In this document: in pieces, positions 1 through 50,355 of the stretch
Layout of the letters: each line of letters starts with the position of its first letter
Numbering within the stretch: the stretch's first letter is position 1
Source of the DNA: Balneolia bacterium
Lineage (GTDB): Bacteria > Bacteroidota > Rhodothermia > Balneolales > Cyclonatronaceae
NCBI GenBank assembly: GCA_003566635.1
Contig: PXCK01000112.1
Location: 1-50,355 of the forward strand
Length of the DNA: 50,355 nt
Reading direction: 5' to 3'
Program-made: the position numbers and the translations under genes
Notes under the pieces: model-generated
What the model saw: only the letters and a program-made list of their open reading frames with translations
Database searches by the model: none
Told to the model about the DNA's origin: nothing

Positions 1-1
1 A

Positions 2-229
2 ATGCGCATGAAAGCGAGCCGCATATTAGTCAATCAGCCGTCTGCAACAAGTAGCGGTGGAGCTAGACATAATAGATTGACACCAACAACTACACTCGGT
101 TGTGGAAGTTGGGGTGGCAATATAACATCTGATAATATTTCAGCAAATCACTTGATAAATAAAAAAAGGTTGGCTTTTAGAGTTAGGGTCCCACTTGACA
201 CCGAACACCTTTTTAATGAAAATGCTTAA
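2..229 (+). CDS. Aldehyde dehydrogenase, CoA-acylating-like, C-terminal fragment (5' end outside window)
   Basis: Translation ILVNQPSA...LTPTTTLGCGSWGGNITSDNISANHLINKKRLAF resembles the C-terminal region of AdhE-type/acylating aldehyde dehydrogenases; frame open to the window edge; followed by an Fe-ADH. Confidence 0.7.
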   Translation: MRMKASRILVNQPSATSSGGARHNRLTPTTTLGCGSWGGNITSDNISANHLINKKRLAFRVRVPLDTEHLFNENA

Positions 230-256
230 TCGATACAACAGAACCACTTTTTTAAA

Positions 257-1405
257 ATGAAGACATATAAGATTCCTGAAATATTAGCATATCCGGGTGC
301 TATCAATCAACTTTTGATGGTCTCAAAAAGATACAATGCAAAACGTGTTTTAATTTTCTCTGACCTTGGAGTTTCTAAAGCCGGTATTGTAGACTTAATC
401 AGTGATTTATTCAAAGAAAAGCAAGTTGAAACCCTGGTCGAGTCGAGCATTGATAAAGAGCCCTCAACATCATTTATTGAGTCTATCACTCAGCGCCTCG
501 AAAATTACGACCCGAACCTCATAATTGCTGTAGGTGGCGGAACCCCAATTGATGCAGCTAAAGCAATTTCAATTTGTTTAAAAACAAAAAAAACAGTTCA
601 TGACTTTTTCACCCCTGATAATTGCACGAAAAAAGGAATACCCATCATTGCTATCCCTACTACAGCAGGAACAGGCAGTGAAGTAACCCCTATATCTGTA
701 CTCACTGATAATAGAGACTCAATAAAAAAGGCCATTGTCTCTCCTTTCATTATTCCAGATACTGCAATATTAGACGCTAACCTTACATTAAAAATGCCCC
801 CACATGTAACTGCTTTTAGTGGTATGGATGCGCTCACTCATGCAATTGAGTCTTACACATCACCAAAAGCTAATGATTTCACTAAAATGTTCTCTCTTAA
901 AGCAATAAAACTTATTAGTGAAAATTTAAAAGTCGTAGTCAATGAAGGCAACAATTATGATGCACGAAACGGAATGTTACTTGGCAGTCTATATGCAGGT
1001 ATAGGTTTTTCTAATGCCGGGGTTGCTGCCGTTCATGCACTTGCATATCCTGTTGGTGGATTGTTTGATGTACCACATGGTATGGCCAATACACTTCTAC
1101 TTCCTTATGTAATGGAGTTTAACCTTGACAAGTGTAATGATACCTATAAAATAATTGCTGAAAAGATGCTTAAAAAATCAAATGTATCTGCACAAGATGC
1201 CATAGAATTTGTAAAGAGATTAGCCTTAGACTGCGGGGTTGATGATACCTTAAAAACCGTTGGAATTCCTGAAAATAAACTTGCATTTATGGCAAAAGAA
1301 GCTTGTTCTATTTCAAGATTAATGGATAATAACCCGAAAACTATTTCTACATCTGAAGCAGAAATGATCTATAAACGAGCTTATAATTCAAGAGCCCAAA
1401 TTTAA
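257..1405 (+). CDS. Iron-containing alcohol dehydrogenase
   Basis: GGGTPIDAAKA, PTTAGTGSEVTP, FSGMDALTHAIESY and HALAYPVGGLFDVPHGMANTLLLP motifs typical of group III Fe-ADH. Confidence 0.9.
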   Translation: MKTYKIPEILAYPGAINQLLMVSKRYNAKRVLIFSDLGVSKAGIVDLISDLFKEKQVETLVESSIDKEPSTSFIESITQRLENYDPNLIIAVGGGTPIDAAKAISICLKTKKTVHDFFTPDNCTKKGIPIIAIPTTAGTGSEVTPISVLTDNRDSIKKAIVSPFIIPDTAILDANLTLKMPPHVTAFSGMDALTHAIESYTSPKANDFTKMFSLKAIKLISENLKVVVNEGNNYDARNGMLLGSLYAGIGFSNAGVAAVHALAYPVGGLFDVPHGMANTLLLPYVMEFNLDKCNDTYKIIAEKMLKKSNVSAQDAIEFVKRLALDCGVDDTLKTVGIPENKLAFMAKEACSISRLMDNNPKTISTSEAEMIYKRAYNSRAQI

Positions 1406-1432
1406 CCCGAACTATTCACGAAAGTATGAAAC

Positions 1433-3442
1433 TCATCTCAAAAGCAACGCTTTTTGGACATCTGTACCAGACGGATGCACCAACCTTATAAAATATACTC
1501 CCGATGCTAAGCCGGTAGCATCCCATGTAAAAGTGTAGAATCCGCTTAAGAATGTGGAGTTCACCACCTCCCGTACAAACCGACCTTGGGTATCATAAAT
1601 TTGGATGCGTATTTCACCGGGCTCCGCAACCTGAACAGGAATGTTAGTTGACGGGTTGAAGGGATTCGGGTAATTTTGCAATAGTCGGGTTGATGTAGGC
1701 AACTGAGTCGATAAATCGTCGAAACTACCAGCGAATACATCCTTGGAACCAATAATGTAATGATTATCTCTGTCTAAAACGGGCACGCCCGGCATTGCAG
1801 GCAATAGTATTTCGGTTTCAAAAGGATAAACATCCGGAGTAAAAACAAGGGTTGTATCGGGCAAGCCATCAAGTGGAACCGTTAATTCCAGCGGGATGTG
1901 GTACGAAAAGTTTCCGGGGGCTGATGGAGTCATTTCAAAACGAACCTTTAAGTTAAAAGCGCCGGAACTTATAGGCCTGGTTGCATATCGCACTAAATAT
2001 TCCGGAAATCCATTGCCAAAAATCCATGCATCAAAAAAATCTGTCCAATCCAAACCGGTCACATCGTTCAAAACATCTAAAAAGTCATTCGTGCTAACCA
2101 TTCCATATCGGAAAGGTCCATTCATATAAGAGCGAATCACATCAAAAAAAATAGCATCACCCAATATTCTGCGAATCATATGCAGAACCATTCCCGGCTT
2201 GGCATAGGATGTTTCATAGCGAAAAATTCGTTGGACACTTTGGTTTGGTAAATCAGGAAATATTTCATTCGTAGGCACAAAAATCATCCCATCCCGTATT
2301 CGTGTTGAGATTTCAACGAACTGCCGCCGCCAATCACGAAATGCATCATCTCCGTCAAACGCTTCTACAACCAATCCTTCAGCATAGGTGGCAAAACCTT
2401 CATTTAACCATATATCTTCCCATCCGACACAGGTGAGTGCATTTCCAAACCATTGATGCGCTAGTTCGTGAGCTACAAGATTTCGGTTGAAGTTATTCAT
2501 GGAGCTTAATGTTTGATGTTCCATACCTCCACCTCGTTTAAACATGGCGTGACCGTATTTTTCATTGATAAAAGGATACTCACCGAATAAATCAGAAAAC
2601 AATTCCAGCATATCAATAGTTAGGGCCGCTTGTTGGCGAATCAAAGCCTCATTTGCCGATTTATAAATATAATTTACGACTTCCATAGAATCGGATTCGG
2701 AATAGTGGAACCAGTCAGAAAACACATTATAGTCGGCTATTGCCAATGAAATTAAATAGTGAGAAATAGGATAACGGGATTTCCAGTGCCATTTTTTTCG
2801 GTTATCGCTTAATTCCTCAACACTGTGAAGTAGTCCATTTGACCCAAGTTTTAGATTATCGGGAATGGTTATTATTACATCTGATGAATCCGCTTTGTAG
2901 GATGGATCGTTTTTGTTGGGGAACCAATCTCTGGCGCCAAATGGCTGACTGAGAGTATATATTGCAGGACTACCCGAATCGCTTGTAAACACAAAGCTCC
3001 CATTTTGGCTGTTCCCCGGTCGACCTGAATAATGCACTCTTAAGGGCACTTCTGTCCCGGGCTGTCTCTCTTGCCCTAAATCAATCAATAGTACGAAATT
3101 CCCAAACTCCGTTGCTCTTGAAAACGATAAGTCAGAATTTAATTCAAGGTTTTGAATTGAGCTTACAATTAGTGAGGGAGAAAGTTCGAGTGCTATATAT
3201 CTGCTATCATCCTTTAAACGAATGGTTACATCTGCAGAACCTGCAATTTCTTCCTGTTCAGGAAAAATTTCCAGATTTAATCCGTAGTAGGTTACAGAAA
3301 AGTCTTGGTGGGGCAGTTGGTTGAAAGAAGCTTCGAAAAGCGATAGTGCTGCTTTCTTTTCATACGTCCATGCTTCCTGGGCAGTAGCCGAAGGCAACCA
3401 CACGAACAGCATTATCAAAAAAGCTACTTTACACTTTATCAC
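1433..3442 (-). CDS. M1 family aminopeptidase with C-terminal T9SS type A sorting domain
   Basis: HELAHQWFGN (HEXXH) plus GGGMEHQTLSSM; C-terminus LLQNYPNPFNPSTNIPVQV...GVYFIRLVHPSG...KALLLR; N-terminal signal peptide. Confidence 0.93.
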   Translation of the reverse strand: MIKCKVAFLIMLFVWLPSATAQEAWTYEKKAALSLFEASFNQLPHQDFSVTYYGLNLEIFPEQEEIAGSADVTIRLKDDSRYIALELSPSLIVSSIQNLELNSDLSFSRATEFGNFVLLIDLGQERQPGTEVPLRVHYSGRPGNSQNGSFVFTSDSGSPAIYTLSQPFGARDWFPNKNDPSYKADSSDVIITIPDNLKLGSNGLLHSVEELSDNRKKWHWKSRYPISHYLISLAIADYNVFSDWFHYSESDSMEVVNYIYKSANEALIRQQAALTIDMLELFSDLFGEYPFINEKYGHAMFKRGGGMEHQTLSSMNNFNRNLVAHELAHQWFGNALTCVGWEDIWLNEGFATYAEGLVVEAFDGDDAFRDWRRQFVEISTRIRDGMIFVPTNEIFPDLPNQSVQRIFRYETSYAKPGMVLHMIRRILGDAIFFDVIRSYMNGPFRYGMVSTNDFLDVLNDVTGLDWTDFFDAWIFGNGFPEYLVRYATRPISSGAFNLKVRFEMTPSAPGNFSYHIPLELTVPLDGLPDTTLVFTPDVYPFETEILLPAMPGVPVLDRDNHYIIGSKDVFAGSFDDLSTQLPTSTRLLQNYPNPFNPSTNIPVQVAEPGEIRIQIYDTQGRFVREVVNSTFLSGFYTFTWDATGLASGVYFIRLVHPSGTDVQKALLLR

Positions 3443-3469
3443 TTCATTTCAAAATTGGATTCGTTATTG

Positions 3470-4648
3470 TTAAACCCCACCCATTAGCGGCTCGTTCGAT
3501 GCACGAATACTGCTGTTTGGTAAACCATCGGGGTGTTTCTCTTTTACCAAGTTAATAGCATCGAGTACCATTTCAAGGTGTTTTTCTTTAGAGTTTTGAT
3601 AAAAACTCTGAGCCGCACCACTCAATTTTGGTTTACCATGTAAAGGCTTATCACTCACGCATAATAACGTTGCATTTGGTATTCTATACCTGAAACCATT
3701 TGTGGCAATGGTAGCAGATTCCATATCAATGGCAATACTACGACTGGTGTGTATTTCCTCTATCGTTCTTTTCTTAGCAAATTCCCAGTTTCGGTTGGCC
3801 GTTGTGTAAACCGTACCAACTCTGTAATTCATACTATACTTTTCGAGTATATCTCTTAAGAAGATGTTTAGGATATAATTTGGAATAATTGGTACACTCA
3901 AAGGAATGTCTTCATCCAACACATAGTCAGAACGCATATAGCCGGAAGCAAGCACAAAATCCCCAATTTCCTGATGATTTCGCAACCCACCACAGTGCCC
4001 AACCATTACCATTAGGTCCGGTCGTAATACGGCAATATGATCTGAGCAAGTCTTAGCATTTGATGGTCCAACCCCAATATTCACCAATGTTACACCGGCG
4101 TTTTTATCCATTTTGTAGTGATATGCCGGCATCTGTACACCTTCACGAACGGGTGTTACACAGTCGGGAAATTTTTGCTTAAAAACTTCCACGTGCATGT
4201 CATAGTTGGTGAATAAAATATAGCGCTGAAAGTCTTCGGCTTTAGTACCGGAATAGTGTTCAAGCCTGTCCAAGCTTAAATCAATACGTTCCGGCCGATG
4301 TAGGAATAATTTTTTTTGAGTAAAATCCCATTCATCTTCATCTAAAGAATCTAAAAGTGTTGGCGTATTTAATTCAATTTTTGGTCTTGATGACACGACC
4401 CGAATGGAAGCACCTTCACTTATTAATTTTGTAAACTCTCGTTTTAAATACCAACGATAAACGCGGGGTTTGGCAAATTCTCCGGCTATTTCGGGGTTAT
4501 GTTCCGACCAATTACGAATAACTACAACTTTTGGGTAATACCCTTCACTATAAATTTGCTCCATACAGTCGCATGCCTGTTCAACCGCTAAATTTATTTC
4601 TTCGGGAGTGGCATTTTGAGTTTTAATATATTCGAATGACTTGTTCAT
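3470..4648 (-). CDS. amn: AMP nucleosidase
   Basis: Full-length similarity by eye: MVMVGHCGGLRNHQEIGDFVLASGYMRSDYVLDEDIP, IAIDMESATIATNGFRYRIP, LLCVSDKPLHGKPKL. Confidence 0.9.
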   Translation of the reverse strand: MNKSFEYIKTQNATPEEINLAVEQACDCMEQIYSEGYYPKVVVIRNWSEHNPEIAGEFAKPRVYRWYLKREFTKLISEGASIRVVSSRPKIELNTPTLLDSLDEDEWDFTQKKLFLHRPERIDLSLDRLEHYSGTKAEDFQRYILFTNYDMHVEVFKQKFPDCVTPVREGVQMPAYHYKMDKNAGVTLVNIGVGPSNAKTCSDHIAVLRPDLMVMVGHCGGLRNHQEIGDFVLASGYMRSDYVLDEDIPLSVPIIPNYILNIFLRDILEKYSMNYRVGTVYTTANRNWEFAKKRTIEEIHTSRSIAIDMESATIATNGFRYRIPNATLLCVSDKPLHGKPKLSGAAQSFYQNSKEKHLEMVLDAINLVKEKHPDGLPNSSIRASNEPLMGGV

Positions 4649-4727
4649 TTGTAGTTTTTAAAAATAATTTCTGATTAAAATCGGATAATACTAACTTGAA
4701 GGTTTCTGAAAATAAGAATTAATCTGA

Positions 4728-5312
4728 ATGAATACCGATAAGAAGCAAATTAAGTCGTCAACTATTGAAAAATGGGTAGTAAGTGAAAGGCAAAAGCTAC
4801 TTGACACGCCTGTGTTTAACATTCTCAGCCATCGTTCTACACTCGAAGCAGCCGGTAAGTCAGGTACCTTTTATACAATTGATGCCCCGGACTGGGTAAA
4901 TATTATTGCACTAACCACCGATCAAAAAGTGATTCTTGTAGAACAATACCGTTTTGGAAACGAGCAAATAAGCCTTGAAATTCCCGGTGGCATGGTAGAC
5001 AAAGGAGATCCAGACCCTATAGAAAGTGCTAAACGAGAGCTTGCAGAGGAAACCGGTTACAGTACAAAAAAATGGACAAAATTGGGGAAAGTTGCGGTAA
5101 ATCCTGCCATCTTTACCAACTATTGCCATCTGTATTTGGCAGAAGATTGTACACTTAAATATGAACAAGCGCCCGACGAACACGAAATCATTCACGTGCA
5201 TACAATACAGTTACCGGAATTCATGCAGATGGTAAAAACCGGGGAAATAGATCATTCTTTGGTTGTGGCTGCTGTAAGTCAGTATATATTATGGAAAATG
5301 GATAAGTCATAG
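4728..5312 (+). CDS. NUDIX hydrolase
   Basis: Nudix box GGMVDKGDPDPIESAKRELAEETGY. Confidence 0.9.
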   Translation: MNTDKKQIKSSTIEKWVVSERQKLLDTPVFNILSHRSTLEAAGKSGTFYTIDAPDWVNIIALTTDQKVILVEQYRFGNEQISLEIPGGMVDKGDPDPIESAKRELAEETGYSTKKWTKLGKVAVNPAIFTNYCHLYLAEDCTLKYEQAPDEHEIIHVHTIQLPEFMQMVKTGEIDHSLVVAAVSQYILWKMDKS

Positions 5313-5519
5313 TTGGCATGAGTGGATATAATATTCTGCTGTTCCCTGTTTCTGCTTCTTTACAGGAAGGCACTAACAGCAGATATCTGAATCTGCCACG
5401 CTTTGGGTAGATTAGCCCAAGTTGACTGCTACCCTGTATTTCATTTTGAAATTCACCCTCCTCTTAACAATCAATATTTTTTTTGAAAAAGGTTGCATTT
5501 ATGGAAAAAAGCCTTTATC

Positions 5520-5539
5520 ATATAACCAATCAGTTATAT
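5520..5539. promoter_or_regulatory. Palindromic operator candidate ATATAAC-N6-GTTATAT upstream of the sulfur operon
   Basis: Perfect 7-bp inverted repeat with 6-nt spacer, about 40 nt upstream of the YeeE/YedE start. Confidence 0.4.
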
Positions 5540-5576
5540 AGTTATTTACTAACACAATTAAACTCTTTAATTATCA

Positions 5577-6134
5577 ATGGATTTTTTAACTCAACCCTGG
5601 CCCTGGTATGTTGCCGGTCCTGTTATTGGTCTTTTCATTCCCTTTTTATTAATTACGGCCAATAAAGCTTTAGGTATTTCATCAAGTCTACGCCATGCGT
5701 GTGCGGCTTGTGTTCCCGCTAAAGTTCCTTTTTTCGATTATGATTGGAAAAAAGACGGAAGCTGGAATTTGTTATTTGTACTAGGTGTAGTTATTGGTGG
5801 CGTCTTGGGCGGTTTTGTATTTGCCAATCCCGATCCGATTAACCTTTCACAATCAACCATAAGTGATCTAAGCGAACTCGGAATAACCAATTTTAACGGA
5901 CTTGTTCCGGCAGAAATTTTTAATTGGAGCTTCGTATTTACACTTCCGGGATTCATCATTCTTGGAATTGGTGGGTTTCTTGTTGGCTTTGGAGCACGTT
6001 ATGCCGGTGGCTGTACATCCGGTCATGCGATTAGCGGTTTATCAAACCTTCAACTCGCTTCATTATTTGCCGTTATAGGCTTTTTCACCGGCGGTTTAAT
6101 TATCACTCACCTTATTTACCCAATTTTATTTTAA
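5577..6134 (+). CDS. YeeE/YedE (PmpA-like) sulfur transport protein, first half
   Basis: Multi-[11 protein letters not shown] and [17 protein letters not shown] motifs. Confidence 0.85.
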
Positions 6135-6145
6135 GAGGCAGATAG

Positions 6146-6553
6146 ATGAAATATTTATTATTTGGAACAGCATTTGGATTTGTATTGATGAAAGCAGAAG
6201 TAATTTCCTGGTTTAGAATTCAGGAAATGTTTCGCTTTCAAGATTTTCACATGTATGGAATTATAGGTTCTGCAATTCTTGTAGGTATAATTTCTATACA
6301 AATTATTAAGCGTCTTGGAGTTAAAGATATTTACGGCAATCCTATTAAACTTTCTGATAAAGATCCATCGCAGATAAAGCGATATTTGATAGGAGGCTCG
6401 TTATTTGGATTTGGTTGGGCACTGACCGGCGCATGTCCCGGACCATTATTTGCGCTTCTTGGTAGCGGCATAACTGTAATATTGGTACCTATATTTTTTG
6501 CTCTGGTTGGTACCTGGGTATATGGATATTTACAGCCGAAATTGCCCCACTAA
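6146..6553 (+). CDS. YeeE/YedE (PmpB/DUF6691-like) sulfur transport protein, second half
   Basis: GGSLFGFGWALTGACPGPLFALLGSG motif; immediately follows the first half. Confidence 0.85.
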   Translation: MKYLLFGTAFGFVLMKAEVISWFRIQEMFRFQDFHMYGIIGSAILVGIISIQIIKRLGVKDIYGNPIKLSDKDPSQIKRYLIGGSLFGFGWALTGACPGPLFALLGSGITVILVPIFFALVGTWVYGYLQPKLPH

Positions 6554-6607
6554 TCCCAAAAAAGATTTTAAAATTAAACAAACAACAACTAAACAGAGGA
6601 TAAAACC

Positions 6608-8032
6608 ATGTTTTTCAAACAAGTATTCGAACCAAAATTAGCACAGTATGCTTATGTAATCGGTTGCCAAAAAACCGGTGAAGCTGTAGTTATCGATCCA
6701 ATGAGAAATGTAGATCAATACTACAAAATCGCTGCAAAAGAAGGCCTAACCATTACCCATGCTGCTGATACACACATCCACGCCGATTATATTTCGGGTT
6801 TGCGCGAATTTGCCGAAAGAGGTGTTAAAGTCTATGCCAGCGACGAAGGCGGCAAAGATTGGAGCTACGAGTGGTTAAAAGGTAGTAACTATAACTATGA
6901 GCTTATCAAAGATGGATTCGAGTTTATGGTTGGTAATATCAAAATAAAAGCTATTCATACACCGGGTCACACACCTGAGCACTTAATCTATAGTGTTACC
7001 GATATGGGTGGTGGTGCTGAAGAACCAATGGGAATTGCAACCGGTGATTTTGTTTTTGTTGGTGATGTTGGTCGCCCCGACCTACTTGAATCAGCTGCAG
7101 GTCAGGCAAATGTAATGGAACCTTCTGCAAGAACCTTGTATAAATCACTCGAAAAATTCAACGAATTACCCGATTATATGCAAGTATGGCCCGGACACGG
7201 TGCAGGTAGTGCATGTGGGAAATCACTTGGTGCTGTACCGGATAGTACCGTTGGATACGAGAAGCGCTTTAACGGTTCTTTGAAGCATGCAACATCAGAA
7301 GATGATTTTGTGAAATTTATTCTTGATGGTCAGCCAGAGCCTCCTCTTTATTTTGCCCGCATGAAGCGCGACAATAAAATAGGTCCTGCTGTCTTAGGTA
7401 CTTTACCAACGGTTAGCAAAGTAAGTGTAGAAGATGTTGCGAATGCAGTTAACGAAGACAATGTTGTAGTGTTAGATAGCAGAGAGCGTGCTGCGTTTAT
7501 GAATGCGCACCTACCAGGATCATACTTTGTGCCATTCGACAAGCAATATAACACCGTAGCCGGATCTTATGTAACCGAAAACGATACCATGTATTTGGTT
7601 ATTGATGAAGCAAACCTTGCTGGTGCAATCGAAGACTTAACAAATATCGGTCTGGATAACATTAAAGGATACATTACCCCTGCAGAGCTTGACGCTTATT
7701 TACAAAGCAGTGGTAAAGCAGCTTCAATTTCTCATAAGAGCTTCGAAAACTTCGCTACTCAATTGTCAGATTCCAACGTAACCGTTGTTGATGTGCGCAA
7801 GAAAAGCGAATTTGAAATCAGTCATATTCCGGGAGCATTAAACTTTGCTCACACACGTATAGCAGAAAACCTGGATAAACTACCTAAAAACGAAACGCTA
7901 CACGTGCATTGCCAAATGGGCGGAAGATCTGCCGTAGCAGCTGCCTTCCTTAAAGCACAAGGTTTTGATGTCGTTTTTATTGACGGTGATTACGAACTCT
8001 ATGAGAAAGCTAATCTCCCTGTAGAAGCATAA
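6608..8032 (+). CDS. MBL-fold metallohydrolase with two rhodanese domains (persulfide dioxygenase-like)
   Basis: THIHADYISG (THXHXDH-like), HTPGHTPEHLIY, VWPGHGAGSACGKSLG; C-terminal rhodanese loop CQMGGRS. Confidence 0.9.
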   Translation: MFFKQVFEPKLAQYAYVIGCQKTGEAVVIDPMRNVDQYYKIAAKEGLTITHAADTHIHADYISGLREFAERGVKVYASDEGGKDWSYEWLKGSNYNYELIKDGFEFMVGNIKIKAIHTPGHTPEHLIYSVTDMGGGAEEPMGIATGDFVFVGDVGRPDLLESAAGQANVMEPSARTLYKSLEKFNELPDYMQVWPGHGAGSACGKSLGAVPDSTVGYEKRFNGSLKHATSEDDFVKFILDGQPEPPLYFARMKRDNKIGPAVLGTLPTVSKVSVEDVANAVNEDNVVVLDSRERAAFMNAHLPGSYFVPFDKQYNTVAGSYVTENDTMYLVIDEANLAGAIEDLTNIGLDNIKGYITPAELDAYLQSSGKAASISHKSFENFATQLSDSNVTVVDVRKKSEFEISHIPGALNFAHTRIAENLDKLPKNETLHVHCQMGGRSAVAAAFLKAQGFDVVFIDGDYELYEKANLPVEA

Positions 8033-8066
8033 TCTTTTTTATTAAAAAGGATAAATAGTAGATGGT

Positions 8067-8102
8067 AAAGTCCCGGTAGCATTAGCTATCGGGACTTTTT
8101 TT
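8067..8102 (+). terminator. Rho-independent terminator after the sulfur operon
   Basis: AAGTCCCGGTAGC-ATTA-GCTATCGGGACTT followed by a T run. Confidence 0.85.
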
Positions 8103-8121
8103 GGTGAATAATCTAGATTAA
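8103..8121. repeat. Right-end remnant of TTAA repeat family (GTGAATAATCTAGATTAA)
   Basis: Matches the right terminus GTGAATAATCCRGRTTAA of the complete elements at 9418 and 31665. Confidence 0.6.
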
Positions 8122-8151
8122 ATTCACTTGCAATATTAAATAATTGGCAAT

Positions 8152-8181
8152 ATTATCAATAAAATATTCAATATTGATAAT
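8152..8181. promoter_or_regulatory. Inverted-repeat operator candidate ATTATCAATA-N10-TATTGATAAT
   Basis: Perfect 10-bp arms ending 4 nt before the likely ATG (8186) of the AbiEi-like gene. Confidence 0.5.
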
Positions 8182-8185
8182 TTTT

Positions 8186-8923
8186 ATGTCTGATGCTCTG
8201 AAAACCAATGCGTTAAAAGAATATTTTTCTGAATCGGATACTTTTAATGCCCATGACTTAGCTGAATTCTATAAACAGTATGATGGTAACTTAAACAATA
8301 ATACTCTCCTATCACGCATCTATAATTTGAAGCAAAAAGGCATTATTGCTTCAAAGGAAAGAGGTGCATTTACACTAGGTAACCGAAGTTTGTCGGCGTT
8401 TATCGAACACGGCTTGGCTTCTGATCTTTCCGAACAGCTCCAAACTCAATTCCCCCATATTAAACATTGTGTATGGAGCACTTCTTTATTAGACAAGTTA
8501 AGCGATTACATTGCTCCAATAGAGTTTATTCTTATAGAAACCGACAAGCAGGCTACAGAATCTGTATTTGATGAACTAAAAGTTAACGGGCCCGGTATTT
8601 TCCTTGAACCCGATCAGGTATTACTCGAGCGCTATATTCCCATGTTTGACAAACCGGTTATTATTCATCCCTTAATTAGTGAAGCTCCACTTGAATCAAA
8701 AAAGGGTCACCTTATTCCAACACCTGAAAAAATTATTGTAGACCTAATTTGTGAACCAGCATTATTTTCAGCTTGGCAAGGAACCGTTTTACGAGATATA
8801 GTTTCTACCATTTACAGTAAGCTTATAGTAAACAAAAGTGCTTTATTCAGGTATGCAAGAAGACGAAACCGTGAAGAAGAACTAAAGAAACTATTGAGAT
8901 CAACCAATTATCATCAATTATAG
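8186..8923 (+). CDS. AbiEi-like / DUF6577-type wHTH antitoxin-regulator homologue (start revised from 8144)
   Basis: N-terminal helix-turn-helix region (FNAHDLAEFYKQYDGNLNNNTLLSRIYNLKQKGIIASKERGAFTLG) and C-terminal PTPEKIIVDLICEP...RDIVSTIYSKLIVNKSALFRYARRRNREEEL reminiscent of AbiEi antitoxins. Confidence 0.6.
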   Translation: MSDALKTNALKEYFSESDTFNAHDLAEFYKQYDGNLNNNTLLSRIYNLKQKGIIASKERGAFTLGNRSLSAFIEHGLASDLSEQLQTQFPHIKHCVWSTSLLDKLSDYIAPIEFILIETDKQATESVFDELKVNGPGIFLEPDQVLLERYIPMFDKPVIIHPLISEAPLESKKGHLIPTPEKIIVDLICEPALFSAWQGTVLRDIVSTIYSKLIVNKSALFRYARRRNREEELKKLLRSTNYHQL

Positions 8924-8929
8924 TTGACA

Positions 8930-9421
8930 ATGTTATTAATTCAAAAAATCGGCAAAAAGTTATTTTTTATTAGTCTTATTTTTACAAGCAGCGGTTTTAT
9001 GTTTAACAGCATAGGCCAGTTTTCCGCCGGTCTTGGACTAGCAGCCGAAACAGATAACAATATGGCCGGATTACAAATTCATGCGAAGTACTTAGGAAAA
9101 AGTACGCCTCTTGGGTTTACTATTAATGGTGTATACTTTTTCCCGGAAGAGAGAGATGAAATCGAACTCGACGCCTGGGAAGCCAATTTAAACATCCAAT
9201 ATCATTTGGATGTACGATTTATTTTTAACCCTTATTTAATATCCGGAGTCCATTATTTTAGGCAAGAATTTGGTAATGAACATACTGATAGAATCGGATT
9301 CAATACAGGCTTTGGTTTGGAATCGGATTCAGACATTGTGCGTTTCTATTCCGAATTAATAGTAAGCATTAGTGAGCGAACCCGTTTTTTAGCAGCGGTT
9401 GGTTTACGTTTTCCCTTTTAA
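8930..9421 (+). CDS. Small outer-membrane beta-barrel-like protein
   Basis: Signal-like N-terminus, alternating amphipathic strands, ends in aromatic F (GLRFPF); ATG at 8930 preferred to the TTG at 8924. Confidence 0.55.
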   Translation: MLLIQKIGKKLFFISLIFTSSGFMFNSIGQFSAGLGLAAETDNNMAGLQIHAKYLGKSTPLGFTINGVYFFPEERDEIELDAWEANLNIQYHLDVRFIFNPYLISGVHYFRQEFGNEHTDRIGFNTGFGLESDSDIVRFYSELIVSISERTRFLAAVGLRFPF

Positions 9422-9678
9422 CCCGAATTATTCACGAAAGTATAAAATTAAACCTTATACTATTATAAATATTGTATTTAGAAAAATACCAAACTCACTC
9501 AAATTTGGGTGTGGTTAGGATGCTGCACTCCGAGCGAAGCGATTCCCACGCAGTGAAATTCCATGCTAGCTGCGTTGAAGATGAAAAAGTCATACTCAGG
9601 GTACTTAGGTACCTTTCCGCTGATTTTCCACCTTCGCCTTGCTACCAAGAAAATTTTTTGGTGAATAATCCGGGTTAA
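9418..9678. mobile_element. MITE-like TTAA element, complete (TTAA-CCCGAATTATTCAC ... GTGAATAATCCGGG-TTAA)
   Basis: Inverted termini flanked by TTAA on both sides; ~253-bp interior with no convincing CDS. Confidence 0.7.
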
Positions 9679-9696
9679 CACATAACTTTTTTCAAT

Positions 9697-10755
9697 TTGA
9701 ATAAGAAACATCAACTAAACGGAAAAGTCGGATACTTGGCAGAAGACTTTGTCATGCTGTTTCTTCTTGCCCTTAATTTGCTATGGATTTCTTTCGACTG
9801 GTTGTTTCAAAGTGAAACCTTCCGAAGTCTCGTTTTTTCTGTGTCTGAGTCATTTCATGACTTTTATCTTTTTGAAATCCATCCCGATTTCATTTTTTAC
9901 GATCTCATATTTATCAGCATATTTCTGACAGAGTTTTTTATCCGGTGGGCTGTTTCTGTCAGCCGTAACGAGTACGAAAAATGGTACTACTACCCTTTTA
10001 TTTATTGGTATGATATTGTAGGATGTATTCCTATTGGTGCCTTTCGTTTTATGAGGTTATTCCGTATAATAACAATAATAACACGTCTCCACAGGCTTGG
10101 ATGGATTGATATAACCGGTTTTGGTCCTTATAAGCTCTTCGTCAAATACTCCAATTTATTCGTGCAAGAGGTGACTGACAGAGTAACTTTAAAGATTTTA
10201 GCTAATGTCAAAGATGAGTTAGAAGGCGGTAGTATTGTTGTAGACAGGATTGTTGAAGAAGTAGTACTGCCACGCAGAGATGAACTGACCGCATGGATAG
10301 CAGCTCGTCTTCGTTTAGCAGCAAAAGCCGGATATCGTTTACACGAAGATGAAATTCGAACTTATGTTCAGCACAGAATCAACATTGCAATAGAAAACAA
10401 CAAAGAACTTGGCACTCTTGAAACCGTTCCTTTTATGGGCAAGTTTGTTGTTAAACAGATTGAAGGAGCCGTAAGCGACATTGTATTTAGCGTTGTTCAT
10501 GGAATAATTGATGATTTAGGTTCCGAGAACAACACTCACTTTGTAGATAATATATCCGATCTACTTATAGAACAAGACAATTCAGTAGAGCATCCTGAAT
10601 TAGCGACACTCAACAATTCTATATCCGAGTTAATTGGTGATAGTATTCTAATTATAATGGACAGAGTGAAAGATAAACCAACACCGGAATCAGTACTTAA
10701 AGAGGGTGAAAAGCGCTTAAGCAAAAGTTATAGCTCTACGATAAATAATTCATAA
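9697..10755 (+). CDS. Membrane protein with voltage-sensor-like S1-S4 domain, no pore module evident, long soluble C-terminus
   Basis: S2-like YDLIFISIFLTEFFIRW; S3-like YWYDIVGCIPIG; S4-like FRFMRLFRIITIITRLHRLG (RxxRxxR); hydrophobic segments stop after S4. Confidence 0.6.
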   Translation: MNKKHQLNGKVGYLAEDFVMLFLLALNLLWISFDWLFQSETFRSLVFSVSESFHDFYLFEIHPDFIFYDLIFISIFLTEFFIRWAVSVSRNEYEKWYYYPFIYWYDIVGCIPIGAFRFMRLFRIITIITRLHRLGWIDITGFGPYKLFVKYSNLFVQEVTDRVTLKILANVKDELEGGSIVVDRIVEEVVLPRRDELTAWIAARLRLAAKAGYRLHEDEIRTYVQHRINIAIENNKELGTLETVPFMGKFVVKQIEGAVSDIVFSVVHGIIDDLGSENNTHFVDNISDLLIEQDNSVEHPELATLNNSISELIGDSILIIMDRVKDKPTPESVLKEGEKRLSKSYSSTINNS

Positions 10756-10900
10756 TTATGGTTCATCTTATAAGTTTTAGAAGCTCAGAAATTTATTTTG
10801 TATTAAAAAATAATGGAAATAGTATCTTGATGATACTTTTTAATCAACATCGATAGTCAATTTTGAGATTCTAAAATAATTCTAATTAATTTCATTAAGC

Positions 10901-11857
10901 ATGGAATCACTTCTTAGTAATTTTGCCTCGCCGATTGTGCTTGCCTTTGTACTTGGGATAATGGCAAAACTAATTAAAAGCGATCTTGAAATTCCACGCC
11001 CTCTTTATCAGTCCATTTCTATTTATTTATTGCTGGCTATTGGCTTAAAAGGTGGGGTAGAGCTGAGTAAAACTCCATTTATGGAATTTTTAGGACCTGC
11101 AGCCATAACTGTATTATTGGGAGTTATTACGCCCATCACAGCTTTCCTGGTACTTTTTTATTTAGGTAAATTTGATATTGATAACTCAGCAGGTATTGCT
11201 GCACATTATGGCTCTGTTTCTGTGGTTACGTTTATTGCTGCCATTGCTTATGTGGAAGCTGCGGGAGGAACGCCGGAAGGATTCCTTCCTACCCTTGTTG
11301 CCATACTCGAAATTCCCGGGATAATTGTTGCTCTATTAATACCTTTAGCTTTTGCAAAAAAGAAACAATCTATAAAAAAAGCTACGCGTGAAGTATTAAC
11401 AGGAAGTAGTATTGTATTATTGGTTGGTGGTTTAATTATAGGATATTTGTCAGGACCGGTGAAATTCGAGGCAGTTGAGCCATTTTTTGTAGGTGGTTTT
11501 CAGGGGGCGCTAGTTATTTTTCTCCTTGAATTAGGCATGATAACAGCTGGTCGACTTCGGGATTTAAAAAAGGTAGGTGCTTTTTTACTTATGTTTGGAA
11601 TTTTCGTACCTATTCTTCACGGTATTTTAGCTATATGGTTAGGACAAATAGCCGGTTTAAGCATAGCAGGTAGTACTGTTTTCGCAGCTATGGTTTCCAG
11701 TGGTTCGTATATAGCAGCTCCGGCAGCTGTACGTATAGCATTACCTAAAGCAAACCCATCATTATATTTAACAGCATCGCTTGGTATTACTTTCCCTTTC
11801 AATATAATTTTAGGAATACCAATTTATTTTATCGTTGCACAATGGATTGGAGGATAA
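10901..11857 (+). CDS. SbtA-like sodium-dependent bicarbonate transport family permease
   Basis: Multi-TM protein resembling SbtA; C-terminal half AAMVSSGSYIAAPAAVRIALPKANPSLYLTASLGITFPFN aligns by eye with SbtA. Confidence 0.85.
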   Translation: MESLLSNFASPIVLAFVLGIMAKLIKSDLEIPRPLYQSISIYLLLAIGLKGGVELSKTPFMEFLGPAAITVLLGVITPITAFLVLFYLGKFDIDNSAGIAAHYGSVSVVTFIAAIAYVEAAGGTPEGFLPTLVAILEIPGIIVALLIPLAFAKKKQSIKKATREVLTGSSIVLLVGGLIIGYLSGPVKFEAVEPFFVGGFQGALVIFLLELGMITAGRLRDLKKVGAFLLMFGIFVPILHGILAIWLGQIAGLSIAGSTVFAAMVSSGSYIAAPAAVRIALPKANPSLYLTASLGITFPFNIILGIPIYFIVAQWIGG

Positions 11858-11858
11858 T

Positions 11859-12161
11859 ATGCCATTAACAAACGCTTATATGGTTACAATAATCACTGAA
11901 AGATATTTAAAGAAGGATATACTTGAGGGGATAAAAGAACTTGGAGCAAAAGGATATACTACATCTGATGTTAGCGGAGATGGTTCACGCGGAATAAGAG
12001 CTACCGATTTTGAAGGCAGAAACGTTAAGATTGAAACAATAGTCAATAAGGATACAGGCAATAAAATACTCGATTTTATTGCTGATAAATATTTTGAAGA
12101 CTATGCAGTCATCACCTACGTTTACGAAGTTAAAGTTGTACGTGGTGATAAATACTTTTAA
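11859..12161 (+). CDS. PII-like SbtB family protein (start revised from 11835)
   Basis: LGAKGYTTSDVSGDGSRGIRATDFEGRNVKIETIV resembles SbtB GATGYTVVDTGGKGSRNVRS...NVKFEV; ATG 1 nt after the sbtA-like stop. Confidence 0.8.
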   Translation: MPLTNAYMVTIITERYLKKDILEGIKELGAKGYTTSDVSGDGSRGIRATDFEGRNVKIETIVNKDTGNKILDFIADKYFEDYAVITYVYEVKVVRGDKYF

Positions 12162-12302
12162 ATAATCACCTTGAATAACGCATAAATTTTATACTTATCA
12201 ATAAGTTAATTTTTATTTAATCAATCGTTTAATTAACTTACAGTAACTTTTAAGATCAAAGAAATAAACGTATTTTAAACAAATACCTATAGGAGAAACA
12301 TT

Positions 12303-12557
12303 ATGCCTAAATTTTCATTACCTCAAGTAATCCTTTTAACCGCAGCATCTTTTGCCGGGGGTGTAATCTTAAGTATGCTAACAAGTCCGCGTTCAGGAAC
12401 TGAAAACCGTAAATGGATTCAGGATAACACCGGAGAAGTAAAAGATTGGGTTGGAAGCAAAGGAAAAAATCTCAAAAATAAAACCTTACCTGATCTCTAT
12501 GAAGCAACAGAAGAGCTTGGCCTTACAGAGGAAGATTTGCTCCCCGACAGAGACTAG
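12303..12557 (+). CDS. YtxH-domain small membrane protein
   Basis: Single TM FAGGVILSMLTSPRSGTENRKWI resembling YtxH (GxxxGxLxAPKSGxExR). Confidence 0.6.
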   Translation: MPKFSLPQVILLTAASFAGGVILSMLTSPRSGTENRKWIQDNTGEVKDWVGSKGKNLKNKTLPDLYEATEELGLTEEDLLPDRD

Positions 12558-12560
12558 ACC

Positions 12561-13715
12561 ATGAAGGAAGTTCTCCTTCATAGGTTGTGGGAACAAAGAA
12601 TTTCGGATTTACGTCGGTTTACGACTACCGACGGCAGCATCATTACGGTCAAAAATACAGGCAGCTACAACACCGGAGATGGTCCTGATTTCCACTTTGC
12701 CAATATACAAACCAACGATGGGCTTTCTATCTTCGGCGATATTGAACTTCATATACATGAACAAGATTGGTATTCTCATGGTCATCAAAAAGACCCTGCA
12801 TACAATCGTGTAATTCTTCATGTTATTCTACATCCGGGCAAAAAACCCGCAATAACACAATCAGGGTTCAGGCCACCTGTCCTCTGTTTATTGCCATACC
12901 TAAACGCCTCCTATTATGTGTTATTAACTAAAACCAAACAATTACCATGTTCGGGCGGTATTAAATATATCAATACTGATGTAATTGAAAAACAGCTCCA
13001 GAAGTCATTAACCGAATACTTCAATGATAAAACAAACGAACTTCTAAAATGGTATCATACCGGAAATGGTTTCGACCAAGCGCTTAAACATACACTACTA
13101 CTTGGCGTTGCAAACGGTTTGGGAATTCAAAAGAACAGAAAACCAATGGAAGTTTTAGCCGAAAATTTATCTCAAGTATCAGTAGGGGTATCACTTCAGG
13201 ATTTAAAAAGAAGAGCAATATCACTTAGCGGATTAGAAAAAACAGATATCACGCCAATCTTAGCAAAAAACGAATGTGATTTTAGTGGTTCAAGGCCGGG
13301 CAACAAGCCGGTTGATCGCATAAACCAAATGGTCGAGTTTTTATATCGTTTAGAAGATCTTGAGTTGATGCAAGTACGTAAAAACCCATCAGATTTTTGG
13401 TCAAAACTAACTCAAAATATTCCGGGTACGAAAAACAGATTTAAATTACTTTATTATACAGTTTATCTACCATTTTTAAACTTGCTCGCCGGGTTAATAA
13501 GTGATACTTCACTATCCGCATTTGCTTATGATTCATGGAAAAAGCAACATATTGCACCACCACAGTCTATACTTAAACCTTTTCAAAAAGCAGGTTTAGA
13601 TACTACAAAGATCAACAAAAATTTAAGCATAGTACATCAAAAAAGACACTATTGCGAACCTATGAATTGCCACCAATGTGCCATTATGGATGCAATTATT
13701 AAGAATACAGCTTAG
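12561..13715 (+). CDS. DUF2851 family protein
   Basis: MKEVLLHRLWEQRI...GDGPDFHFANI...GDIELHIHEQDWYSHGHQKDPAYNRVILHVI typical of DUF2851. Confidence 0.8.
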   Translation: MKEVLLHRLWEQRISDLRRFTTTDGSIITVKNTGSYNTGDGPDFHFANIQTNDGLSIFGDIELHIHEQDWYSHGHQKDPAYNRVILHVILHPGKKPAITQSGFRPPVLCLLPYLNASYYVLLTKTKQLPCSGGIKYINTDVIEKQLQKSLTEYFNDKTNELLKWYHTGNGFDQALKHTLLLGVANGLGIQKNRKPMEVLAENLSQVSVGVSLQDLKRRAISLSGLEKTDITPILAKNECDFSGSRPGNKPVDRINQMVEFLYRLEDLELMQVRKNPSDFWSKLTQNIPGTKNRFKLLYYTVYLPFLNLLAGLISDTSLSAFAYDSWKKQHIAPPQSILKPFQKAGLDTTKINKNLSIVHQKRHYCEPMNCHQCAIMDAIIKNTA

Positions 13716-13881
13716 TGCTTGAATCGGCTTGTAAATCTTATAATCGTATACTAGAATACTTTTGCTAATCCTTAAAAACTAACCCCTTAATCACACAGGA
13801 TTTGTTTATACCGGGTTTTCAAATCACTACATAGATCTGGTAGTGATAACAATTCTGAAAGGTTTTTGTGGAAGAAAAAAA

Positions 13882-14395
13882 TTTTAGCAGTCTTTTATTT
13901 TGAGGTGCTGGTTAATTATTATCTCAACTTGATTTTTGTAGTATTTTTACAAATTTCATTTCAAGCAATAGCCTATAGATAGTAATTACCTTTTTTAAAT
14001 TTCTTTTTCCTGCGTATTTACTCTTTTTTGTCCCTCACCCTTCCCTCTCCCAAATTAGCTTGATATTTCGTAGTACTTATTTAAATGGGAGAGGGTAATC
14101 CTTGCCTTAGTTATGTGCGGCAACGAATTCAGTCTTTTTTGTTCGGCTCAAGACAGATCCCCTCTCCCACATTATTGTTTTTTTTGATGTTGTAGGAAAT
14201 TTGGGAGAGGGCTGGGGTGAGGGTGTAAAACAGCTTAAAAAATTCTAATTCTTGCTATTGCAACGAACTCTAAAAGGTAATTGAAACATTTATGGCTATC
14301 TCTAAACTCTATCTATACTTTGAAAACCCGGTTAATATTAGAAATCAATAAAAGCAAATTTTCTGCCAGCACCTCAAAATAAAAGACTGCTAAAA
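13882..14395. mobile_element. MITE-like element, copy 1, with perfect 30-bp TIRs
   Basis: TTTTAGCAGTCTTTTATTTTGAGGTGCTGG (13882-13911) and exact reverse complement (14366-14395); related copy at ~43735-44100. Confidence 0.75.
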
Positions 14396-14465
14396 CTGGG
14401 AGATTTTATAGTTGACATAATCTTAAAAGTACAGTATTTTTAAAATCTGTTCGATTTTGAACGAC

Positions 14466-14536
14466 TGCCCGGTCGTCTAATGGCAGGACAGCGGGTTTTG
14501 GTCCCGTATGTGGGGGTTCGAATCCTCCCCGGGCAA
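14466..14536 (+). tRNA. tRNA-Gln (anticodon TTG)
   Basis: Acceptor TGCCCGG/CCGGGCA, anticodon stem GCGGG-TTTTGGT-CCCGT, T-loop GGTTCGAATCC. Confidence 0.93.
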
Positions 14537-14617
14537 CTACATCAGGTTTTTGTTAAAAGGATGTTCAGACGTGATCATCCTTTTATATTAATAATACTTT
14601 TAAGCACGCAACACATT

Positions 14618-15550
14618 TTGGACAAGCCACTCGCTATATTCGCAGGTCGCAGCAATATCGCCTTATCGCGTGCAATTGCTGAACAATATGGGAGCCATCT
14701 TGGTGAAGTTACAATAAAGAACTTTTCGGATGGGGAATTATATGTTAAGTTTCATGAAAGTATTAGAGGTCTTGATACCTACATCATTCAGTCAACACCA
14801 CCTCCCGGTGATAATATTGTTGAACTATTATTGATGATTGATGCTGCTAAGCGTGCTTCAGCACATAGAGTTACAGCCGTAATTCCTTATTTCGGTTATG
14901 CTCGCCAAGACCGAAAAGACCAACCGAGGGTTTCTATAGCATCCAAGCTATTTGCCAATCTATTAACAACAGCCGGAGCAGACCGCGTGCTAACAATGGA
15001 TTTACATGCTCCACAGATTCAAGGTTTCTTTGATATACCTCTCGACCATTTATATGCCAGTAGCATATTTGTCGACTATTTCAAACAAAACAATTTAGAT
15101 GACCTTGTGGTTGTAGCACCTGATGTAGGAAGTTTAAAAATGGCACGTGCCTATTCTAAAAGATTGGGTGCAGGCCTCGCCTTTGTAGATAAAAGAAGGC
15201 CACAACAAAATGTTGCCGAAGTCATGAATATTATTGGCGAGGTAAAAGATAAAAACATTCTCCTGGTGGATGACTTGATTGATACCGCAGGTACACTTAC
15301 AAATGCAGCCGTTGCGCTTAAGGAGCGTGGTGCAAAAAACATTGTAGCTGCCGGTACACATCCAATTTTATCAGGTCCGGCCTATCAGCGTATTGAAGAT
15401 TCTCCTATAGATAGTCTGCTTGTTACAGATACGATTCCGCTTAAACGTCATTCCGACAAAATCAAAGTTTTAAGCGTAGCCGGTGTTTTTGCAGATGCTA
15501 TTAGAAGAATCTATACCGATGACTCCATCAGCACACTATTTGACGATTAA
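14618..15550 (+). CDS. prs: Ribose-phosphate pyrophosphokinase (TTG start inferred; ORF track start 14480 lies inside the tRNA)
   Basis: DKPLAIFAGRSNIALSRAIAEQYGSHLGEV...FSDGELYVKFHESIRG...YFGYARQDRKDQPR...LLVDDLIDTAGTLTNAA. Confidence 0.93.
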   Translation: MDKPLAIFAGRSNIALSRAIAEQYGSHLGEVTIKNFSDGELYVKFHESIRGLDTYIIQSTPPPGDNIVELLLMIDAAKRASAHRVTAVIPYFGYARQDRKDQPRVSIASKLFANLLTTAGADRVLTMDLHAPQIQGFFDIPLDHLYASSIFVDYFKQNNLDDLVVVAPDVGSLKMARAYSKRLGAGLAFVDKRRPQQNVAEVMNIIGEVKDKNILLVDDLIDTAGTLTNAAVALKERGAKNIVAAGTHPILSGPAYQRIEDSPIDSLLVTDTIPLKRHSDKIKVLSVAGVFADAIRRIYTDDSISTLFDD

Positions 15551-15570
15551 CGATTAATACTCACTATTCC

Positions 15571-16221
15571 ATGAAAAAGCCAAACATAATTGAAATTGAG
15601 GTTACCAAACGAGAAGCCGGTTATAATAATAACCAGGAACTTCGCGAATCTAATATGGTACCTGCCGTTATTTACGGTCCAAAAATTAAAGAAAATATCC
15701 TTATTTCGGTTCCGGAGCTTAATGTAGAGAAGCTGCTTAGCGTAAGCGAATTACAGATTATTCGTCTTATAGTAGACGGTAAATCTTACGATACCACATT
15801 AAAAGATGTTGACTACCATCCGGTTACTGACCGCGTGCTACACGTAGATTTCTACGCTCTTGATAAAGAAACTCCATTTACGTTTGTAATTCCTATCCGT
15901 TTGCAGGGTACACCTGCAGGCCTTCAAGAAGGTGGTCGCTTATACCAACCTTTAAGAGAAATTGCAGTTAAATGTTTACCTGAGTTTATTCCTGCCGAGT
16001 TTGTAGTAAACGTAGCTAAATTAAATATTGGCCAGTCTCTCAAAGTACGTCGTGTTAAAGCTCCAAATATGGAGATTATAACTCCTGGAGAACGTACTAT
16101 TGTTGTAATTCGTCCACCTAAAGGTGCAGTTGTATCAATTACTGAGGCGGAGCTTGACGAAGACGAAGAAGGTGAGACTACTGAAGCTGATGCTGAAAAA
16201 GCAGAAGCTCCGGCAGAATAA
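15571..16221 (+). CDS. rplY: 50S ribosomal protein L25/general stress protein Ctc
   Basis: N-terminal VPAVIYGP, DVDYHPVTDRVLHVDFYAL, and CTC-type C-terminal domain with acidic tail; prs-ctc-pth order. Confidence 0.92.
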   Translation: MKKPNIIEIEVTKREAGYNNNQELRESNMVPAVIYGPKIKENILISVPELNVEKLLSVSELQIIRLIVDGKSYDTTLKDVDYHPVTDRVLHVDFYALDKETPFTFVIPIRLQGTPAGLQEGGRLYQPLREIAVKCLPEFIPAEFVVNVAKLNIGQSLKVRRVKAPNMEIITPGERTIVVIRPPKGAVVSITEAELDEDEEGETTEADAEKAEAPAE

Positions 16222-16239
16222 AACTTATAGTTTAGTTTT

Positions 16240-16803
16240 ATGCCGATTATTTTCGGTTTAGGAAACATCGGCGAGGAATACGAGCTAACACGCCATAATA
16301 TTGGCTTTGAATTACTCGACGTCCTCGCCGATGTTTTGTCTTTTAAATTTACTGCGGGTAATGGTCCGTTTTTAGTGGCAGAAGGGGTATTTAAAACCAG
16401 AAAAGTTATTTTGGTTAAGCCTACTACTTACATGAACAGAAGTGGTACTGCTGTTAAAAAATGCCTTTCTATCTATAAGCATTCTCTTGAGAATTGTCTT
16501 GTTTGCTACGATGATTTAAACCTGCCCCCTGGCAAAATACGTTTCCGTTCAAACGGCTCTGCGGGTGGTCACAATGGTATTGAGGACATTATTTTTAGAA
16601 CCGGCAGCAAAAACTTTCCCCGTCTTCGGTTTGGTATTGGTAACGACTTCCCAAGAGGAAGACAAGCAGATTATGTTCTCAGTAAATTCTCAAAAGACGA
16701 ACTACCGGATATTGAGATATCAAAAAAGAACGCAGTAGACGGCATCTTGTGTTTTATAAGAGAAGGAATTACAAACACAATGAACAGTTATAATAAAAAA
16801 TAA
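16240..16803 (+). CDS. pth: Peptidyl-tRNA hydrolase
   Basis: FGLGNIGEEYELTRHNIGFELLD, PTTYMNRSG, YDDLNLPPGKIRFRSNGSAGGHNGIEDI. Confidence 0.94.
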   Translation: MPIIFGLGNIGEEYELTRHNIGFELLDVLADVLSFKFTAGNGPFLVAEGVFKTRKVILVKPTTYMNRSGTAVKKCLSIYKHSLENCLVCYDDLNLPPGKIRFRSNGSAGGHNGIEDIIFRTGSKNFPRLRFGIGNDFPRGRQADYVLSKFSKDELPDIEISKKNAVDGILCFIREGITNTMNSYNKK

Positions 16804-17474
16804 TGGCAAAATCACTGTTTAAACTCATATTTGAACACGATTTACGTTTAGAGACGCTAGCTGAAAATCACGATCCTAGAAATGAAACTAAGAGACCTTC
16901 AACCTTAGAAGAGTTTTTAAAACCTGTTCAAACCTACTCCAATTTTTATTTTTCTGCCACAGATTTAGAACAAAATCATTTTGGATTTAATGTTATTCCT
17001 GAATCTGATGCCATTCTCAAAAAACTTGAAAAAAGCTTAAAAGTCGAATCTGCTACTAACGGTACAGACTCTGTTTCTAATATTTCTGAGTTTCAATTCA
17101 AACCCGGACAAACATGGGTAATTAAACCAACCGGACAACAAAAAACTGAAATAGTTGTTGATCAGGATTTATTTGATTCCGAAAAACATATTCGTGAAAA
17201 AATCCATGTAATGCGAGCCCCGTTAGATGCAGGACTTTATATTTTATTTGTTGAAAAAGCCCATCATGGATATGATTTATACCTTTTTTCTAAAGAAAAT
17301 ATATATGAGCGTTTCTTTGAAGCTTACCAGCCTATGGTTTCTACTGATTTCAGATTTTTCAGCATCAATGGAAAACGAGCTAAAAGTGAACGTCTTTTCT
17401 ATTTTGAAACCTGGACTTTAAATCGCCCGCCTCATGGTTTTGAAGAAGTATTCACGGAAACCAGGCTTAGGTAG
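16803..17474 (+). CDS. Hypothetical protein, overlapping the pth stop (TAATG)
   Basis: Long ORF with start/stop overlap to pth; no family recognised. Confidence 0.6.
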   Translation: MAKSLFKLIFEHDLRLETLAENHDPRNETKRPSTLEEFLKPVQTYSNFYFSATDLEQNHFGFNVIPESDAILKKLEKSLKVESATNGTDSVSNISEFQFKPGQTWVIKPTGQQKTEIVVDQDLFDSEKHIREKIHVMRAPLDAGLYILFVEKAHHGYDLYLFSKENIYERFFEAYQPMVSTDFRFFSINGKRAKSERLFYFETWTLNRPPHGFEEVFTETRLR

Positions 17475-17514
17475 GCAATAATCAGAGACAGAGAACCTAC
17501 GTTACCAAAAAATT

Positions 17515-18003
17515 TTATTCTTTCTTTTTTATAATTTCTTCTGATTTAAAAAAAGCAAGAAATAGCAAAATAAATGCAAATCCGGGTGTTAAATACGATG
17601 TAGTTAATCTAAATAGGTGTAACCATAGATCTGTAAAAGTTAAACCTAAAGCCACAAACAGAGCCGCCAATAACCCAAGAACTACCTGTATCACTAAATG
17701 TAGATAGATTATTTGCTGAGACTTTTTAAAAGCAACAAGAACAACCAAAGGTAAAAACAAATAGAAACCCCAAGGGGTGCCAAATGCAAACTCAGCTATT
17801 CCTACTGTATCTGTTCCTAACCTTTCAAAAACTATAGACACAGATTTAGGTGCTGAATATATTGACCAACTATCAGTGCCAATACCGGAATATAGTGGTA
17901 AAAAAACATTTTGAGCTAAGTATGAACGTATTGGTCGCCATATTACCACATAAACTACAGCAATTAAACCTGCGTATATAAAATGTTTGTTTTTATTTGT
18001 CAT
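17515..18003 (-). CDS. Hypothetical membrane protein
   Basis: Several TM helices; overlaps the upstream glycosyltransferase by 4 nt. Confidence 0.65.
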   Translation of the reverse strand: MTNKNKHFIYAGLIAVVYVVIWRPIRSYLAQNVFLPLYSGIGTDSWSIYSAPKSVSIVFERLGTDTVGIAEFAFGTPWGFYLFLPLVVLVAFKKSQQIIYLHLVIQVVLGLLAALFVALGLTFTDLWLHLFRLTTSYLTPGFAFILLFLAFFKSEEIIKKKE

Positions 18004-19070
18004 GTATTAACCTCTAAGAGAGAATGATATAGGTCATGCATTTCATCTACACAGTCACTCCATTCGTAGTTTTTTTTCACATACTTTCTACCGTTTTGCC
18101 CAAAATAATTTCTTTTTTCGGTGCTATTAATACATATAATCATGGCATCAGCTAATTCTTTAATATCATTTTTTCGCACAATTAATCCGGTCTTTTCATG
18201 TTTACACACCTCCGGTAATCCACCGGCATTTGATACAATTACCGGTAGCCCACAAGCTGATGCCTCAAGAATCGAAACTCCAAAAGATTCAGAATCATAA
18301 ATACTTGGAGCACAAAAGATATCGATAGAATTCAAAAACTCAGGCATTTTATCGTGTTCTATTTCCCCATGAAAAAAGATAGACTCAGATATATGTAATG
18401 ATTGTGCGAGTTGCTTGTACTTTTTAGAAAACTTCCCCTCACCAGCTATATGTAGTTCAATATGTTTATTATTTGACTCAAAAAGCACCTTTTCAAAAGC
18501 TTTAATAAGTATATCTATTCCATATTTTGGGAGTAGATGCTTATTACAACCTATTTTTATTTTATCTGAATCGGATGAACTAAGAGGATTAAAAATTGCT
18601 GTATCTACTCCAAATGGTACTACTTTGGTACTGTTATCGTCACTCAAAAAACTGTCTATTTCTTTTTTCATCATCATACTGGATGACGTTATTAAATCAG
18701 CAGATCTCAAAATCTTTTGAATAACTTTTTTATGGAGAAATGATCGCTGAGGAGCATCAAAAACTTCTGACCCATAGGCTGTCATAATGAGAGGTTTATA
18801 GCCGGTTAATATCCCCAGCAGTCCGTACCCTCCTGCATAGTGAATGTGTAAAATATCGGGCTTTGTTTCTTCAAGTATCACCTTGAGCTCCATAAAATTT
18901 AAAACATACCCATACTTGTTTTTTACAGAGAGCTCTGTAACTGGAAAAGGTGTTTTTTGTTTGGCCTGTTGTTGACTAATAACATGTACAAGTAAGCCTT
19001 TATCAAAAAAAGCCTGTGCCCATCTCCTTACATGTATAGATTGAATATTACCAAGAATAGTTAATTTCAT
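18000..19070 (-). CDS. Glycosyltransferase family 4
   Basis: GT-B fold motifs: AGEGKFSKKYKQLAQ, VFLNSIDIF-like CAPSIYDSESFGVSILEASACGLPVIVSNAGGLPEV. Confidence 0.9.
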   Translation of the reverse strand: MKLTILGNIQSIHVRRWAQAFFDKGLLVHVISQQQAKQKTPFPVTELSVKNKYGYVLNFMELKVILEETKPDILHIHYAGGYGLLGILTGYKPLIMTAYGSEVFDAPQRSFLHKKVIQKILRSADLITSSSMMMKKEIDSFLSDDNSTKVVPFGVDTAIFNPLSSSDSDKIKIGCNKHLLPKYGIDILIKAFEKVLFESNNKHIELHIAGEGKFSKKYKQLAQSLHISESIFFHGEIEHDKMPEFLNSIDIFCAPSIYDSESFGVSILEASACGLPVIVSNAGGLPEVCKHEKTGLIVRKNDIKELADAMIICINSTEKRNYFGQNGRKYVKKNYEWSDCVDEMHDLYHSLLEVNT

Positions 19071-19344
19071 GGATTTAATTTATGGATATTTCTCTTGAAA
19101 TCTAATTTGATGAGAACAGCCATATATTTATTTTATCAAAATAAATATCAGATAGATAGCCCTAAATACAGCCCCTTTACTAAATTTCATAAAAAATCCT
19201 AATTCATTAAGCCACAAAGTTTTGTAAACAGTTGTTTAAACAACTAAACTTTTCGTATATTATTATCTAAAAGAAAATTAGATTATTGAGAGAGTATTTG
19301 TATTTTATAGTGATTGACACTATACCCTGTGAATTGCTATTTAT

Positions 19345-19920
19345 ATGGAAAACCTGACCAAAGAAGACATTCAAAAGCAGAGTGATTTTCAAGATGAAAT
19401 GATCCCGCATTTGGATGCTATTTATAATTTTGCCTTACGTCTTACGGCAGATCCGAACGACGCTGAAGATTTGGTACAGGATACCATCGTGAAAGCCTTC
19501 CGTTTTTTTAATAGTTATGAAAAGGGTACGAATGCTAAAGCATGGTTATTTCGAATTCTTAAGAATTCCTACATTAATAACTACCGAAAAAAGTCTAAGC
19601 AACCTCATCAGGTAGATTATTCAGAAGTATCACAGTATTACGAAAGTGTTAGAAGCGAACAGTCTGAAACTACTGACTTGGAAGATTTGATGTATCGGGA
19701 AATGATGGATGATGACGTTACACGTGCTTTAACCGAACTTCCAGAAGATTTCCGAACTGTTGTTCTACTTTGCGATGTTGAGGGCTTTACATACGAAGAA
19801 ATAGCAAACATGCTCGACGTTCCTATTGGAACCATTCGCTCCCGCTTGCACAGAGGAAGGAATCTCCTTCGTGCACAATTGATGGAATACGCTGATAAGC
19901 GCGGCTATAACCGCGATTAA
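19345..19920 (+). CDS. RNA polymerase sigma factor, ECF (sigma-70 family)
   Basis: Region 2 DAEDLVQDTIVKAFRFFNSYEKGTNAKAWLFRILKNSYINNYRK; region 4 GFTYEEIANMLDVPIGTIRSRLHRGR. Confidence 0.92.
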   Translation: MENLTKEDIQKQSDFQDEMIPHLDAIYNFALRLTADPNDAEDLVQDTIVKAFRFFNSYEKGTNAKAWLFRILKNSYINNYRKKSKQPHQVDYSEVSQYYESVRSEQSETTDLEDLMYREMMDDDVTRALTELPEDFRTVVLLCDVEGFTYEEIANMLDVPIGTIRSRLHRGRNLLRAQLMEYADKRGYNRD

Positions 19921-21242
19921 ACGGTATCTAATTCAACATTTCTTGAAACAGGAAGTTCAATCCGGAATGTTGTTCCTTTTCCCGGTTCTGATGTATGAAC
20001 ATATATTGAACCTTTGTGGTATTCTTCAACAATTCTTCGAGCAAGACTTAAACCGAGGCCCCATCCTCTTTTCTTCGTGCTAAACCCAGGGCTAAATATT
20101 TCCTTAAAGTTCTTTTTCTCGATTCCTCTGCCATTATCTTCTAAGTCAATTAAAATTTTACCGGATTCATAACGAGAGGTTACTTTTACATAGAAATCCT
20201 TTTGACTTTCTGTTGATGCATCTATGGCATTTTTAATAAGGTTCTCTATAGCCCATTTAAAAAGCTCTTCATTTATTTCAGAGCGGGCATCCATGTCAAT
20301 ATCTGAAAATAGTCTGCCGCTTTGGTTTAATTGTGGCATCCTTCTCTGCATATACTCTGCTACATTTGCCAGAACAGGTCCAACGCGCATTTGCTTTAGT
20401 TCCGGTTCGGAACCTATTTTATTAAATCGCTCCGCTATACTCTGAAGTCGTACTATGTCTTTCTCAAGTTCATGGATAGTATTAAGGTTAGATTCGTCTT
20501 TTAGAGAATCTTTCAATAGTGCAGTCCACCCCATAAGGCTGGAAATTGGTGTACCTAATTGGTGAGCAGACTCACGGGCCATTCCAACCCACAAACTACT
20601 CTGCTCATTCCGTTTTATACTGCTTAAGCTTGCATAACCTAACCCAAGAAATAAAGCTAGCAAGCCAAATTGTATGTATGGAAATAATTTCAATGTTTGA
20701 ACAATGGCACTTTCTCCATAGTAAAAATATTGAATACTACTTGGGTTATCCTCATCTCCCACAAAAATTACTATCGGTTCGTTAAGAGCAGCATATTTAT
20801 CAATTAAGTCTGTGTCCAGATTTTGCTCAGATATATTTCTGTGGTGAAGAATATTTTGATTTTCATCTACTCCAATAGAGGGAATTTCAAACCGATTATT
20901 GATAATAAACTCATTGGCAATAAAATCTAAGGCGGCGTTACTAAGGTCGGAATTTGCTCGCTGTAATACTGCCGTCCATCTTAGTTTGGTATCATTTGCA
21001 AGAAGCGGGTGATTTTGTATTTCATCCATTACTTGCCCCAACTGATTTCGGGTTACCGGATATTGAGGGGATGAAGTATACTCCATTGCCTTTGCCCATA
21101 ATTCAATACTTTGACGCTCATTCTCACGAATTTTAATGATCAAATATTGTGTGTATGCAAATGAACCGATTGCGATACATATTAACAATGTGATTACAAA
21201 GATTTTAACCCGAAAAGAATTGGAAAAAGAACTTAGTTTCAT
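19917..21242 (-). CDS. Sensor histidine kinase
   Basis: H box ARESAHQLGTPISSLMGW; N/G boxes NLIKNAIDAS, DNGRGIEKKNF, GWGLGLSLARRIVEEYHKGSI. Confidence 0.9.
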   Translation of the reverse strand: MKLSSFSNSFRVKIFVITLLICIAIGSFAYTQYLIIKIRENERQSIELWAKAMEYTSSPQYPVTRNQLGQVMDEIQNHPLLANDTKLRWTAVLQRANSDLSNAALDFIANEFIINNRFEIPSIGVDENQNILHHRNISEQNLDTDLIDKYAALNEPIVIFVGDEDNPSSIQYFYYGESAIVQTLKLFPYIQFGLLALFLGLGYASLSSIKRNEQSSLWVGMARESAHQLGTPISSLMGWTALLKDSLKDESNLNTIHELEKDIVRLQSIAERFNKIGSEPELKQMRVGPVLANVAEYMQRRMPQLNQSGRLFSDIDMDARSEINEELFKWAIENLIKNAIDASTESQKDFYVKVTSRYESGKILIDLEDNGRGIEKKNFKEIFSPGFSTKKRGWGLGLSLARRIVEEYHKGSIYVHTSEPGKGTTFRIELPVSRNVELDTV

Positions 21243-21259
21243 TGTTCTTGAAATTGATT

Positions 21260-22390
21260 TTAATTTGATGAACCCGATATTTCAGGTCCGGCAGATACAG
21301 ATAAACTCTGATTTTTATCGGAGTTGAAATCTATTAACCCATTAAATGGCGAAATATTTGCTGATGTAATAAACGTTTGTCCATCATGATTATTCAAAAA
21401 ATTGGTTAATACTTGAATTTTTTGTGGGTCTAAATCGCCAAAAACATCGTCGAGCAAAAATATAGGTAAATCATCCATGATATCGTAGTACCAGGTGAGC
21501 TGAGACATTTTAAGTGCCAGTGCAAAAAGTCGGTGTTGTCCTTGTGAGCCAAATTTACGAATTTCCATTCCATCCAAAAGAAATACGAGTTCGTCTCTAT
21601 GAGGGCCAACTAAAGTAAGTTGGCGTTCCATCTCCTTTTCACGATTTTCTTCCAACTTTTTTAAAAAGGCAGATTTTATTGCTTCTTCTTCATCTGTTGG
21701 CTCACAGAATGTTTTATATTCAAAGGTTGGTTTTAACCGGATATTAGAGATTTGAGCATAATTATCTTCTAAATGAGTAGCAAAGTCTAAAAGAACCCTA
21801 TGACGCTTTGCGACAATTCGCGCTGTCGGTCCCGCTAACTGATGGTCCCATGCTTCTATCATAGCGAAAATGTTTCTTGTATTCCCAGATGATAATAATG
21901 AATTTCGCTGTCGCAGGATTTTTCTATAATCAATTAAATCAGCCAAATAATTTTTAGAATACTGGCTGATCATGGCATCCAAAAAAGCACGTCTTTCTGC
22001 CGGTCCTTCATTTGTTATTTTTTTATCCTCGGGACATAAGACAACAACCGGAACCGTACCAATTAAGTCCGATAGTTTGTCTAACGGGCTATCATTAACA
22101 AAAAACTTCTTTCCTTCTCCTCTGTTCCAAATACAACTTAAATTGAAAGGTTGTCGTAATGAACCGGCAATATTAGCATGGATTTCGAACGAAGACTCAC
22201 CTTGTTTAACCACGTAAGAATCTGAAGCTGTTACAAAACTTTTGCTCATACAAAGGTAATGTATTGCATCTACCAAATTGGTTTTTCCTACACCATTTGG
22301 TCCGGTAATTAAGTTAATACCATCCTTAAACGACACATGTGTATCGGTGTGGTTACGGAAGTTTTTTAAGGAGATGTTTGAAATTATCAT
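21260..22390 (-). CDS. recF: DNA replication and repair protein RecF (start revised from 22411)
   Basis: ISNISLKNFRNHTDTHVSFKDGINLITGPNGVGKTNLVDAIHYLCMSKSF; ABC/SMC signature and FLLDDVFGDLD Walker B. Confidence 0.93.
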   Translation of the reverse strand: MIISNISLKNFRNHTDTHVSFKDGINLITGPNGVGKTNLVDAIHYLCMSKSFVTASDSYVVKQGESSFEIHANIAGSLRQPFNLSCIWNRGEGKKFFVNDSPLDKLSDLIGTVPVVVLCPEDKKITNEGPAERRAFLDAMISQYSKNYLADLIDYRKILRQRNSLLSSGNTRNIFAMIEAWDHQLAGPTARIVAKRHRVLLDFATHLEDNYAQISNIRLKPTFEYKTFCEPTDEEEAIKSAFLKKLEENREKEMERQLTLVGPHRDELVFLLDGMEIRKFGSQGQHRLFALALKMSQLTWYYDIMDDLPIFLLDDVFGDLDPQKIQVLTNFLNNHDGQTFITSANISPFNGLIDFNSDKNQSLSVSAGPEISGSSN

Positions 22391-22394
22391 AACT

Positions 22395-22424
22395 AAAAAA
22401 TAAAGGCTCAATTATTGAGCCTTT
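22395..22424 (-). terminator. Rho-independent terminator after the RRM protein gene
   Basis: Minus-strand hairpin AAAGGCTCAATAATTGAGCCTTT followed by a T run. Confidence 0.75.
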
Positions 22425-22460
22425 AGTATAGTTTAGAATAAAAAAAGTATAATTCAAAAA

Positions 22461-22706
22461 TCAGGATTTAGGCCTGGCTTCGTTCACGATAAGTTTTCTC
22501 TCCTTAAATTCGGTATTATTTAATTTTTCGACGGCAACAGTGCCCTGTGCTTCATCTGCCATTTCAACAAAACCGAAACCTTTCGATTTTCCGGATTTGT
22601 TATCAGTAATTACAACAGCACTGGTAACCGTCCCAAAATAACCGAACAAGTTTTCAAGGTCTTTATCAGTAACTTCCCAAGCCAGATTTCCTACATAGAT
22701 ATTCAT
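22461..22706 (-). CDS. RRM-domain RNA-binding protein
   Basis: RNP2 IYVGNL and RNP1 KGFGFVEM. Confidence 0.93.
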   Translation of the reverse strand: MNIYVGNLAWEVTDKDLENLFGYFGTVTSAVVITDNKSGKSKGFGFVEMADEAQGTVAVEKLNNTEFKERKLIVNEARPKS

Positions 22707-22731
22707 AGTAAGTCCGGTTTAGAATTTATGT

Positions 22732-22759
22732 AAAAAGAGGGTCTTACAACCCTCTTTTT
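22732..22759 (-). terminator. Terminator hairpin between eno and the RRM gene
   Basis: AAAAAGAGGGTCTTACAACCCTCTTTTT. Confidence 0.75.
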
Positions 22760-22770
22760 ATTAATAAAAT

Positions 22771-24063
<1,293 letters not shown>

Positions 24064-24186
24064 TTAGTATTAAATTTATAAAATTGTGAAACACTGTAAT
24101 TTAACGCTTATTTGTCTTAAGTGTTAGTATTTTATGAATTATAAACAAGTTTTCTAATTTCTAACCAATTAATAGTATTTAGTAAT

Positions 24187-24861
24187 ATGCACCAAAAATT
24201 TATCGCATACGACATAGACGGAACCCTACTCAAAGTTGAATCCAATTACACTCGTAAACTTATTAAAAATCTTTTTGAACGATATGGGGTTGAAGAGTTT
24301 AAAGAAGATGCCCGCACATTTGCCGGAAGGACTGACTTTGATATTTTTTCCGGATTGATTGAAGCCAATGGCTTTGATTTATCTGTTTTTGATGAACTGA
24401 AACTTGCCTATACATCATTATTGGATGAAACCCTACAATCGGCACATGTGGAAAGTATAAACGGTGTGAATGAATCCATTTCCTTCTTTACAGATAATGA
24501 AATTCCTATAGGTTTATTAACCGGTAATTTTGAACGTTCTGCATATATAAAGTTAAATCGTGGAGGTTTGGATAAGCACTTTTCTACCGGTGTGTTTGGC
24601 TGTAATCACGGTGACAGACGCATGTTGGCCGAAGAAGGTATTGAACTGGCAAGAGCTTATATAGGTAGTAGTTTCGAACCTAAAGATTTAATAATTGTTG
24701 GTGATACTCCTCACGATATTCACTGCGCTCAACATGTTGGGGCTACAGCTGTAGCTGTTACAACCGGATATTATAGTAGGGAAGAGTTAAAGTCGCACAA
24801 ACCTGATGTTCTTTTGGATTCCTTGTCTGATACCGAAATGTGGTTTTCATCTGTTCAATGA
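24187..24861 (+). CDS. HAD-family hydrolase
   Basis: AYDIDGTLLKVES; LLTGNF; IIVGDTPHDIHCA. Confidence 0.9.
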   Translation: MHQKFIAYDIDGTLLKVESNYTRKLIKNLFERYGVEEFKEDARTFAGRTDFDIFSGLIEANGFDLSVFDELKLAYTSLLDETLQSAHVESINGVNESISFFTDNEIPIGLLTGNFERSAYIKLNRGGLDKHFSTGVFGCNHGDRRMLAEEGIELARAYIGSSFEPKDLIIVGDTPHDIHCAQHVGATAVAVTTGYYSREELKSHKPDVLLDSLSDTEMWFSSVQ

Positions 24862-25637
24862 ATCCGATAACCGAATTTCATAGAATTAACGAGTTTGATA
24901 CCGAGATAGTCAAGTATAACCCAAAGGTGAAAAATATCATCGTTGCACTACATGGTTTTGGAGGATCGGCCGGTACTTTTAGAAATTTTGGCAAAATTCT
25001 ACCCGAAACGCATTCGCTTTGGTCTGTTTCCTTACCTTGGCATGGTAATACAAAACAACTCCATAAAGATTCGTTATTAGACGGACAGACATTTGCGAAC
25101 GATTTAGCGGATTTCATTCGTAAAGAGGCAAATAACAAAATTACCCTGTTAGCACACTCCTTTGGGGCACGAATTGCTGCAATCTTAGCCGTTAATCACC
25201 CGAATTTGATAAAAAAGTTAGTTTTTATTGCACCCGGGGGGTTTTATAAACCGGAGGATTTTATGTTTAGGTTTTTATCATCACCTTTGTGCAGATTTAT
25301 ATCCAAGCGAGATTTTGTATTATCAGCAGTTACCGGATTTTTGATTCCGGGTATAAAAGGAGCAAAAAAAGAAAAAGCAATCATTGCACTTAGAAATATT
25401 GGTCAGTCATTTAAAACGGTAAATGTCAAAAAACTGGGTATAGTTGACCATTTAAAAACTTTTGATTTTGATTTTCTGCTCATACTGGGTACCAAGGATA
25501 GACTGTTACCAACAAGCTATGCTCCCAAAATTACACGCTATTTTAAAAATGCTAGTTTTGTATCAATAGATGGTAGCGGACATTTACCAATGGTTGACAA
25601 TCCTAAAAAAGTAATGGAAGTTATTACGGAAGAATAG
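24840..25637 (+). CDS. Alpha/beta hydrolase
   Basis: LHGFGGSAGTF; nucleophile elbow AHSFGARIA; GTKDRLLP; DGSGHLPMVDNP. Confidence 0.9.
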   Translation: MVFICSMNPITEFHRINEFDTEIVKYNPKVKNIIVALHGFGGSAGTFRNFGKILPETHSLWSVSLPWHGNTKQLHKDSLLDGQTFANDLADFIRKEANNKITLLAHSFGARIAAILAVNHPNLIKKLVFIAPGGFYKPEDFMFRFLSSPLCRFISKRDFVLSAVTGFLIPGIKGAKKEKAIIALRNIGQSFKTVNVKKLGIVDHLKTFDFDFLLILGTKDRLLPTSYAPKITRYFKNASFVSIDGSGHLPMVDNPKKVMEVITEE

Positions 25638-26094
25638 TAAAAGGCTTAGTAGTTCGCTGATTTATAAAGACGGGATTCTCAAAATCTTTGGTATGGTAGA
25701 GATAAACGGCAATACGGTAAGTTTTACCTACTTCAAGAACTTCACTATCAGACATTAAGGTTGGCGCATCAATAGAATCGCCATCCGGTAGACTTATAGT
25801 ATGTAAACGTGGATATGGACCTATACCGGGAAAACTATACCAAATGCCAAGAGATTCCCATTTACCATTATTCAATACCTTTAAATATGAATTAACGGGC
25901 CAGAATGTATATAAGTCAGTACCGGATATATTCGTAAAACTTGCATATATAGGTTCAGCAGCGGCATAGCTGAATTCGGTACCATTTATCTGTGTTTCTA
26001 CAGCATCATCATATGTTGTACCACCAAGCAGGTTACACCCGGCAACCATCACTCCGAGTAGTACAATCAATACATGTTTGTAGGCTTTTTTCAT
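25624..26094 (-). CDS. Putative lipoprotein, tandem paralogue 1
   Basis: Lipobox VMVAGC; shared core FSYAAAEPIYASFTNISGTDLY...LEVGKTYRIAVYLYHTKDF...QRTTKPFTILP. Confidence 0.75.
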   Translation of the reverse strand: MKKAYKHVLIVLLGVMVAGCNLLGGTTYDDAVETQINGTEFSYAAAEPIYASFTNISGTDLYTFWPVNSYLKVLNNGKWESLGIWYSFPGIGPYPRLHTISLPDGDSIDAPTLMSDSEVLEVGKTYRIAVYLYHTKDFENPVFINQRTTKPFTILP

Positions 26095-26103
26095 AAGTAC
26101 AAA

Positions 26104-26559
26104 TCAAGGAAGAATAGTAAAGGGCTCGGTTGTTCGTTGGGATAAATGAACGGGATCATCAAAATCTTTAGTATGGTAGAGATAAACGCCAATACGATAA
26201 GTTTTACCTACTTCAAGAACTTCACTATCAGACATTAAGGTTGGTGCATCAATAGTTTCACCATCCGAAAGGGTTATATTATATGGCATTCCAAAAGTTC
26301 CATACCAAAAACCATGCATTTCCCATTTCCCTTTATTCAATACCTCTAAATGAGTGTTAAGAGGCAAGAATGAATATAAATCAGTACCGGATATGTTCGT
26401 AAAACTTGCATCTATGGGTTCAGCAGCGGTTTGACTGAATTCGGTACCATTTATCTGTGTTTCTACAACATCATAATATGTTGTACCACCAATCAGGTTA
26501 CACCCGGCAACCATCACTCCGAGTAGAACAATCAATACATGTTTGCAGGGTTTTTTCAT
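26104..26559 (-). CDS. Putative lipoprotein, tandem paralogue 2
   Basis: Near-identical lipoprotein leader and core to paralogue 1, also at DNA level. Confidence 0.75.
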   Translation of the reverse strand: MKKPCKHVLIVLLGVMVAGCNLIGGTTYYDVVETQINGTEFSQTAAEPIDASFTNISGTDLYSFLPLNTHLEVLNKGKWEMHGFWYGTFGMPYNITLSDGETIDAPTLMSDSEVLEVGKTYRIGVYLYHTKDFDDPVHLSQRTTEPFTILP

Positions 26560-26568
26560 AAGTACAAA

Positions 26569-27024
26569 TCAAGGAAGGATGTTAAAAGGCTTGGTAGTTC
26601 GCTGCGATAAATGGACGCGATCATCAAAATCTTTGGTATGATAAAATAAAACTGCAATACGGTATGTTTTCCCAACTTCGAGGACCAATTCATCAGATTT
26701 TAAACCTGAGTACATTATTCCCTCATTTTCTAAAGGAACAAGATACGGTCCTACCAGGGGATGAATATACCATGGACCAATGGTCTTCCAGTTGCCGTTT
26801 TCTAAAACCTGGATGTAAGATGGGGCAGGTTGAGCGTAGTAAAGATCATCGCTAGAGATATTTTTAAAACTAGCTGAAATGGCCTCCGAGGCCGCATGAC
26901 TAAACTCTGTACCGTTAATTTGTACTTCTAAAGTTTCGTAATACGAAGTACCACCAATTAGATTACAACCGGTAATCAATACTCCTAGGAGCATGATTAA
27001 TAAATATTTAGCCATATACTTCAT
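26569..27024 (-). CDS. Putative lipoprotein, tandem paralogue 3
   Basis: Lipobox LITGC; same core and C-terminus QRTTKPFNILP. Confidence 0.75.
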   Translation of the reverse strand: MKYMAKYLLIMLLGVLITGCNLIGGTSYYETLEVQINGTEFSHAASEAISASFKNISSDDLYYAQPAPSYIQVLENGNWKTIGPWYIHPLVGPYLVPLENEGIMYSGLKSDELVLEVGKTYRIAVLFYHTKDFDDRVHLSQRTTKPFNILP

Positions 27025-27081
27025 ACAACCAAATTACGTGATAAAGAGTTATGGGTCAAGCGAGGAGTTCTATTCACTTAG

Positions 27082-27531
27082 CTAAGGCGTAATAAAAAAA
27101 GTCTCTGTAGAACTTTGTGATTTATTGACCGGGTCTTCTTCATCCCTTGAATAGAGAGTGTGCAGAACGATTCTGTATTTTCCGCCAACTTCAAAAAATA
27201 CATCATTGGTTTGCAAGGTTGTTGAATAGGTACTTTCAACAGGGAAATCAATAATATGGGGAATTCCCGCTGTTACGTGCCATGTACCAATAAATTCCCA
27301 ATTACCATTTTCAAAACTTTCGAGGTATGCTCGTAAAACACCCATGTATAAGTCTTTATCTGATACATTGGTGAAGGTTACATTAATAACTTCCTTTGCA
27401 GATAGACTAAATTCCAGCTTATTTATTTTGGAATCAATTATTACCGGTAATTCTGTACTGTCTAGTAAATTACACCCGGCAATTGAAACTGCTAGTAAGA
27501 AAATCACACCATATTTAAAGCAACTCCTCAT
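27082..27531 (-). CDS. Putative lipoprotein, tandem paralogue 4 (divergent)
   Basis: Lipobox SIAGC; SAKEVINVTFTNVSDKDLY and QSSTETFFITP align with the other three. Confidence 0.7.
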   Translation of the reverse strand: MRSCFKYGVIFLLAVSIAGCNLLDSTELPVIIDSKINKLEFSLSAKEVINVTFTNVSDKDLYMGVLRAYLESFENGNWEFIGTWHVTAGIPHIIDFPVESTYSTTLQTNDVFFEVGGKYRIVLHTLYSRDEEDPVNKSQSSTETFFITP

Positions 27532-27550
27532 ACATATTAAGCTACATTAT

Positions 27551-28369
27551 TTACCACATACCACCAAACATTAATGTAATTGTTGGAGTGAGATACCATT
27601 TATCGGCCGAAAATCCGCCACCTATTTCGCGACCAACAACTCTACCTTCAAAAACCTGGATACTATTAGGCTCCATTATTTGCAAACCATTTGGGTAATA
27701 TAAAATGTTAACCCCAAATTCTAATGATGTAAGAGTACTGAAACCTGAACCAAAATCTACACTTGCAGATATTTTGCCGGCATATCCCCAAACAATTTCA
27801 CCGTCGCTCCAACCTTGGAAAACATCATTTATTTGTCGGTCATTAATACGTACCCCTAAAGGCAACCCATCAGGATTTTGAGCGTTAGGGAAGTTTTCAG
27901 CTGTGAATAGAACATCTTCAAAATAAGGGTAAACAAAAGTGAACGCAGGTCCCGCCATACCCTGCAAATAAATTCTAAAATTATCTTCTATATAGCGTGA
28001 TAAAATGCGATGTCTAACCCCTGTTAGGACTGGAAAGGATAGTACTCTATTGAATTTATTAGGTATTATTTGCTGCCCAAAAAAGCTAAAAAAAGCTTGT
28101 TCTCTGGAATCTTTAACATTGGTAATTTGGAGCTCAAAAGCCAATTCCGTCATAGGAGACAACACTCTGCGGTATTGTCCGCCAATTCCAAACCCATAAT
28201 TAGTAATATTCAAGTTTAAAGTAGCTCCGTTTCTAAGATCGAAATCTAAAGGTGAAACAGGCTGACTTGCGGGGCGAATATCAGGTTCAATATATTGTGC
28301 TTGCAAACTGCTTGCAGTTAATAGTAAAGTTGCAAAGACGAAACTTGATATTAAAAATGTTAATTTCAT
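27551..28369 (-). CDS. Outer-membrane-like hypothetical protein
   Basis: Signal peptide and beta-rich sequence with terminal aromatic residue (FGGMW). Confidence 0.6.
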   Translation of the reverse strand: MKLTFLISSFVFATLLLTASSLQAQYIEPDIRPASQPVSPLDFDLRNGATLNLNITNYGFGIGGQYRRVLSPMTELAFELQITNVKDSREQAFFSFFGQQIIPNKFNRVLSFPVLTGVRHRILSRYIEDNFRIYLQGMAGPAFTFVYPYFEDVLFTAENFPNAQNPDGLPLGVRINDRQINDVFQGWSDGEIVWGYAGKISASVDFGSGFSTLTSLEFGVNILYYPNGLQIMEPNSIQVFEGRVVGREIGGGFSADKWYLTPTITLMFGGMW

Positions 28370-28596
28370 TCTTTAATGCGGTTTTTTTGAGATAAACTTT
28401 TGGTATAATCAAAAGTTTTTTTATAATGACTAAATTTTTAAACAGGCTACCAACGTTCAGGTACTGTTTTATTGAACGCAATATATCCAAATACGTTCAC
28501 AAAATATTTAAATTAAGTTGAATATTTTGAATAATACGGTTTTAACGAACCGTTTTGTTCAATCTTATTCTGAAACGCATATACAACATTTAAGGT

Positions 28597-28995
28597 ATGG
28601 ATTCAGTAAGAAAATTTTTATTGTTTGGTCCGGAAGATTCACTCCAAAGGCTGGGGTCGGTTCTTGTTGCAGACACAAAACCGCAATACACTTTCCAATA
28701 TATAAATGAGTCGAATAAAGATAAGGTTTATGTATATAATTACGAGGAACATCAAAAACTCATAAATTCCAGCACCACCGTTACACTTGTTATTCTTGAA
28801 CAAAGTGATCGTGTGGTCATTGATTTTATTGTAACAGGTGGCCGAATGGGCTTTAGAGGTAGTTCTTACTCCAACGATACCGCAGAAGCATTAATTCAAG
28901 ATACCGTATATGATTATCTGATTGATTTTAGCCGAAGACACGGTCTCACTATGCAAGAAACCAAACCTACTGAAAACCCGGAACCGGATGCCTGA
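28597..28995 (+). CDS. Hypothetical protein overlapping prmC
   Basis: Complete ORF whose end overlaps the prmC ATG; no family recognised. Confidence 0.6.
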   Translation: MDSVRKFLLFGPEDSLQRLGSVLVADTKPQYTFQYINESNKDKVYVYNYEEHQKLINSSTTVTLVILEQSDRVVIDFIVTGGRMGFRGSSYSNDTAEALIQDTVYDYLIDFSRRHGLTMQETKPTENPEPDA

Positions 28996-29863
28996 TAAAG
29001 AGATTCGCTCCGAGTGGAGTGTTCTCAAAATGCTGGAGTGGGCTACCGATTACCTTACCGAAAAAAATGTTAATACACCGAGATTAAGCGTTGAGCTATT
29101 GCTTGCGGAGGTTCTCTCGTGTAAACGTCTGGATTTGTACTTAATGTACGAACGCCCTTTAAACAATGAGGAACTAGCAAACTTTAAACCCATGTTGCTC
29201 AGGCGAGCCAAACACGAACCAATCCAATACATTACCGGATGGACAAACTTTTTTGGATTGCGGGTTGATGTAAGCCCATCTACTCTTATACCCAGACCTG
29301 AAACAGAGCAACTTGTAGAACTTTTTCTTGAACTACATAAAGATCAAGATACTGGTGCTGTTCTGGATATTGGAACCGGGTCGGGTTGTATTGCTTTAGC
29401 TATCAAACAAGAAAAACCAAATTGGAATGTATTTGGGTTTGATATTTCTGATGAAGCGTTGAAAATGGCAAGAAAGAATGCAGATGTTTTAAATCTTGAT
29501 GTGCACTTTTTTAGAGATGATTTATTTAACCCCAAACAAATTCCAAACCTTTCATTCGATTGCATTATATCCAACCCACCATACATACACCCTGCCGAAA
29601 AGAATACTATTGATATCGAAGTAAAAAGCTATGAGCCATCTATTGCCCTATTTCACGAAGATGTTGATAGTGTGTATGCAGCTATTGAAAAATGCGCCTC
29701 TCAAAAACTCAAAAGTGAGGGATTTGCATTAATGGAGCTTAATGAAAACCGAACTTCTGAATCACTGTCAGTATTTGATACTTCTAACTGGGCAAAAAAC
29801 ATCAAAAAAGACTATTCCAACAAAGACCGCATGCTTGTTTGCACACTTAAAAAGCACACATAA
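28988..29863 (+). CDS. prmC: Peptide chain release factor N5-glutamine methyltransferase (start revised from 28922)
   Basis: DIGTGSGCIALAIKQEKP and IISNPPYI motifs; N-terminal LLLAEVLSCKRLDLYL. Confidence 0.93.
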   Translation: MPDKEIRSEWSVLKMLEWATDYLTEKNVNTPRLSVELLLAEVLSCKRLDLYLMYERPLNNEELANFKPMLLRRAKHEPIQYITGWTNFFGLRVDVSPSTLIPRPETEQLVELFLELHKDQDTGAVLDIGTGSGCIALAIKQEKPNWNVFGFDISDEALKMARKNADVLNLDVHFFRDDLFNPKQIPNLSFDCIISNPPYIHPAEKNTIDIEVKSYEPSIALFHEDVDSVYAAIEKCASQKLKSEGFALMELNENRTSESLSVFDTSNWAKNIKKDYSNKDRMLVCTLKKHT

Positions 29864-30219
29864 TAAATTGTGGAAAACTTGTCGATAAGTTTTTTTTAGT
29901 AGACTGACTTATGCCTCCAACTCGTAAAAACCTATGTTAAGGCAATATTAACACGTGTCAAGTTAAATTTTTGTCGATATATATATTTTAAATATCCTAT
30001 TGATTAATTTAAGCTTACACCTGTTAGCTAAATGTGGATAACTTGTTGGAATGAGTAAATCCATTTTTTGACATAATCCAAAAATATCCTCATTTTACCT
30101 ACAGATAATGAGACGTATTTACTTCTCCGGCTTGTGGATAACTTCAAGTTTAAATACCGTCGATAAACTTTTAAAAATAATTTTATAACGTATTTTTTTC
30201 TTACATGGAGGTTGTATAG
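29864..30219. other. Probable chromosomal replication origin (oriC): DnaA boxes plus AT-rich stretch upstream of dnaA
   Basis: TGTGGATAA at 30033-30041 and 30133-30141; near boxes TGTGGAAAA 29869-29877, TGTCGATAA 29880-29888, CGTCGATAA 30158-30166; AT-rich segment ~29970-30015. Confidence 0.75.
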
Positions 30220-31668
30220 TTGAGTTCAGCTTTAGCCGAAACAAAATGGCAAGAGTGCTTAGAAATAATTAGGGATAATGTAAATTCTCAGAAATTTTCT
30301 GCATGGTTCGAACCTATCAAGCCGGTAAAACTTGAAGATCAGGTTTTAACTATCCAGGTCCCTTCCCAATTTTGGTACGAATGGCTCGAGGAGCACTACT
30401 ACAGCATTTTACGCACAACCATTTCAAAAGTAATCGGTGCCGATGGCAAATTGCAATATTCCATTAATATGGAACAGAAAGAATCTGCACTTGATAATGT
30501 ACCACATCTCAGACTCCCGCAACGACCTGCTCCACCTTCTCAGCCTTCATCCATAAATGGAATGCCTCGTTACGGTTCCAGCCAAATCCAAAACCCTTTT
30601 GTTATACCGGGTATTCAAAAACATAAGGTAAACCCGAACCTGAATTCAAATTATGTATTTGATCGTTTTATTGAAGGCGATTGCAATAAACTAGCTCGCT
30701 CAGCCGGAATGGCTATTGCTGAAAGTCCGGGTAATAATTCTTTTAATCCTTTTTTTATTTACGGTGGTACCGGATTGGGTAAAACCCACCTTACTCAAAG
30801 TATTGGTAATAAAATTCGTCAGGATTATAAAGATGAAAAGACCATTCTTTACACCACATCCGATGATTTTATAAATGAATTTGTACATGCCATCCGGAAT
30901 AATCGTGCCAGTGAGTTTTCTATGGTGTATCGCAATATTGATGTCCTCATAATTGACGATATCCAATTCATAAGCGGTAAAGAAAAAACACAGGAAGAAT
31001 TCTTCCACATCTTTAATGCGCTTCATCAGGAAGGCAAGCAAATTATCCTTACCAGCGATCGGGCTCCAAAAGATATCCCCGATGTGCAAGAACGTTTGAT
31101 TTCCCGCTTTAACTGGGGGTTGGCTGCTGATTTACAAATGCCTGATTACGAAACCCGGTATGCAATCCTGGAACGTAAAGCATTGGATAACGGTATCGAG
31201 TTTGAACCGGAGATTCTGGAGTTTATTGCAACTAATTTCAAATCGAATATTCGCGACCTTGAGGGTGCTATTATTAAGCTTCTTGCCGCAACATCGTTGC
31301 AGCACATAGACCATCTTGATTTACATACGGCAAAGCGTATCCTTAAGGATATGATAAAAGACACCAACAAGCAGATTACGATTGATGCCATTCAAACTCA
31401 CGTTTGCGATTACTTTGGAATTGATACCAACAAAGTGAGAGAGAAAACCAGAAAGCAGGAAATTGTTGAAGCGCGTCAAATTGCAATGTTTCTTTCAAAA
31501 AAACTTACTAAATCAAGCCTTAAAACGATAGGTCTTCAATTTGGTGGGCGCGATCACTCAACCGTAATTCATGCTATTACAACCGTAGAAGATCGTATGA
31601 AAACCAACACCAAACATCTTCAAATAGTTAAGGACATAGAGCATAAGATAGAATTAGCTACTATTTAA
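30220..31668 (+). CDS. dnaA: Chromosomal replication initiator protein DnaA (TTG start)
   Basis: FFIYGGTGLGKTHLTQSIGN, VLIIDDIQFISGKEKTQEEFFHIFN, domain IV GGRDHSTVIHAI. Confidence 0.97.
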   Translation: MSSALAETKWQECLEIIRDNVNSQKFSAWFEPIKPVKLEDQVLTIQVPSQFWYEWLEEHYYSILRTTISKVIGADGKLQYSINMEQKESALDNVPHLRLPQRPAPPSQPSSINGMPRYGSSQIQNPFVIPGIQKHKVNPNLNSNYVFDRFIEGDCNKLARSAGMAIAESPGNNSFNPFFIYGGTGLGKTHLTQSIGNKIRQDYKDEKTILYTTSDDFINEFVHAIRNNRASEFSMVYRNIDVLIIDDIQFISGKEKTQEEFFHIFNALHQEGKQIILTSDRAPKDIPDVQERLISRFNWGLAADLQMPDYETRYAILERKALDNGIEFEPEILEFIATNFKSNIRDLEGAIIKLLAATSLQHIDHLDLHTAKRILKDMIKDTNKQITIDAIQTHVCDYFGIDTNKVREKTRKQEIVEARQIAMFLSKKLTKSSLKTIGLQFGGRDHSTVIHAITTVEDRMKTNTKHLQIVKDIEHKIELATI

Positions 31669-31763
31669 CCCGAATTATTCACGAAAGTATGAAGTTTAAA
31701 TCTTATACTATTGAATTTTTTCATACAGATAAATACCATACTTTGGTGAATAATCCAGATTAA
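31665..31763. mobile_element. MITE-like TTAA element, complete, between dnaA and folB
   Basis: TTAA-CCCGAATTATTCAC ... GTGAATAATCCAGA-TTAA; left interior GAAAGTATgaagTTtAAatCTTATACTATT similar to the 9418 element. Confidence 0.7.
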
Positions 31764-31769
31764 GAAAGA

Positions 31770-32129
31770 ATGGGAACACTCGTTATTAAAAACCTTAACT
31801 TTAGATGCCGGCACGGTTTGCATGATTTTGAACGAGTTATAGGTAATGATTTCGAAGTTGACGCAGCCTTTAGTATCGACTTAAACCAAGCCGGCGAAAC
31901 AGACGATATAGCCTACGCACTTGATTATTCCCAGGCTTGTGCCGCCATAGAAGAGATAATGAATGGTGAGCCTGTTTTACTGATAGAAACACTCCTAGGC
32001 AGAATTGGTGAGCGCTTAATGGATGATTTCCCTGAAATTGAGCAGCTAAGCGTTTCTATACGAAAAATTCGTCCGCCCATGGAAACGACCTGCCGCTATG
32101 TTGAGGTTTCTGATACATGGACTCGGTAG
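31770..32129 (+). CDS. folB: Dihydroneopterin aldolase
   Basis: IKNLNFRCRHGLHDFERVIGNDFEVD; overlaps folK. Confidence 0.88.
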   Translation: MGTLVIKNLNFRCRHGLHDFERVIGNDFEVDAAFSIDLNQAGETDDIAYALDYSQACAAIEEIMNGEPVLLIETLLGRIGERLMDDFPEIEQLSVSIRKIRPPMETTCRYVEVSDTWTR

Positions 32130-32605
32130 CAATTGGCATTGGCACAAATCTTGGTAATAAAACTCAAAACCTGATTGAAGCAGGTACTTTCCTGCAATCA
32201 ATTTCGGAAAGACATATAGTTAAAGCTTCCATTTACGAAACCGAGCCAATTGGCATTGCTGACCAACCCTTTTATAATACGGCTGCTTTAATTTATACAA
32301 ACGATACACCGGAAGTCCTTTTTAATAAATTGAAAGATTTTGAGAAAAAACTAGGCCGTATAATGGATGCGCCCCGGTGGAGTAATCGACTTATTGATTT
32401 GGATATTATTGGAATGGGCAAACTTATACTGCATTCTACTACTTTAGATATTCCCCATAGGCGTTATTCCGAAAGATTATTTGTACTACAACCTCTGCAA
32501 GAAATTTGTCCCAAATGGGTAGATCCTGAAACCGGTGAACACATTTCACAACTTTTATTGAAAGCACCGAAAATGAGTATTTCTAAAACAGCTTTAAAGT
32601 GGTAG
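32117..32605 (+). CDS. folK: 2-amino-4-hydroxy-6-hydroxymethyldihydropteridine diphosphokinase
   Basis: IGIGTNLGNKTQNL, YETEPIGIADQPFYNTAALI, RWSNRLIDLDIIGMG, PHRRYSERLFVLQPL. Confidence 0.93.
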   Translation: MDSVAIGIGTNLGNKTQNLIEAGTFLQSISERHIVKASIYETEPIGIADQPFYNTAALIYTNDTPEVLFNKLKDFEKKLGRIMDAPRWSNRLIDLDIIGMGKLILHSTTLDIPHRRYSERLFVLQPLQEICPKWVDPETGEHISQLLLKAPKMSISKTALKW

Positions 32606-32608
32606 TTT

Positions 32609-33253
32609 ATGCCCGTGAATTCGTACGATTACATAGCAATTGAAGGCGTTATTGGAGCGGGAAAAACATCGCTTGCAAGGCTACTTTCGGATCGGCAAAA
32701 TGCCCGACTGGTTTTGGAAGAGTTTGAAGAAAACCCCTTCTTACCCAAGTTTTATGAAGACAGGGAACGATATGCTTTTCAAACACAGCTCTCTTTTTTG
32801 GCAAGTCGCTTTAATCAGCAGCAAAAACTGTTTAATAAAGATTTATTTCAGGAATTAGTAATATCTGATTATATCTTTGAAAAAGACCGAATTTTTGCCC
32901 GATTGAATTTAAGCGATGATGAGCTCTCTCTTTATGATAAGATTTTTCACATTATGAGTGGAATTTCGGCCAAGCCGGATTTACTGGTTTACATTCAATG
33001 TTCGGTTGATAGGTTATTATCAAATATTGCACTTAGAGGTCGCCCTTACGAGCGAAATATTGAGGCTGATTATCTGATTGAATTGCATGATGCTTATAAT
33101 CACTTTTTTCATCACTACACACAATCACCCATTTTGATAATCAATGCGAGTGAGATTGATTTTGTGAATAATGCCTCACATTTAGATTATATAGAAGAAC
33201 AAATATTTAAAGCATCCGTTAAAGAGGCTCGAACATACATTACCCCCAAGTAG
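32609..33253 (+). CDS. Deoxynucleoside kinase
   Basis: P-loop IEGVIGAGKTSLA; VISDYIFEKDRIFARLNL; RGRPYERNIEADYLIELHDAY. Confidence 0.92.
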   Translation: MPVNSYDYIAIEGVIGAGKTSLARLLSDRQNARLVLEEFEENPFLPKFYEDRERYAFQTQLSFLASRFNQQQKLFNKDLFQELVISDYIFEKDRIFARLNLSDDELSLYDKIFHIMSGISAKPDLLVYIQCSVDRLLSNIALRGRPYERNIEADYLIELHDAYNHFFHHYTQSPILIINASEIDFVNNASHLDYIEEQIFKASVKEARTYITPK

Positions 33254-33261
33254 TTTTTTCT

Positions 33262-33483
33262 ATGTTACGTTTTTTACTGTTAGCTATATTATTTTTCCTG
33301 ATTATCCGTCTGGTTAAACACGCTTATTTTAACCGCCCAAGCGTTAAAGGCCCAAGAAGTCAGCGTAGCAAACCTAACTTTAACAATCAAACTCGCCCAT
33401 CTAATAATCGTTTTGATCAAATCCAGGATGCTGACTTCGAGGTAATAGAAGATGATGAAGAAAAAACTCGCTCAAGGGAGTAG
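33262..33483 (+). CDS. Small single-TM hypothetical protein
   Basis: Short ORF with N-terminal TM helix in the folB-folK-dNK gene string. Confidence 0.5.
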   Translation: MLRFLLLAILFFLIIRLVKHAYFNRPSVKGPRSQRSKPNFNNQTRPSNNRFDQIQDADFEVIEDDEEKTRSRE

Positions 33484-33525
33484 GTTTTTGGTCGTTCTTT
33501 TTTGAGGTGCTTCGAAATAGTTGAA

Positions 33526-33580
33526 CGTTAGTTTTCAGTTTGTAGGGACAGGTCGCGACCTGTCCCTACAAATGCTAACG
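33526..33580. repeat. Large palindrome: perfect 34-bp core TTTGTAGGGACAGGTCGCGACCTGTCCCTACAAA with outer arms CGTTAG/CTAACG
   Basis: Core 33539-33572 is its own reverse complement; outer 6-bp arms at 33526-33531 and 33575-33580. Confidence 0.9.
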
Positions 33581-33714
33581 AAATACTACAGTTCACTTTG
33601 CGAGAAACAAAATCAGCGCATTAACGTCAATTTAGCTTTTTAAAACACATTTGTTAAAAGGCGAATCATCCATTAATTTGCTTCATCAACAAATCATTCA
33701 ATTCCCTATATCTG

Positions 33715-35820
33715 ATGAAGTTTATATATCCGCTTTTTGGCTTAATGGTCTTACTAATCTTCACTTCAATCGCCGATGCTCAAACCCTTCGTGGTTTTAC
33801 CAATGATCGAGCTGAAACCTACCTCAAAATGGAGCAGGGCATTCTTGAAAAGTTCCAACCCGAAGATTATAGGCGTCACCTTTATAATCTAACCCAACAT
33901 CCACATGTTGCAGGAACCGAAGAAAGTCGTGCGGTTATAGAATATCTGGCCTCAACGATGGAAGCAGCGGGGTTGGATGTAACCCTGTACGATTACGACG
34001 TTTGGATGCCAACGCAAGGTCCTTCATCTGTATCGATTGTAACGCCCGTTCGTATGCCATTGAATGATCAGGAATTTATTTATGATGTTGACCCCTACAC
34101 CTCTCATCCCGGTCTCAAACCGGGATGGAATGCCTACTCCGGTTCGGGTGATGTTACCGCCGAAGTTGTTTATGCCAATTATGGCAGAAAAGAAGATTTT
34201 GAGCAACTTCGGGAATGGGGTGTAGACGTAACGGGCAAAATTGTTATCGCCCGATATGGCGGTAATTTCAGAGGATATAAAGCGAAATATGCCGAAGAAG
34301 CCGGAGCCATAGGATTAATTATGTATACCGACCCGGGAGACAGCGGTTATATGGCTGGCCCGGTTTATCCTTATGGACCTTATTCTAATGAAAGCACCAT
34401 TCAAAGAGGCTCCCTCCTCACACTCGATTATTTTGGCGATCCGCTTACACCATTTGAGCCGGCACTTCCGGTAAATGGAGACCAACGAGTGGAAAGACTT
34501 GATCCCGAAGAGGTACCGTTTCATAACATCCCTGTCGTACCTTTACCTTATGGTTCGGCTACCGAAATCTTATCCCGTATGGAGGGCGAATTTGTACCAA
34601 ACAGAAGCTGGCAAGGTGGTCTTCCTTATACCTATCGCCTTACAGGTGGACCAAACTTAAAGGTGAACGTTTTGGTTGATCAGCCTCACACACTTCAGCG
34701 GATTACAAACCCGATTGGTGTAATCCCCGGTAGCAAATATCCGGATGAATGGATTATTCTTGGAAGTCATCACGATGCATGGGGCTTTGGCACTACCGAT
34801 CCTAATAGCGGTACTGCCATGCTACTGGTTTTAGCCGAAATATTGGGTGAAGAAGCAAGGAACGGTAATCCACCCAAAAGAAGCATTATGATTGGCCACT
34901 GGGATGCCGAAGAATTTCTGTTGATTGGCTCAACTGAATGGGTAGAGCACTTGCGAGATGAACTTGACGCAAGTGCAATTATGTACATCAATGCCGATAT
35001 GTCGGTAACCGGGCCTAGTTTCAGGGCTTCATCATCCCCATCTTTAAAAAAATCCATATCTGAAGTTTCTCAGGTTATCTATCATCCGGACCAACCCGAC
35101 AAAACCCTTTTCGAGACCTGGATTCGTAACCCCAATGATACAGAAGCGCCAATTGGGAATCTGGGTGGTGGCTCCGACCATGTAGGGTTTTATATGCATT
35201 TGGGTATCCCTTCGGCAGGCGTTGCCATTTCCGGACCTGTACCTGTTTATCACAGCAATTATGATACGTTTTGGTTTTATGAAAACCATCTCGATCCCGA
35301 GTTTGTTTATGGCCCAACATTAGGAAAAGTATATGCCGCATTAGCGCTTCGTTTTGCCCATGCTGATATTCTACCCTACGATATGAAACGTTATGCTATC
35401 GATCTTAAGGGTCATGTAGAAGCAAAGAATCGTCTTTTCCAACAAAACGACCATGAACTTCAAGTGCCATTATTCGAAGAATCTTTGTCAAATTTGGAAC
35501 AAGTTCTAACTGAACTTCAGGAATTTCTTGCTATATCAGTCTTAGTAAGCGATGAAATAAAAGAGCAGATCAACAAAAAACTCATTCAATTTGAACGTGC
35601 GTTTTTACATGAAGGAGGTCTTGATTTTTCGGCCTGGTTGCAGTCTCTTTATGCGGCGCCTGATCCATATAGCGGGTACGCTTCCTGGATGTTACCTGCC
35701 TATCATTATGCTTTTCATGAAGGGTATGATGATGAACAGCTGAAGGAACTTGATCAAAAACACGCAGCTGCCATTAACCGCCTCATTGAAATGGCAGAAG
35801 CAGTTATGCAGGTTGAATGA
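33715..35820 (+). CDS. M28 family metallopeptidase (glutamate carboxypeptidase II-like)
   Basis: Signal peptide, PA domain, LGSHHDAWGFGTTDPNSGTAMLL, DAEEFLLIGSTEWVE, LGGGSDHVGFYMHLGIPS, dimerisation domain. Confidence 0.93.
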   Translation: MKFIYPLFGLMVLLIFTSIADAQTLRGFTNDRAETYLKMEQGILEKFQPEDYRRHLYNLTQHPHVAGTEESRAVIEYLASTMEAAGLDVTLYDYDVWMPTQGPSSVSIVTPVRMPLNDQEFIYDVDPYTSHPGLKPGWNAYSGSGDVTAEVVYANYGRKEDFEQLREWGVDVTGKIVIARYGGNFRGYKAKYAEEAGAIGLIMYTDPGDSGYMAGPVYPYGPYSNESTIQRGSLLTLDYFGDPLTPFEPALPVNGDQRVERLDPEEVPFHNIPVVPLPYGSATEILSRMEGEFVPNRSWQGGLPYTYRLTGGPNLKVNVLVDQPHTLQRITNPIGVIPGSKYPDEWIILGSHHDAWGFGTTDPNSGTAMLLVLAEILGEEARNGNPPKRSIMIGHWDAEEFLLIGSTEWVEHLRDELDASAIMYINADMSVTGPSFRASSSPSLKKSISEVSQVIYHPDQPDKTLFETWIRNPNDTEAPIGNLGGGSDHVGFYMHLGIPSAGVAISGPVPVYHSNYDTFWFYENHLDPEFVYGPTLGKVYAALALRFAHADILPYDMKRYAIDLKGHVEAKNRLFQQNDHELQVPLFEESLSNLEQVLTELQEFLAISVLVSDEIKEQINKKLIQFERAFLHEGGLDFSAWLQSLYAAPDPYSGYASWMLPAYHYAFHEGYDDEQLKELDQKHAAAINRLIEMAEAVMQVE

Positions 35821-35828
35821 TAACGGCA

Positions 35829-36155
35829 TCAGCCGGAACAACCGCGGGTTCCGAGAAACCCACCTCCTGAATGTCGTTTAATGATTTCAGCTTTAAGCTT
35901 GTTACCAAAGAATGATTTTTTCAATTCGATTTTTACTTGGCGGGTTGCATCAAGATCGAGGTTTTCGGGATAAAAAATTCGGATTCCATCCTGATCTAAG
36001 GATTTTTGACTTTCGGTTGGATTGGTAGACTTTGAAATGGAAGCTTTCAACCCTGAGGATTCTTTTTCAATAACGATATTTGCCTCTTTATCCATGGCAT
36101 ACATCAGAACGGGAGCATCAATAAAAAATCGTGGTTCAGCAGTTTTATCACTCAT
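35829..36155 (-). CDS. Hypothetical protein with Gly-rich C-terminus (GGGFLGTRGCSG)
   Basis: Complete ORF; no convincing family assignment. Confidence 0.5.
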   Translation of the reverse strand: MSDKTAEPRFFIDAPVLMYAMDKEANIVIEKESSGLKASISKSTNPTESQKSLDQDGIRIFYPENLDLDATRQVKIELKKSFFGNKLKAEIIKRHSGGGFLGTRGCSG

Positions 36156-36958
36156 GACATGTAGTATTTGTTTGGTGCTTTTGATTTATCTAAAGTAGGT
36201 TGTTCGTATTTTCATTCCAAAAATATCTTTAGTCGGGTTGAGGACTATTTGAAATTCAAAGAAACTTAGCGTTTGGGCAACTTAGGGGAGGTTTTTTTCT
36301 TGAATTATTGAAATGTTGTTTTTGGTTCATCTCTTATTTTTTTACTTAATTAATCACCAATGAGTTATAAATATTCTTTCATTTAAACCCGAATTATGTA
36401 TTAGGGATACATCATTATTATTTGTAGACATGTAGTCAAAAGCAAATATTAAAAAGCTTCTAAAGTGTAATTTGGGTTACACGATACGATATTGAATTGA
36501 ATCAAAAATATAAAATATTTTCCAGGTTTATCTGTTGCCTACCTACTGCGCGGCGGACTCATAGAGATTAATCTGCGGTTATCTGCTTAAATCTGAGCAA
36601 TCCGTGGTTAACTCCAAAAGTATTTGCAAGCTAGCAATTCACTTCTTAAATCAAACTCTAATTAATCTGTATAATATATAACATCATGTTCAAAGAGTCT
36701 GCTGCTCCATAGTACTCGTTTAGATATAGTTAATTTGCTTAGTGCTACTTTTAATAGAAAAAAATAACCAATAGTCACGACTGTATTTAAATGGATGGAA
36801 AGTTGTTACGCCTTAGCGAGAAAAAAATACTCTGAAACCTACCGACATATCAAGGCAAATTTAAAAATATTGATATTCGGTAATTTCAAATCATCAAAAT
36901 AACTTTAAACAAAATTTCTTATTCTTTTTTAGGTTATAAATCTCTAAGAAGTTACAAT

Positions 36959-37783
36959 ATGCCAAAAAATATCCTCATTTTACTTGCACTCCTATTCCCT
37001 GCTTTGGCAATTGCACAAACTAAACCCGATTCCACTAAAATCGCCGAAATAAACCGACTGGGTACCATGCTTTATCAATATGATCAAGCTGCATGGCATG
37101 GCACTGATGCCATTATCCCATTAATGGTAGAAATTGAAAATTTAAGTGAGTTGATTCAAGGGTTCGTAGTTAAACAAACCGAATCGGGTTGGAGTAAAGC
37201 TTTTGGCAGAATTGAAAAATCGGATAAGGAACATGCTTTTTATATCGTGTTTGAAGCATTTTTAGATGAAAATTTCAGGGAGATTTCATCTCATTATTAC
37301 GAGGATAACCGAATTGACATCGGTTTTTACAGAGACGCCATGAGAGCCCGAAATATAGCTGCCAAACGTTTTGAACCAAATGAAGAGGTGCCATTTAATA
37401 CTGCCGTTATACCAGCTAATGATGATTTGTTTTACGTGTATTTCATGCCTGCTCAACCTGCGATTAATGTGCATTATGTTGGAGGTGATGTGCGCTTCAC
37501 TTATTCGGTCTCTCAAGATAGCATTGTGGATACAAAGGTACTTCATCAAAGAATTCTAGCAGTTGACTTAAGGGATGATAATGTGTCAGCCTCTATAAGC
37601 ACAGGCGTTTTATATGACCACCCGGTTGAAACGGATGTATTTTTTGCAATCAGCAGACGTCCAATTAGCGGAACCAATCTACGCCATATTGTTATGACGG
37701 AAACATGGATATATATGCTGGGTCCAAATGGGATATTCGACTACATAGATAGAGAGGAATATTTTAGCAGGGAAATAGATTGA
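36959..37783 (+). CDS. Hypothetical secreted protein
   Basis: Signal peptide MPKNILILLALLFPALAIAQ; no family recognised. Confidence 0.65.
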   Translation: MPKNILILLALLFPALAIAQTKPDSTKIAEINRLGTMLYQYDQAAWHGTDAIIPLMVEIENLSELIQGFVVKQTESGWSKAFGRIEKSDKEHAFYIVFEAFLDENFREISSHYYEDNRIDIGFYRDAMRARNIAAKRFEPNEEVPFNTAVIPANDDLFYVYFMPAQPAINVHYVGGDVRFTYSVSQDSIVDTKVLHQRILAVDLRDDNVSASISTGVLYDHPVETDVFFAISRRPISGTNLRHIVMTETWIYMLGPNGIFDYIDREEYFSREID

Positions 37784-38012
37784 AAGCATGTCAGTATTTA
37801 ATCACTGAAACCGTTTTATTATCTATTAGAAGGCGTTGAAAACCAGGGATTTTGGTCGTATTCAATGCCGTTGCGAAAATAAAACCGCAGTATAGCTAAT
37901 CTATTCGAGGATTTTATTTTTGTGACAAGGCAGAAGGCGGGCAAAATAACGGTTTCGCAAAGGATTCAATTACAGGCAATTAAATATATTGATACCTTCA
38001 ACTCAAAATAAA

Positions 38013-38065
38013 AACCCGAATTACTCCATAAACGATAATTTATCGTTGTGAATAATCCGGGTTAA
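38013..38065. repeat. 51-bp palindromic member of the TTAA repeat family
   Basis: AACCCGAATTACTCCATAAACGATAATTTATCGTTGTGAATAATCCGGGTT: the two family termini nearly back-to-back, forming one hairpin. Confidence 0.75.
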
Positions 38066-38078
38066 AGATCAAGCAGTG

Positions 38079-39512
38079 TTACTGTCCCTGCCCTAAAGAG
38101 AAACCTCTTTCGCCATCAAAATAATAGAGATTTTCCGTTTTTATAGCATCGAATCCATGCTCATGAACAGATTTCAATAGTTCAAAAATAGCATCATTCT
38201 GAATTGTTTCTTCGTTTTTAGTCATGAAACGACAACGCCAATGATCTGTACAGAATGTTTCTTTAAATCCATCGGGCCAAACTTTTACTCCACGGTTTGT
38301 TATCAAAACAAGTTCAAGTTTATCCGTTCCGGCTTCTTTCAATTTGTCACCAAAGGCTACAGCATCGCCTGTTCCATGGTGTATAAAAACATCAACACCC
38401 TTAAGCTCCTTTTTAGAAGTTTTTCGCTCATATTTGTGGAACTGAATAACTTCATTTCTTTCGCTTATAACAGCAGATAAATATTCCGGCTGTTGACCAA
38501 GTCGCTTGATTACTTCCTCGGCAAATTCCTTTGTATTTACCAACTTCTCACTCTTTTCGGCATCGTAAATATCACGGGTGTGAATTTTATCTTCAAGAGT
38601 TTTAAGCCAGGCATTTTCAATTTTTGCAGCAACTTCGCCTTCACCCAAGTGTCTTAACATTAAAATGGCACCCTGTAATAATCCACTTGGATTTGCAATT
38701 TTTTGGCCTGCAATATCAGGAGCTGAACCATGAATAGCTTCAAACATCGCACATTCTTCCCCAATATTACTTGATCCGCAAAGACCAACAGAGCCGGAAA
38801 TTTGTGCTGCAATATCCGAAATAATATCACCGTATAAATTCGCTGTAACAATTACATCAAAATTTTCAGGCTGTTCGGCCAGTTTTGCAGAACCGATATC
38901 AATAATCATATGATCACTTTCGATATCAGGATACTGAGCTGCGAATTCATTAAAGACTTTTCTAAAGAGACCATCTGTCTGCTTCATGATATTGTCTTTG
39001 CTGAAGCATGTTACTTTTTTACGACCGTTAGTGCGAGCATATTCAAAAGCATATTTAACAATTTTCTCGCAACCGGGTCTGGTGATTAATTTCAAGCATT
39101 GTTCTACTTCATCGGTTTGGCGGTGCTCTATTCCGGCATATAAATCCTCTTCATTTTCTCTTACAATTACCATATCCATTTTTTCGTGCTTAGTATGCAC
39201 GAACGGATGATAGCTTTTTATAGGCCTTACATTAGCAAAAAGGCTTAGGGTTTTGCGAGTGGTAACATTCAAACTTTTAAAACCGCCACCTTGAGGTGTT
39301 GTAATTGGCGCTTTAAGAAAGACTTTATTTTTACGGAGAATATCCCAACTTTCCGGTGAAATTCCGGATGTATGGCCACTAAGGTATGCTTTTTCTCCTA
39401 TTACAATTTCATCGTATTCTAAAGGGGCACCGGCAGCCTTTAAAATCTCGAGGGTTGCTTCCATGATCTCAGGGCCAATTCCGTCGCCTTTAGCAATAGT
39501 AATTCTTTTCAT
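38079..39512 (-). CDS. NADP-dependent isocitrate dehydrogenase, long (~477 aa) type
   Basis: TIAKGDGIGPEIMEATLEIL, VIVRENEEDLYAGIEHRQTDEV, TANLYGDIISDIAAQISGSVGLCGSSNIG, EAIHGSAPDIAGQKIANPSGLL. Confidence 0.9.
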   Translation of the reverse strand: MKRITIAKGDGIGPEIMEATLEILKAAGAPLEYDEIVIGEKAYLSGHTSGISPESWDILRKNKVFLKAPITTPQGGGFKSLNVTTRKTLSLFANVRPIKSYHPFVHTKHEKMDMVIVRENEEDLYAGIEHRQTDEVEQCLKLITRPGCEKIVKYAFEYARTNGRKKVTCFSKDNIMKQTDGLFRKVFNEFAAQYPDIESDHMIIDIGSAKLAEQPENFDVIVTANLYGDIISDIAAQISGSVGLCGSSNIGEECAMFEAIHGSAPDIAGQKIANPSGLLQGAILMLRHLGEGEVAAKIENAWLKTLEDKIHTRDIYDAEKSEKLVNTKEFAEEVIKRLGQQPEYLSAVISERNEVIQFHKYERKTSKKELKGVDVFIHHGTGDAVAFGDKLKEAGTDKLELVLITNRGVKVWPDGFKETFCTDHWRCRFMTKNEETIQNDAIFELLKSVHEHGFDAIKTENLYYFDGERGFSLGQGQ

Positions 39513-39830
39513 GATATTCTCTTAATAAATGGATGTTTAAACTTTTTCTGTAATAATTGGGCCATCAAATAAATACTAAAAATGAGGCTCAGATAGTCGA
39601 TATCTTACTCTAACTAAGGCGAAGCTTAATAATCTGTGACCTGCATGAACTAAACTTTTATGGTTTCAAACCTACATTTTCACCTTAAATAAGAATGACC
39701 AAAAATAAGGTTTCCAACCGAAAAAAACGAACCTTATACTCCCGGTTATCAATAGCTTTATTTTAGATTTACCGAACTAAAAAATTCTTGCTAAGGTTTT
39801 ACAATCATATTTCAAATTCATTCTCTTCTT

Positions 39831-40790
39831 ATGGCATTTTCCTGGAAACTTCACTCTCGTCCACCTCACGATTTTTTTCTTTGTTTAGATGTAGACAACT
39901 ACTTCGATATTGAACACGACCCTGCTTCAATCCCGGAGCAAGGGTTCACTCGTTCTTTACCTCTTACAGAGAAAGATATCTTGGTAACCATTTTCTTTAA
40001 TGGAGATCCGGAAGATCCCGTATTTACGATTGAATGTGATGAACAGCTTGATGATGCAGAAAAAAAAGAAGCAAATCGAGTGTTAGCAAGAATACTGGGT
40101 ACTGATCTGGATTTGAGACCATTCTATAAAAAGATCAAGAATGATCCCCTTATGCAACCTTTGACCGAAGAATTGTACGGATTAAAACGGTTAAGCAGAG
40201 CAAACCTTTTTCAAGACGCCGTGAATCGTATCATCATAGCGCAAATTAATCACAAGCCAACAGCTAAAAAAATGGTTAATGGCGTTCGTATGGCCTATTC
40301 AACCCGTTTTGATACGCCTAAAGGCACCTTTTATGCCTGGCCCCGTCCAGAAAGACTGATTGGTGCCGATCCGGTTTCTCTAAAACAATACGGTCTTTCA
40401 CTTAGGAAGGGTGAATATGTTGTTGGTTTAGCTCATGAGTTTGTTTCCGGTAATATGAATATGGAAAAACTTGAGAATCTGCATCCGTTACATTTTTATA
40501 ATACCATTCTCAAAGTAAGAGGAATTGGCCCAACTACAGCTCAAGATTTGATGTTATTTCGGAATCGTAGTGATGCATGGTTTCCATCACATATAGATAA
40601 AGGAGAAGAAAAAGGAATAAGGAAATGGATTATTATGTCGTATGGAGGAGACCCCGATAACACAACAGACGAAAACTTCAAAAAAATGATTGCGCACTGG
40701 AAAGGCAACGAAAGTTTAGCATTAGAGCATTTATTTGTTAATTGGGTATTGAGTGAAAAACGGCGCGAATATCGATCTAAAAAGGCGTAA
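39831..40790 (+). CDS. AlkA-like HhH-GPD DNA glycosylase family protein
   Basis: HhH VRGIGPTTAQDLMLF followed by WFPSHIDKGEEKGIRKW (candidate catalytic Asp). Confidence 0.7.
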   Translation: MAFSWKLHSRPPHDFFLCLDVDNYFDIEHDPASIPEQGFTRSLPLTEKDILVTIFFNGDPEDPVFTIECDEQLDDAEKKEANRVLARILGTDLDLRPFYKKIKNDPLMQPLTEELYGLKRLSRANLFQDAVNRIIIAQINHKPTAKKMVNGVRMAYSTRFDTPKGTFYAWPRPERLIGADPVSLKQYGLSLRKGEYVVGLAHEFVSGNMNMEKLENLHPLHFYNTILKVRGIGPTTAQDLMLFRNRSDAWFPSHIDKGEEKGIRKWIIMSYGGDPDNTTDENFKKMIAHWKGNESLALEHLFVNWVLSEKRREYRSKKA

Positions 40791-40827
40791 ATTTATTCAA
40801 TAATAACTATTCAGAATTCAATTACAA

Positions 40828-41397
40828 ATGGACAAACATTTTTCAAAGCAGGTAACGATTGAATCATTCAAAAACCTGAATGTTGCTAAAGCAGTCATTG
40901 GCATTATGATTGCCAGCGGACTGGTTCTCATCTTTCTTTTTTGGCTACTTTATTTCCGTGACGGAGCAGAAGTCGTTCCAACATGGGTATATCAATTACC
41001 TTCACTTAATGCTTTTTTTAATAGTGTAGCTACAGTTCTACTAATTTTAGCTTTTATTGAAATTAAAAAAAGGCGTTTCGTTCAACATATGCGATACAAC
41101 TTAGCGGCATTTGTGGCTTCTGCATTTTTTCTCATTAGCTATGTGCTTTATCATAATTTTGTCGGGCATACGCCTTTCCCGGGAGAAGGATGGATACGCC
41201 CCGTGTATTTCTTTATTTTGATAAGTCATATCATTTTGTCTGTAGCGGTAGTACCCTTAATCCTAAGCAGCTTCTTTTTTGCATTTGCCGGAAAGTTTGA
41301 GACTCACCGTAAGATTTCCAAGTTTACCTTTCCGATATGGATTTATGTTTCTATAACCGGAGTGGTAATTTTCTTTGTCTTAAATATTTATCTGTAA
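40828..41397 (+). CDS. DUF420 family membrane protein
   Basis: Multi-TM; FLISYVLYHNFVGHTPFPGEGWIRPVYFFILISHIILSVAVVPLIL...HRKISKFTFPIWIYVSITGVV. Confidence 0.85.
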   Translation: MDKHFSKQVTIESFKNLNVAKAVIGIMIASGLVLIFLFWLLYFRDGAEVVPTWVYQLPSLNAFFNSVATVLLILAFIEIKKRRFVQHMRYNLAAFVASAFFLISYVLYHNFVGHTPFPGEGWIRPVYFFILISHIILSVAVVPLILSSFFFAFAGKFETHRKISKFTFPIWIYVSITGVVIFFVLNIYL

Positions 41398-41430
41398 ATC
41401 TGTCGATTTGCTTAATTATGAGCTCAGCAA

Positions 41431-43647
41431 TTAAAACTTACTTATAATAATTAATGCACAATCTGATTTTCGGGCGAAATCTAGTATTACATTCCCAAAA
41501 ATGACCTGTTTATTCTTTTTACTGCCCAAGCCCATTATGGTTAAATCGTGATTTGTGGCTTCATTAACCAATGTTTGGGTAACATCGTTACTTTTTATTA
41601 CGATGCTACTCGACTTACCCGGCACAACATTTCTAGCAAAACCTTTTAGTTTCTTTTTTATTCCGTCAATTTTCTTATCGGGCGTGTTCTCAGGTAAAAT
41701 TTGAAGGAAAGTAACTTCAGGTTCAATTTCACGCCATAAACTACCAATCAATCTTGCGCGAAGAGCATCATGTTCGGACATGCCTGCTACGGGAACAAGA
41801 ATTTTTTTAGAGTTCAGAATTTGCCAGCCAGCAAATGGTTGACGGAAAACAATAACATCGCAAGCCGCTGATTTAACAAGGTTTTCAAGGTGATCAACCG
41901 TATCAGTATTTTGGAGATTACTAAGCCCCAATAGTAAACTTCTGCATTGGTGTGTTTCCACAACTCTGCTTATTTCATCCCAAGGTTCAGTAGCTATGGT
42001 AGTTAGTGCATCTGGACGAACATCAACCTCAAGAGAAGTCTCCAATGCTAACTGAAGCGTGCGCTGACTATTGGTTACTTTTTCCGGGATTAATGATTGT
42101 TCTTTGGGTGGAATTACAATTGATAATAAAAGTACGCGTCCTACGACAGGAGGTGCTAATGCATTCGCTACAAATACCATTGATTTTGCATTATCGGGGT
42201 TAGCTACAGGCACCAAAACCAATGGCTTTAATCCACGCAGGCGAACCATATCGGGGTCACGTGCTTCAGCAGCTGCATCATAAACCCTGGCTTTACCTGC
42301 AAAAAGAGCCATAAACAAAGCTACGCCCATTCCGAGCCATACAAGTGTAATGCCACCTGCTGCCGGCTCTGCAAAAGCTTGAAAAATTGCCAACCCGAAA
42401 CAGGCAAGGAATCCAACAATAGGAATTAATGGGAAAAATGGCGTCTGAAATGTTTCGGTACTACTGAATGTACGTTTACGCATCAGGTAGCAAATAACAT
42501 GACCAAGTGCGAACGTAATTAAAAAGATGAGAGATGATGCGGCACCGGCAGCCGCCACATTTGGCAGAACAATTATTAGTGTGCCAATAATAGCAGCCGT
42601 TACCAGTATGGCCGGAATGGGAGTACCTGTCTTTCTGTCAATATGAGACAATTGCCATGCTAAAGTTCTGTCGTTTGCCATTGCCAAAGCCACTCTCGAT
42701 GCAGCAAAAATATTTGCCTGCAATGCAGTAAGCATGGAGATAATACCTGCAATGGTAACAAACCAAAGTCCAAACGAACCAAGATAATTTTCTGCTGCTA
42801 TAGCTACTACAGTTTCAGGATATTGAGAACTAAGTTCAGCAATTTTTTGTCCGGGTTCCATTCCAACAGTCATCACAACAAATAATAATGGCAAATAAAT
42901 AGTAAGCCCTATTATTAAAGTAGCAATCATAGCTTTTGGAATCGTTTTGGCCGGATTTTTGACCTCGCCACCAACAGCTGCAATTAAGTCAAACCCTTGC
43001 ATTGCAATAAAAGTGTAACCCATAGCCATTAGAAGGCCGGTACCACCACCAGCAAAAAATGGTTCAAGGGTTGTAGTAACATGATCTAATGATGTTCGAA
43101 AAAAAGCAGCTAACCCTCCGGCAATTAAAACACCGAATACAATTACCTTGCCAATATTAACCCAGGTTCCTCCACCTCCATTTGACCTGGTAAGTGACCA
43201 TGTATAACCACCTAAAGCGGTAAGAGCGAAAAACAAGATGATAGTTCTGCTACCAAACTGTTCGATTAAGTCGGGTGGTAAAATCTGTTGAACTGCAAAC
43301 CATAAAAACGCGCCAAACCCAAGTGCATATAAAACGGCAGCTACTATGGATGCAAACCATACAATCCATCCAACTCCGAAGGCTACCTGCACACTTAATG
43401 CTTTTTTAGCAAAATTATAGGTACCCCCAGATTGCGGATTAGCTGTCGCCATTTCAGCAAAACTTAAAGCAGTAATAAATGCTATTATTCCATTTAAAAC
43501 AAAAGCGAGTATAGCAGATGGTCCTGATACAGAAAAAGCCACACCTGCCAACGCAAGTATACCACCTCCAACCATGGCACCTACACCAACGCTGGTTGCG
43601 CCGGCTAAACCAAGTGTACGTTTGCTATCTTCGTTTGTAGTAGAAAT
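41431..43647 (-). CDS. APC-family amino acid permease with C-terminal UspA-like domains (ATT start at 43647 proposed; the track starts at internal ATG 43575)
   Basis: GAMVGGGILALAGVAF and APC TM pattern; C-terminal Usp motifs LVPVAGMSEHDALRARL and TIMGLGSKKNKQ. In-frame upstream codons STTNEDSKRTLGLAGATSVGVGA complete TM1. Confidence 0.85.
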   Translation of the reverse strand: MSTTNEDSKRTLGLAGATSVGVGAMVGGGILALAGVAFSVSGPSAILAFVLNGIIAFITALSFAEMATANPQSGGTYNFAKKALSVQVAFGVGWIVWFASIVAAVLYALGFGAFLWFAVQQILPPDLIEQFGSRTIILFFALTALGGYTWSLTRSNGGGGTWVNIGKVIVFGVLIAGGLAAFFRTSLDHVTTTLEPFFAGGGTGLLMAMGYTFIAMQGFDLIAAVGGEVKNPAKTIPKAMIATLIIGLTIYLPLLFVVMTVGMEPGQKIAELSSQYPETVVAIAAENYLGSFGLWFVTIAGIISMLTALQANIFAASRVALAMANDRTLAWQLSHIDRKTGTPIPAILVTAAIIGTLIIVLPNVAAAGAASSLIFLITFALGHVICYLMRKRTFSSTETFQTPFFPLIPIVGFLACFGLAIFQAFAEPAAGGITLVWLGMGVALFMALFAGKARVYDAAAEARDPDMVRLRGLKPLVLVPVANPDNAKSMVFVANALAPPVVGRVLLLSIVIPPKEQSLIPEKVTNSQRTLQLALETSLEVDVRPDALTTIATEPWDEISRVVETHQCRSLLLGLSNLQNTDTVDHLENLVKSAACDVIVFRQPFAGWQILNSKKILVPVAGMSEHDALRARLIGSLWREIEPEVTFLQILPENTPDKKIDGIKKKLKGFARNVVPGKSSSIVIKSNDVTQTLVNEATNHDLTIMGLGSKKNKQVIFGNVILDFARKSDCALIIISKF

Positions 43648-43734
43648 AGTGAGCTCCTTGTTTTGTGGTGTGTAAAGATAATACTTATTGAATTACGAAT
43701 TATAGAATTAAAAATGCAAGTACTTCAAAAAATG

Positions 43735-44100
43735 AGAGATTTTTATATTGAGGTGCTGGTTAACTATTATCTCAATTTGAGTTTTGTAGTTCTTTTCCGA
43801 TTAGATTTCAAGCCATAGCAAATATATAGTAATTGCCTTTTTAAACGTTCTTTTTCCTGCATATTTACTTTTTTTGTCCCTCACCCTTCCTTCTTCCAAA
43901 TAAGCTTGGTAATTCGTAGCACTTATTTAAATGGGAGAGAGTAATTCTTGTTATTACAACGAACTCTAAAAAACCAATTCAACAATTTATGGCTTTCTCC
44001 AAACTCTATCTATACATTGAAAACCCGTCTAATTTATGAAATCCATAAAGGCAAAGTATTTCATCGAGCACCTAAAATAAAAACCAGCCAAAATCTTCTT
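43735..44100. mobile_element. MITE-like element, copy 2 (degraded/internal deletion) related to 13882-14395
   Basis: Shared blocks: TTGAGGTGCTGGTTAAcTATTATCTCAA, TTTTTGTCCCTCACCCTTCC, GTAsCACTTATTTAAATGGGAGAG, CAACGAACTCTAAAA, AACTCTATCTATACwTTGAAAACCCG. Confidence 0.7.
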
Positions 44101-44183
44101 AATAACGAAACTAAAAAAGCACATTCAGGGTTTGAATTTTTGTAGTTTATTCATAACTTATAAGTCTTGTTTAAAACAAGCTT

Positions 44184-44256
44184 GAATCGGTAGCTCAGTT
44201 GGTAGAGCAACGGCCTTTTAAGCCGTGGGTCGAGGGTTCGAGCCCCTCCCGATTCA
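44184..44256 (+). tRNA. tRNA-Lys (anticodon TTT)
   Basis: Acceptor GAATCGG/CCGATTC, anticodon stem ACGGC-CTTTTAA-GCCGT, T-arm GAGGGTTCGAGCCCCTC. Confidence 0.95.
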
Positions 44257-44271
44257 CTTCAATCTCACACT

Positions 44272-44308
44272 TAGCCTATGCCTTGATAAGCATAGGCTTT
44301 TTTTATTT
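44272..44308 (+). terminator. Rho-independent terminator after tRNA-Lys
   Basis: AGCCTATGC-cttgata-GCATAGGCTTTTTTTATTT. Confidence 0.85.
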
Positions 44309-44391
44309 AAGCCCATCTCTGTCAAAAAACAAAAGCAAGTAAGTTTCCAATAAAGTATCTTGTTTCAAGATGAAATCAAAAAATACAATGT

Positions 44392-44787
44392 ATGAAAATT
44401 GACCATATTGGAATTGCTGTTACCGATCTAAACAATTCAATCAAGCTTTTTGAAACCCTTTTAAACACACCCTGTTATAAACGGGAAATAGTAGAAAGTG
44501 AAAACGTAGAAACAGCATTTTTTCAAACCGGAGAATCTAAAGTGGAATTATTAGGTGCTTCCGGCCCAGATTCTGTAATCACAAAATTTATAGAAAAAAG
44601 AGGTGAAGGAATGCATCATACAGCATTTGAAGTAGATGATTTAGATGCAGAAATTACCCGACTTCAGCAGTTAGGTTATCGCTTCTTAACGGAAAGTCCC
44701 AAAATGGGCGCCGATAACAAACGTATTATTTTTTTGCACCCCAAAGATACCAATGGGATGCTTGTAGAACTTTGTCAATCAGTTTAA
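44392..44787 (+). CDS. mce: Methylmalonyl-CoA epimerase
   Basis: DHIGIAVTDLNNSIKLFE, GEGMHHTAFEVDDLDAEI, GTNGMLVELCQ-like C-terminus. Confidence 0.9.
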   Translation: MKIDHIGIAVTDLNNSIKLFETLLNTPCYKREIVESENVETAFFQTGESKVELLGASGPDSVITKFIEKRGEGMHHTAFEVDDLDAEITRLQQLGYRFLTESPKMGADNKRIIFLHPKDTNGMLVELCQSV

Positions 44788-44808
44788 TCATAACCAACTT
44801 TTAAGCCT

Positions 44809-46788
44809 ATGTTATTTTTTAAGATAATCAAAAACTACTTTGCTCTGATATTTTTGATCGTTGCTATTGTACCTCAGTTACATGCTCAGCAACCATTAAG
44901 TATAGATGATATTGTTAGTATTCAAACAGTAACAACTTCGGTTATCAACCCCGCAGGCACACACGTTGCATACTCGTTAAGTGTGCCCCCTGCCGAAGAT
45001 GCAAACATGGCACGTTCTAGATCTCATCTATTAATTATGGAGATTGAATCCGGTGAGCAAGTTCGTGTTACAACCGGTGCCGGAAATCCGCATTGGAATG
45101 CCGATGGACGCTTGTTTTTTACGCACAGAAATACAGAGCATCACCCGGCAACACAAGTCTATGCCGTAGATTCCAATGCATCTAACTTAAGCCGAATTAC
45201 AAATGCCGACCATGGTGTAAATCAGTACACTGTAAGTGCAGATGGCACTACCATAGCATACACCTCAACCGACCCGGAAAGTCCGGAAAGAGCTGAAATG
45301 CGTGAGCTTGGCTATGATATGATTGTATACAGCGATGACCCAAGAAGTGTTAGAATGTTTGTGCAGCCTGTAAGTGGAGGTAATTCTCGTAGTTTAACAC
45401 CGGATGGATGGCTTGTACAGGATATGGCGCTATCACCAAATGGACGACAGGCGATTATTCGCGTTACAGATAATCCTTTGGCTGATTACGACCTCATGTT
45501 TAGTGAGCTTTACAGGGTAAACATACAAACCGGGCAAACCCAACTCTTTACTGCTACAGAAGGTAAACTCGACATGATTACTTATTCTCCGGATGGTTCA
45601 AGAGTAGCTTTCTTAGGTGCAAAAGTCTTTAGTGACCCACTACCACAAAGAATTTGGATTGCTAATGCCGACGGTTCCAACAAAAGAGACATTACACCCG
45701 ATGATTATGTTGGAACTCCTGAATGGATTCATTGGGAAGATAACAACACAATTCTATTTGCGGCTCTGCAAAGTACTACTACAGCCTTAAATCGTATTTC
45801 TGCTAATGGAGGCTCTATTACCGAAGTAATTGGTAGTGATGCCGGAATACTTCGTAGTGCAAGTTTTGCTAATGATGGCAATCGATTTACTGCTGCCATT
45901 AATACCAATACACACCCCGGTGAGGTTTTTGTAGGATCGAAAAGTGACGGCACTGTTGAAAGAGTGACTTTTCACAATGAATTTTTAAACGAAAGAAGCC
46001 TGGGAAGACAAGTAACTATCCGTTGGAATGGGGCAGATGATAAGCACATGGAAGGTGTATTAATTTATCCTGTTGGGTATACAGAAGGTATTCGGTATCC
46101 GCTCACCATTTTACCGCATGGCGGTCCTGAAGGAACAAGTTTAGATGGATGGAATACACGTGCTTTATATCCGGTTCAACTATTAGCCGGTGAAGGATAT
46201 GTAGTTTTTAAGCCTAATTATAGAGGTAGTGGTGGCCGTGGTTCGTCATTTACAATGGCGAATCATCGTGATTTAGGTGGTAAAGAGTTCGAAGATGTTT
46301 TATTCGGAATAGACTACCTTGAACAAATTGGATTGATTGACCCAACACGTGTAGGTATAAGCGGAACCTCTTATGGTGGCTATTTTGCAGCTTGGGCAGG
46401 AACCCGATATAGCGATCGTTTTGCGGCCGCAATTACTTTTGCCGGTCTTTCCAACTGGATTTCGTTTACAGGAACAACCGATATACCGGTGGAAATGTCG
46501 TTAACGCACTGGGACTTATGGTGGTTTGACAATCCCGGTCAGTATATGGACAGATCTCCAATTGCTCATTTAAACTTTGCAAATACGCCTATTTTAGTTG
46601 CTACAGGCTTGGCAGATGAGCGCGTACACCCGGAACAAGCTATACAGCTTTATAATTTTTTAAGGCTTTTAGACATTCCAACTGATTTGATTCTCTATCC
46701 ACGTCAACCTCATGGGTTGATTGAGCGCGCGCATCAAATTCATTTCATGGAGCAAGTAGTTAACTGGTTCAATACGTATTTAGATTAA
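44809..46788 (+). CDS. S9 family peptidase (prolyl oligopeptidase type)
   Basis: Signal peptide, WD40-like/TolB repeats, PHGGPEG, GISGTSYGGYFAAW (Ser), DERVHP (Asp), QPHGL (His). Confidence 0.93.
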   Translation: MLFFKIIKNYFALIFLIVAIVPQLHAQQPLSIDDIVSIQTVTTSVINPAGTHVAYSLSVPPAEDANMARSRSHLLIMEIESGEQVRVTTGAGNPHWNADGRLFFTHRNTEHHPATQVYAVDSNASNLSRITNADHGVNQYTVSADGTTIAYTSTDPESPERAEMRELGYDMIVYSDDPRSVRMFVQPVSGGNSRSLTPDGWLVQDMALSPNGRQAIIRVTDNPLADYDLMFSELYRVNIQTGQTQLFTATEGKLDMITYSPDGSRVAFLGAKVFSDPLPQRIWIANADGSNKRDITPDDYVGTPEWIHWEDNNTILFAALQSTTTALNRISANGGSITEVIGSDAGILRSASFANDGNRFTAAINTNTHPGEVFVGSKSDGTVERVTFHNEFLNERSLGRQVTIRWNGADDKHMEGVLIYPVGYTEGIRYPLTILPHGGPEGTSLDGWNTRALYPVQLLAGEGYVVFKPNYRGSGGRGSSFTMANHRDLGGKEFEDVLFGIDYLEQIGLIDPTRVGISGTSYGGYFAAWAGTRYSDRFAAAITFAGLSNWISFTGTTDIPVEMSLTHWDLWWFDNPGQYMDRSPIAHLNFANTPILVATGLADERVHPEQAIQLYNFLRLLDIPTDLILYPRQPHGLIERAHQIHFMEQVVNWFNTYLD

Positions 46789-46839
46789 CCCAAATTATTG
46801 ACTTTACAAAAAGCCTGTGGTCTTGAACTGTGGGATTTT

Positions 46840-47427
46840 TTATTTGAATGGTAAATTATCTGATTTCAACGCCGCTTTTAATAGCTTACTGTATGACTTT
46901 GACGGAATTTCAATACAGCCAAACTGAGCCAAATGATCGGTCTTGAATTGCACATCCCATAGGCTATACCCATTTCTCTTAAGAATATTATAACAAAAAT
47001 AAATAGCAGCTTTATGGGCCTCATCATGACTTTGATAAACAGATTCTGCAAAAAAAACAGAACCTAAATGAAGTCCATACAATCCTCCTGCTAATTCCCC
47101 GTCTTTCCAAACCTCAACAGAATCTACGTATCCTAAATTGTGAAGATGTACGTATGTATCACGAATAATTGGATTAATCCATGAAGGCTCTTGTTTGCCG
47201 CAGTTCTCAATAACTTCGTTTAAGCTTTTGCTTATTGCCGGCTTAAATCCAAACTTTTTAAAATACCGCAGGCTTCGTTTAGATATATGAAAGTTATCCA
47301 TTGGAATGATACCACGCAGATGGGCTGTGTACCAAAAAATGGGAGCTTCTTCGTCTGCACTTTCGGCCATGGGAAAATAGCCTTGGGTATATGCATTTAT
47401 AACTGTTTCGGGAGGTAAAACCAGCAT
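46840..47427 (-). CDS. aat: Leucyl/phenylalanyl-tRNA--protein transferase
   Basis: AYTQGYFPMA, IPMDNFHISKRSLR, SVEVWKDGELAGGLYGLHLGSVFFAESVY, WDVQFKTDHLAQFGCIEIP. Confidence 0.93.
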   Translation of the reverse strand: MLVLPPETVINAYTQGYFPMAESADEEAPIFWYTAHLRGIIPMDNFHISKRSLRYFKKFGFKPAISKSLNEVIENCGKQEPSWINPIIRDTYVHLHNLGYVDSVEVWKDGELAGGLYGLHLGSVFFAESVYQSHDEAHKAAIYFCYNILKRNGYSLWDVQFKTDHLAQFGCIEIPSKSYSKLLKAALKSDNLPFK

Positions 47428-47452
47428 TTCGGGGAATCAAAGAAAATTAGAA

Positions 47453-48214
47453 TCAGTTGGTTAGCTTATCGATATAAAAACGCCGAACTTTTTCGATTTG
47501 AAGGTCAAGATCTTTGTCATCTTTACTTTCTATAGGGAATGGTTTAAAGTACTTTAATGTAACTTTTCCGGGTTTGGTAAGCAAACTCCCACCCGGACAT
47601 ATATCAATAGCACCTTTAATAAGGACGGGTACGATTGGATAGTCTAAATCACGGGCAATAAAAAAAGCACCCTTTTTAAATTTACCAACCGGTAACTCAT
47701 GCTTCCGCGAACCTTCCGGTGCGATAAAAAGGGACAAGTTTTTTTGTCTGATTGAATCATAAGTTTTATGAATTCGGCTTAAAGCTTTTTCCCTGTTACT
47801 TCTATCAATAAACACTTGCCCTGTCAACTTACCAAGAATAAAAAAGAACGGATTGTATTGAAGCTCTTTTTTAGCAACATAACGTACATTAGGAAATCCT
47901 GCAGAAATAATGATAAATAAATCTAAAGTTGAGCTATGATTAGAAATATAAACAGCGGGAATATCAGGAGTGAATTCCATTTTGTCATACTCTAATTTTA
48001 CCCCAAGAATACGAAGCGCTGTCCGACCGAAAACGGGGCCCAAATTATTTATAAACCAATTCGTAAGCTTACCAAAACTTAAAAAAACACCAATTATTAC
48101 CACTACAGTTACCAATGCAAGAAGCACAAAAATTAAAATCGTACCTACAAAAGAACGAATATAGTCTATACTATTAAATGATGTAGTATGAGGTTGCCCT
48201 GCAATTGTTTCCAT
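47453..48214 (-). CDS. 1-acyl-sn-glycerol-3-phosphate acyltransferase (PlsC-like)
   Basis: NHSSTLD (HX4D), FIDRSNREKAL, IAPEGSRKHE, PIVPVLIKGA. Confidence 0.88.
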   Translation of the reverse strand: METIAGQPHTTSFNSIDYIRSFVGTILIFVLLALVTVVVIIGVFLSFGKLTNWFINNLGPVFGRTALRILGVKLEYDKMEFTPDIPAVYISNHSSTLDLFIIISAGFPNVRYVAKKELQYNPFFFILGKLTGQVFIDRSNREKALSRIHKTYDSIRQKNLSLFIAPEGSRKHELPVGKFKKGAFFIARDLDYPIVPVLIKGAIDICPGGSLLTKPGKVTLKYFKPFPIESKDDKDLDLQIEKVRRFYIDKLTN

Positions 48215-48363
48215 GTAGGAGTATACTAAAAAAGCAGGAGTATTTGGGGCATAAATAATTCGTTATTGATTTAGAAAACTAATTCTCTTTATCTGGATTA
48301 TTAGCTCAATCATATAGTTTTTTTTATTATTATTAGTGTTCGATACAAACTAAAGGAAAAAAC

Positions 48364-50355
48364 CTGAAATCACCTAAGTTCATTTTATTTTATCTTTTAT
48401 TGCTGCTTATAACTAATACTTTTAATGTGTTATCAGTAACTGCAAAGCAGCAATTACCTTCCGGCTATCCGGTTGTGACCAATTATGATCATCGCACTTC
48501 GTTTATCGGAGCCGGACAAACATATAATATTGCTGAGGATAATCGTGGGGTTATTTATTTCGGAAATCACATCCACGGGATACAGATTTGGGATGGAGAT
48601 GGCTGGCACCGGGTGCATTTGGGGAATAATCGGGGCGCAATCAGCCTGCTCTGGCATCCTGACGAAGAGCGTATGTACTATAGCACGGATTTCACCTTTG
48701 GGTATCTTGATGTTTCTGCCTCAAACGAATACATCCCCGTAAGTTTATCTGAATATCTGGAGCCGGACGAAATTTCGAAAGAGCGCTTTTGGCGAATGCG
48801 CCACTGGAACGGCAAAATTCTGGTAAAAAGCTCCAGTCAGATTCTCAGTTGGGATGGAAACGAAGTCCAGGTACTGTTCGAATCCGACAAACTGGTAAAT
48901 CGTCTGCATGTTGCCGGCGACGCTTTTTGGTTTCATGTGGAGAAACACGGTATGTACCGCGGCGATGAAAACGGGATTGAGCCGTTTGACCTGCAAACTC
49001 CAGACAGAAACCAATATGCGATCGGCGTTTTTGATGCGAATGATGGCGTCACGTTTGTCACTCAAAGCGGATATTTGATTCAATACAATCATTCAAACGA
49101 GTCTTTTACTGCCCGAAGTGAACCGTTGATGCTCGGAATGCGGTGGGCGCGGGTTATCCAAAATCAGTCGGGCGGATATACGATGGTGGATGGCCGCACG
49201 GGCGTCTATTTTTTCCATGAAGATGGTTCCCCGGATGTGCATCTGACCGAGTCGCACGGACTCCCCACGAACCGGAAAGAATTCCTGTTTGAAGACAGCA
49301 GCGAAAATATCTGGGTCGGTGGTGGCATTGGAGTTTCCTTAATTGAGTACGCTTCGCCACTGCGCGTTTTATCCGGTGAGCAGCGCGTCCCCCCGAATTC
49401 CCAGAGCCTGAAATATCATCAGGGTGAGCTTTTTGTTTCCGGCTCCACGCTGTTTAAATGGAATGCTGATCAAAATAACTGGGATTCACTCATTGATCTT
49501 CCCAACCGTATCCTCAATATCCGCTCGGATGGAACTTCGCTTTTTGCCGCCGGAACAGCAGGATTATTGCAATACAAAGACGGCCGCGTGTATCATCCTT
49601 ACACTTACGGCACGTACGATATCGCGTTTTCTGATCACCACGATGATCTGGTTTTTGTGATTGGCTCCCGCTGGCTGAAGTTTTTTCTGAAGGATGAAAA
49701 CGACATCGTGCAGCGTAAAATCTACGAGATTGACTTTGAAGCAATCGGCTATTCTGTTCATGAAGATAATCAGGGGCGAATTTGGGTTGGAACCGGAAAC
49801 CGGGGCATCATCCGAATCACATATACACGAGATGGTAATAATTTTACGGTGGATGAATTTCGCCGTTTCGGCACGGATGACGGACTTCCGCCGGGCAATT
49901 TTAATTACACATTTAAAGTCGGCGATAGGCTTTTTTTCACCACAAGTGAACAATATTATGCGTTCGATGAAGAAACCGAAACCTTTTATCCTTACACCCC
50001 TTTCGAGAAGCCTTTCGATTTTCATATCAAAACCCCGTGGCCAACGGTTGAGGATAATTTTAACAGACTTTGGCTCGATTTGAATGGTGCTCAGCTCGGG
50101 TATCTTAATCTTGCCACTGAACCACCGCATGAGTGGACCTACATGCCATTTCGTCGTCACGCACCGCTTTTACACATTCATAGTTTTGTGACTCCGACTG
50201 AAAACGAGCTTTACACCATCTCCGATTTTACGATATCGCGATTTGATTTAACGAAACTGGATCTCATGCCCCGTCTCGGTAGCGCGATTATCAATCAGGT
50301 TAATTTGGGTGTAGATTCGCTTTTGAGTGGCCCGGCAGGTCCCATTCAGTGGACA
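48364..50355 (+). CDS. Two-component regulator propeller (ligand-binding beta-propeller) protein, 3' end outside window; CTG start inferred
   Basis: Open frame absent from the ORF track because it runs off the window; (L)KSPKFILFYLLLLITNTFNVLSVTAKQQ signal peptide, then YNIAEDNRGVIYFGNHIHGIQIWDGDGWHRV-type propeller repeats. Confidence 0.8.
   Translation, partial: MKSPKFILFYLLLLLITNTFNVLSVTAKQQLPSGYPVVTNYDHRTSFIGAGQTYNIAEDNRGVIYFGNHIHGIQIWDGDGWHRVHLGNNRGAISLLWHPDEERMYYSTDFTFGYLDVSASNEYIPVSLSEYLEPDEISKERFWRMRHWNGKILVKSSSQILSWDGNEVQVLFESDKLVNRLHVAGDAFWFHVEKHGMYRGDENGIEPFDLQTPDRNQYAIGVFDANDGVTFVTQSGYLIQYNHSNESFTARSEPLMLGMRWARVIQNQSGGYTMVDGRTGVYFFHEDGSPDVHLTESHGLPTNRKEFLFEDSSENIWVGGGIGVSLIEYASPLRVLSGEQRVPPNSQSLKYHQGELFVSGSTLFKWNADQNNWDSLIDLPNRILNIRSDGTSLFAAGTAGLLQYKDGRVYHPYTYGTYDIAFSDHHDDLVFVIGSRWLKFFLKDENDIVQRKIYEIDFEAIGYSVHEDNQGRIWVGTGNRGIIRITYTRDGNNFTVDEFRRFGTDDGLPPGNFNYTFKVGDRLFFTTSEQYYAFDEETETFYPYTPFEKPFDFHIKTPWPTVEDNFNRLWLDLNGAQLGYLNLATEPPHEWTYMPFRRHAPLLHIHSFVTPTENELYTISDFTISRFDLTKLDLMPRLGSAIINQVNLGVDSLLSGPAGPIQWT

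Follow-up and report, generated by a model that had tools for sequence, protein, structure and literature searches.

Voltage sensors that stand without a pore had been thought restricted to eukaryotes. A 2023 review reported from database searches that a pore lies alongside every prokaryotic voltage-sensing domain (VSD), and placed the origin of the Hv channels in an early eukaryote (PMC10377628). One gene in the window, the whole 50,355-nucleotide stretch of Balneolia DNA analysed here, raises the question of whether bacteria also have such proteins. A first-pass annotation had read its product as a bacterial VSD lacking a pore and joined to an unknown cytoplasmic domain. The open-licence literature yielded no description of a pore-less bacterial voltage sensor.

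The gene and its architecture

The encoded protein is composed of an S1–S4 voltage-sensor-type region (residues 4–133, approximately) and a soluble helical C-terminal domain of ~190 residues, with no pore (Table 1). The TTG codon is the likely start, because the sole in-frame ATG nearby encodes Met20, inside S1, and initiation there would cut away half of this helix; relatives from the same family also have an ATG at the position matching the TTG. The first ~140 residues had been described as S1–S4-like on the strength of three motifs, FLTEFFIRW, YWYDIVGCIP and FRFMRLFRIITIITRLHRLG. All three are found where they were described, and the assignment is borne out by the conserved charges and the K+ channel homology described below.

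Table 1. Features of the pore-less VSD gene, in window coordinates
Feature	Residues	Position	Strand	Characteristics	Evidence
Whole gene, pore-less VSD protein	1–352	9697..10755	+	352 aa, TTG start	Open reading frame; homologues equal in length and architecture
S1 (core)	16–37	9742..9807	+	N27 and D34 (N-x6-D spacing)	AF2 helix 4–37; N27 63/64, D34 64/64
S1–S2 loop	40–61	9814..9879	+	Two short helices; spirochaete relatives insert a ~120–240 aa domain here	AF2; spirochaete members
S2	65–89	9889..9963	+	D69; charge-transfer motif F76-x-x-E79-x-x-x-R83-W84	AF2; conservation among 64 members
S3	98–112	9988..10032	+	Short helix; Y105-D106 and P112 (D-x5-P)	AF2 helices 98–102, 104–109; conservation among 64 members
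S4	114–133	10036..10095	+	R117-x-x-R120-x-x-R123 and R130	AF2 helix 114–133; conservation; aligns to K+ channel S4
Cytoplasmic all-helical domain	143–326	10123..10674	+	~190 aa	AF2 helices 143–177, 180–190, 194–234, 248–275, 279–294, 300–326

Conserved charges in S1–S4

Conservation was counted over 64 non-redundant members, leaving out one 27%-identical Acinetobacter row. Seven positions in S1–S3 are invariant (D34, D69, W84, Y105, D106, G109 and P112), as are the S4 arginines R117, R120 and R123; R130 is arginine in 59 members and lysine in five. N27 and F76 are each retained in 63 of the 64 and E79 in 60, with aspartate in the other four, and R83 is present in 52. The intramembrane charges thus rank among the best-conserved positions of the protein. 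S4 carries three regularly spaced arginines and the offset R130, fewer than in many Kv channels.

Judged from the sequence, this layout is of the VSD type: S2 has an FxxExxxR charge-transfer motif, S3 an aspartate, S4 RxxRxxR, and S1 an asparagine with an acid seven residues further on. S4 arginines, counter-charges in S1–S3 and the S2 charge-transfer motif, the marks of the VSD superfamily, are all present. The spacing of N27 and D34 is the same as that of N25 and E32 in NavAb. The motif match exceeds what chance would give, because the residues involved are invariant or nearly so in the 64 homologues and S2–S4 aligns to K+ channels. The conserved charges could instead serve folding, or ion or proton conduction.

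Relationship to voltage-gated K+ channels

Searches of Pfam, NCBIfam and the PDB with the 352-residue protein alone gave no match, and the family profiles had no significant match among solved structures. A profile of 65 VSD regions aligned by hhalign with five K+ channels bearing the TVGYGD motif at a probability of 97.6 (E = 4.4e-12), the match extending over S2–S4 with S1 outside it. These five channels match KvAP (6UWM) at E = 6e-32 and carry Ion_trans/Ion_trans_2. On this alignment S2–S4 is homologous to the same segments of K+ channels. The S3–S4 turn is very short both in the pore-less family and in the small K+ channels, and the aligned sequences lack the stretch that forms the S3b tip of KvAP.

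Additional evidence comes from L143, a short pore-less gammaproteobacterial relative whose Ion_trans match is restricted to its S1–S4 (positions 4–114; E = 1.8e-5) and, at 24.5 bits, falls 0.5 bit short of the cut-off of 25. Its best PDB match is 1ORS, the isolated KvAP VSD (E = 0.046). Ion_trans was also matched weakly by 10 of 43 members, with a best E-value of 0.0025. The comparison with Ion_trans proposed in the first-pass annotation gave weak or near-threshold matches for these relatives and none for the window protein by itself. Homology of S1–S4 to known VSDs is carried by the K+ channel alignment over S2–S4 together with the L143 match.

Absence of a pore after S4

No transmembrane segment follows S4 in any of 43 aligned members (the highest 19-residue Kyte–Doolittle mean is 1.41), none of the 43 contains a K+ or Na+ selectivity-filter motif, and Pfam gave no Ion_trans_2 match for the protein or for family members. 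The S5–P–S6 pore domain of six-transmembrane voltage-gated channels (Ion_trans) is therefore missing, as the early reading had it, because hydropathy stays at or below 1.41 and filter motifs are lacking.

A truncated or decayed potassium channel might be expected to look similar, since S2–S4 is related to K+ channels. However, every aligned homologue is pore-less and has the C-terminal domain in common, open frames of similar length occur in hundreds of genomes, and the Balneolia genome separately encodes an intact Kv-like channel and has an ORF for a NaChBac-like one. Homologues with a clear pore, which would have pointed to truncation, were not seen. The gene is not a truncated channel, because none of the aligned homologues (~335–414 residues) has a pore; their shared architecture refutes decay of a channel, which we regard as a very improbable origin.

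Predicted structures and the C-terminal domain

The full-length AlphaFold2 (AF2) model has a pLDDT of 82 and a pTM of 0.51; a model of the VSD alone reaches 86.6 and 0.70, respectively. In the latter, four helices follow one another in order (4–37, 65–89, 98–109 and 114–133), corresponding to S1, S2, a short and broken S3, and S4. A Foldseek search of the PDB with the VSD model returned eight matches at E ≤ 10, all of them voltage-gated channels (NavAb, NavCt and KCNQ2), though none of them is strong (best E = 1.8, TM ~0.38, rmsd ~8 Å). Because only voltage-gated channels were matched, but at E ≥ 1.8 and TM ~0.38, the modelled fold agrees in kind with these channels but is, on its own, no proof of a canonical four-helix bundle. 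The full-length model gave no informative Foldseek match.

The ~200 residues after the sensor had been expected to be soluble and helical, and AF2 indeed models an all-helical domain of ~190 residues. Its conserved positions are E158, D161-R162, E174, P192, Y223 and D273. No relative of this domain was found in Pfam, NCBIfam or the PDB, and it may be a new effector module. Together with the hhalign result, the L143 match and the conserved charges, this upholds the early description of a bacterial VSD joined to an unknown cytoplasmic domain. Pfam weakly suggested DUF445 (PF04286) for the C-terminal domain; hhalign ruled this out (probability 0.3%, E = 0.17).

Distribution of the family

The family is previously uncharacterised and spans several bacterial phyla. 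In scans of named genomes, the single sequence retrieved no relative, and a profile of the alignment matched 487 encoding stretches. The best 80 of these 487 come from Balneolales MAGs, many Marinobacter species, Wenzhouxiangella, Calditrichota, spirochaetes, Pseudomonadales and others. Homologues occur in 26 of 60 related genomes, mainly in two families of the order, and the Balneolales MAGs that have them are, judging by isolate codes, probably largely from soda-lake sediments. Most members are 335–414 residues long, with the same architecture throughout.

A sample of 396 genomes from the phylum of the Balneolia host gave twelve full-length members; seven of them belong to a single family within its class, one that would be Salinibacter-like. 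The class of Marinobacter gave nine strong full-length matches among 369 genomes, and in Marinobacter's family the gene is present in 139 of 151 genomes, mostly as a single copy. Diverged members are found in Acinetobacter baumannii and Halomonas. In A. baumannii the homologue (L108:4803–5849) has an acyltransferase gene on one side and minCDE on the other; its annotation as ‘preprotein translocase subunit SecA’ is apparently mistaken.

The spirochaete relatives (L146–L157, L159–L164) depart from this architecture. In long forms of ~440–560 residues an insert of 120–240 residues separates S1 from S2, whereas short forms span ~260–320 residues. Six genomes (G865, G888, G893, G908, G944 and G951) each encode a long form together with a shorter second match; a heteromeric pair is possible. 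Several long and short paralogues have lost S4 arginines or S2/S3 acids, and voltage sensing therefore need not extend to the whole of the wider superfamily.

Gene neighbourhood

A gene for an SbtA-like Na+/bicarbonate transporter (10901–11857) starts 145 bp downstream of the VSD gene, in agreement with the ~150 bp noted earlier, and is followed directly by one for a P-II-like SbtB (11859–12161). The two thus lie side by side in a non-cyanobacterial genome. A conserved link to this pair, proposed for a synteny survey, was not borne out: SbtAB is absent from every other locus examined, the adjacency is confined to this genome, and an operon or functional link was rejected.

Neighbouring genes vary by lineage: Marinobacter has TamA/TamB and an amidase, one Balneolales group has QueG, Acinetobacter has an acyltransferase and minCDE, and the closest relatives have NMT1 and DUF6577. 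For this reason a partner could not be deduced, and the variation argues against a fixed operon partner. In the window, a DUF6577 protein is encoded upstream at 8144–8923, and in each of the four closest relatives examined such a gene adjoins the VSD gene or lies near it. Farther upstream (5577–8032), two YeeE/YedE-like membrane proteins and then a metallo-beta-lactamase/rhodanese protein resemble, judged from their translations, a sulfur import and persulfide-oxidation cassette. PADLOC gave scattered weak matches only. A MITE-like repeat of ~261 bp (9418–9678) with 22-bp terminal inverted repeats ends 18 bp upstream of the VSD gene, and at least ~40 copies, 78–97% identical, are present in the same genome.

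Comparison with known voltage sensors

The pore-less family shares with KvAP-type prokaryotic Kv channels (Ion_trans, PF00520) the S2 FxxExxxR, S3 D-x5-P and S4 RxxRxxR motifs, in segments that are homologous. KvAP has an S5–pore–S6 module and an S3b/paddle tip, whereas the family has neither and adds an unrelated helical C-terminal domain.

Hv1 is likewise a pore-less S1–S4 protein with three S4 arginines, FxxExxx(K/R) in S2 and an aspartate in S3. Hv channels are identified by a tryptophan in S4 (RxWRxxR) and an acid in the middle of S1 (PMC10377628). The bacterial family differs in both respects and in its ~190-residue helical C-terminal domain. The S4 sequence is R-x-(L/M/F)-R-x-x-R, with no tryptophan at this place among the members listed, and the mid-S1 position is asparagine in 63 of 64, the acid D34 lying seven residues later. 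By its helix position and the N-x6-D spacing, N27 would correspond to Hv1 D112.

A parallel in organisation is Ci-VSP, in which a four-helix sensor without a pore is joined to a separate cytoplasmic domain, as predicted here, and which also lacks the Hv1 S1 acid and S4 tryptophan. In Ci-VSP, gating charge moves with no accompanying proton current (PMC10377628). The pore-less family differs in being bacterial and in having a cytoplasmic domain unrelated in sequence; no PTEN-like phosphatase domain was matched in it by Pfam or NCBIfam. The sensors of TMEM266/HVRP1 and sNHE (SLC9C1), compared by description only, are likewise used where there is no channel pore, or separately from it; they are eukaryotic and have other partner domains.

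Possible functions

With a probability slightly above even, we read the gene as encoding a pore-less voltage-sensor protein in which a KvAP-type S1–S4 with a shortened S3–S4 turn is joined to a cytoplasmic domain that is all-helical and specific to the lineage. We infer voltage sensing from the sequence features described above. The inner-membrane potential would position S4, and its displacement would pass through the linker (residues 134–142) and the helix 143–177 to the cytoplasmic domain, which may regulate some partner or membrane process. The working principle would be that of a sensor with a separate effector, as in eukaryotic voltage-sensing phosphatases, and not that of a channel. Because no gene neighbour is conserved, the protein probably acts on its own or in an oligomer. 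It may plausibly operate in high-salt, alkaline or marine membranes exposed to large ion gradients.

The same architecture could belong to a proton (cation) leak channel, voltage-gated or resting, that conducts through the sensor in the manner of Hv1 or an omega current and uses the C-terminal domain for oligomerisation or regulation. Proton conduction is possible because the isolated Shaker sensor, without its pore, leaks protons at hyperpolarised potentials (PMC13095418). Conserved acids in S1, S2 and S3 of a pore-less sensor are consistent with such a role, the short S3–S4 turn may widen the outer vestibule, and the hosts are salt-lake and marine organisms that face pH and Na+ stress. However, S4 reads RFLRLLR and not RxWRxxR, mid-S1 has Asn27 and not Asp or Glu, and a simple leak would not need a large conserved cytoplasmic domain. 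Because the hallmarks of Hv1 are missing, we favour a voltage-coupled protein of the Ci-VSP kind over a proton channel, and consider conduction unlikely. The other serious rival is a passive or differently gated membrane anchor derived from a VSD, which would keep the fold and its salt bridges for stability and leave the sensing of lipid, osmotic state, ion strength or a ligand to the cytoplasmic domain or, in spirochaetes, to the extracytoplasmic domain. The weak structural match to solved voltage sensors and the short S3 would suit an anchor, as would the 120–240-residue S1–S2 insert of the spirochaetes and the several paralogues without S2/S3 acids or S4 arginines. In the core family, however, the S4 arginines and their counter-charges are conserved beyond what would be expected of a passive anchor, and this explanation, though serious, seems unlikely.

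Implications

If the pore-less voltage-sensor reading is correct, the family could represent widespread true membrane-potential receptors of bacteria, relaying the potential to cytoplasmic effector domains of a new class, while the spirochaete versions would add an extracytoplasmic domain in the S1–S2 loop; we hold this broader proposal to be quite possible, if somewhat short of probable. The presence of a pore-less family over several bacterial phyla, near-universal in the family of Marinobacter, contradicts the claim that a pore accompanies every prokaryotic VSD (PMC10377628). It would also make voltage sensing in bacteria directly testable by an ordinary knock-out in a culturable genus.
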